Assembly (NCBI GenBank): GCA_017962315.1
Contig: JAGCVN010000127.1
Span: forward strand, 1 to 40,434
Origin: Kiritimatiellia bacterium
Lineage (GTDB): Bacteria; Verrucomicrobiota; Kiritimatiellia; RFP12; UBA1067
DNA length: 40,434 bases
Reading direction: 5' to 3'
Every line of letters starts with the position of its first letter. The stretch's first letter is position 1. Position numbers and translations under genes: made by a program. The notes under the pieces were generated by a model, which saw only the letters and a program-made list of their open reading frames with translations, did not search any database and had not been told where the DNA came from. Positions 1 through 40,434 of the stretch are shown piece by piece.

Positions 1-876
1 CCGCCCGCCACGCGCACGCCGCCCCCGAACGCAGGGAAACCGCCGCCCGCCCCCGTCACGAGGCCGCCGTCTGCCACGCGCGCCGGAAGCAAGCCGAATC
101 CGCCGCCCGTCCGTTCGCAGACGCTGCCCCGCCCGGCTTTGAACACGACGAAGCCCCCAGCCCGTTCGCGGCCGTCTTTGAGTGAGCGTCCAAGGGTCAC
201 GACTCCGGCGCCACCGCCCGCTCCGCCGCCACGCACAACACCTGTGAAACCACAGCGTTTCGTCCCGCCGCCACCGAACGTCCGAAGTCGCGCAAAGGGG
301 CATCGCCCGCCGCCGGATTTCGGAGGCCATCGCCACCATCGCCATCCTCCCCGCCCTGTGTTGCACCCGCCCTTCTTTGCAACCTCTCGCCACTTCTTTT
401 TTAACACCTGGAGTTGGGACCCTTACGGCGAGGCCTTCGTCCCGGCAACGTTGAATCCGGTTTTCGACCCCTACTGGGGCTGGCACGGCGTCGGCGGGAT
501 CTGGTGGGAACGCGCTTACGCGACCAGTTACGGCTATGGCTTGTCCCGCTACGGGTACTACCCCTATTACGCCGCCCCGGACAGGTATACGGCGGCGGTG
601 AATCCCGCGACCCAGACGGTCGTCCTCCCCGCCCCCGGACAGGAGGCCATCCAGACACCGGAAGAGGCGAACGACGAGATGGCCAACCTGCTCATTCCCG
701 AATACCGGGAGGAGACATTCGACAATGTTTACGATGCCCTGCTTCTAGAATCCCCGGATACCACGCTTGAAACACGGTCGTGGTACACGGAGACCCTGGA
801 TCCGGCGCGTATTTTACGTTCCTACCACGGACTCGACCGTGAAAACGAGTCCGTCAATCTGTTCACCGACGAGTAA
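1..876 (+). CDS. Pro-rich then Tyr-rich protein, 5' end outside window
   Basis: I do not recognise a family. The frame is open from base 1 to the TAA at 874-876 with no stop, so the gene starts left of the window and 291 residues are visible; the TTG at 139 is only an internal in-frame codon. The first ~110 visible residues are dominated by Pro, Thr, Arg and Ala (PPP and RPP runs) with a His-rich patch (GGHRHHRHPP). A Trp/Tyr/Gly-rich stretch follows (YGYGLSRYGYYPYY), then an acidic C-terminal third (EEANDEMANLL). This low-complexity pattern suits an envelope or extracellular linker protein. It lies 12 bp before the TolC-family gene and is probably co-transcribed with it. Function unknown; that it is a real gene is fairly sure because the acidic C-terminus is of normal complexity. 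Confidence 0.7.
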   Translation, partial: PPATRTPPPNAGKPPPAPVTRPPSATRAGSKPNPPPVRSQTLPRPALNTTKPPARSRPSLSERPRVTTPAPPPAPPPRTTPVKPQRFVPPPPNVRSRAKGHRPPPDFGGHRHHRHPPRPVLHPPFFATSRHFFFNTWSWDPYGEAFVPATLNPVFDPYWGWHGVGGIWWERAYATSYGYGLSRYGYYPYYAAPDRYTAAVNPATQTVVLPAPGQEAIQTPEEANDEMANLLIPEYREETFDNVYDALLLESPDTTLETRSWYTETLDPARILRSYHGLDRENESVNLFTDE

Positions 877-888
877 AAAGGAGACCGA

Positions 889-2310
889 ATGATGAAACTG
901 TGTACGCCACGAATCTTCAACCTGTCCGCGTTGTCCTTCGCGCTGGCCGCCCTGCTATGCAGCTGCTCCACCGTGGAACGCGCGAGGAACGCGCAAAAAG
1001 AGGGGAACCGGCTGGACGGCGAATACACCGTCCTGTCCGCCGACGCCGGGATCAAACCGGGTGCCGTCGTCGCCTTGAAACAGCTGGAGGACATCGCATT
1101 GCGGTTTCATCCCGCGATCCAGCAGGCGTCGCAAGCGGTCGAAACGGCCCGCTGCCAGCTCAAGGTCGTCAAGTCGCGGCGGCTTCCCCAGGTCTCGGCG
1201 GGGGGCGGGTATTCACGCAGCACGTCGAACTCGCGCTTCCACCGCGGCAAAACCGAAATGGCGGGCAGCTGGAGCGGATCGCTCGGTCTGGACCTGCTGT
1301 TGTACGACTTCGGGAAACTCGATGCAAAAGAAAAACAAGCGATTGAAGACATTCTCGCCTCCGAGGAACAGTTCCGCCAATCCCAGGTCTCCGTCCTCTA
1401 CAACGTGCGGGCCACGTTCTTCGAAGTCCACCGGACCGGGCACCTCCTGCTGGTCGCGCTCGACAACCTGCGGCAGTACCGCGAACATCTGGACGAGGCG
1501 AAATCGATGTTCAAAGTCGGCACGTGCCGTAAGTACGACGTGACGAAAGCGGAGGTCGATTACGGGAACGCGCAACTCGAAGTAATCACCGCCAGCAACA
1601 ACCTGACGACGGCGAAAGCGGATCTCAACGCGGCGCTCGGATTCGCGGATTCGCCGGTCTACAAAATCGCGGCGAGCAAGCTTCCGAAAAAACAGATCGA
1701 CGACGACGCGGAAGGGTTAATGGCGTTCGCCCGCAAAAACTCGCCGGCGCTCGCCGTCCAGGCGGCACGTGAACGAGCCGCCTCCGCGTATGTCGATGAG
1801 ACCATCGCGAACCTCTACCCCGATGTCACGGCGGGCATTTCGCTCGACCTTTCGGGGAAAGGGTTCCCGCTTGTCGTGAACTGGTCCTGGTTCGGCCGCC
1901 TGGCGGAAGACCTCTTCACGGGATTCCGCAGAACGGCGCTGATCGATGCCGCCGTCGCGGAACTCCGCGCCGCACGGGCGAAGCGCGCGGAGACGGAACA
2001 GACGCTTTACCTCGATCTCGTGAAGGCGGTGGCCCGCCGGGACAGCGCGCGGCAGAGCTCCCTCGTCTCGCAGAAGACCTATGAACAGGCGAAGGAGAAC
2101 TTCGCCATCGTGGACGAGCAGTTCCGCGTCGGGACCTCTTCTTCCATCGAGCGGACGGACGCGCAAGTTCAGGTCACGCAGGCGAAGGCGGACATGGTCC
2201 GTTCGCGCTACGACGAACAGATCGCCCAGGCGAAGATCGCCTCCCTCGTCGGACTTCTCCAGGAACCTCCCGAACCGCCGGAAGCCGAGAAGGACGCTTC
2301 CAACAAATAA
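889..2310 (+). CDS. TolC-family outer-membrane efflux lipoprotein
   Basis: Outer-membrane channel subunit of a tripartite export system (RND, MacAB or type I). The 473-aa length is typical of OprM/NodT-type proteins. The N-terminus is a lipoprotein signal: basic start, hydrophobic stretch, then a lipobox-like LCSC near residues 23-26, so the mature protein should be lipidated. The body has the expected two related halves rich in coiled-coil helix (for example AKSMFKVGTCRKYDVTKAEV and ENFAIVDEQFRVGTSSSIE), each carrying the family pattern of a helix, a G(T) turn and then a helix. AGGAG at 880-884 precedes two adjacent ATGs; 892 has slightly better spacing than 889. No periplasmic adaptor is encoded next to it. 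A MacB-type pair lies 12 kb downstream, but pairing with it is only a guess. Confidence 0.9.
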   Translation: MMKLCTPRIFNLSALSFALAALLCSCSTVERARNAQKEGNRLDGEYTVLSADAGIKPGAVVALKQLEDIALRFHPAIQQASQAVETARCQLKVVKSRRLPQVSAGGGYSRSTSNSRFHRGKTEMAGSWSGSLGLDLLLYDFGKLDAKEKQAIEDILASEEQFRQSQVSVLYNVRATFFEVHRTGHLLLVALDNLRQYREHLDEAKSMFKVGTCRKYDVTKAEVDYGNAQLEVITASNNLTTAKADLNAALGFADSPVYKIAASKLPKKQIDDDAEGLMAFARKNSPALAVQAARERAASAYVDETIANLYPDVTAGISLDLSGKGFPLVVNWSWFGRLAEDLFTGFRRTALIDAAVAELRAARAKRAETEQTLYLDLVKAVARRDSARQSSLVSQKTYEQAKENFAIVDEQFRVGTSSSIERTDAQVQVTQAKADMVRSRYDEQIAQAKIASLVGLLQEPPEPPEAEKDASNK

Positions 2311-2339
2311 CACCACAGTTGGGTAATGGAGAAAGCATC

Positions 2340-3203
2340 ATGCGTATTTTGGTAAACGGGACGGAGATTGCACAAGAGTGGATCGACGAGATGATCCGTT
2401 TGTGGCAGCAGGACGGCAAATTCTCTGACGACAAAAGCGACAAATCGCCCGAAAGCATCCGCAAACAGGCGGAAGACACCATAATCGACAAGGAACTCCT
2501 CGCCCAGTATCTCCTGTCTTCAAGCTCACCCTATCCAGACCCCCCGGAAAAGCGCATCCAGATCGAGCTGCGCCAACATCCCGACTATTACAGCACGTTC
2601 CAACCGGAAGAGGCCCGGACAAAAGCCATCCTCTTTATCAAGGAAGGGATGCTGGACAAGGAACTAAAGGCGAAAATTCGAAAACCCTCAGACGCCGAGT
2701 ATCAGAAGATCTATGACAGCCAACCTGACAATTTCGTTTTCGGCGAATGTTACTTCGTGACACGGATTGACTATTATCTGGATCAGGAAAACAGCCCTTC
2801 CGCCTCCGATGCGATGATTGCCCTGATCAAACTGAAATCCGAGATCGAAGAGTCCGAAAATCCCGAAAATGCCTGGTTCAACGCCATGATCAACGAATCG
2901 GACTCGTTCCTTCAAAACATGAGAGACAATTTCCATTTGCTCGGGAAAGAAGACATTCCCAGAGAAATCGCCGAAAAACTCGATGCCAGCGAGCAGGGGG
3001 GGATCTGCGGCCCGTTTTTCACCGACCTCAATACCGTCAGCCTCTTCAGGCTGGAGTCAAAGCTCCCCCAAAGGAAACTCTCGCTTGAAGAGAGCAAGGG
3101 ATTGATCTTCAAATCGTGGTATCAAACCCAGAAAGCCCTCCTCTACAAAGAACTTGCCGACAAGTTGCGGAAAGACGCAAAAATCGAATATCTGGACGAC
3201 TGA
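2340..3203 (+). CDS. parvulin/SurA-like peptidyl-prolyl isomerase, no signal peptide
   Basis: Probably a peptidyl-prolyl cis-trans isomerase or chaperone of the SurA/PrsA/NifM type, 287 aa. The N-terminal ~120 residues look like a SurA-N helical chaperone part (VNGTEIAQEWIDEM, then QAEDTIIDKELLAQYL). Residues ~120-245 match the parvulin layout: FVFGECYFV, a helical region, LGKEDIPREIAEKLDAS, then GGICGPFFTDLNTVSLFRLE, the usual 'G.isgp..t..g.h...l' ending. A final helix follows. ATG 2340 is chosen because GGAGA sits 8 bases upstream; the TTG at 2319 has no ribosome site. No signal peptide or lipobox is visible, unlike periplasmic SurA/PrsA; NifM is a known cytoplasmic relative. It begins 29 bp after the TolC-family gene. 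Confidence 0.6.
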   Translation: MRILVNGTEIAQEWIDEMIRLWQQDGKFSDDKSDKSPESIRKQAEDTIIDKELLAQYLLSSSSPYPDPPEKRIQIELRQHPDYYSTFQPEEARTKAILFIKEGMLDKELKAKIRKPSDAEYQKIYDSQPDNFVFGECYFVTRIDYYLDQENSPSASDAMIALIKLKSEIEESENPENAWFNAMINESDSFLQNMRDNFHLLGKEDIPREIAEKLDASEQGGICGPFFTDLNTVSLFRLESKLPQRKLSLEESKGLIFKSWYQTQKALLYKELADKLRKDAKIEYLDD

Positions 3204-3239
3204 CGGACGTTCCTGCGAGATTTCTTCCAAACTTTGTTA

Positions 3240-3268
3240 TTCACGGAGACAGGGTTTTGTGGTAGAGT
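3240..3268 (+). promoter_or_regulatory. weak sigma70-like promoter before the aminotransferase
   Basis: TTCACG (3240-3245) and TAGAGT (3263-3268) are separated by 17 bases, and the ATG at 3294 follows 25 bases later. Each hexamer matches the consensus at four positions. It sits in the 90-bp gap after the parvulin-like gene, which would separate two transcription units. Tentative. Confidence 0.35.
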
Positions 3269-3293
3269 ACCGCTTCCAGCAAGGACGTATGCG

Positions 3294-4598
3294 ATGGCTA
3301 TGAAACTTCATGAACTGGCGGAAAGCCTAAACGGGGATTTACAGGCGGACGGTTGCCCGCTTTTCTCCATGCTCTCCGAAAAGGGGCGCCGGGCTTTTTT
3401 CCCTTCCAAGGGAATCCTGGGGCAGAGCGCGGAAGCGAAAGGGCGCGACATCAACGCGACAATCGGTGTCGCGCTCGAAGAGGACGGGACCCCGCTCACG
3501 CTCGACTGCGTGATGGAGACCTTGCGGCTCCCGAAGACCGCCCTGCTCTACAGTCCAAGCTCCGGCGTGCGGGAATTGCGCGAGACCTGGCGTGAACTGG
3601 AAATCCGCAAGAATCCCTCGCTCGCGGGAAAATCCTTCTCACTGCCTGTCGCGACCCATGCGCTCACGCACGGCTTGACCGTTTCCGCACAGTTGTTCCT
3701 GGATGCGGAGGACGCGGTAATCCTACCGGATTTCTACTGGGACAACTACGAGCTTGTCTTCCGCGAGGGAACCGGTGCTTCGCTGGCGACCTACCCCATG
3801 TTCACGGAAGCCGGTTCGTTCAACACAGATGGTCTTGCCGCGCACTTGCGCGAACCGGGCGAGAAAAAAGTCGTCCTCTTAAACTTTCCCAACAACCCGA
3901 CCGGATACACGGCGACGGAGACAGACGCCGACGCGATCACCGCGGCCCTTCTCGCGGCGGCACAGGCGGGGAAGCACATCGTCGTCCTGTTGGATGACGC
4001 CTATTTCGGGCTCGTTTACGAACAGGGCGTCTGCCGCGAATCGCTCTTCGCCAGGCTTTGCGATCTACACGAAAACCTTCTGGCCGTGAAACTTGACGGC
4101 GCGACCAAGGAGGATTACGTCTGGGGAGCGCGCGTCGGGTTCATCACGTTCGGTGCGAAGGGCGCAACGGCCGCGCACTATCGCGCGCTGGAACAGAAGG
4201 CGGCCGGCGTCGTCCGGGCCACCGTCTCCAATCCCACGAATATCGGGCAGCAGATCCTTTTGAAAGCGTTCCGCAACGCGGACTACGAAAACCAGAAACG
4301 GGAAAAGTATGAAACCCTCCGGCGGCGTTACGTGAAACTCCGGGAGATCTTCGCCGCCAACCCGTCCTTTGCCGACTCCTTCCGTGTCATGCCATTCAAC
4401 AGCGGCTACTTCATGTGCGTGAAACCGATCGGTGTCGATCCGGAAACGGTGCGGCAGAGACTTCTCTCGCGCTACAGCACGGGCGTGATCGTCCTCTCCG
4501 GATTGATCCGCATCGCCTTCTCCTCCGTCCCGCTCGGCAAGCTCGAACGCCTCTTCCGCAACATTGATTCCGCAATCCGGGAATTGAGAGCCGAATAA
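3294..4598 (+). CDS. class I/II PLP-dependent aminotransferase
   Basis: Fold-type I aminotransferase, 434 aa, cytoplasmic; transfers an amino group from an amino acid to a 2-oxo acid. Visible family marks are the N-terminal segment FFPSKGILGQSAEAK, the NNPTGYT motif in FPNNPTGYT, the DDAYFGLVYE strand for the PLP ring Asp/Tyr, the likely Schiff-base Lys272 in LDGATKEDY, and the phosphate-binding arginine in WGARVGF. The substrate cannot be read from sequence; aspartate- or aromatic-type activity are both possible. The start ATG 3294 has AAGGA at 3281-3285; an upstream in-frame TTG at 3234 has no ribosome site and lies within the putative promoter. It is followed 18 bp later by the aldo/keto reductase and then by a second aminotransferase, dapL. 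Confidence 0.85.
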   Translation: MAMKLHELAESLNGDLQADGCPLFSMLSEKGRRAFFPSKGILGQSAEAKGRDINATIGVALEEDGTPLTLDCVMETLRLPKTALLYSPSSGVRELRETWRELEIRKNPSLAGKSFSLPVATHALTHGLTVSAQLFLDAEDAVILPDFYWDNYELVFREGTGASLATYPMFTEAGSFNTDGLAAHLREPGEKKVVLLNFPNNPTGYTATETDADAITAALLAAAQAGKHIVVLLDDAYFGLVYEQGVCRESLFARLCDLHENLLAVKLDGATKEDYVWGARVGFITFGAKGATAAHYRALEQKAAGVVRATVSNPTNIGQQILLKAFRNADYENQKREKYETLRRRYVKLREIFAANPSFADSFRVMPFNSGYFMCVKPIGVDPETVRQRLLSRYSTGVIVLSGLIRIAFSSVPLGKLERLFRNIDSAIRELRAE

Positions 4599-4616
4599 AC
4601 TTTTCCAGGAGTCCTC

Positions 4617-5480
4617 ATGGAACTGAACAGACGAACCTTTCTCGAACTCGGCGGCGCGGGCGCGATCGCGCCTGTCGTCCCCGCAAAGAAGTTTTCCGCG
4701 ACCGACACGGTGGAACTCGGAAAGACCGGGATCAAAACCTCGCGACTCTGTTTCGGGACCGGCGTGAAGTCGCACAACCGGAATTCAGGCCTCGGCCGGA
4801 CGGGACACGACAACGCGATCAAGCTCCTCCGTCACGCCTACGAGTGCGGCGTCCGTTGTTTCGACATGGCGGACTCCTACGGGACGCACGGGTTCGTCGC
4901 AGAGGCGTTGGCGCCCTACCCCCGCCAGAGCTACACACTCATCTCCAAGATCTGGTTCCGTGGGGGCGGCATCCCAGCCGAAGACAAGAAACCCACCTCC
5001 GAGACAATCGACCGGTTCCTGCGCGAATTGAAAACCGACTATGTGGATGTCGTCCAGCTGCACTGCGTGACAAGCGGCAAGTGGCCGCAGGAGAACGCCG
5101 CCGTGATGGAGGGACTGAACGCCGCGAAAAAGGCGGGGAAAATCCGTGCGCACGGTCTCTCCATGCACAACATCGCCGCGTTGAAAACGGCGGTTGAAAC
5201 CCCGTGGGCGGAGGTCTGCCACGTGCGGATCAACCCGTTCAAGGTGTTGATGGACGGCTCCGTGGAAGAAATCACCGAACTGTGCAAGAAGCTCAACGGG
5301 CGAGGCGCGGGCGTGATCGGCATCAAGATCCTGGGTGAAGGCTGGGTCGGGCAGTACCCGGAAAAAATCGACGAATCGCTTGCCTTTTCCATCAAAGGCG
5401 GATTCGTGGACATCCTCGACATCGGATTTCTCAAGGTCGCCGAGTTTGACGACATCGTTGCGCGGATTGCGCGGATTTGA
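4617..5480 (+). CDS. aldo/keto reductase with Tat-like N-terminus
   Basis: NAD(P)H-dependent carbonyl reductase of the AKR superfamily, 287 aa. The classic tetrad is present: Asp83 and Tyr88 in FDMADSYG, Lys111 in LISKIWF and His149 in VVQLHCV. The N-terminus carries [10 protein letters not shown] followed by a short apolar stretch, the pattern of a twin-arginine (Tat) signal, so export with bound cofactor is possible; a tatA gene lies 4 kb away. The hydrophobic stretch is short, so a retained cytoplasmic form cannot be excluded. ATG 4617 has AGGAG at 4607-4611. The tail ends near IARI; at 287 aa it is slightly shorter than the ~320 aa of many AKRs. Substrate unknown. It lies between two aminotransferase genes with gaps below 20 bp. 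Confidence 0.85.
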
Positions 5481-5499
5481 CGAAAGGACATTCTGTATC

Positions 5500-6723
5500 A
5501 TGATTCTGGTCAACGAAAACTACAGCAAACTCAAAGCATCGTACCTCTTCGCGGATATCGCGAAACGGGTTAAGGTGTTCCAGTCTTCCTATCCGGAAAA
5601 ACCGATCATCCGCCTTGGCATCGGCGATGTCACCGAACCCCTGCCCCCCGCCTGTGTCGAAGCGTTCCACAAGGCGGTGGATGAGATGGCCACCCGTGAA
5701 ACCTTTCGCGGTTACGGACCGGAACAGGGTTACGAATTCCTCCGCGAGGCGATAGCCCAGAACGATTTCCGCAAACGCGGCGCGGACATCTCAGCAGACG
5801 AGATTTTTGTGAGCGACGGCGCGAAGTGCGACACTGCGAACATTCAGGAACTTTTCGCGCAGAAGCTGAAAATCGCCGTGCCGGATCCCGTCTATCCCGT
5901 CTACGTCGACACCAACGTGATGGCCGGACGCACCGGGAAAAACACCGCAGGCCGTTACTCCGGACTGGTGTACCTCGACAGCACACAGGAAAACGGGTTC
6001 GTGCCGCCGCCTCCGGAAACGCCTGTCGATCTGGTCTACCTCTGCTTCCCGAACAACCCGACGGGCGCGGTGGCGACGAAGGAACAACTCGCCGCCTGGG
6101 TAGACTACGCCCGCGCCAACAAGGCGCTGATCCTTTTTGACGCCGCCTATGAGGCGTTTATCCGTACACCTGGAATCCCCCATAGCATCTACGAGATTCC
6201 CGGCGCGAAATCGTGTGCGATTGAATTTCGGAGTTTTTCAAAAACGGCCGGATTCACCGGTACGCGTTGCGCGTTCACGGTCGTGCCGAAAGAACTGGCC
6301 GCCTACACCCAGAAAGGGGAAGCCGTCCCGTTGCACCCGATGTGGACACGCCGCCACACGACCAAGTTCAACGGCGTCTCCTACCCCGTCCAGCGCGCGG
6401 CGGAGGCGGTCTACAGCCGCGAAGGAAAGAAACAGGTGAAGGCGACGATCAACTTCTACCTCGCCAACGCGAAAATCATCCGCAAAGCTTTCCTCAAGGC
6501 CGGCTACGACTGCACGGGGGGCGAAAACAGCCCGTACATCTGGGTAAACGTCAAGGGCGGGAAGTCCTGGGATTTCTTCGACCGCATTCTCCACGACGCA
6601 CAGGTCGTGATCACCCCTGGCGCGGGATTCGGACGCGACGGAGAGGGCTTTATCCGCGTTTCAGCCTTCAACAGCCGGACCAATGTGGAAGAGGCAATGC
6701 GCCGTATCTCCGCGATTTTGTAG
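5500..6723 (+). CDS. dapL: LL-diaminopimelate aminotransferase
   Basis: Converts tetrahydrodipicolinate and glutamate directly to LL-2,6-diaminopimelate, a one-step bypass in lysine and peptidoglycan precursor synthesis found in plants, Chlamydiae and other PVC bacteria. The length of 407 aa is standard for DapL. Family signatures are [53 protein letters not shown], the FPNNPTGAV motif, the PLP lysine Lys248 in [13 protein letters not shown], and a C-terminal [19 protein letters not shown]. The start is ATG 5500, with AAAGGA at 5483-5488; the frame is open further upstream but that part overlaps the aldo/keto reductase. It is the last gene of the + strand run and converges on acn over 55 bp with no strong terminator. 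Confidence 0.95.
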
Positions 6724-6778
6724 CGGGCGCCACCACCAGTGCGGGGGCTGAGGATATCCGGCAGAGGAACCCCGGCCC

Positions 6779-8719
6779 CTACCGCCGCGCCACAGTTGCC
6801 AAGAGACCGCCGTTCAGCAAGAAGGTGCGCTGGCGGGCACTCAACTCGACACAAACCTTGAATGACACGCCGTTGGCGAGGTCTTCCACAACTGCCGTGC
6901 CGTCGCCTTCAATCACCTTGCGAAGCCCGGCGATCTGGAGACGGTCGCCCGCGTTGATCCGGTCGTAATCGGCAGGATCGCAGAAGACGAACGGCACGAT
7001 CCCGAAGTTGATCAGGTTGGCGCGGTGGATACGCTCGATGCCTTTCGCGATCACCGCCTTGACGCCGAGGTACATCGGGCACATCGCGGCGTGTTCGCGG
7101 CTCGATCCCTGTCCGTAGCTCTCGCCGGCCACGATGACGTTGTGCAGTCCGGCGTCACGGTTCCTGGACGCCTTCCCGTAGAATTCGGGATCGACGTGTT
7201 CAAAGACGTAATGCGCGTACTGCGGGATATTTGAACGGTACTTCAGGCGCTGTCCGGCGGGCATGATGTGGTCGGTCGTGATTTTGTCCCCGACCTTGAT
7301 CGCCGCCACACCGTCCAACCGCTCCGGCAACGGCACGCCGCGCGGCACCTCGCCGATATTCGGGCCTCGGACGATTTGCGCCGATGGATCGCCGACACCC
7401 GCCGTCTCGCGATAGAGGAAAAGGCTGTCGTCGAGTTCAAAGGCCGCCGGATCCTCCACCTGCGAAGGAAGGTCAAGCGTACGAGGATCGGTAAAGGCAC
7501 CGGTCAAGGCGGCGGCCGCCGCCGTTTCAGGACTGACGAGGAAGACCTTCGCGGACTGCGTGCCGCTGCGTCCCTCGAAATTGCGGTTGCTGGTACGGAG
7601 ACTAACCGCCTCCGTGCCGGGCGACATGTGGTTGCCGATACAGAAACCGCAGGCGTTTTCCAAGAGGCGGACACCGGCGGAAATCAAATCGAACAGCAAC
7701 CCCTCGCGGGAAAGCATTTCCACGACCTGGCGGGAACCGCAGGCGACGCCGACCTCGACGTGCGGCGCGATTTTCCGGCCGCGCAACATCAGGGCGACCG
7801 TCTTCAAATCGCGATAGGAGGAATTCGTACAGGATCCAATCAAGACCTGGTTGACCTTCTGTCCGATGAACCGGGAAAGCGGCGCGACGGAGCCGGGAGA
7901 GTGCGGACAGGCGACCAGCGGTTCGAGGGAGGAAAGATCCACGACGAATTCCTCCTCGTACCGGGCTCCCTCGTCGGCGGCGAGCGGTTGCCAATCCGGC
8001 TCACGCCCCTGCGCCTTCAGGAACGCGCGCGTCACCTCGTCGCTGGGGAAGACGGAGGTGGTGACGCCGAGTTCGGCGCCCATGTTGGTGATCGTCGCAC
8101 GGGCGGAGACGTTCAGCGTCGCGACGCCGGGCCCCGCGTATTCAAACACCTTACCCACATTGCCCTTCGTCCCGTACTTCGACAAGACCTTGAGGATTAC
8201 GTCCTTTGCGGAAACGCCGGCAGGCAGGCGTCCTTCCAGCCAGATCCGCGTAACCTTCGGCGAAGCCAGGTAGAACGGCCCGCCGGCCATTGCGACGGCG
8301 ACGTCAATCCCGCCCGCGCCGATGGCGATCATGCCGATCCCCCCGCCGGTGGGCGTGTGCGAATCACTCCCCAGAAGGGTTGCACCGGGCTTCCCGAAAC
8401 GCTCCAGGTGGAGCTGGTGGCAGATGCCGTTGCCGGGACGGGAGAAGACCTCGCCGTAGCGCCGCGCCACGCTCTCCAGGTAGTCGTGGTCGTCCGCGTT
8501 CTCGAACCCCACCTGGATCGTGTTGTGATCGACATAGCTGACAGATAAATCCGTCTTCACGCAAGGCACGCCCATACTCTCGAACTGGAGATCGGCCATC
8601 GTACCGGTGGCGTCCTGCGTAAGTGTCTGGTCGATACGGATGGCGATTTCCTTTCCCGCTACCAGCTCGCCTTCGACGAGATGGGCGGAAAGGATCTTCT
8701 CGACAATATTCTGAGGCAT
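6779..8719 (-). CDS. acn: aconitate hydratase, short (~650 aa) type
   Basis: [4Fe-4S] enzyme that interconverts citrate and isocitrate in the cytosolic TCA pathway. The 646-aa chain is the compact type seen in Aquifex and many anaerobes, not the ~890-aa AcnA. Cluster ligands are seen in GSCTNSS and CGFCIGN; substrate motifs include LLGSDSHTPTGGG. The C-terminal swivel domain carries GDKITTDHIMPAG and GSSREHAA with its active-site Ser/Arg. ATG 8719 is preceded by GGAGGGGG. It is the last gene of the rpoZ-smpB-tatA-acn run, 41 bp after tatA. A 3-isopropylmalate dehydratase is less likely because large and small domains are fused in aconitase order. Confidence 0.92.
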   Translation of the reverse strand: MPQNIVEKILSAHLVEGELVAGKEIAIRIDQTLTQDATGTMADLQFESMGVPCVKTDLSVSYVDHNTIQVGFENADDHDYLESVARRYGEVFSRPGNGICHQLHLERFGKPGATLLGSDSHTPTGGGIGMIAIGAGGIDVAVAMAGGPFYLASPKVTRIWLEGRLPAGVSAKDVILKVLSKYGTKGNVGKVFEYAGPGVATLNVSARATITNMGAELGVTTSVFPSDEVTRAFLKAQGREPDWQPLAADEGARYEEEFVVDLSSLEPLVACPHSPGSVAPLSRFIGQKVNQVLIGSCTNSSYRDLKTVALMLRGRKIAPHVEVGVACGSRQVVEMLSREGLLFDLISAGVRLLENACGFCIGNHMSPGTEAVSLRTSNRNFEGRSGTQSAKVFLVSPETAAAAALTGAFTDPRTLDLPSQVEDPAAFELDDSLFLYRETAGVGDPSAQIVRGPNIGEVPRGVPLPERLDGVAAIKVGDKITTDHIMPAGQRLKYRSNIPQYAHYVFEHVDPEFYGKASRNRDAGLHNVIVAGESYGQGSSREHAAMCPMYLGVKAVIAKGIERIHRANLINFGIVPFVFCDPADYDRINAGDRLQIAGLRKVIEGDGTAVVEDLANGVSFKVCVELSARQRTFLLNGGLLATVARR

Positions 8720-8760
8720 GGCACCCCCTCCTTCGCAACTGCGCTTGCGGGAAACGGGAT

Positions 8761-9012
8761 TTACTTGGAGGAGGCGTCCTTCGACTCGACCTTCGCCTCG
8801 ACAACCTTCGTGGGATCGGCCTTGACTTCCTCGATCAAATCCTTCGTCGCATTGGCGGCTAGCTTTTCACCCTCGTCGCGGCCTTTCTTGAACTCGCCGA
8901 GGCTCTTTCCGAGGGCGTGCGCGAGGTCGGGCAGTTTTTTCCCGCCGAAAAGCAACAAGATGATCGCCAGAACGATCAACAGCTGAAATGGTCCGATGTT
9001 AGCCCAAGACAT
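8761..9012 (-). CDS. tatA: TatA/E-type twin-arginine translocase subunit
   Basis: Pore-forming component of the Tat system that exports folded proteins. The 83-aa protein has one N-terminal membrane helix (PFQLLIVLAIILLLFG), the hinge FGGKKLPDLAHALGKSLGEF and a charged, Lys/Glu-rich cytoplasmic tail, the standard TatA layout. TatB would usually be longer and begin with an FDIG-type motif, so TatA/E is preferred. A strong AAGGAGGAT ribosome site precedes ATG 9012. No tatC is in the window. Possible clients nearby are the aldo/keto reductase (NRRTFL) and the amidotransferase-like lipoprotein (SRRMFLKG). Confidence 0.92.
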   Translation of the reverse strand: MSWANIGPFQLLIVLAIILLLFGGKKLPDLAHALGKSLGEFKKGRDEGEKLAANATKDLIEEVKADPTKVVEAKVESKDASSK

Positions 9013-9042
9013 ACTTATCCTCCTTCACTGATTACGAGAGAT

Positions 9043-9525
9043 TCACCGGTCGCGGATTGCACGGCGGGCCTCGAGGTCCGCCTCGCGACGTTTCACGGTC
9101 TCGCGCTTGTCGTGCTGCTGTTTCCCTCGGCAGACACCCAGCTCCACCTTGACCCGCCCGCGCGGGGAGAGGTAGAGCCGGAGGGGTACCAGCGCGAACC
9201 CCTTTTGTTCCTGAAGGGCCTGCAGCTTACGGATCTCCTTGGCATGCATCAGGAGCCGGCGCGTGCGCAGGGCCTCGTGGTTAAAACGGTTGCCGAAGGC
9301 ATACGGAGGGATCCGGACGGCGTTCAGGAAGAGCTGGCCGTCCTTGACCTGGGCGAACGAACCAGTCAACCCGGCCTCGCCGTGGCGGACGACCTTGACC
9401 TCGGTCCCGACCAGTTCGATCCCGGCCTCGTAACGCGCCAGGATGAAATAGTCGTGCGCCGCCCGGCGGTTGACCGTCAGGTTGGCCTGCTGCCCGCCCT
9501 TTTTCTTCTCCTTGCCATCGGCCAT
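9043..9525 (-). CDS. smpB: SsrA-binding protein SmpB
   Basis: Binds tmRNA and carries it to stalled ribosomes for trans-translation. The length of 160 aa matches the family. Signatures are NRRAAHDYFILARYEAGIEL, VGTEVKVVRHG, SFAQVKDGQLFL, and a basic C-terminal tail (KRETVKRREADLEARRAI) that mimics the missing codon-anticodon duplex in the ribosome. ATG 9525 lies 7 bp after the rpoZ stop; the AGAGGA upstream is a little distant, so translational coupling is likely. The tmRNA gene itself was not found in the window. Confidence 0.96.
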   Translation of the reverse strand: MADGKEKKKGGQQANLTVNRRAAHDYFILARYEAGIELVGTEVKVVRHGEAGLTGSFAQVKDGQLFLNAVRIPPYAFGNRFNHEALRTRRLLMHAKEIRKLQALQEQKGFALVPLRLYLSPRGRVKVELGVCRGKQQHDKRETVKRREADLEARRAIRDR

Positions 9526-9532
9526 AGCCCGA

Positions 9533-9799
9533 CTACATCCTCTTCAAGGCCCCCGGCGTGGACCAGCGGGAGTGCGCCTGTTCGGCCTTCGCGATTTCCT
9601 TGAAATCGACCACCGACACCAGTTTCCCCTCGGCGATTTCGCGCAACGCGATATCGGCCTTGTCCTCGTCGTACGAGAGCGGACGCACGTAAGGGCGCTC
9701 GCCGGCGTTCAACTCGCGCACGCGCTTCGAAACGACGTTCACAAGCACGGGGACGCTGGGGATACGGACTTTTGCTCTTTCAATCAATTCAACGTTCAC
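9533..9799 (-). CDS. rpoZ: RNA polymerase omega subunit-like protein
   Basis: Small subunit that helps assemble beta-prime into core RNA polymerase; 88 aa. The family signature is seen in VPVLVNVVSKRVRELNAG, PYVRP and DIALREIAEGKLV, which is the standard 'vn..akR.reL..G......k...AlrEI..Gki' pattern. GTG 9799 is chosen because TGGAGG sits 5 bases upstream and a sigma70 promoter lies at 9827-9855, inside the longer open frame that begins at 9937. First gene of a four-gene operon with smpB, tatA and acn. The family is short and divergent, so the call rests mainly on this motif and the length. Confidence 0.8.
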   Translation of the reverse strand: MNVELIERAKVRIPSVPVLVNVVSKRVRELNAGERPYVRPLSYDEDKADIALREIAEGKLVSVVDFKEIAKAEQAHSRWSTPGALKRM

Positions 9800-9826
9800 A
9801 ATGGCCTCCATTTGAAAAGACGCGAT

Positions 9827-9855
9827 AGTATACATCATCCGCCCCGTTCTGGCAA
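9827..9855 (-). promoter_or_regulatory. sigma70 promoter of rpoZ-smpB-tatA-acn
   Basis: On the minus strand, TTGCCA (9855-9850) is followed after exactly 17 bases by TATACT (9832-9827). The rpoZ GTG is 27 bases further on, with its TGGAGG ribosome site between. The divergent gene at 9979 starts about 120 bp away. Confidence 0.75.
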
Positions 9856-9978
9856 TGCCTTTTCCTCGCCGATTTGAAAAAGGGCGCAGAGGGGCATCTG
9901 CCTCATTCACTTCCGCGTCCTCTGTCGCCGCAATCATTTCTTGCGTCTCCGGGGGAAATCCCCTAAACTACGACTGGC

Positions 9979-12900
9979 ATGAGCAATGAACGACATTTGA
10001 CGGACACATTCGACAGCGAGCTGTGCGTGGTGGCGGCGCCGAACCGTGAGGCGTTGTGCGACGAAATCCAGCGCGTCATCCATTTTCTGGAACACGCGCC
10101 GGACGTCCGTCTCGCGGACGTCGCCTACACGCTGGCCTGTTCCTCGCGGCACATGCCCGCCGTCCTTTCCATCGTCGCGCGCACCCCCGGCGAACTTCGC
10201 GACCGCCTTTCCATCGCCCTCTCCAAACTCCGGGGCGGCGCCGCCCGCATCCGCGACAAGGGGGGCATGTATTATTTCAAAGACCACCTTTACCCCGGCG
10301 GACGGATCGCCTTCTTCTTTCCCGGCGCCATCTCGTTCTATCCCGACATCCTGCGGGACCTCTGCCTGAACTTCGACGTCTGCCGGGAGTCGTTCGAGGA
10401 CTTCCAGGAGGCCCTAGCCCCCGTCTCGGTCGCCGCCCCGTGCGACCCCGCCGACTACATCTTTCCGCCCGGTCCCTCGTTCCGGCGCGAGGGCGACCCG
10501 TTCTCGACGCAGAATTTCGCCGTCTCGTTTTTCGCCGTCCAGGCCGCGAACGCCGCCCTTTACCGCCTCTTCTCCCGCCTCGGCGTGTTGCCGGACGGGC
10601 TGGTCGGATTCAGCGGCGGGGATTTCGCCGCATTGGACGTGGCGGGCGTGTACGGGAATCTCTCCCGCGACAAGCGCGTGGTTTTCTACCGTGAAGGATT
10701 CCAGATGCTGGACCACCTGATGGCGCGAGAGGACTTCCCCCGTTGCGGCATGATCGCGATCAGCGACCCGCCGGAAGGGTTCGTCGACAAGCTCCTCGCC
10801 GAATACCCCGGCCGCATCACCGTCGCCTTCTATCCCTGCCCCGGCCAACTCACGCTCGCGGTCTCGACCGACAGCGTGAAAGCCGTCTCCGAAAAACTGG
10901 CACGGGCGGGCGTGAAGTCGATCCGCATCCCTTCGACCCGTCCGTTCAACACGCCCTGGTGTGCGAAAGTGCTGCCGCCGATCAAACAGTTCCTCGCCCC
11001 CTGGATCCGTTACGCCCCGAACATCCCGATCTACTCCTGCGCCACGTGCGAACCGCTGCCCGACGCCCCCCACGCCATCAACCGCCTGATCGTGGATCAG
11101 TGGACGGAAGCGATCCACCTCGACTGGACGGTGAACCGGATGTACGAGGACGGCTTCCGTTTCTTCGTCGAAATCGGCGCACGCGGGAACATGGTCACCG
11201 CCATTTCCGAAACGCTGAAAGGGAAACTCCACCAGGCGGTCGCCGTCAACCGCATCCACCGTTCCGGACTGAACCAGCTCCACCACGCGCTCGCCATCCT
11301 CGCTGCGCAGGGCGTTCCGGTGGACCTGACACCGCTCCACCTCCACCGCGACCGCCGCGAACTGGATCTCGACCGCCCGCTTCTTTCAGTCTCCGCCCCG
11401 GACCCGAACACGGTGAAGCTCGCCCAGCCGTTCCCTTCCTTCCACGTCTTTTCGCCGTCGGACGAATTCCTGACATCTTCCCACGCGACACCTGAAGAGA
11501 CGCGGAAAGCCATGCCCGTCCTGCGCGACCGCCGCCCGTTGGAATTCGGCGCGGACTTTCCGATGCTCGCCCATGCGGAAATCATACAGGAGGAGCCGGG
11601 CGTCTCGTTGGAAGTCCGCAAAACGCTCTCGCTCGACGACTACCCGTTCCTTTGCGACAATGCGATCGGCACCTCGCAACTCTCCTACGCGGAACCTTCG
11701 TTGCGCGGCTTGACCGTGCTCTCCATGATCTCGGGGCTGGAACTGATGGCGGAGGCCGCGCGCAAAATCGTCCCGAAACGCCGGATCGCGGAAGTCGGCA
11801 ACCTCCGCGCCCAACGGTGGATCGGGTTCACCTCCCGGACGTTATCCGTGACGATCCGTTCCGAACGCACCGACTGGAAGGATTCCTCGCTGACCGCCGT
11901 CCGCGTCCAGCTGCGGGAGGACACGCCGAACAACGCTTACACCTCGCCGGTGATGGAGGCGACCATCCTGTTCGCAGCCGGCGTGCCCACGCCGCCGATC
12001 GCGAAACCCTCCCCCCTGCCCCAGCCGCGCCCGGTCAACTGGACCCCGCACGACATCTACCCGGACCGCCTTTTTCAAGGCCCCAGTCTGCAAATCATCC
12101 AGCACGTGGACTTATGGAGCATGGGGGGCATCGACTTTGAAGTCAAAGTACCCAGGCGCGAGGGCACAGTCCGCTACACGCGCATGCCGCTGTTCTCGGT
12201 CTGGCCGCTACTGCTCGACGGCGTCGTTTCCGCCTTCTCACTCTGGCGCTCGCATGAAAAGTTCGCGGGGGCGATTTCCCTTCCCTTCCGCTGCCGGCGG
12301 ATCACCTTCCACACGTTGAGTTTCCAAGAGGGCGCGACCCTGCGCGGTTACTTGCGCCTCAAGGCAGTGACGCCGCGTTCGCACGTCTCGGACATTCAGG
12401 TGTCGGACGGAAAAGGGAACCTATTGATCGAGTTCCGCGCCTGCGAAGAACTCTGCGAGCGCGTCCCTCCGGAGTACCAGCAGTTCATTTTGCGCCCCTC
12501 CGAAAAGTTCATCACGCACCCGCTTCCACTGGATCTGCTGGGCAATCCAAAGGTTCCGGTCGCCGCGTCGTTCGCCTCGAACATCCCCGTTGCGATTTTT
12601 GAACCGCACCAGGAACTCTGGCTGAAAGCGCTCGCCGGTGTGTTGTTGAGCGAGACGGAACGGGAAGAGTGGAGCGAAATGCAAGGCTCGACCTCCCGCC
12701 GGCTGGAATGGCTTTTCGGACGCGCCGTCGCGAAAGAGGCGACGCGCCGCTTCCTGGCGAAGTACCACCAGGCGCACTGGACCGGCGCCGACATTCCGAT
12801 CTGGGCGGACGATTCCGGCAAACCGCATCCGCTCGGTGCCTGGCGCGAACACACCAATGTCCAGCTCGACCTCTCGATCACGCACACGCAGAACCTGATC

Positions 12901-13299
12901 GTGGCGGCGGTCATCGCGAACGGGCACATCGGGATCGACGTGGAACAACTCGGCCGCAACCTGACGGAAGAATTCACACGCGGCGTCTTCACACAAGAAG
13001 AATTGGAACTTGCGGCAAAAACAGGCGAGGGGCCGGACATGATCCTCCGTTTCTGGTGTGCGAAAGAGGCACTTTCCAAGGCGCTCGGTACAGGCATCCG
13101 GTTCAGTCCGCTGGATCTGCGGATCCTCTCGGTCGATGTCGTCAGCGGCAAGACCGAAATGGAGTTGAAGGGGCAGTGGCTGGAGGCGTTCAAGTCGTTC
13201 CGGGGCCGCAAGAGCCTGGTCTACACATCGGTTTATCTCGGTCATGCGTTCGCCTCGTGCGTCCTGCCCTTGAGTTTATTCGAACCGGCGAAAGTGTAG
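9979..13299 (+). CDS. degenerate acyltransferase / dehydratase-like / phosphopantetheinyl transferase fusion
   Basis: A 1106-aa multidomain protein related to polyketide or PUFA-type fatty acid synthases. Residues ~105-420 resemble an acyltransferase: AFFFPGAISFYPD, the nucleophile elbow GFSGGD with Ser212 (family GHSxGE), and IPSTRPFNTPW aligned to the HAFHSP segment, where Asn324 replaces the catalytic His. Residues ~540-830 resemble a hotdog dehydratase: FLCDNAIG has Asn561 where the family has the catalytic His of (D)HxxxG, while WPLLLDG keeps the Asp747 equivalent. Residues ~930-1090 are an Sfp-type phosphopantetheinyl transferase with SITHTQ, IGIDVEQ (Asp987, Glu989) and WCAKEALSK (Glu1030), all needed residues present. 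No ketosynthase or carrier protein is in the window. It has its own upstream region, divergent from rpoZ. Likely role: activating acyl carrier domains elsewhere; the other domains may be structural. Confidence 0.8.
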   Translation: MSNERHLTDTFDSELCVVAAPNREALCDEIQRVIHFLEHAPDVRLADVAYTLACSSRHMPAVLSIVARTPGELRDRLSIALSKLRGGAARIRDKGGMYYFKDHLYPGGRIAFFFPGAISFYPDILRDLCLNFDVCRESFEDFQEALAPVSVAAPCDPADYIFPPGPSFRREGDPFSTQNFAVSFFAVQAANAALYRLFSRLGVLPDGLVGFSGGDFAALDVAGVYGNLSRDKRVVFYREGFQMLDHLMAREDFPRCGMIAISDPPEGFVDKLLAEYPGRITVAFYPCPGQLTLAVSTDSVKAVSEKLARAGVKSIRIPSTRPFNTPWCAKVLPPIKQFLAPWIRYAPNIPIYSCATCEPLPDAPHAINRLIVDQWTEAIHLDWTVNRMYEDGFRFFVEIGARGNMVTAISETLKGKLHQAVAVNRIHRSGLNQLHHALAILAAQGVPVDLTPLHLHRDRRELDLDRPLLSVSAPDPNTVKLAQPFPSFHVFSPSDEFLTSSHATPEETRKAMPVLRDRRPLEFGADFPMLAHAEIIQEEPGVSLEVRKTLSLDDYPFLCDNAIGTSQLSYAEPSLRGLTVLSMISGLELMAEAARKIVPKRRIAEVGNLRAQRWIGFTSRTLSVTIRSERTDWKDSSLTAVRVQLREDTPNNAYTSPVMEATILFAAGVPTPPIAKPSPLPQPRPVNWTPHDIYPDRLFQGPSLQIIQHVDLWSMGGIDFEVKVPRREGTVRYTRMPLFSVWPLLLDGVVSAFSLWRSHEKFAGAISLPFRCRRITFHTLSFQEGATLRGYLRLKAVTPRSHVSDIQVSDGKGNLLIEFRACEELCERVPPEYQQFILRPSEKFITHPLPLDLLGNPKVPVAASFASNIPVAIFEPHQELWLKALAGVLLSETEREEWSEMQGSTSRRLEWLFGRAVAKEATRRFLAKYHQAHWTGADIPIWADDSGKPHPLGAWREHTNVQLDLSITHTQNLIVAAVIANGHIGIDVEQLGRNLTEEFTRGVFTQEELELAAKTGEGPDMILRFWCAKEALSKALGTGIRFSPLDLRILSVDVVSGKTEMELKGQWLEAFKSFRGRKSLVYTSVYLGHAFASCVLPLSLFEPAKV

Positions 13300-13305
13300 C
13301 GAACC

Positions 13306-14088
13306 ATGAAGTCGTGGCGTGAGATACGGAAAGCAGCAGCGTCCTCGAAACGCTGGAAGGACGCCGCCTCCCAACAGGCGATGGATCACGAGAGGGGCGA
13401 TCTCTTAACTTCTGATACCGGACTTCAGACTTCGCCAGACGCGAATTCCGAATTCGCAAGTCTCAAGTCTTTTTCCTACATCTTCGGCCATCTGCCGTTC
13501 CCGGAGTGGAGGCAGAAGAACGCGGAACAGCAGACGGCGGTTGAGTGGTTCTTCAGGCACAGGGACATCGACTACATGGCCCGCCGGAACGCCAAGGCTG
13601 CGGGATATGGAAGTGGCCGCTGCGCATTCGTTTCCACCCACTCCATCACACAGAGCGGCCAGGCCGCCGCGCTCTGGCGCACACCTTCAAACTACGGCGT
13701 TGCGTGTACCGAGTTCGCCCGGCACACCTCCAAGTGGCGCAACGAGGCGAAGGGCGTGGCAGCGGCGTATTGCGCGAATATCAGTTTTTACGCGGAAAAT
13801 GGCGCGTCCGCTACCGGGAGATCGGATGATTCAACGTTGGGCAGCATGCCGATCGACGGCGGCAACCTCGTCATCGAGACCGACGAGGTATCACATTTTG
13901 CAAACTGTGATACCCGTCTGCCGCCTCTCGTCAAACGCCGGATCGGCGCGAAAGAATACATTCCGGGGGGTGACCGCTGGTGCCTTTGGCTGAGGGACGA
14001 GCCACCGGAAACGTTGCGCAAGATGCCGCTTATACAGGGGCGTCGTCCAGCTTTTCAAACGTTACACAGAAAGGGTATCCGACGGTGA
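13306..14088 (+). pseudogene. remnant of a type IIG/IIL (MmeI/YeeA-like) restriction-methyltransferase
   Basis: An open frame of 260 codons that reads as a worn-down piece of a large bifunctional DNA methyltransferase. Recognisable blocks in family order are GHLPF (61-65) where the NPPF/Y catalytic motif should be, AFVSTHSITQ (107-116; family AFVSTNSITQGEQ), FARHTSKWRNEAKG (family FAHRTFKWSNEAKG), then DGGNLVIE, RRIGAKEYIPGGDRWCLWL and LRKMPL from the target-recognition region. The nuclease domain, SAM-binding motif I and most of the recognition domain are missing, and the catalytic Asn is lost. Codons ~34-54 hold low-complexity GACTTC/GAATTC-rich DNA that looks non-coding. The stop overlaps the GTG of the next gene by four bases. 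It could be expressed as a small protein, but a working methyltransferase is excluded. Confidence 0.65.
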
Positions 14089-14825
14089 AACCGGGAAATG
14101 ACGAAGTTGTCAGGCTGGAAAACGTGAAACGGCATTACCTTGTCGGCGACGAGACCGTCCGCGCACTCGACGGGGTCTCGTTTACCATCCGGCGCGGCGG
14201 GTACTGGGCGATCATGGGACCGAGCGGATCGGGGAAAAGCACGATGTTGAACATCCTCGGCTGTCTCGACCGTCCAAGCGAAGGTGCGTATTGGTTGAAC
14301 GGAGAGAACGTGGCGGACATGGGCGACGACGAGTTGAGCGACCACCGGCTGAAAAACCTCGGTTTCGTCTTCCAAAGTTTCAACCTGATTTCGCAGTTAA
14401 CCGTCTGCGAGAACATCGAAGTCCCGATGATGTACCTCGGAATTCCCCCGCACGAACGGGCCGAACGGGCGAAAGCGCTCGCGGAACGTGTCGGGATGGG
14501 ACACCGCCTCCGCCATCTGCCGGCCGAACTTTCCGGCGGCCAGCGGCAGCGCGTCGCCATCGCCCGCGCCCTTGCGAACGACCCCGCCGTGATTCTCGCC
14601 GACGAACCGACGGGAAACCTCGACAGTGCGACAAGCGTCCAGATCATGCAGATGTTCGAAGAGCTTTACGGACAAGGCAAAACGATCATCCTCGTCACGC
14701 ACGAACCGGATATCGCTGAGTACGCGAAGTCGCGTATCGTCCTCAAGGACGGACGGTTGCTGAGTCTCGAAGAATCACCCGTCCAGCGGAACGTCACCCC
14801 TGAAATGGAGAGCGGAAATGCGTAG
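14085..14825 (+). CDS. MacB/LolD-type ABC transporter ATP-binding protein
   Basis: ATPase subunit of a MacB-like ABC system, 246 aa. It has Walker [11 protein letters not shown]-loop FVFQSFNLI, signature LSGGQRQR, Walker [13 protein letters not shown] with the catalytic Glu, and H-loop VTHE. The wide spacing and [16 protein letters not shown] block are typical of the MacB/LolD/FtsE group. GTG 14085 is preferred: it overlaps the upstream stop as GTGA and AAGGG lies about 10 bases upstream; the frame is open to 13980 but those residues are not like any ABC protein. It overlaps the permease gene by 8 bp. Such pairs export peptides, antibiotics or lipids, or act as mechanotransducers. Confidence 0.92.
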
Positions 14826-16095
14826 CGGGAAAATCGGATACCTCTGGCCCTTTGTCAAACTGGGATTGACCGACGTCTGGCGGCACAAAACCCGTTCCTT
14901 CCTCACCATGCTCGGCATGGTCTTCGGCGTGGGGAGCGTCGTGGCCATGCTTGCCGTCGGCGAGGGGGCGAGCCAGCAGTCGATCGACTCGATCAAGAAA
15001 CTGGGAAGCGACAACATCATGGTCCTCTCCGTCAAACCCTCCAGCGAAGAAACCGGCAGCACGGGGCAGGCGCGCGGAAGCCTCGCGGTCTACGGACTCC
15101 TGTACGAAGACGCCGACCGTATTCTGGAGACGGTACCGGGCGTGAAGTCGCTCGTCAAGGCGCGGATGACGCAACGCGTCGCCCGCGTCGGGGAACGGCA
15201 GCTGGAAATGCGCGTGGTGGAGACGACACCGGAATGGTTCGGCATCGTCAACCGCCCGTTGCTAGACGGCCGCGTCCTGAGCGAACGCGACCTCGCCTAT
15301 CGCGCCAACGTCTGCGTCCTGACCGAACACGGAGTCCGGCGACTTTTGTCGGGACGCGAAATGGTCGGGCAGCGGATCCGTATCGCCTCAGGTGTCTTTG
15401 AAGTTATCGGGATTGTCCAGAACGAAAGCGGAGGGACAGTCCGTGCACCGGACAGCGAGGCAGACGGTTATATCCCGCTCACGACGGGAACCAAACTTTT
15501 TGGAGAGGCGAACATCCGGTATTCGGCGGGTGGCATGGAGGGGGAGAAAGTCGAGTTAAGCGAGATCATCGTCCACATGAAAGGCACCGAATACGTCGAG
15601 GCGGCGAGCCGCGCCATCGAATCCGTCTTGAAACGGTTCCACAAAAAACCGGATTACAAAATCGACGTGCCGCTGGCGTTGCTACGCGAGACGGAAAAGA
15701 ACAAGCGCACCTTCAACATCGTCCTCGGCGCGATCGCGGGCATCAGTCTTCTTGTCGGCGGCATCGGCATCATGAACATCATGCTGGCGTCGGTGACGGA
15801 GCGCACGAAAGAAATCGGTATCCGCCGCGCGATTGGCGCGCGCAAAAGCCTGATCGTCGTGCAGTTTCTGATCAACACCTGCGTGCTTTCGATCACCGGC
15901 GGAATCGTCGGCCTCGCCCTTGGCGTCGCGATTCCGCTCCTCATCACCCTGTTCACCGCCATGCCTACGGTGGTTCAGCCGTACAGCCTCGCCCTTGCAT
16001 TCGGCATCAGTGTCGGCATCGGGATCGTTTTCGGCCTCTACCCCGCCATGCGGGCAGCCGCCCTCGACCCCATTGAAGCCCTTCGCCACGAGTAG
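14818..16095 (+). CDS. MacB-like ABC transporter permease
   Basis: Membrane subunit partner of the preceding ATPase, 425 aa. Layout: a first membrane helix near residues 25-50 (SFLTMLGMVFGVGSVVAMLAVGEGA), a periplasmic MacB core domain (~residues 50-290), then an FtsX domain with three helices (TFNIVLGAIAGISLLVGGIG, LINTCVLSITGGIVGLALGV, LALAFGISVGIGIVFGLYPA). RTKEIGIRRAIGA is the conserved cytoplasmic coupling loop, and the end AAALDPIEALRHE is the standard MacB C-terminus. The length is below the ~650 aa of fused MacB, as expected with a separate ATPase. No MacA-type adaptor follows; the outer-membrane channel at 889-2310 is the only one in the window. Confidence 0.92.
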   Translation: MRSGKIGYLWPFVKLGLTDVWRHKTRSFLTMLGMVFGVGSVVAMLAVGEGASQQSIDSIKKLGSDNIMVLSVKPSSEETGSTGQARGSLAVYGLLYEDADRILETVPGVKSLVKARMTQRVARVGERQLEMRVVETTPEWFGIVNRPLLDGRVLSERDLAYRANVCVLTEHGVRRLLSGREMVGQRIRIASGVFEVIGIVQNESGGTVRAPDSEADGYIPLTTGTKLFGEANIRYSAGGMEGEKVELSEIIVHMKGTEYVEAASRAIESVLKRFHKKPDYKIDVPLALLRETEKNKRTFNIVLGAIAGISLLVGGIGIMNIMLASVTERTKEIGIRRAIGARKSLIVVQFLINTCVLSITGGIVGLALGVAIPLLITLFTAMPTVVQPYSLALAFGISVGIGIVFGLYPAMRAAALDPIEALRHE

Positions 16096-16123
16096 GCGCG
16101 GACTTGAGTTTACCTGCGGGAAA

Positions 16124-16162
16124 GGGCATTCCGGGGCATTCACCGAACGTTTCGGAATGTCC
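16124..16162 (+). terminator. hairpin downstream of the MacB-like pair
   Basis: GGGCATTCCG (16124-16133) and CGGAATGTCC (16153-16162) can form a 10-bp stem with one G-T pair and a 19-base loop, 28 bp after the permease stop. There is no T-run, so termination is only a possibility; it may equally be a REP-like hairpin. Confidence 0.4.
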
Positions 16163-16213
16163 GCGTCGAACGAGCAGGTCATGCGGCACAAGAAACAAAT
16201 CTTGAATTTACAC

Positions 16214-16242
16214 TTCCCATTTCCGGATAAACAGGGTATACT
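16214..16242 (+). promoter_or_regulatory. promoter of tRNA-Arg
   Basis: TTCCCA (16214-16219), 17 bases, then TATACT (16237-16242). The tRNA begins 40 bases downstream. The -10 hexamer is identical to that before rpoZ and the HydG-like gene. Confidence 0.6.
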
Positions 16243-16281
16243 TCGACACGTTTTCCGTCCCGTTGTGTCAAGACGCGAAGT

Positions 16282-16358
16282 GCGCCTGTAGCTCAGTTGG
16301 ATAGAGCAGCGGATTTCTAATCCGCGGGTCGGGGGTCCGAATCCCTCTAGGCGCGCCA
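16282..16358 (+). tRNA. tRNA-Arg (anticodon TCT)
   Basis: A full 77-nt cloverleaf is readable. The acceptor stem GCGCCTG pairs with TAGGCGC, with discriminator G and an encoded CCA. The D-arm has AGCTCAGTTGGATAGAGC. The anticodon stem GCGGA/TCCGC holds loop TTTCTAA with TCT at 34-36, reading AGA/AGG arginine codons. The variable loop is GGGTC, and the T-stem GGGGG/CCCTC carries loop TCCGAAT. A promoter lies just upstream. Confidence 0.96.
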
Positions 16359-16394
16359 ACTTCTTTGTTCAATCTAAAAAAACCGTATAAAAAT

Positions 16395-16432
16395 CTCTCG
16401 CAGAGCCGCAGAAAGCGCAGAGTCCGCAGAGA
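16395..16432. repeat. CGCAGAG-type low-complexity repeat, copy 1
   Basis: The tract runs as CGCAGAGCCGCAGAAAG, CGCAGAG and CCGCAGAGAAAG, imperfect repeats of CGCAGAG with short spacers. Related tracts occur at 16700-16822 and, weakly, around 25205-25250. Tracts of this kind are known as dispersed intergenic repeats in many GC-rich genomes. Confidence 0.55.
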
Positions 16433-16699
16433 AAGAACCGGAAACAGTGTTTTTTTGAATGATTGAGCGGGGTCGATCAAGGAAAGAATGGATCGATCCT
16501 TCACCAAATGGGTGACCCCAAAACCACACGGCAAACAGCCGCAGACGCGCGGAATCTCCGTGTCTCTGTACCTCCATGTGCAATAAAAATGGGACTTCAT
16601 ACATGAGTGCCGGTCTGACTCAAGCGGAAAGGAACATTTTCGAGGTGTGAAACGACGGTTTCTCCGAGAACGCAACGGGCAGGAAACTTCGCGAGTTTT

Positions 16700-16822
16700 T
16701 TAAACGTAGAGACGCAGAGTAAAGACAACGGGGACGTTGCCCCTCCACCCTCTGTGCTCCTTGCGCCGAATACCCCCTTGAAATCTGTTCTTCTCTGCGC
16801 CTCCTCGTCTCTGCGTCTCAAT
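16700..16822. repeat. CGCAGAG-type repeat with perfect inverted ends, copy 2
   Basis: GAGACGCAGAG (16709-16719) and its exact reverse complement CTCTGCGTCTC (16810-16820) bound about 90 bp containing CTCTGTGCTCC and TTCTCTGCGCCTCCTCGTC. The arms could fold into a long foldback, or mark two inverted copies of the same short repeat. Confidence 0.55.
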
Positions 16823-16903
16823 CAAACGGGAAAAACGGTGAAGGAGAATCCATGTTCCGGTGAAATGCCCGAACGTCGGCATAACCCCCCCGTACGTATG
16901 CCT

Positions 16904-16927
16904 GAAGAGCCATAAAAATGGCTCTTC
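16904..16927. terminator. perfect 10-bp hairpin with AAAA loop
   Basis: GAAGAGCCAT (16904-16913) and ATGGCTCTTC (16918-16927) are exact reverse complements around AAAA. On the + strand GAAGTTTTAG follows, so only a short T-run. It lies about 255 bp beyond the murG stop, so it may terminate read-through from murG or from the tRNA side, or be a stand-alone element. Confidence 0.45.
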
Positions 16928-17180
16928 GAAGTTTTAGTGGAACGGGAATCATCTTTGTCCACCCGTACCAATGAAAACAAACAAACGGATTTGCCCACGC
17001 CTAACGGCGTTCGCAAGGAGGAGTAAGCCGTGTTAACGGCGAACAAATCCGTGTGCTAGAAGGAAATCGGGATTGTCGATTGCTGAACAATGAGGATTGA
17101 AGATCACGAACATTTCCACAGTTTTCGTTAAAGAACCATAAAAATACGTTGTTCGGTCAAAATACCAAAGGAACTCAGGT

Positions 17181-18251
17181 TCAACGATCGAGAAGATCGG
17201 CGACGCGGGAAGCCGCTTCCGGAACAGCCAATGTGCGGATGGCCGTCGCCATCTGCCGCAACTGCATCGGATTTTCCATCTTATGTTTCAAGTAGCGCAT
17301 CAGGGAGCGCCCGGTGAGTTCGTCCTGCCGGGCTTCGTCCGCGCCGCCGCTTGCCGCGAGGGCTGCTGCATTGAGATGCTGGTGGTCGCGCACGGCGGAA
17401 GGTAGTGGGACGAGCAACGCCGGCTTTCCCAGATACGCCAATTCAAAACAGGTGGATGCACCGGCGCGCGCGACGACCAGATCCGTCGAAGCGAACGCAC
17501 GGCCCATGTCCGGGAAGAAGGCCGCCGTTTTATTCGGGACGCCGGCCTTTTCATAGCACGCCCGCACCCATTCTTCATCCGCCTCGCCGGTCTGGTGCAA
17601 CACGAAGAGACGGCCGTGGACTTCCTTGTCCAACAGGACGGCCGCCTGTGAAGCGATCTCGTTCAACCGGTGCGCCCCCTGGCTTCCCCCCGTCACAAAG
17701 AAAACGAACGCCCCTTCGGGAATCTCTTCGTAGCGAGGCTGCCCCTCCAGGTCGCAACGGACGGGAAGCCCCGTACATTTGACTTCGCGTTTTTTCAAGT
17801 GTTTCGCCGTTTCCGGGAAGGATATGGCGACGCACGAGGCATACCGCGCAAGGAATTCCACCGCCTTGCCCGGAACGGCGTTCGCCTCGTGAAGGACAAT
17901 GCGGATGCCTTTCCAATGCGCGGCCAGAACGGGCGGAAGGCTGGCGTACGACCCCATCGCCAAAACGGCGTCCGGCTTAAACGCACGAAACCGCAGGAGA
18001 CAGCGGAAAAACGACCGGATGACCGGGAAGAGGTTATGGAGCGAAAGCGGTTTCGCGTACGTGTGGAACACCGGGCCGTTCCAAGCCGTCAACGTCTTCC
18101 CTTCGACGGCACGCCCCGACAGCCAGACCTCCACCTCGTGTCCCCGTCCCCGTAACTCGTTCGCGACCGCCAGACCGGGGAAAACATGCCCCCCCGTTCC
18201 GCCGCACGTCACGATTAACCTTTTCTTTTCCTTCTCCCTGCCCTTGGCCAT
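17181..18251 (-). CDS. murG: MurG, lipid II-forming GlcNAc transferase
   Basis: Transfers GlcNAc from UDP-GlcNAc to undecaprenyl-PP-MurNAc-pentapeptide (lipid I to lipid II) on the inner face of the membrane. The 356-aa protein has the GGTGGHVFPGLAVA loop (Gly17-His22) of the GT28 family, HEANAVPGKA, TGLPVR, the second glycine loop VTGGSQGAHRLN, and the donor-binding segment ASTDLVVARAGASTCFELAY with PALLVPLPSAVRDHQHLNA, which is the standard MurG end. It sits outside the usual division/cell-wall cluster, last in the nfnA-nfnB-murG operon, 6 bp after the nfnB stop with only a weak ribosome site, so translational coupling is likely. Confidence 0.95.
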   Translation of the reverse strand: MAKGREKEKKRLIVTCGGTGGHVFPGLAVANELRGRGHEVEVWLSGRAVEGKTLTAWNGPVFHTYAKPLSLHNLFPVIRSFFRCLLRFRAFKPDAVLAMGSYASLPPVLAAHWKGIRIVLHEANAVPGKAVEFLARYASCVAISFPETAKHLKKREVKCTGLPVRCDLEGQPRYEEIPEGAFVFFVTGGSQGAHRLNEIASQAAVLLDKEVHGRLFVLHQTGEADEEWVRACYEKAGVPNKTAAFFPDMGRAFASTDLVVARAGASTCFELAYLGKPALLVPLPSAVRDHQHLNAAALAASGGADEARQDELTGRSLMRYLKHKMENPMQLRQMATAIRTLAVPEAASRVADLLDR

Positions 18252-18257
18252 AGCACC

Positions 18258-19742
18258 CTACTTTTTCCCTGCGAGATATCCGTTGATCGCGGCAGCGGCT
18301 TTCCGGCCTTCGCCCATTGCGAGAATCACGGTGGCGGCACCCAGCACAATATCCCCGCCGGCGTAGATGCCTTCGAGTGACGTCCTGTTCGTTTCATCAA
18401 CCACGATGTTTCCGCGTTTGTTCAATTCAAGCCCGGGCGTCGTCCGTCCGATAAGGGGATTGGATCCGTTTCCGATGGCGACGATCACGGCGTCAATCGC
18501 CATCTCAAACTCGCTGCCGGGCACGGGAACGGGGCTGCGCCGCCCGGAGGCATCCGGCTCGCCCAGTTCAAAGCGGATACATTTAATCGCCTTGACGACA
18601 TCGTTTTCGTCACCCAACACCTCGACCGCGTTCTGCAGGAGATGGAACTGGACGCCTTCTTCCTTCGCATGTTGCACTTCTTCCACACGGGCGGGCATCT
18701 CGGCTTCCGTGCGGCGGTAGATCAGGTGGACTTCCTCCGCGCCGAGGCGGAGCGCCATGCGGGCGGCATCCATCGCCACGTTCCCGCCGCCGAGGACGGC
18801 TACTTTCTTCGCGAGGTAGAGCGGCGTGTGCGCCGTCTCCGTCTGATACGCCTTCATCAAATTGGCACGGGTCAGGTATTCGTTGGCGGAAAAGACACCG
18901 ACAAGATTTTCGCCGGGGATGTCCATAAACTTGGGCAGACCGGCGCCGGTCCCGATGAAGACGGCATCGAACCCGTCCTCTTCCATCAACTCGCCGATCG
19001 TGCGGGTACGTCCGACAACGAAGTTCGTCTCCAGCTTAACACCCATTTGGAGAAGGCCGTCGATTTCCTGCTGGACAATCGCCTTGGGCAGGCGGAATTC
19101 GGGAATGCCGTAGACCAGCACGCCGCCGGGTTTATGGAACGCCTCGAACATCGTCACGTCATGCCCCTCGCGACGCACATCCGCCGCCACGGTAATGCAG
19201 CTCGGTCCGCTCCCGATCACCGCCACCTTCTTGCCGGTCTCCGGCTTGACGGCGACGGCGGGGAGGTTCCCGAGCGAGCGCCGACGATCCGCACAGAACC
19301 GCTCGACCCGTCCGATCGCGACCGCCTTATCGACCGATTTCAACACTTTGCCCATCGTGCAATTTTTCTGGCACTGGGACTCCTGCGGGCAGACCCGGCC
19401 GCAGACGGCGGGCAACAGGGAACTTTGCCTGATGATGTCGATCGCGCCGGAAAAATCCCCCTGCGCGGCCGCATGGAGGAACTCCGGAATGCGCACCTGC
19501 ACGGGGCACCCCTGCACACACGGCGCGTTTTTGCACTGGAGGCAGCGCATCGCCTCCGCCCGGGCTTCTTCCGGGGAATAGCCGAGCGCGACTTCGCTCA
19601 TGTTACGCCGGCGGACATCCGGCTCCTGCGAGGGCATCTCGTGCGGCGGGATCGCCATGCGGTCTTTCGGCGACAGTTCCCGTCCCTCGAACGAACGCAG
19701 CTGTTCCTCCGCTTCCTTCTGCAACACGTCAGGTGTCTTCAT
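18258..19742 (-). CDS. nfnB: NfnB/SudA-type NADPH oxidoreductase (GltD-like flavoprotein)
   Basis: Large subunit of the NADH-dependent reduced ferredoxin:NADP+ oxidoreductase (electron-bifurcating transhydrogenase), also annotated as sulfide dehydrogenase SudA or glutamate synthase small chain. The 494 aa contain an N-terminal iron-sulfur part (CLQCKNAPCVQGCPV and VCGRVCPQESQCQKNC, eight cysteines for two [4Fe-4S] clusters), an FAD loop VIGSGPSCITVAADV, an NADPH loop VLGGGNVAMDAARMALRLGA and the ending YAGGDIVLGAATVILAMGEG. The immediately preceding gene encodes the matching FAD/[2Fe-2S] subunit, which favours Nfn over a true GOGAT; no large glutamate synthase subunit is present. It starts 3 bp after the nfnA stop. 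Confidence 0.88.
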   Translation of the reverse strand: MKTPDVLQKEAEEQLRSFEGRELSPKDRMAIPPHEMPSQEPDVRRRNMSEVALGYSPEEARAEAMRCLQCKNAPCVQGCPVQVRIPEFLHAAAQGDFSGAIDIIRQSSLLPAVCGRVCPQESQCQKNCTMGKVLKSVDKAVAIGRVERFCADRRRSLGNLPAVAVKPETGKKVAVIGSGPSCITVAADVRREGHDVTMFEAFHKPGGVLVYGIPEFRLPKAIVQQEIDGLLQMGVKLETNFVVGRTRTIGELMEEDGFDAVFIGTGAGLPKFMDIPGENLVGVFSANEYLTRANLMKAYQTETAHTPLYLAKKVAVLGGGNVAMDAARMALRLGAEEVHLIYRRTEAEMPARVEEVQHAKEEGVQFHLLQNAVEVLGDENDVVKAIKCIRFELGEPDASGRRSPVPVPGSEFEMAIDAVIVAIGNGSNPLIGRTTPGLELNKRGNIVVDETNRTSLEGIYAGGDIVLGAATVILAMGEGRKAAAAINGYLAGKK

Positions 19743-19745
19743 GGC

Positions 19746-20612
19746 TTACTTCCCCTCCTTCGCGGCAAGGGCGTCCGCCGCCTGCATCAGGTTGCAGAAA
19801 TGCTCCTTCGCCCACATTTCGCGGGGCTTGAACATCCGCATCCGTTTCATCATGTTGTCGAAATCCACTTCGTGACCGTCAAACTCCGGTCCGTCGACGC
19901 AGACGAACTTCGTCTTGCCTCCGACGGTCACGCGACAGCCGCCGCACATCCCCGTGCCGTCAACCATGATGGTGTTGAGCGAGACGATGGTCTTCACCCC
20001 GTAGGGTTTCGTGGTCAACGCGCAGAACTTCATCATGATCGGCGGTCCGATCGCGACGACCAAATCCGGCGGGGGCGTCTGCCCGCACAGTTCCTTCAAC
20101 GGCTCGGTGACAAGCCCCTTGCGCCCGCTTGAGCCGTCGTCCGTGATGAGGATCAACTCATCGGCGACCGCGCGCATCTCCTCGGTCATCACGAACAAAC
20201 CGATGTTCCGGGCCCCCATGATCATGGTGACTTTGTTCCCGGCGGCTTTCATCGCCTGGGCGATCGGATACATCGGGGCGACGCCGATACCGCCGCCGAC
20301 GCAGACGACATGCCCGAACTTCTCGATGTGCGTCGGGCTTCCGAGGGGTCCTAGAATGGCGGCAATTTCATCGCCCTCGTTCTTTTGGGAAAGCAACGTC
20401 GTGGTCGCGCCCACCTTCTGGAAAATGAGCGTGATTGTCCCCTTCCCCGGGTCGGCGTCCGCGATGGTCAGCGGGACGCGCTCGCCGATCTGCGTGTCAA
20501 TCTGCAAGATGATGAACTGTCCCGCCTTCCGTTCTCGCGCAATCAACGGGGCCTCGACCTCCATCCGAAAGACATCCTGCGAAAGCTGCGTCTTCCTCAC
20601 TATACGATGCAT
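19746..20612 (-). CDS. nfnA: NfnA/SudB-type FAD and [2Fe-2S] subunit
   Basis: Small subunit of the NfnAB complex, 288 aa, of the dihydroorotate dehydrogenase electron-transfer (PyrK) family. It has an FAD-binding block (AGQFIILQID, then RVPLTIAD), an NAD(H) block (ILGPLGSP and VVCVGGGIGVAPMYP), and a C-terminal [2Fe-2S] loop DGTGMCGGCRVTVGG with a further Cys in FVCVDGPEFDGHEVDFDNM, the last being a signature of SudB/NfnA. ATG 20612 is chosen because GGAAGG lies seven bases upstream; a TTG 24 bases further up is unsupported. First gene of the operon, with promoter at 20651-20679. The complex couples NADH and reduced ferredoxin to NADPH production in anaerobes. Confidence 0.88.
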   Translation of the reverse strand: MHRIVRKTQLSQDVFRMEVEAPLIARERKAGQFIILQIDTQIGERVPLTIADADPGKGTITLIFQKVGATTTLLSQKNEGDEIAAILGPLGSPTHIEKFGHVVCVGGGIGVAPMYPIAQAMKAAGNKVTMIMGARNIGLFVMTEEMRAVADELILITDDGSSGRKGLVTEPLKELCGQTPPPDLVVAIGPPIMMKFCALTTKPYGVKTIVSLNTIMVDGTGMCGGCRVTVGGKTKFVCVDGPEFDGHEVDFDNMMKRMRMFKPREMWAKEHFCNLMQAADALAAKEGK

Positions 20613-20650
20613 GGCAAACCTTCCGTTTTCCTTCAACGTTTGAAAATACC

Positions 20651-20679
20651 ATTTTACCAGCCCGCCCCAGATTCGTCAA
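20651..20679 (-). promoter_or_regulatory. sigma70 promoter of nfnA-nfnB-murG
   Basis: On the minus strand TTGACG (20679-20674), 17 bases, TAAAAT (20656-20651), then 38 bases to the nfnA ATG. The -35 overlaps the stop region of the upstream mannonate dehydratase-like gene. Confidence 0.75.
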
Positions 20680-21704
20680 TGTGAATGAAGCAGGGCTTTG
20701 AGATAGCCGTTGGCAAAAAGCCGACCGAGCGTGAAATATCCGGGCGTCTCTTCCGGCGCGAGGATGCGGTCGTATGCCATCTCCGGCACATGGTCGCCAC
20801 GCACCGGGACGTCAAGGCCGAGTTCGCGGTAGACGCGCATGAGCGCGAACAGATCGGTATCTCCCTCGTCGTGGAAGAGCTCGGTGAAATCCTCTTTCGT
20901 GCCTTTCACATCGCGTATGTGAATGAACGCGATGCGCTTCCCAAAGTGGCGGGCGGCGTCGGCGAGCGTTTCCGCAGGATTCATGCGGTTCAAATCACCG
21001 CCCGGCATCAGCTTGAAGTTCGCCTGACAGAACGTGACGGCGTTGGAGGGCGAGGGATAGAGCGCGTAGGCACGGTCGTATGCCTCGACGGAACCGAAGA
21101 TGCGCGCATAGCCGCCAAGTGACGGGAGGCAGGGATCATCGGGGTGCAGTCCCATACGGATTCCCCACTTCTCCGCTGTCGGCATGACGGCTTTCAGGAA
21201 GAATTCGTAATTCCTCCACACTTGGTCTGCATTTAACCTGAGCCTTGCTTCCGCTTGTTCCCGGCAGCCATCAAGCGCCATCGAATCCGCAAGCGAGAAA
21301 CAGGTCGCCTTCGCGCCGCCGCGCCCTTCGCGTACGCCCGTGCGCGACCATCCCCTCCCCACCATGAAATTGTAGCAGAGTAGTTTAATCCCAAGACGTC
21401 CCATCGACTCCAGCAGTTCGCGGTAACGGGCCGCCACCTCCTCCCTCGCCTCCGGATTTCCAGTGCCCTCCGCGCCGTATTCCTTGACCGGGGACAGGTC
21501 GAACGGGTCGCCTTCAAGGCCGACAACGGCCAGTCCGGCGGACTTCAGGCGAGAAACAATCCCCGAAAGGGTTTCATAGCACCACGGATCGGGAAGCCCT
21601 GTCTGGTCCGGATGGACTTTCACAACCACATCCGTGATACCCATCTGCGGGCAAAGTTTCCAGAGCGGGTGCGGTGTCGGCGGCACGAATTCCACAAGCG
21701 TCAT
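20676..21704 (-). CDS. uxuA: mannonate dehydratase (UxuA)-like protein
   Basis: Likely dehydrates D-mannonate to 2-keto-3-deoxygluconate in the glucuronate pathway; 342 aa against 350-395 for the family. UxuA-type marks are LCYNFMVGRGWSRT, MGLHPDDPCLPSLGG (family HPDDPP), FCQANFKLMPGGD (family C(Q)GNF), IAFIHIRDVKG, FTELFHDEGDTDL and VPVRGDHVPEM (family P(I/V)RPDHG). The metal-binding His/Cys/Asp positions are kept, but several motifs differ from classical UxuA, so a related TIM-barrel sugar-acid enzyme or isomerase cannot be excluded. ATG 21704; the run AAGGGGGAT is the probable ribosome site. Its own strong promoter and ~125-nt leader lie upstream; no other uronate gene is in the window. 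Confidence 0.72.
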   Translation of the reverse strand: MTLVEFVPPTPHPLWKLCPQMGITDVVVKVHPDQTGLPDPWCYETLSGIVSRLKSAGLAVVGLEGDPFDLSPVKEYGAEGTGNPEAREEVAARYRELLESMGRLGIKLLCYNFMVGRGWSRTGVREGRGGAKATCFSLADSMALDGCREQAEARLRLNADQVWRNYEFFLKAVMPTAEKWGIRMGLHPDDPCLPSLGGYARIFGSVEAYDRAYALYPSPSNAVTFCQANFKLMPGGDLNRMNPAETLADAARHFGKRIAFIHIRDVKGTKEDFTELFHDEGDTDLFALMRVYRELGLDVPVRGDHVPEMAYDRILAPEETPGYFTLGRLFANGYLKALLHSH

Positions 21705-21830
21705 GATTCAAACATCCCCCTTTTGTCGGGCGATACGCCCCCTTCCCCGCGCGGGGCACGGCCGCGTACGCCGACGGCACCCCGCCTGACCATACGTAAA
21801 CCGGGCCAGCCGCCCCACGGAATGTCGCCC

Positions 21831-21859
21831 ATTGTACTATGCCCCCCCTGCATTGTCAA
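21831..21859 (-). promoter_or_regulatory. near-consensus promoter of the mannonate dehydratase-like gene
   Basis: On the minus strand TTGACA (21859-21854), 17 bases, TACAAT (21836-21831). The ~125-nt leader to ATG 21704 contains the palindrome CCCCGCGCGGGG near 21745-21756 and the short hairpin GGGCG-ATA-CGCCC (21728-21740) just ahead of the ribosome site, possible control structures. Confidence 0.75.
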
Positions 21860-21998
21860 TCCGAACCGGAACAGGGGCACGGGACGCCTCTGCTTTTTCG
21901 ATGAACGCATCCGAAAGCGGCAACGCAAAGGGGCGCGCACGCAGTAAGGCGCAGGTCCGGGGAAGACAACGCGGACGTCGCCCGTGTGATTTTCCGCC

Positions 21999-22027
21999 TT
22001 GCCTTGCTGGAGGAATCCGCGTATACT
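21999..22027 (+). promoter_or_regulatory. sigma70 promoter of the HydG-like/kinase operon
   Basis: TTGCCT (21999-22004), 17 bases, TATACT (22022-22027), divergent from the mannonate dehydratase-like promoter 140 bp away. The leader to ATG 22155 is about 120 nt. Confidence 0.7.
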
Positions 22028-22048
22028 GGCGGCTCGTTTCCACGGCGA

Positions 22049-22105
22049 GGGAATTCCCACCTGACCCTAGGAATCCCGTGCCGCCGCCCCGACGCGGTGC
22101 GGCAC
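22049..22105 (+). other. structured GC-rich leader of the HydG-like gene
   Basis: GGGAATTCCC (22049-22058) is a perfect palindrome. GTGCCGC (22078-22084) and GCGGCAC (22099-22105) form a 7-bp stem over a 14-base loop that can pair further (CGC with GCG). It does not fit a riboswitch class I can name. Confidence 0.4.
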
Positions 22106-22154
22106 GTTCCGAAGGAAGGGTTCCCGTCCGCAGGGGAACAACAGGAGACCAGCC

Positions 22155-23690
22155 ATGTTGACTTTTCCAAGCCCTTCCATCCGCCATTACAAGGACGTCG
22201 CAGATTACCGGGAGCATTTTGTTCGGCAGGACCAGATCGACCGCTACCTGCCCGGCGGAAAACACTTCATCGACGACGCGAAGATCCTTGCGGATCTCGC
22301 GACGGCGGCGGCGCTCCCGAAGAACGACCCCGCGCGCGTCCGCGACATCCTCGCCAAGTCACGGACCCTCAACACCCTGCTTCCAGAAGAGACCGCCTAC
22401 CTGCTGCAGGTGGACGACCCTGCCCTCCTGGAGGAGATGGAACGCGCCGCGCTGGAAATCAAACATTCCGTCTACGACAACCGGGTCGTGATGTTCGCCC
22501 CGCTCTACATCTCGAACCTCTGCGTGAACCGCTGCCGCTACTGCGGTTTCCGTTGCGACAACCCGCAGGAACGCCGCCGGATGCTGACAATGGACGAGAT
22601 CAAGCAGGAAATCGACATCCTCGCCGGAAAGATCGGCCACAAGCGCTTGATTGCCGTCTACGGCGAGCATCCGCTCACCTCGACGGATTATTTCGCAGAA
22701 ACCATCCAGACCATCTACGCCCGGCAGGTGAAGTCCCCAAAAGGAACAAACGTCGGAATCCGCCGCGTCAACGTCAATGCCGCGCCCCTGCCTGTCGAAG
22801 ACCTGCGCGTCCTGCACGAGGTCGGCATCGGCACCTTCCAGGTTTTCCAGGAAACCTACCATCGCGCGACCTACGAACGACTCCACCCGCAGGATACGGT
22901 GAAGGGCAACTACGATTGGCGCACCACCTGTTTCCACCGCTGCATGGAGGCGGGCGTGGACGACGTCGGTCTGGGAGTCCTCTTCGGCCTGTACGACTGG
23001 CAATACGAGGTGATGGCCCTGCTCTACCATTCACGCGACCTTGAGAAATGGTTTAACATCGGCCCGCACACCATCTCCTTCCCCCGGATGCAACCAGCCA
23101 GCGGGACGGACATCCCGCAAAAATCGCCCTACATCTTCGACGACGCGACCTTCCGGCGTATCGTCATCGTCACGCGCCTCTCCGTACCCTACACGGGGAT
23201 GATCATCACCTGCCGCGAATCACCCGCCACGCGCGACGCCTCTGTAAACTGGGGCGTCACGCAGATGGACGCGAGCAGCAACATCGCCATCAAAGGGTAC
23301 AGCGACTTCGCGCACGAGTCCCACCAGGAGATGGACATCCAGCAGTTCATGCTGGCGGACAACCGGACGCTGGAGGGGCTTATCTGCGATTTCGCGAAAC
23401 GCGGCATTATTACCTCGTTCTGCACGGCGGGATACCGCTGCGGACGCACGGGGGGCTGTATCATGGACGCACTCAAGACCGGCAAGGAGGGCAAGTTCTG
23501 CAAGGTCAACGCCGTGTTGACGTTCCGTGAATGGCTGGACGATTTCGCCTCTCCCGAGGCGTTGAAACTCTGTACGCCGGTCATCGAGAGCGAACTTGCC
23601 GCGATCCAGAAGTGGCTTCCCCGCTTCTGGCCCACGGTTAAGGAACATTACGACCGTATCTGCAACGGCGAGCGTGACCTTTTCTTCTAA
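22155..23690 (+). CDS. hydG: HydG-like radical SAM protein with altered C-terminal cluster motif
   Basis: Closest family is HydG, the tyrosine lyase that makes the Fe(CO)(CN) unit of the [FeFe]-hydrogenase H-cluster; ThiH is the shorter relative. At 511 aa it has the HydG length, including the C-terminal extension. The radical SAM cluster motif is CVNRCRYC (Cys123, Cys127, Cys130), followed by VYGEHP, RRVNVNAAPLPVEDL, FQETYH, GLGVLFGLYDW and GPHTISFPRMQPASG, all HydG/ThiH landmarks. Canonical HydG binds its second cluster with C-x2-C-x22-C. Here Cys423 and Cys449 are in place but the middle position is Gly426, with Cys429 and Cys435 nearby (CTAGYRCGRTGGC). AGGAG precedes ATG 22155. HydE, HydF and hydrogenase are not in the window. 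It could be a maturase variant or a paralogue with a different product. Confidence 0.8.
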   Translation: MLTFPSPSIRHYKDVADYREHFVRQDQIDRYLPGGKHFIDDAKILADLATAAALPKNDPARVRDILAKSRTLNTLLPEETAYLLQVDDPALLEEMERAALEIKHSVYDNRVVMFAPLYISNLCVNRCRYCGFRCDNPQERRRMLTMDEIKQEIDILAGKIGHKRLIAVYGEHPLTSTDYFAETIQTIYARQVKSPKGTNVGIRRVNVNAAPLPVEDLRVLHEVGIGTFQVFQETYHRATYERLHPQDTVKGNYDWRTTCFHRCMEAGVDDVGLGVLFGLYDWQYEVMALLYHSRDLEKWFNIGPHTISFPRMQPASGTDIPQKSPYIFDDATFRRIVIVTRLSVPYTGMIITCRESPATRDASVNWGVTQMDASSNIAIKGYSDFAHESHQEMDIQQFMLADNRTLEGLICDFAKRGIITSFCTAGYRCGRTGGCIMDALKTGKEGKFCKVNAVLTFREWLDDFASPEALKLCTPVIESELAAIQKWLPRFWPTVKEHYDRICNGERDLFF

Positions 23691-23717
23691 CCCAGACGCC
23701 GCAGGGAGGTGTCCGAC

Positions 23718-24887
23718 ATGGCATCCGGATTTTTCGACCGGCTCGTTTCCCGCGTGGACAAGCTCGACTCGGGCAGTCTCCAGGCGCAGATCCAGCGTCT
23801 CGCGAACGAACGCGGTTTCCTTGAAACGATCTTCCAGACCATCCAGGAAGGACTTCTCGTGCTGGACGGTTCGGGATGCCTTGTCTTTGCCAACCAGGCA
23901 GCCGAGCAGATCGTCGGCTTCCGTTTCGCCGAGCAACGCGGGCACTCCATGTTCCGCCTTCTCAAGGAATGGGACTGGGAACACCTCGTCAACGGCAAGC
24001 ACGATCCCAGCGGATGGACCAGCCTGGTCACGCGCGAAATCGAGGTGATGTACCCGGAACACCGCTTCGTCAGCGTCTACGCCGCCCCGCTGAGCCGCGA
24101 CACCTCAGAAGAGAACATACTGGTAATCCTCCGGGACGTGACGTCGGAACGCCTCCGGGAAAATTCCGCGCTCGAAACGGAACGGACCAACGCCATCTGC
24201 CAGCTTGCCGCCGGCGTCGCCCACGAGATCGGCAACCCGCTCAACGCCCTGAACATCCATTTGCAGGTTCTCGCACGGGACCTTCGCGAGGAGTATGCGC
24301 TCGACGAAGACGTACGCAACCATTACGACGGGCTGGTACAGGTGGCGCGCAGCGAAGTGGTACGACTGGACACAATCATCCGCCAGTTCCTCGGTGCCTT
24401 GCGCCCCTCCCGGCTCGTGCTGCGCCCGGAACACCCGGAAGAGGTCGTCAAGGATTCGCTGAAGGTACTTCAGACGGAACTGGGGAACAGGCGGATCGCC
24501 GTCTCGCTCGACGCGCCCGCACGGATTCCCAAACTGATGCTCGACCGGCAACAGATGCAGCAGGTCTTCTTCAACCTAATGAAGAACGCGATGGAGGCAA
24601 TGCCTGACGGCGGCCGCCTCCGCATCCTTTTCGAAGTCGACGACACCTTCGTGACGATTTCCATCGTGGACAACGGGAAAGGAATCCCTCCGGAAGAGCT
24701 TGGCAGACTGTTTGAACCCTACCACACGACAAAGGCCGATGGAAACGGCCTCGGCCTGATGGTCGTCAAGCGGATCGTGAGCGGCCACGGCGGCGAAATC
24801 GAGGTTTCCAGCAAGCCTGAGGCAGGGACTTGTTTCAAGATCCGCCTCCCTCTGCAAGAACGCCGAATCCGCCGTCTGAATGCCTAA
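23718..24887 (+). CDS. PAS-domain sensor histidine kinase, cytoplasmic
   Basis: Two-component sensor kinase, 389 aa, with no membrane segment. Residues ~35-150 form a PAS domain (FQTIQEGLLVLDGSGCLVFANQAAEQIVG through LVILRDVTSER). The HisKA dimerisation domain follows, with phosphoacceptor His169 in GVAHEIGNPLNAL. The ATPase domain shows N-box NLMKNAMEAM, G1 DNGKGIP, F-box LFEPYHTTK and G2 GNGLGLMVVKRIV; the layout is NtrB/AtoS-like. ATG 23718 has GGGAGG eight bases upstream; the GTG at 23709 lies inside that ribosome site. It starts 27 bp after the HydG-like gene, so the two are one operon; the response regulator is not in the window. A soluble PAS sensor beside a HydG-like protein suggests redox or H2/CO-related sensing, which is inference. 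Confidence 0.9.
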   Translation: MASGFFDRLVSRVDKLDSGSLQAQIQRLANERGFLETIFQTIQEGLLVLDGSGCLVFANQAAEQIVGFRFAEQRGHSMFRLLKEWDWEHLVNGKHDPSGWTSLVTREIEVMYPEHRFVSVYAAPLSRDTSEENILVILRDVTSERLRENSALETERTNAICQLAAGVAHEIGNPLNALNIHLQVLARDLREEYALDEDVRNHYDGLVQVARSEVVRLDTIIRQFLGALRPSRLVLRPEHPEEVVKDSLKVLQTELGNRRIAVSLDAPARIPKLMLDRQQMQQVFFNLMKNAMEAMPDGGRLRILFEVDDTFVTISIVDNGKGIPPEELGRLFEPYHTTKADGNGLGLMVVKRIVSGHGGEIEVSSKPEAGTCFKIRLPLQERRIRRLNA

Positions 24888-25315
24888 CGATTAGGCACAT
24901 CAGCATTTGAACGTATGACTTTGGCTATAACGATACGTTGAAAAAGCGAAAGGTGTTATGACAGCTTATCTTCATTTACATCCCCGTGCAAAGCGCGGGC
25001 GGCGGGTCTGCCTATAATATGCCATTTATCCCCATGAATGCTCCCGCGCGCGGCCGATCCGCTCTCGTTTAAAACTTCACCCCACGGTTTGCCGGAGGCA
25101 CAATATAGCAAGTTATCCGAATCGAATCACTCGCGCCGAGGCGCGAGCGGGAGGCAGCGTTAAAAGCTACTCACGTACTCCTGTCATCCGCCCCGCCCCA
25201 CCCCCGCGAAGGGCATTGGGAACGCTGCCCCTGAGTCTTTGCGTTTCAACCAAAAACCACGTGGCATCCGTTCCCACAAAAACGTAGGAAAACAAATCCC
25301 TCGCGAATACAATGG
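24888..25315. other. 428-bp gap: no gene; a hairpin, a lone -10 and weak repeat traces
   Basis: No credible open frame. CTCGCGCC-GA-GGCGCGAG (25130-25147) is a perfect 8-bp stem with a 2-base centre. TATAAT occurs at 25013-25018 (+) without a clear -35, so a small transcript through the hairpin is possible but unsupported. The segment GGAACGCTGCCCCT plus TCTTTGCGTTTCAACCAAA (25217-25255) resembles GGGACGTTGCCCCT and TCTCTGCGTCTCAATCAAA of the 16700 repeat. Confidence 0.5.
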
Positions 25316-28300
25316 CTACTTGACGAAGAGGATAAGGCCTCTGGCCTTGGAGGCGAGAACGATTTCGCCGTCCACGACCGAAACGCCCATCACCCACTCC
25401 GGTGCGCCCTCGGCGAGCGTGACGTTCGCACCCGCGAACTTGCCGCCCGCAGTCAGCACGTTCGCACCGCCCTTCGCGTGCTTGCCTTCCGCCGCCGTGA
25501 TCTTCACGACGACGTTGGACTGGCCATTCAGCGTCAAGGTCTTGCCCGACATGTCGAGAACCGGCGGCGTCTTGTCCGTGAAATTGAACCCAAGGCACGC
25601 GCCATCCGCAAGCGTGAGGTTCTTGCCAAACGTGACCGATCCGGACTGCGCCATCTCCAGCGTCGCACCGCTGTTTACCGTCGCATTGCCGCTACGAGTG
25701 AAGCCGCAGCCGACTTTGACGGACACGGTTGCCGTGTCCTGAACAGTCAGTGTGCCCATGAAATCGGATGGATACTCGAATACAATTTTTCCGCAGCCCT
25801 TCACGGTCATCGATCCTCCGCTGCCGATTCGTCCGAGGGAGCGGATAGTGCGAGCGACCGTGCGGTCGTCGTAGTCCGAGGTATCGACGGTGACCGCCCC
25901 GCCAAGCTCGAGGCAAAGGTCATAGCTCGTCGGATTCACTCCAAACGACCAGTCGTCAGACGATGCAAGCACGACGGTTTTGCCTGAGTTGATCATGAAG
26001 TACGGATAGCAGGTGGAGTTGCTCCTGCGGTTGTCCCTGAAGGAGAGTCCGCCGGAACCCAGAACGATTGTGTTGGTGATGCTGTCGCTCACGTTGTTGA
26101 GGTAGAACTGATGATTTTTCTGCGTCGAGCCGTTGTGGACAAGTCCCTTCGCCCGCGTCACGGCATCGCCAGTCGCAACGGCGAAGAAGCCGGCAAGACT
26201 ATATGCCGTTGTGGCGTTCGACCCAATCGTATCCAGCATCTCGCCCGTGACGTTGAACGTACCGGCGTTCTTGTAGAGGAAACGGTTCTTGTTTGTCGCG
26301 CCTAACGCGGCCTTCACTTCCGCAACGTTCAACGTGGCGTTTTCATTGATGACAAGATTGTACCCGTTATCAAGTGTCCCCGTCACGTTGACCGTCGCGC
26401 CGGACAGGATGCTCGCCCCGGTCGGAGGCTCATTCCAGTTCCCATCCAGGTTCCACACGCCCGCAAGGCGCATCTCATCGACGGACGGCATGGCCGTGAG
26501 CGCGATTCCGCCGCTGAACACGAGGTAATTCGCGTCGGCAAGCGGCAGCGCCGGCGTCGCCGCGCGCGCATCGACCGGACACGCAAACACATGGTGCTGC
26601 AAAGAGTTGTTCACGATGGAGGTCAACCCGGAAAGCGCCCTCTCGCCGGAGATCGTGACAAGCGCGGAATTCGTCGTGAATGTGATCGACGACGGGGCGA
26701 ACGTGTCGCCAAGCGTGAGATTCGCCGCCGTGTCGTTGCCGATTACGCAGGAGTCGCCACTCGTCGGAACCGTGCCGGGCAGCCAGTTCACGCCGTCGCT
26801 CAGGCTACCGCTTGCGCCGCCGACCCAGACGTATCCGGGATTGCCATAGACGCAGAGGATGGTTTTCGAGTCGGTCGAGAGACGCAGCGAGGCCCCGGCC
26901 GGAACAACCGCGCCGTCAAGGGCGGATGAGTTGAACGTCCCCGCGCCGCTGATCGTGAAGATTGCATAGACGCCGTCCGCAGGTGCGGTCTCGGGGACCA
27001 CGACTTCGTAGCCGCTCGCGAGATAGCTCTGCTCGGCGACGTACACCGTCGTTCCAAGTTCGACCGCCGTCTTGCCGGTGTAGGATGGCGCGACTGTAAA
27101 TCTTGCCTTGCCGCCGCCTTTGAACGTCAGGCTACCCGTGCCGGAAATGGTTCTGGCAATCGTGATGTCCTTGCCGTTCGTGTCAATCGTTCCGCCATTC
27201 GCCCCGGCCGTCACGGTCAGGTTGTTCTTGTTCGGGATGAACGCCGAGTTGTCCTTGTTTGCGCGAAGCGTTCCGCCGTCGAGCGTCACCGCCGCCGAGC
27301 CGCCAGAGCTCTTTCCGTTGACGATGATCCTTTCGCATGTGACAACGCCGCCGTCCGTGACGTTCACCGTTCCAACTGGGCTCTTGTTTCCGTAATAGCA
27401 CATGTTGATCGGGCCGAGCAGGTACACTTCGCCGCCTTGCACGTTCAGTGTTCCCTTGGCGTTCCCGGCCACGATGATGCCGTAGGAGGTTTCCGTCGAT
27501 TCATATTTCGCCCCCGACTTCACGGTCATCGTCGCGGGAGAGCTCGAACCCATGTGAATATACCCATTATGCGTCACCGTGCCGCCGGCGACCTCGAAAT
27601 ACGTATGAGAGGCGGTGTCAACTTTGCCGAGATCGACGGTACTTGAAATCGTCATTGTTCCATTCTCGTGGATGAACGACGTGTTTGCGCCAGCCGCACA
27701 GGCCAGGTACACGTTATTAAGCGTCCAGTCGCCGCCCGCCTTGACGATGGTAGAGGTGATGTTCGCGTCATTGCCAATATACCATTGCGCCGGACGGTTC
27801 GCGATTGTCGCGTTCTGCTCCATGCGCAGCGTCACGGGTTTCGCGGGATCCGTGCCGAAGGTAAGTTTCGTCCAGTTGATCGACGCCGTGCCGGAAAACG
27901 CGAGCGTTCCCTCGGAAAGCACGGTTTCGTCCGTCATGCGGCTTGTAGCGAGCGTGAGAGTGCCCGCGCCGTCCTTGGTGAGCGGGCCGGCAATGGGCGC
28001 GGCGATTGCTGCCGCAACGCCATTCGAGACGATGACGGCCGGCACCGTCAACGTCCCGCCGCCCGCAAGAACCTCCGCGTCGGCCCGGAACGTCACGTCA
28101 ACCGCCGTGACGTCGGCGCTGAGCGTCGCCTTGTCGCCGGAGTTCGCGAACGCGGCATGGGTTGAGTTGAACCAGTCGCCCGCAACGCCTCCCTTCGACC
28201 ACTTGCCGGCGGCCGTCCAGTCCGCCTCGGACGCACCGTCGTTCCAGACGTACTCGCCCGCAAGCGTGTCGAGAACCCTGATCGTCGTGTTGCCGTCGGC

Positions 28301-29818
28301 CAAGACAAGCGCGTAGCGGTTGCCCTCATTCCCCGTGAGCGTGATGGCCGCGAGGTCCGCCGCGCTGAACGTGCCGTTCTCCGTCGTGTTCGTGATGACG
28401 AGCGCACCGTCGCCGGCCCCGTTGGCGGAGAAATCGACCGACAGGTTCTCGATGAAGGACTTGTTTGTGTCCGCGACGGCAAGCGAGGTGCCGGCGTCAA
28501 GCGTCACGGCCGAGCAGCCGAGCGTCCCCACCGGCGTGACCATGCCGCCACCGACGAAGGAGATCGTGCCGTTCTCGCCGGACACGTCCGAGATGCCGGG
28601 TGTAATGGTGATGTTGTGCCAGGCCGTGTCGATCGTGCCGCCGTTCGCGCCGACTTCGACGGGCACTGAGGTAGGGATGAACGTTCCCGCCGCGCTGGCC
28701 GCAAGCTTACCGCCATTCAGAACAATCTTGCCGGAGCCGGACGAGATGATGCTCTTTGCCGTGAACGTTCCGCCGTTGAGAACCAACGTGCCCGAGGTCC
28801 CGCTCGCCCTGCCGATATAGGTGCTCCCGCTCGATGTCACCGTTCCGTCGTTCAGCGTGAACGTATTACCGGAGGTGGTGCCGGACGTCCCGATTGATAA
28901 CTCGTTGTAGGACGTCAGCGTTCCGCCGTCCATCGTGAACGTGCCGCAGGAGCCGTTGCCCGACCCAAGCCGCAGATAATAGCAAGTCCAGTCGCCGCCA
29001 AACTGCTCGACGATGCCCGTGGCGTTCTCGGCAACGCCCACGTTGAATACATTGCCCGAACCTGTCTGGCGCACAGTGCTTGAAGTCCCCCTGAACACGC
29101 TGTTCGCCCCCTTGTTGTTGGCGACGTTGAGGTCGCGCGAAACCGTCAACGTGGAATTGGAAAAGGTCACCGAGGATGTCGCGTACGTGCGCATATACTG
29201 AGCCGACATCGTTGTGTTCGTGATATATGACGCCGACGTCTCGTTCTGCTCAAAGGAGCCGGCGGAGAAGTCGAGCGTCGCTTTGTCTGCAACAAGCGTG
29301 CTTCCGCCGCGAAGATAAGCGTGGGACTTCGTCGTCAAGGACACGGTTGACGACCCATCGCCGACCTTCAGCCAGAAGTTGTGGGTGGCTCCACTACCTT
29401 CGCCGAGATGGGTCTTCTTCCCGCTGGTGCCGTTGAACTCATAGGTCCCGGACTTGATCCACAGCCAGCCGTCCTCGAAATAACCGAACCAGATGTCGTC
29501 CTTGATGGTCAGCTTGTTAGCTGGATCGGTCGCCTCAAAGATGTAGGGATTGGATGCTGAGCTTCCGGCACCCATGTGGATATTGCCAGTGTAGGTGTAT
29601 GAGCCATTCAGCGTGGCGGTCATGTTTTTGACGCCGGCAGTTCTAAACGCCAACGAGTCGCTTCCGCCCGGCATGGAGTCCCAGTTGCCCGACGTGTTCC
29701 AGAGCGTGTTGGCGCCGTTGCCCTTCCAGTTGCGCTGCGCCGCCATCAACGGCACTGCCGCCGCCATGCAGATTGCGGTCGCGACAAGCGCAACCTTACC
29801 GATCGTTTTTGTCTTCAT
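25316..29818 (-). CDS. giant secreted beta-strand-repeat surface protein (paralogue A)
   Basis: About 1500 aa, exported, probably an elongated beta-helix at the cell surface. The first 27 residues (MKTKTIGKVALVATAICMAA...) are a Sec signal. The mature start RNWKGNGANTLWNTSGNWDS is the W...W....NW pattern that opens proteins with autotransporter-associated beta-strand repeats. Many Gly/Thr/Ser-rich repeats follow, of types GTLVLNGGTFTAKSI, GTFTMDGGTLTSYNELSIG and GSLTFKGGGKARF-SYTGKTAVELGT. At ~two thirds lies a WVGGASGSLSDGVNW module shared with the other paralogues, and the last ~62 residues form the common C-terminal module ending in GLILFVK. No autotransporter beta-barrel, LPXTG or PEP-CTERM helix is seen. 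ATG 29818 has AAGGA upstream; the frame extends 20 codons further without support. Adhesin or polysaccharide-binding roles are guesses. Confidence 0.82.
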   Translation of the reverse strand: MKTKTIGKVALVATAICMAAAVPLMAAQRNWKGNGANTLWNTSGNWDSMPGGSDSLAFRTAGVKNMTATLNGSYTYTGNIHMGAGSSASNPYIFEATDPANKLTIKDDIWFGYFEDGWLWIKSGTYEFNGTSGKKTHLGEGSGATHNFWLKVGDGSSTVSLTTKSHAYLRGGSTLVADKATLDFSAGSFEQNETSASYITNTTMSAQYMRTYATSSVTFSNSTLTVSRDLNVANNKGANSVFRGTSSTVRQTGSGNVFNVGVAENATGIVEQFGGDWTCYYLRLGSGNGSCGTFTMDGGTLTSYNELSIGTSGTTSGNTFTLNDGTVTSSGSTYIGRASGTSGTLVLNGGTFTAKSIISSGSGKIVLNGGKLAASAAGTFIPTSVPVEVGANGGTIDTAWHNITITPGISDVSGENGTISFVGGGMVTPVGTLGCSAVTLDAGTSLAVADTNKSFIENLSVDFSANGAGDGALVITNTTENGTFSAADLAAITLTGNEGNRYALVLADGNTTIRVLDTLAGEYVWNDGASEADWTAAGKWSKGGVAGDWFNSTHAAFANSGDKATLSADVTAVDVTFRADAEVLAGGGTLTVPAVIVSNGVAAAIAAPIAGPLTKDGAGTLTLATSRMTDETVLSEGTLAFSGTASINWTKLTFGTDPAKPVTLRMEQNATIANRPAQWYIGNDANITSTIVKAGGDWTLNNVYLACAAGANTSFIHENGTMTISSTVDLGKVDTASHTYFEVAGGTVTHNGYIHMGSSSPATMTVKSGAKYESTETSYGIIVAGNAKGTLNVQGGEVYLLGPINMCYYGNKSPVGTVNVTDGGVVTCERIIVNGKSSGGSAAVTLDGGTLRANKDNSAFIPNKNNLTVTAGANGGTIDTNGKDITIARTISGTGSLTFKGGGKARFTVAPSYTGKTAVELGTTVYVAEQSYLASGYEVVVPETAPADGVYAIFTISGAGTFNSSALDGAVVPAGASLRLSTDSKTILCVYGNPGYVWVGGASGSLSDGVNWLPGTVPTSGDSCVIGNDTAANLTLGDTFAPSSITFTTNSALVTISGERALSGLTSIVNNSLQHHVFACPVDARAATPALPLADANYLVFSGGIALTAMPSVDEMRLAGVWNLDGNWNEPPTGASILSGATVNVTGTLDNGYNLVINENATLNVAEVKAALGATNKNRFLYKNAGTFNVTGEMLDTIGSNATTAYSLAGFFAVATGDAVTRAKGLVHNGSTQKNHQFYLNNVSDSITNTIVLGSGGLSFRDNRRSNSTCYPYFMINSGKTVVLASSDDWSFGVNPTSYDLCLELGGAVTVDTSDYDDRTVARTIRSLGRIGSGGSMTVKGCGKIVFEYPSDFMGTLTVQDTATVSVKVGCGFTRSGNATVNSGATLEMAQSGSVTFGKNLTLADGACLGFNFTDKTPPVLDMSGKTLTLNGQSNVVVKITAAEGKHAKGGANVLTAGGKFAGANVTLAEGAPEWVMGVSVVDGEIVLASKARGLILFVK

Positions 29819-29878
29819 CGCCACATTCCTTTGCAAATTTCCATCAGGGAAACCTGTCTTCCCCAAACGTATGTTCAC

Positions 29879-29907
29879 ATCTTAGCGGTTTGGGAAAGGT
29901 CTGTCAA
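29879..29907 (-). promoter_or_regulatory. strong promoter of surface paralogue A, with TTTGCAAAT sites
   Basis: On the minus strand TTGACA (29907-29902), 17 bases, TAAGAT (29884-29879). Directly upstream is the palindrome AATTTGCAAATT, touching the -35, and a second AAATTTGCAAAGG copy overlaps the ribosome-site region near 29829-29841. The paired sites could be operators. Confidence 0.7.
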
Positions 29908-29999
29908 TTTGCAAATTATTGGGACTCTTCAGGCATAATACAACGAGTCGCTTACCCGTTCTACTATTGAGCGTGTTACCTGGCAGGGGTACACATTGC

Positions 30000-32900
30000 C
30001 TATCGGACGATTAGGATGAAGCCGCTGGGGATTGCCTCAAGAACGATGTTGCCATCGGCATTGACCGACACGCCCTTCGCCCAATCCGGCGCATCGGCGG
30101 CGAGCGTAACGTTCGCGTCCGTGAACGCACCGCCCGAAGTGAGCACATGTGCGCCGCCCTTCGCGCGCTTGCCTTCCGCCGCCGACACTTTCACCACGAC
30201 CGTGCCGTTCTCACCGAGCGCCACGGTCTTGCCGGTCACGTCAAGCACCGGTGCCGTCGCCTTCTCCGTGAAGTTGAAGCCGAGTGCCGCGCCGTCCACG
30301 AGCGTCAGGCCGCCGCCGAGCGCGACCGCGCCGGACTCCGCCACCTCCAGCGTCGCGCCGGAGTTGACGGTCACAAGGCCGTTGCCGGGCTTGCAGCCAA
30401 CCTTCACCGACGCCGTCGCCGTGTCCTGTACGGTAAGACCGCCAAAGCTGCTGTTCTCGTTCGAGAACACGACCTTGCCGTTGCCTGTGATGTGCATCGG
30501 GCCGACGGTCACCATTCCGTCAAGCGTGACGGTGTGGCTCGTCGCGGAATCGTATTCCGCGTCGCCGATCGCGTAGTGGCTCGTGTCGATGACAAGGAAT
30601 CCGCCGTTCCCGTCACCGATCTGGAGGGCGCATGTGGCGCGCCCGCTCGGATGCGCCATGAGCGTCCAGTCCGCATACGAGTGGAGCGTCGCCGCCGGAC
30701 GCCCGTCGAGCGTCTTGCCGAGCTTCGTCTCGTAGTGCGCGCCAGCGTAAATCGCCGTTTCGGGGAAGGAAAGTCCGCCCGGCCCAATCACCCACACGCC
30801 TTCGCCATTGTAGCCGCCGGTGGATACCGTCGTGCCCGTGAGTCCGCCGCAGTTGAGCATGAACACGGGGTACGGGAAACCGCCCCCCGTCTTCTTGGTC
30901 GCCGCGCACGTCAGTTTCTCCGCGATGATCGTGCCGCCGACCAGATCCGCACCGGCATACGAATGGAAGAGGACGGCGTCGCCGGTCGTCCTGACCTCCT
31001 TCGTGCGGACAACCCCGTTGCCGTTGTCGAAGACAACGTTGAAGTAGGCCGTCTTGCCGCCCGACGCCGACGACCTGACGCAGTTGTTGTACACCAACCG
31101 CTCGACAACTGCCGTCGCCCCGGCGTCGATGAACATGTGGTCGATGTTGCCGTTGTTGAACGAGAATGTCGTGCCAGGCACAAGATCGCCGTAGTTCCCG
31201 CTCGTCACATATCGCTGTTCCGACTCCGTCGTGAGCGTGACGTTGCCGCTCCAGTAGTCGACGGTGGCGCTGCCCGTCTTCGGCGCGTCGTACATCGTGA
31301 TGCCGCCCGCGAACACCATGTAGTCGCCGGAGCCGCGCGTGATGTCGGGCGTGATGCCGTCCGCGCAGACAATCGGGCAGTTGAACACGTGGTGGAACGG
31401 CGCATGGTTCACAATCGCCGTGACGCCGGAAAGCGTCCGTTCGCCGGAAATGGTGACAAGCGCGGTTTCCGCCGGGAACGTGATGGAGATCGCGGCAAAG
31501 GTGTCGCCGACAGTGAGGTTCGCCTCCGTCACGTTGCCGATGATGCAGTTGTCGCCTGTCGGGACAACGCCCGTGGACCAGTTCGCGCCGACGCTGAGGC
31601 TTCCGCTCGCGCCGCCGATCCATGCGGGATCGGGATTGCCGTAAACGCAGAGCACGGACTTGCCGTCGGCGGAAAGGACGAGACGGCATCCCGCCGGCGC
31701 AGCAACGCCCGTCAACGCGCTTGCCGGGAACGTCCCTTCGCCTGTAATCGAGAGAAGCACATAGACACCATCCGCAGGCGCCGTCGCCGGAACCGTCACC
31801 GCAAGTCCGCCAACAATCGCGCCGGGCTCGGGAATGAGAACCGTCGTGCCGACCTCCACCGTCGTCGCGCCCGTGTACGTGTTGCCCGCCGCGAGCGTGA
31901 TCTTCCCGCCGCCCTTGAACGTCATGCCGCCGCCAGTCGATTCCGCGTCTTCAAGAATCGGCTCGTGAACGGCCACCGTGAAGCCGTTGACGTCGATGAT
32001 ACCGCCATTCGCCGTCACCTTGACGAAAAGCCTGTCGTGCGCCGTGATGAGCTCCTGGTAGCTGCACATGACCGTTCCGCCGTTGAACCTGAACGTGCTG
32101 AGGGCGGATGTTCCGGCGTTGTACCAGATGCGCTTCACGAGGAGCGAGCCGCCCGTCTTGAGATCAACCAGCCCGTCGCCGGCGTCTGCGGCGTAGGCGA
32201 AGATCACGTCGGATCCAAGCGTGACGCTTCCGCCGTTGTCGATCACGACGGTGCCATCTCCCGAATGAGCGACGAGCAGGCTCCCCGCCGCGTCAAGCGT
32301 ACCCGAGCCCTTGACCGTGAGCATTCCGTCGTTATTGGCACCGACGATCGTGTAGCTGCCCGTATGCGTGGTCCTGACCGTTCCGCCGCTGATCTCCATC
32401 GACCCGAGGTTTCCACCGGCGACATCGCCGACGGACAGGTAGCTTCCGGCCGTCAGCGTGCCGCCCCTGTGAATGAACGTCGCCGTGGTCCCAGCCGTGG
32501 TCTTGCAGATGAAGAAGTTCCCGCTCACCGTCCAATCGCCGCCGTCCTTCACGAGCGTCGCGGCATCCGTTGCGGACGTTCCGATCGTCACGCTGGCCTG
32601 GCTCGCCAGAGCCGCGTCGCTCGCGAAGCGCAACGTTCCGCACGGAAGCGTGAACACACCGCTCGCCGTGCCGTATGTGCCGTTCGTGAGCGTCGCGTCC
32701 GTCTCGGCGGTCGTTGCCGGAATGCCGTCGAACGTGCCGCCGTCCATGGAGAGCGCACCTTCCAAAAGCGTGAGCGTGGTGGCGGGTTTCGCCGGAAGAA
32801 CGAGCGTCCCCGCGCCCGTCTTTGCGAAGTCGCCGCCGAACGGCGCGGAGATCGTCGCCGTCACGCCGTCCGCAACGGAGACAACCGGCACCGTCAGCGA

Positions 32901-34409
32901 TGCCGATCCGGCGATGGTGGCGTCTTCGCTGAACGTCACCGTACTCGCAGTGGCCGCCGTGTCGACATCGGCGATGGCGCCGTCCGTCGCGAAGATCGCG
33001 TCGTTGCCGTCCGTCCAGCTTGCGCCGCCGTTCCAGTTCGCGCCGTCCCAGGAGGCGGAGACGCCGGTCGCCCCGGCCCAGGTGAGCGCCCGCCTCGTCA
33101 CGGTGACGGCGATTGCGCCATCGACGATGGAAAGCGTCGCGCCGTCAAGGCCCGCGCCAAGCGTGACAGACGCAAGGTCGGCAGTCGTGCAGGGCGTGCC
33201 GTCGGCGCATGAAAGAAGGATATGCGTGCCTTCGGCGGAAACCCCGACCGGTCTCAGGACGGTCAAGCCGCGGGAGAGGATCGCGTCCTTGGCCGTACCG
33301 TCGGCGACGACGAGATGCGTCTGCTCGTTCAGGTACGTCACGCCGGTGTAGTTCACAGCGCCCGTCAGGCGCACCGTGCCGCCGTTGCCGGTGAACGTCA
33401 GCTTGCCCGTTTCGCCCGTCGCGTCGTCGAGATCCTCGGCAATCGTGATGTCGTATCCGGCCGTGTCGATCTTCGCGCCGCCGGCGCCGACCTTGACGGA
33501 CAGGTTGTTGTGCGCCGCGACGAGCGTGCCGGCCTGAAGCGCCCTGAGCGTGCCGCCGTTGAGCGTGAACGTCGCCGCCGCCGCGCCGGAGCCGTATTTG
33601 ACAGTCTTCGTGGCGAGCGTACCGCCGTTGAGGTTAAGGAAACAATCCCTGCCCGAAACGCAGGCGGGATTGGCGCAGAACAGTACGCCGTTCGCAGACG
33701 CGGTTGCAAGACCTCCCTCGACCGTGAAGACGCCCCTTCCGTTCGCGCCGACGATGATCGACCCTGCGGTCGCCTGAAGTTCGCCACCTGTAATTTTGAG
33801 CTCGCCGACGCCAGTATCTGTGTTGATTTCGCAGAGAGCGATGTTCCCCGCCGTGTTCTTGACGATTCCACCGCTGATTTCGAGGTACGCCCGCTTCGCG
33901 GTTTTACGCCCGAGGATGACGCCGTACTGCGCAGCGGTCATCGTCCCACTTTGATGGTAGAACTCCACTTCCGAGTTTGAGCCCTCGGCGAGATAGATTG
34001 TCTGGCGGTTGCTGCCTGTCTTGGTCAGGTTACCACTCTCGTTCGTGAACGTAAGATGGACACCTTCCGCTGTACCGCCCCAGAACTCATAGTTGTAAAC
34101 CTCCCAGTCGCCCTTCTTCACGATGTTCACCGTCGCGTTCGCGGTCGTGTTTTTAAAGCAGTAGAATTTCAGCGGCCCGATGAACACGAAGTCGCCGGAA
34201 TCGACGGCGAAGTCGTTCGCGATCTGCGTGCTGCTGGTGCTACTGATGTACGTCTTCTCAGAGACGGAGAGATGCAGTTGGTTGCCGGCACCGACCGCGC
34301 CGTCCCAGTTCGTCGTGTCCCAGATATCGTACGGGGCTTCCTCGCTTCCGCCGACCTTCGTTGCATCCCAATGCCGGTCCGCCGCCCGCGCCGACAATGG
34401 CGCCGCCAT
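30000..34409 (-). CDS. giant beta-strand-repeat surface protein (paralogue B), signal peptide out of frame
   Basis: About 1469 aa are in frame; the native protein would be ~1490 aa. The first in-frame ATG (34409) lies inside the hydrophobic core of the signal peptide (AAPLSARA) and has no ribosome site. The real start is almost certainly ATG 34483 with AAAGGAG upstream, separated from this frame by an eight-G run (see 34447-34454). The body matches paralogue A: mature start ADRHWDATKVGG with a later WDTTNWDGAVG, PATR-type repeats such as MEISGGTVRTTHTGSYTIVG and NNDGMLTVKGSGTLDAAGS, then the WIGGASGSLSVGANW module followed by a VTISGERTLSGVTAIVN block near-identical to that of A. The last ~63 residues are the shared C-terminal module ending in GFILIVR. 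As assembled, the protein would not be exported or made efficiently. Confidence 0.82.
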   Translation of the reverse strand: MAAPLSARAADRHWDATKVGGSEEAPYDIWDTTNWDGAVGAGNQLHLSVSEKTYISSTSSTQIANDFAVDSGDFVFIGPLKFYCFKNTTANATVNIVKKGDWEVYNYEFWGGTAEGVHLTFTNESGNLTKTGSNRQTIYLAEGSNSEVEFYHQSGTMTAAQYGVILGRKTAKRAYLEISGGIVKNTAGNIALCEINTDTGVGELKITGGELQATAGSIIVGANGRGVFTVEGGLATASANGVLFCANPACVSGRDCFLNLNGGTLATKTVKYGSGAAAATFTLNGGTLRALQAGTLVAAHNNLSVKVGAGGAKIDTAGYDITIAEDLDDATGETGKLTFTGNGGTVRLTGAVNYTGVTYLNEQTHLVVADGTAKDAILSRGLTVLRPVGVSAEGTHILLSCADGTPCTTADLASVTLGAGLDGATLSIVDGAIAVTVTRRALTWAGATGVSASWDGANWNGGASWTDGNDAIFATDGAIADVDTAATASTVTFSEDATIAGSASLTVPVVSVADGVTATISAPFGGDFAKTGAGTLVLPAKPATTLTLLEGALSMDGGTFDGIPATTAETDATLTNGTYGTASGVFTLPCGTLRFASDAALASQASVTIGTSATDAATLVKDGGDWTVSGNFFICKTTAGTTATFIHRGGTLTAGSYLSVGDVAGGNLGSMEISGGTVRTTHTGSYTIVGANNDGMLTVKGSGTLDAAGSLLVAHSGDGTVVIDNGGSVTLGSDVIFAYAADAGDGLVDLKTGGSLLVKRIWYNAGTSALSTFRFNGGTVMCSYQELITAHDRLFVKVTANGGIIDVNGFTVAVHEPILEDAESTGGGMTFKGGGKITLAAGNTYTGATTVEVGTTVLIPEPGAIVGGLAVTVPATAPADGVYVLLSITGEGTFPASALTGVAAPAGCRLVLSADGKSVLCVYGNPDPAWIGGASGSLSVGANWSTGVVPTGDNCIIGNVTEANLTVGDTFAAISITFPAETALVTISGERTLSGVTAIVNHAPFHHVFNCPIVCADGITPDITRGSGDYMVFAGGITMYDAPKTGSATVDYWSGNVTLTTESEQRYVTSGNYGDLVPGTTFSFNNGNIDHMFIDAGATAVVERLVYNNCVRSSASGGKTAYFNVVFDNGNGVVRTKEVRTTGDAVLFHSYAGADLVGGTIIAEKLTCAATKKTGGGFPYPVFMLNCGGLTGTTVSTGGYNGEGVWVIGPGGLSFPETAIYAGAHYETKLGKTLDGRPAATLHSYADWTLMAHPSGRATCALQIGDGNGGFLVIDTSHYAIGDAEYDSATSHTVTLDGMVTVGPMHITGNGKVVFSNENSSFGGLTVQDTATASVKVGCKPGNGLVTVNSGATLEVAESGAVALGGGLTLVDGAALGFNFTEKATAPVLDVTGKTVALGENGTVVVKVSAAEGKRAKGGAHVLTSGGAFTDANVTLAADAPDWAKGVSVNADGNIVLEAIPSGFILIVR

Positions 34410-34483
34410 GCAGACTGTCGCGGCGAGGAGGGAAACTACGGTTTTACCCCCCCCATGGGGATTTTGCCAGTTATCATTTTCAT
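34410..34483 (-). other. frame-separated signal-peptide start of paralogue B
   Basis: From ATG 34483 the frame reads MKMITGKIPMGG then hits TAG after 15 codons. With one additional G in the run at 34447-34454 the same start reads on through GKTVVSLLAATVCMAAPLSARA into ADRHW, a complete Sec signal peptide with SARA as cleavage site. The frame offset between ATG 34483 and the downstream ORF is exactly +1 base. Confidence 0.8.
34447..34454 (-). repeat. G8 homopolymer in signal-peptide codons (possible phase-variation tract)
   Basis: Eight consecutive C on the + strand (G on the coding strand, where one G belongs to the preceding ATG codon). It is the longest mononucleotide run noticed in a coding region here and sits exactly at the frameshift point of paralogue B. 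Slipped-strand changes of one base would switch the gene between off and on. Confidence 0.7.
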
Positions 34484-34508
34484 CGTTGTTTTCTCCTTTG
34501 TGGTTCTA

Positions 34509-34549
34509 AAAATCACTGGACTTGCTCCTAGCAGTCGAGGAACTCCGTC
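34509..34549 (-). promoter_or_regulatory. shared leader element, copy in paralogue B 5' UTR
   Basis: On the minus strand the leader reads CGGAGTTCCTCGAC, a 6-base variable part, GGAGCAA, then TGATTTTT. The same order of blocks is found in the leader of paralogue C (37388-37422). It lies between promoter and ribosome site, so it is transcribed; the AGGAG-like GGAGCAA is too far from the start to serve as ribosome site. Confidence 0.5.
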
Positions 34550-34617
34550 GGCGTCATCGCAGATTCGATCAGCGCATTGCCGATGTGGAGAGGGTCCTTT
34601 CTTGTCAGAACGGGAAG

Positions 34618-34647
34618 ATTATATCAGATTTCTGGCATTCAGGTCAA
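34618..34647 (-). promoter_or_regulatory. promoter of surface paralogue B
   Basis: On the minus strand TTGACC (34647-34642), 18 bases, TATAAT (34623-34618), 135 bases before ATG 34483. The spacer contains a 17-mer (34623-34639) repeated exactly at 37495-37511. Confidence 0.7.
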
Positions 34648-34655
34648 TCGGAATT

Positions 34656-34747
34656 GGTTCACCTATCAAAGAAAAAAACGATTAGGTGAACCAAATCCTC
34701 CCTTGCAAATGGTTCACCTATCCAAGTTTTTCACGATTAGGTGAACC
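34656..34747. repeat. two tandem copies of an inverted repeat (GGTTCACCTA ... TAGGTGAACC)
   Basis: Copy 1: arms at 34656-34665 and 34683-34692. Copy 2: arms at 34711-34720 and 34738-34747. The arms are perfect 10-mers in both; the 17-base centres are similar and both end in CGAT (TCAAAG...CGAT and TCCAAG...CGAT). The copies start 55 bp apart and lie just upstream of the paralogue B promoter and downstream of paralogue C. They may be operators, a REP/BIME-type element or terminators with A/T-rich loops. Confidence 0.65.
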
Positions 34748-34771
34748 AACGCACGCAGCATCTTGCCCACT

Positions 34772-34809
34772 ATTGGGGTGGCGGGCATTTATTGGGGTGG
34801 CGGGCATTT
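34772..34809. repeat. exact 19-bp tandem duplication
   Basis: ATTGGGGTGGCGGGCATTT occurs twice in direct succession (34772-34790 and 34791-34809). The second copy runs into the hairpin pair at 34800-34845. Confidence 0.75.
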
Positions 34810-34845
34810 TGCCCGCAACTGGGACAACGGGCGTCTCGCCCGTTG
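34800..34845 (-). terminator. double hairpin after surface paralogue C
   Basis: CAACGGGCG-TCT-CGCCCGTTG (34825-34845), a perfect 9-bp stem, lies one base past the stop of paralogue C, followed by GCGGGC-ATTTT-GCCCGC (34800-34816). No T-run follows on the minus strand. The first hairpin and the linker GCCCGCAACTGGGA recur at the same place behind the pseudogene at 37550. Confidence 0.55.
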
Positions 34846-34846
34846 A

Positions 34847-37360
34847 CTACCTGACGATGATAACAGTGCTCTTACGCATGAGTTTGAGGACAATGTTGCC
34901 ATCGTTGTTGACCGAGACGCCCTTCGCCCACTCCGGCGCGCCAGCGGCGAGCGCGACGTCCTTGCCCGCGAACGCGCCGCCCTGCGTCAGCACGGTCGCA
35001 CTGCCTCCTGGCTTCACGCCATCCGCGGCGGAGACCTTCACCGCGATCGTCCCGCTCGCCGTCACGGTCTTGTCCGTCACGTCGAGAACCGGAGCTGTCG
35101 CATTGTCCGTGTAGTTGAACGCAAGCGTCGTCCCCTCCGCGAGCGACAGGTTGCCGCCGAGCGTGACCGTGCCAGACTGCGCCAGCTTCAAGGTCGATGT
35201 TCCCTGCAGCGTCACCGCGCCCTTCCCGGGCCTCGCGCTCGGCATGACGGACACCGTTGCGGAATCCTGCACCGTCAGCCCACCGGCAAAGATGTTGCCG
35301 TCTGACGTGTTGGCGAACACGAACCCGCCGCAGCCTTTGACGTTGACCTTGAACGCATTGGCGCTGTTCGCGTTTTCCGCCGCAATGGGCGCCTCGCAGG
35401 TTATCGTGCGACCGACGGACGGATCGTAGTAGTCGGAAGTGTCGAATGTGAGAGTGGATGTGGTCGTGCTGTTGTGCTTGTAGATCGCAGGATTGGCGGT
35501 GTCGGTGTGGCCGTAATCTTCGTAACGCATCGTCCAGTCGGCACTTGAACCAATCTCCATCGATCCCGAGTTGTACACCCTTATGTAGCCTACCCCGCGA
35601 ACAATGCCGCCGGAACCAATCACCGCCTTGATTCCCCCCGACGTATACGGCACGAAATACGCACCATTGGAGATCCTTATGCCTCCAACGACAAGAACGC
35701 CGTTTCCTCCATTCGCTAGGTAGTGCGTCGGGCGGTTATTACCTCCCTTGACCTGAAACTCTCCCTCGACGATGAACGTCCCGGAAAGGTTGTCCAGAAG
35801 CCGTTTTCCATCCTTATTGTTATGATCGATTTTGGCGCTTTTGACGACCGCCTTGCCGCCGGCATCTACATTGAAGTCGGCATTGTGCTTGTAGAAGCAT
35901 CCGTTCGGCAGACGGTATTCGCCGTCGCTCTTCACCGTCGTGTTGGCGATTTCCGTATGGTCGCCGGAAACGGTGAGCGTGTACAGACCGTGGATGTTGG
36001 TGGCGCGCGCGAGTTTCACGCCCGTTGCACCGCCGCTGAACTTGACCGCGCCGGGATTCTGCACAACGTCGATGTTCGTCGCGAAACTGACTGGAGTCGC
36101 CAATTCCATGGTGCTTGCGGAATTGTTCTCCACTTTGGACACGCCAGAAAACGCGCCGTCGCCACCGATCGACACCGAGGCGCAATACCGTTGAAACACG
36201 ATGGACGACGGCGAGAGCGTCACCCCCTCGGGAACGGTCAGCGAGGCGGGCGTCGTGCAGAAGAACACGGCGGGAATGCCGTTGGGGACGGCCCCGCCCG
36301 TCCAGTTGGCGCCGACGCTCAAATCGCCGTCCGCCGGGCCGACATACCAGCCGGGGGCGTGCGCGGTGCAGGTGACGACGATGGACTTGCCGTCGGCGCC
36401 GAACGCCGCCGTGAACGTCGCCGCCGCCGGACACGCAACGCCGGAGAGGTCGAGATCGCTGAGGTCTTCCGCAGACGTCAGCACCGTGATGGGCGTATCG
36501 AGAGCCGGAATGCCGACAAGCTCGAGCCCGTGCGAAAGAATCGCTGCCGCGTTGTCGTGCGAGACGTCGAGCACGGTGCCGGGCATGACGGACGTCTTGC
36601 CGGTGTATTCCGCCGCGCCGACGAGCGCGACGCTGCCGCCGCCAGTCAAGAGGACGTTGCCGGCCTCGCCGGATTTGTCGTTGAGCGCCGCGTTGATCGT
36701 CAGGGTACCGCCGGCCGTGTCAAACGTCGCGCCGGCCGCTCCAACGTTCACCGTAAGGCTTGCGGCGACGGACGTCGCCTTCAGCGTTGCGCTGTCGAAG
36801 ACAAGCGTCCCGGATCCGGAAACGGCCCCCGTCTCGTATGAAACGAAGTGATTGCCGTCGCCAAGCCTTAGATGTCCGTCAACGGTTAGGTTTGATTTGT
36901 ACGTGCCCCTCTGGATGTGCAGACCGCCGCCCTTGATATTCAACAGATAACCCGGTTTGGAAATGCCGTGGGCATCGTCTTCCGTCGTGAATACGATTGG
37001 CTGGCTCTCGCTTCCTGCGCTGAAGTTCAACGCGCTGCCGAAGGTCCCGACGGTTCTGAAAGTGATGATTTTCGGATTCCAGCCAGACGCAAACTTGCTG
37101 CTGTTGAGTTTGTTCAACACCGACTCGTCGATGTTCCAGTAGTTACCGGTAGGCACGGAACTTGGAGTTGCCCACTTGGGGTTGCTCTGCGAACCTGAGT
37201 TGTAGCGCCAGTTGCTCGTGTCATCCCAGTAGAATGGGGAAGAACCGCCGCCGTACCATGCCACGTAAGCCGCGTGCGCGGACTGCGCGAACGCAAACGC
37301 GATTGCAAGAGCGCCGAACGCTGTCGTCTTGGCAGCGGATTTAGCCTTACCTGTTTTCAT
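34847..37360 (-). CDS. secreted beta-strand-repeat surface protein (paralogue C)
   Basis: A shorter member of the family, 837 aa. Residues 1-~30 are a Sec signal (MKTGKAKSAAKTTAFGALAIAFAFAQ, then SAHA cleavage). The mature start YVAWYGGGSSPFYWDDTSNW keeps the W...NW opening. Beta-repeat stretches include HIQRGTYKSNLTVDGHLRLG and GNVLLTGGGSVALVGAAEYTG. A module WYVGPADGDLSVGANW sits mid-protein. The last third mirrors paralogues A and B (CGGFVFANTSDGNIFAGGLTVQDSATVSV, then LAQSGTVTLGGNLSLAEG), closing with the C-terminal module ending in STVIIVR. ATG 37360 has AGGA four bases upstream; 12 further in-frame codons from 37396 lack support. A lone TATAAT lies ~90 bp upstream. No barrel or wall anchor is seen. 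Confidence 0.82.
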   Translation of the reverse strand: MKTGKAKSAAKTTAFGALAIAFAFAQSAHAAYVAWYGGGSSPFYWDDTSNWRYNSGSQSNPKWATPSSVPTGNYWNIDESVLNKLNSSKFASGWNPKIITFRTVGTFGSALNFSAGSESQPIVFTTEDDAHGISKPGYLLNIKGGGLHIQRGTYKSNLTVDGHLRLGDGNHFVSYETGAVSGSGTLVFDSATLKATSVAASLTVNVGAAGATFDTAGGTLTINAALNDKSGEAGNVLLTGGGSVALVGAAEYTGKTSVMPGTVLDVSHDNAAAILSHGLELVGIPALDTPITVLTSAEDLSDLDLSGVACPAAATFTAAFGADGKSIVVTCTAHAPGWYVGPADGDLSVGANWTGGAVPNGIPAVFFCTTPASLTVPEGVTLSPSSIVFQRYCASVSIGGDGAFSGVSKVENNSASTMELATPVSFATNIDVVQNPGAVKFSGGATGVKLARATNIHGLYTLTVSGDHTEIANTTVKSDGEYRLPNGCFYKHNADFNVDAGGKAVVKSAKIDHNNKDGKRLLDNLSGTFIVEGEFQVKGGNNRPTHYLANGGNGVLVVGGIRISNGAYFVPYTSGGIKAVIGSGGIVRGVGYIRVYNSGSMEIGSSADWTMRYEDYGHTDTANPAIYKHNSTTTSTLTFDTSDYYDPSVGRTITCEAPIAAENANSANAFKVNVKGCGGFVFANTSDGNIFAGGLTVQDSATVSVMPSARPGKGAVTLQGTSTLKLAQSGTVTLGGNLSLAEGTTLAFNYTDNATAPVLDVTDKTVTASGTIAVKVSAADGVKPGGSATVLTQGGAFAGKDVALAAGAPEWAKGVSVNNDGNIVLKLMRKSTVIIVR

Positions 37361-37387
37361 TTTTCCTATGCCTTGTTGTTGATCTTG

Positions 37388-37422
37388 CAAAATCATTGCT
37401 CCGGCCGGTCGAGGAACTCCGC
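37388..37422 (-). promoter_or_regulatory. shared leader element, copy in paralogue C 5' UTR
   Basis: On the minus strand: CGGAGTTCCTCGAC, then CGGCC, GGAGCAA and TGATTTT, the same blocks in the same order as 34509-34549. It sits about 30-60 bases before ATG 37360. Confidence 0.5.
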
Positions 37423-37451
37423 CGAGCCGCCCGTACGCCCCAACGCCGTAA

Positions 37452-37457
37452 ATTATA
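37452..37457 (-). promoter_or_regulatory. -10 element (TATAAT) before paralogue C
   Basis: A perfect TATAAT on the minus strand within TTTTTTGTATAATTT, 92 bases before ATG 37360. No good -35 is visible at 16-18 bases, so the promoter may be activator-dependent or use an extended -10. Confidence 0.5.
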
Positions 37458-37527
37458 CAAAAAATCCACGCCCTTGTGTAGGAGAAAATTAAAAATCAGA
37501 TTTCTGGCATTTTGCCCGCAACTGGGA

Positions 37528-37548
37528 CAACGGGCGTCCCGCCCGTTG
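37528..37548 (-). terminator. hairpin after the truncated surface gene
   Basis: CAACGGGCG-TCC-CGCCCGTTG, the same 9-bp stem as at 34825-34845, one base beyond the stop at 37550-37552, with the same GCCCGCAACTGGGA linker. The 3' flank was therefore copied together with the gene end. Confidence 0.55.
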
Positions 37549-37549
37549 C

Positions 37550-37757
37550 CTACCGGACGATTACGATGAAGCCGCTGGGGATTGCCTCAAAAACGATGTT
37601 GCCGTCGGCGTTCACGGAGACGCCCTTCGCACTTCTGCGCACCGGCGGCGAGCGTGACGTTCGCACCCGCGAACTTACCTCCGGCTGTCAACATGTTTGC
37701 GCCGCCCTTCACGTACCTGCCCTCCTCCGCCGAAACCTTCACCAAGACGTTCACTTG
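37550..37757 (-). pseudogene. C-terminal stub of a fourth surface paralogue, frameshifted
   Basis: Reading the minus strand from ~37757, one frame gives NVLVKVSAEEGRYVKGG, ANMLTAGGKFAGANVTLAAGA, and a second frame gives AKGVSVNADGNIVFEAIPSG, FIVIVR and stop. Together they are the shared C-terminal module. Compared with the intact copies (AGAPEWAKGVSV) two bases are missing at the APEW position, near 37632-37638. Everything upstream of this module is absent: the next gene's stop codon (37751-37753) lies within the breakpoint. It is closest to paralogue B at its end (EAIPSGF) and to A in its first half (GGKFAGANVTLA). Confidence 0.82.
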
Positions 37758-39994
37758 AGGAGCGCGGCAATCAGGTCGTCGTAGGACTCGACAACGACCG
37801 CGCCCTTCAGCAGTTCTGCGGCCTTGCGCTTCTCCGGCGTGTCGCATACGGCCACGACCCTGCCGCCGCGCGCGATGTAGGCGTTCATCGTCTTCGCTTC
37901 GTTGGCGTTCGTCTTGTCCGTGAGAACGACCGCGTCGAGATGCGGAAGATCCCCGCCGTTCTTTCCAGGCCACACGTGGAAGCGCCTGTCGCGCAGGAGC
38001 GTTCCGAACAGGAACTCTGCCGACGCCTTGTCCGACGAGCGGTACCTGATCGCAAGTGCGCCGCGCGTCCTGTTCAGGTAGGCCGGCGACGGCGCGACGC
38101 CCGTGAGGTACTTGATTCCGCTCCGCACGATGTCGTGGTTCGTCTCCTCGAATTCGGGATGCGGACACGAAATGAACACCTTCCCCTTGCCTGCACGGCC
38201 GCCCGCGAACGCGCCCTTGCCGAGCATGTCCTCCACGGGCTTGCCGCTCGTCGTGCTGATTTTCCGTCCGGCGTAGCTGCCGAGGATCTTGATGTCGGAA
38301 TCCGCCACCGGTTCGCCCGGCACGAGCGCGGGACCGCCCGCGTACACCACGGTGCGCGTCTTCCCGATGCCCTCAAGCGCCTTCTGTCCCTCTTCCGTGA
38401 ACTTCACCTTGATCGGTGCGGAGCCGCGGTAGTGCGCGGGGTCGTCGCCCTTGAACGGCGCGAGTCCGATGCGCGGACGGTTCGGAAGCGACTGCTGCAG
38501 CGCCATGAACGCACCGGCGCAGACGCCGTAGTACTTCCCGCCGTTCAACACGAAGCGCTTGAGCGCCTCCGCGCCCTTCTCGCCGAGCGCCTTGTACTGC
38601 GAGGTGCAGCCGCCGCCGGGCTGGATGATGAGGTCGATGGCGTCAAGCCCGCCGTTCACGTAGTCTGCCGGCGAGAGAAACTTCAGCTCGTACTCGGGCG
38701 CAAACGCGAGCATCCGTGCGATGATGATGTTGGAGTTGTTCGGGTCCTGGTAGATGCCGGCGCGGATGGGCTTCGCCACTTTCGTCGTGAACGGCGCGGG
38801 CGCGGGGACCGGTTCCGCCGCGAACGCGCACAATGCCGCACGCGCGGCCTCGCCGTCCGCCACGCACGTCACGCTGAGATCAAGTTTCGCCGCGGCCTCC
38901 GCCGCGTAGCCCCAGGCGAACACGCGTCCGCCGCGCGCGACGAACTCCTTCGCGCGCCCCGCGTTGTCACCGCCAAGGCTCTCTTTGAGCATGGCCGCCC
39001 CGATGCCGCCGGGCACGAGCACCGCGTCGACGTTCCGGAGCCCCCCGGACCCGACCTCCTTCTTGTTGAGCGGCACGACGTCGAACTCGCCGTCCGTGAC
39101 GAGCCGCTGGATGAGCTTCGCCGTCTCCACCCCGAACGAATCGTCGCACATGAAACCGACGACGAGCTGTCCGCGCCGACGCTGCGGATAGTCCCATGAA
39201 AGCTCACGACCCGTCACGTAGCGGAACGCGCCCTGCAGGATGTAGTGGTCGTCAACGTCGTGTTCGGGATGGACGGCGAGCACGAACAGGCGCCCCTTGC
39301 CATACGTCCCCGCGACCGCCGCCGCGCAGCCCGCCCGCGACGGACGTTCCTTCTCGCTCATCGAGTTGAGATCGCTGTCGTACGTCGCCACGACCTCGAT
39401 GGAGGCATCTTCAACTGGTTTTGACGGCAGGAGGACGGGCCCTTCCGAAAACCGTATGCTCGCCGTGCCCTTCTTGATGCCCGCGAGCGCCTGCGCCCGC
39501 TCGTTGAATGCGATCGACATGTCCGCCTTGCCGCCGGACGGGCCGAACTTGAACGGAATCAGGTTGAGCATGTCCGGATGGTGCTTCGCCGGTTCCATCA
39601 ACAGACAGCACCCCGCGCACGTGCCGATGTATCCGCCGCCGCGCCTGATGAAATCCTTGAGCTTCTCGCGGCCCTCCGCGCCAAGCGACTTCGCCTCGGT
39701 GACGGACGAGCCGCCGGGCATCACGAGGACGTCCATCGCGTCGAGCGCGCCCGCGCGCACCGCCTCGCCGTCAACTGGCGTCGCGACTGCGTCCTTCATG
39801 CGCGTCGTGATCTCAAGCCAGCGGAATACACCGATATTACGCGCCCCCCTGTCCACGAAGACCGCCACACGCAACGGTTTCTCGACCACCGCTCCGACGG
39901 TCTTCTCCGAAGACGGTCCCACGCATCCCGTAAAGGCGGTGAGCGCGGCGGCAAAAATGCCGACACCCTTCAGAAACATTCTTCTGCTTGTCAT
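37751..39994 (-). CDS. lipoprotein with two repeated glutamine-amidotransferase-like (BPL_N-like) units
   Basis: A 747-aa exported protein. The N-terminus TSRRMFLKG plus apolar stretch ends at a lipobox-like FTGC (Cys24), giving a Tat-like lipoprotein signal. Two class I amidotransferase-like domains are readable: domain 1 with VFVDRGARNIGVFRWLE, VLVMPGGSSVTEAKSLG and nucleophile region GTCAGCCLLM; domain 2 with GIYQDPNNSNIIIARML, LIIQPGGGCTSQYKALG and GVCAGAFMALQQS. Each is followed by a smaller Rossmann-like part lacking the Cys (VGFMCDDSFGVETAKLIQRL and IRYRSSDKASAEFLFGTLL). The domain type is that of the biotin-protein-ligase N-terminal family, whose role is unclear. AAGGA precedes ATG 39994. 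Its stop falls in the breakpoint of the surface pseudogene. Confidence 0.8.
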   Translation of the reverse strand: MTSRRMFLKGVGIFAAALTAFTGCVGPSSEKTVGAVVEKPLRVAVFVDRGARNIGVFRWLEITTRMKDAVATPVDGEAVRAGALDAMDVLVMPGGSSVTEAKSLGAEGREKLKDFIRRGGGYIGTCAGCCLLMEPAKHHPDMLNLIPFKFGPSGGKADMSIAFNERAQALAGIKKGTASIRFSEGPVLLPSKPVEDASIEVVATYDSDLNSMSEKERPSRAGCAAAVAGTYGKGRLFVLAVHPEHDVDDHYILQGAFRYVTGRELSWDYPQRRRGQLVVGFMCDDSFGVETAKLIQRLVTDGEFDVVPLNKKEVGSGGLRNVDAVLVPGGIGAAMLKESLGGDNAGRAKEFVARGGRVFAWGYAAEAAAKLDLSVTCVADGEAARAALCAFAAEPVPAPAPFTTKVAKPIRAGIYQDPNNSNIIIARMLAFAPEYELKFLSPADYVNGGLDAIDLIIQPGGGCTSQYKALGEKGAEALKRFVLNGGKYYGVCAGAFMALQQSLPNRPRIGLAPFKGDDPAHYRGSAPIKVKFTEEGQKALEGIGKTRTVVYAGGPALVPGEPVADSDIKILGSYAGRKISTTSGKPVEDMLGKGAFAGGRAGKGKVFISCPHPEFEETNHDIVRSGIKYLTGVAPSPAYLNRTRGALAIRYRSSDKASAEFLFGTLLRDRRFHVWPGKNGGDLPHLDAVVLTDKTNANEAKTMNAYIARGGRVVAVCDTPEKRKAAELLKGAVVVESYDDLIAALLK

Positions 39995-40031
39995 TTTTTC
40001 GGTCCTTTTTATCACTCTTGGTTTTGTAAAA

Positions 40032-40434
40032 TCACTTCGCGATGGCGGCACGCTTGGCGAAGAACGCGATGCCGAACTTCATGATGTCGGCGATGCCCTC
40101 CGCGACGAGCGACGCGGCGTAGTTCTTCTCGTCGATCTGGCGGCGCGCCTCGGCTGCAAGCGCGTCGAGGTCGTCGCTTTCGCCCTTCGCCGCCTTCACT
40201 TCGATCACCACGGCCGGGAATTCGCGGTGTTCCACACGCGGCTTCAGCATGATGTCGAAACGTCCGTAGCCCGATTCGCGGTTGGACGTGATCACGTACA
40301 CGTCGCGCATGAACGAGATCATCCCGAGGACAAGCCCGTGGTAGAAGCCCTCGGCGGATGCGTCGAAGTAACTTGCGGACTCCAGGAGGAACCGTTCCAC
40401 GTGCTCCCGAAAGGCGTCGGGATCGCGGCTGAAG
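40032..40434 (-). CDS. PD-(D/E)XK nuclease domain, C-terminal part of an AAA-ATPase-like protein
   Basis: The frame is open to the right edge, so the 5' part is outside; 133 residues are visible. SASYFDASAEGFYHGLVLGM is a signature of the widespread 'AAA-ATPase-like / PDDEXK nuclease' (DUF1703-type) proteins, in which an N-terminal ATPase is fused to this domain. The nuclease core reads SGYGRFDIML (catalytic Asp) and AVVIEVKAAK (E-x-K). The end, YAASLVAEGIADIMKFGIAF, is the family's usual close. The internal GTG at 40400 is not a start. These proteins are often present in many copies in gut bacteria; their function is not established. The gene lies 37 bp upstream of the lipoprotein gene. Confidence 0.82.
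   Translation of the reverse strand, partial: FSRDPDAFREHVERFLLESASYFDASAEGFYHGLVLGMISFMRDVYVITSNRESGYGRFDIMLKPRVEHREFPAVVIEVKAAKGESDDLDALAAEARRQIDEKNYAASLVAEGIADIMKFGIAFFAKRAAIAK

Follow-up and report, generated by a model that had tools for sequence, protein, structure and literature searches.

A G8 tract in the signal-peptide leader of a giant beta-helix protein gene of a Kiritimatiellia bacterium is probably a phase-variation switch in the off state

Introduction

In a 40,434-nt stretch of DNA from a Kiritimatiellia bacterium (hereafter the window, the whole sequence analysed here), an ORF of 1469 codons is separated from its leader by a run of eight G residues that puts the two out of frame. 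The question raised by this locus is whether the run is a contingency switch captured in the off position or the mark of a broken gene. Most of what is known about simple-repeat phase variation comes from pathogens and commensals adapted to a host, among them Neisseria, Haemophilus, Campylobacter, and Helicobacter. Systematic use of such switches in an uncultured gut or rumen lineage, in the two layouts described below, would mean that random surface diversification in response to phages, hosts, or competitors extends to these bacteria; many of their largest genes would then also be miscalled in metagenome assemblies, as truncated or lacking a start.

Results

All elements of the locus lie on the minus strand. 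A sigma-70-type promoter, TTGACC-18-TATAAT (34618–34647; 11 of 12 matches), has a spacer without a G tract. The Shine–Dalgarno sequence AAAGGAG, a 9-nt spacer, and the leader start, ATG at 34483, occupy 34483–34501, and by its sequence the locus (L130) belongs to the leader class defined below. From this ATG the sequence reads ATGAAAATGATAACTGGCAAAATCCCCAT-G8-TAAAACCGTAG. The leader codons MKMITGKIPM (34455–34483), which from the sequence and the cognate leaders form the n-region of a signal peptide, precede the G8 tract (34447–34454), the proposed slippage site, whose onset is 29 nt past the A of the ATG; the hydrophobic core of the signal peptide (GKTVVSLLAATVCMA..., 34408–34446) follows in frame with the long ORF. 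The frame of ATG 34483 itself encodes MKMITGKIPMGGVKP and then stops, after 15 codons, and the 1469-codon ORF (30000–34409) is open in another frame, which has a stop at the leader and no start codon upstream of 34409. The initial annotation had described the ATG at 34483 as the sole well-placed start, one base out of frame with the long ORF, and had proposed that one frame step at the G8 tract restores the signal peptide. Both statements hold: the sequence and the frames agree, and the computed join fuses MKMITGKIPMGGG-KTVVSLLAATVCMAAPLSARA with ADRHW, giving the complete, normal signal peptide MKMITGKIPMGGGKTVVSLLAATVCMAAPLSARA. At this locus, a mononucleotide tract at the 5′ end sets the frame of the ORF.

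The ORF encodes a PATR/T5SS-like repeat protein with a right-handed beta-helical C-terminal region and the tail SGFILIVR. Its matches to the PATR and T5SS repeats are weak and below cut-off (16.6 bits for the PATR repeat PF12951 against a gathering cut-off of 27, which the sister genes L231 and L224 pass). No match of the protein to the Chlam_PMP repeats (PF02415) was found in a Pfam profile search, and the autotransporter barrel (PF03797) that would mark a type Va translocator is absent from it in Pfam/NCBIfam. The predicted model of residues 860–1469 (pLDDT 87.8) is a beta-helix to near its end. Its best structural match is 7jvi_A, a beta-helix from a gut metagenome (Z 19.4, rmsd 3.9, 325 residues aligned), and pertactin, Hbp, and similar autotransporter passengers match it with Z 13–14, as would be expected of a beta-helical passenger. 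Foldseek with the model of the protein returned weak matches only, and a second structural aligner supports the beta-helix. In the gut, the protein probably helps the cell to attach or masks its surface.

Two paralogues in the window, both on the minus strand, have signal peptides without a G tract. Paralogue A (25316–29878) adjoins the G8 gene, is 42% identical to it, and has the same leader and core minus the poly-glycine insert (MKTKTIGKVALVATAICMAAAVPLMAAQR); paralogue C occupies 34847–37396. A decayed C-terminal remnant of a fourth family copy, frame-broken and spread over two frames, was observed at 37553–37751 (minus strand), directly after the ORF ending at 37751. Comparison of the G8 gene with its nearest orthologue, in genome G003, gave a dN of 0.22 and a dS of 0.81 (dN/dS approximately 0.28), indicating purifying selection. 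In this orthologue, a G9 tract is found in the promoter spacer instead (TTGACT..G9..TACAAT).

A C-terminal heptapeptide, G-[TFL]-h-h-h-h-[RK], was also noticed at 30003–30026, 25319–25342, and 34850–34873 of the window (minus strand) and at many other loci. In the form G-x-h-h-h-h-[RK], it ends 45 of 912 long ORFs against 0.4 expected, in the window paralogues and in many unrelated giant secreted proteins. It is present in 10 of 11 complete leader-class proteins (Fisher P approximately 3e-13, uncorrected for relatedness). From its sequence, the tail looks like a candidate C-terminal sorting signal, perhaps an undescribed one.

How much the run itself can tell was assessed from chance expectation. 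First-order Markov simulations of the window gave 1.5 G8/C8 runs per 40 kb, and the window has one. The length of the run was accordingly rejected as significant in itself: the G8 run alone means little, because one per 40 kb matches simulated chance. What goes beyond chance is the position of the tract and its cognates, and the case is therefore carried by comparative evidence. In the window's own genome, a fragmented metagenome assembly (3.26 Mb, 157 contigs, 84.6% complete), G8 followed by TA (G8TA) is not enriched over the reversed pattern (5:4). A census of its runs of G9 or longer found mostly unrelated contexts, so this census carries no weight in the case. G9 runs also occur at non-leader positions inside long intact ORFs of this genome, and poly-G alone is thus no proof of a switch. 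A scan of genome contigs returned a single relative, the one named relative L037, a Kiritimatiellae MAG from the dairy-cattle rumen, and no second allele.

Cognates of the leader were searched for in 57 family genomes with the pattern ATG-N26-G7. The closest, G074:C81, has ATG..ACCCCGAT-G9-TAAAGTTGTA in frame and reads MTWKTIKTPM-GGG-KVVVAAVMA, that is, MTWKTIKTPM-GGG-KVVVAAVMAVTMA. The gene behind it, for a protein of 231 residues, is otherwise unrelated to the window gene, which suggests, at the level of sequence, that the leader is a module shared across unrelated genes. Further in-frame leader cognates are G009:C197, G024:C113, and G024:C43, the tracts of the four ranging from G9 to G11. 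Among the homologues fetched, other giant secreted proteins have G10–G11 just after the start, in the same place as the window tract, and still others have G9–G10 in the spacer between −35 and −10.

The initial annotation had proposed looking in related genomes for variation in tract length, and such variation was found: the G9–G11 cognates include both on and off states. G024 has the same leader at separate loci with G10 (on) and G11 (off). L138 of G002 (on) and its orthologue L150 of G001 (off), which come from different species, have 80% identity and a one-base difference across the tract, with dN 0.13, dS 0.58, and dN/dS approximately 0.23. Differing length and state are thus documented for these cognate orthologues and for the same-leader loci of G024 rather than for the window's own locus, and off alleles with an intact ORF under selection are found both in the window (against G003) and in the L138/L150 pair. 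The tracts of G074 are, with few exceptions, exactly G9, a pattern that frequent switching would not be expected to produce.

The wider census covered runs of G8 or longer followed by TA, giving 127 distinct tracts from ten genomes and a second set of 51 from 25 other family genomes. Leader class was defined as a tract between an ATG with a ribosome site and the hydrophobic signal-peptide core of a long ORF, and promoter class as a tract in a TTGAC..TA...T spacer. In the ten genomes, 26 of 127 tracts were leader class (0.7% of random positions) and 21 of 127 were promoter class (0.2% of random positions); in the 25 further genomes, the counts were 3 and 7 of 51, respectively. G8TA outnumbers the reversed pattern 37:4 in G001, 24:5 in G074, 21:2 in G024, and 10:0 in G028, whereas elsewhere in the phylum the ratio is mostly close to 1:1. 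The genes behind tracts of both classes mostly encode giant secreted proteins, those of the promoter class mostly giant proteins bearing signal peptides. Seventeen of the 26 scorable leader tracts are in frame, against one third expected without constraint (P = 0.0008), and the other nine, the window tract included, are off by one with their long ORFs intact. Left out of this on/off count were L144, L218, and L219, in which the tract sits in a short upstream frame and the signal peptide has a separate ATG.

G tracts between a −35 TTGACA and the −10 of giant secreted proteins were seen at L192, L187, L222, L223, L224, L142, L173, L195, L199, L202, and other loci. The spacing of promoter-class tracts is 14–20 and is set by tract length. 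Such promoter-spacer tracts in the relatives are a probable form of transcriptional phase variation.

Discussion

We consider it likely that the G8 tract of the window is a translational poly-G contingency locus captured in the off state and one of a lineage-wide set. Replication slippage would make the G run one base longer or shorter. Whenever the resulting length preserves the frame, MKMITGKIPM-GGG would be fused to the signal-peptide core, leading to export of the giant beta-helix protein; at the length present in the assembly, translation would halt after 15 codons and the protein would be absent. The poly-glycine encoded by the tract falls within the signal-peptide n-region, which should accommodate one more glycine. 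In the relatives, similar tracts in signal-peptide n-regions or −35/−10 spacers of giant secreted proteins would act in like manner. The initial annotation had called the gene phase-variable and captured off. The relatives strongly support G-tract switching in the signal-peptide region, through cognates in and out of frame, the one-base orthologue pair, purifying selection on an off copy, and the promoter-spacer tracts. From what was observed in the window and its relatives, namely the anatomy, the frame offset, the intact selected ORF, the cognates in both states, and the one orthologue pair, we infer switching of the window's own tract in a living population. Its rate may be low, because G8 is short for a switch of this kind when compared with the known poly-G switches cited below.

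Alternatively, the G8 tract could be accidental, a one-off frameshift by which the start was lost in this strain and the gene is becoming a pseudogene. The dead fourth-copy remnant nearby and the chance frequency of G8 runs in the window are in keeping with such a loss; however, the leader module recurs with G9–G11 in other genera and in both states, and we regard this explanation as unlikely. The initial annotation had cited the long ORF against an old dead gene, and the ORF is indeed intact with a dN/dS of an orthologue under constraint, although a recent death would look alike.

It is also possible that the true length is G9, with a one-base assembly error, in which case the gene would be expressed and the tract perhaps variable in other cells. 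Fragmented metagenome assemblies such as this one, and the proneness of poly-G to indel errors with some sequencing methods, leave some room for this, but the error would need to fall exactly where the relatives vary. Other long ORFs of this assembly contain G9 tracts that are in frame (L105, L107, and L109), which speaks against systematic shortening of G runs and makes an assembly error less likely; we rate it as quite unlikely.

Programmed −1 ribosomal (or transcriptional) slippage would give steady low expression without any change in DNA. The zero-frame ATG GGG GGG does provide the heptamer G_GGG_GGG, from which a −1 slip enters the long frame exactly. However, a stimulatory RNA structure was sought downstream of the window G8 and none of unusual stability was found (z = 0.35), the majority of cognates read in frame as they stand, and others would need a shift in the opposite direction, so slippage of this kind is very unlikely. 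Translation from ATG 34409, where the long ORF has its first start codon, would make the protein without a signal peptide and is hardly credible: no ribosome site precedes this codon, the hydrophobic core needed for a complete signal peptide ends there, and the paralogues and relatives have complete signal peptides.

The contingency switch favoured here has well-known counterparts. In Neisseria pilC, the tract is located in the signal-peptide region. Repeat switches, including poly-G, are classical in neisserial surface-protein genes, with pilC tracts of 9–20 listed and the poly-G of pilC, pgl, and lgt spanning 9–21 (PMC5953494). Like the window locus, pilC and opa are surface-protein genes with a simple repeat close to the 5′ end of the ORF, where a one-unit change breaks the frame. 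The protein families, however, are unrelated and belong to another phylum, and, unlike in Neisseria, a similar poly-glycine n-region is found repeatedly among unrelated giant proteins, and in sister genes the tract is in the promoter spacer. Homopolymer tracts in the −35/−10 spacers of phase-variable promoters are found in, for example, Neisseria and Bordetella. The promoter-class tracts of the relatives share this layout (TTGACA..Gn..TATAAT), whereas the promoter of the window gene has no tract.

Closer in phylogeny, the beta-helix surface protein PmpG of the chlamydiae, in the PVC superphylum, has poly-G frameshift hotspots (PMC6740158). As in the window family, these are of variable length, frameshifted and intact copies are mixed, and the downstream ORF is conserved; however, the PmpG hotspots are located deep within the coding sequence, ahead of an autotransporter barrel, whereas the window gene has its tract in the signal peptide, and no barrel domain was found in its product. 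In Akkermansia muciniphila, long homopolymers, including a G8 in a capsule gene, have been suggested to allow phase variation (PMC3048395). This member of the Verrucomicrobia has long runs like the window, but these are in capsule genes, without a signal-peptide module or a comparison across the lineage. The earlier statement that no such switching is described for this protein family needs qualifying in the light of these two reports. A full-text search of open-licence papers found none on phase variation in Kiritimatiellae. The mechanism itself is established (pilC, opa, and chlamydial Pmp); its wide use in this lineage and the signal-peptide module in two layouts appear to be new.

Whether the arrangement extends to a family-wide system is evenly balanced: dozens of giant secreted beta-helix proteins with the G-x-hhhh-[RK] tail, each under a G tract in the n-region or promoter spacer, may make the surface a stochastic mix of on and off.

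Several other G tracts were noticed. In the window's own genome, the gene for a BspA-type LRR surface protein that bears a signal peptide has a G8 in its promoter spacer, TTGACG-16-TAAACT (L120, G000:C12:4920–4929), and a G20 lies approximately 100 bases upstream of a glycosyltransferase-like ORF (L236, G000:C152:60562–60583). A G9 on contig G000:C87 (L104, position 4109, minus strand) fills the −35/−10 spacer TTGACA-17-TATAGT of a promoter that apparently drives a tRNA gene. Finally, a dispersed repeat, cgtcaggcaatga-Gn-tatttgcgccatgcgcggacgcgccacggggcgtc, with G10–G12 and an inverted repeat, occurs in several genomes including the window's own (L140, L125, L226, L284, L286, L292, and L293) and forms a third, REP-like class of G tract.
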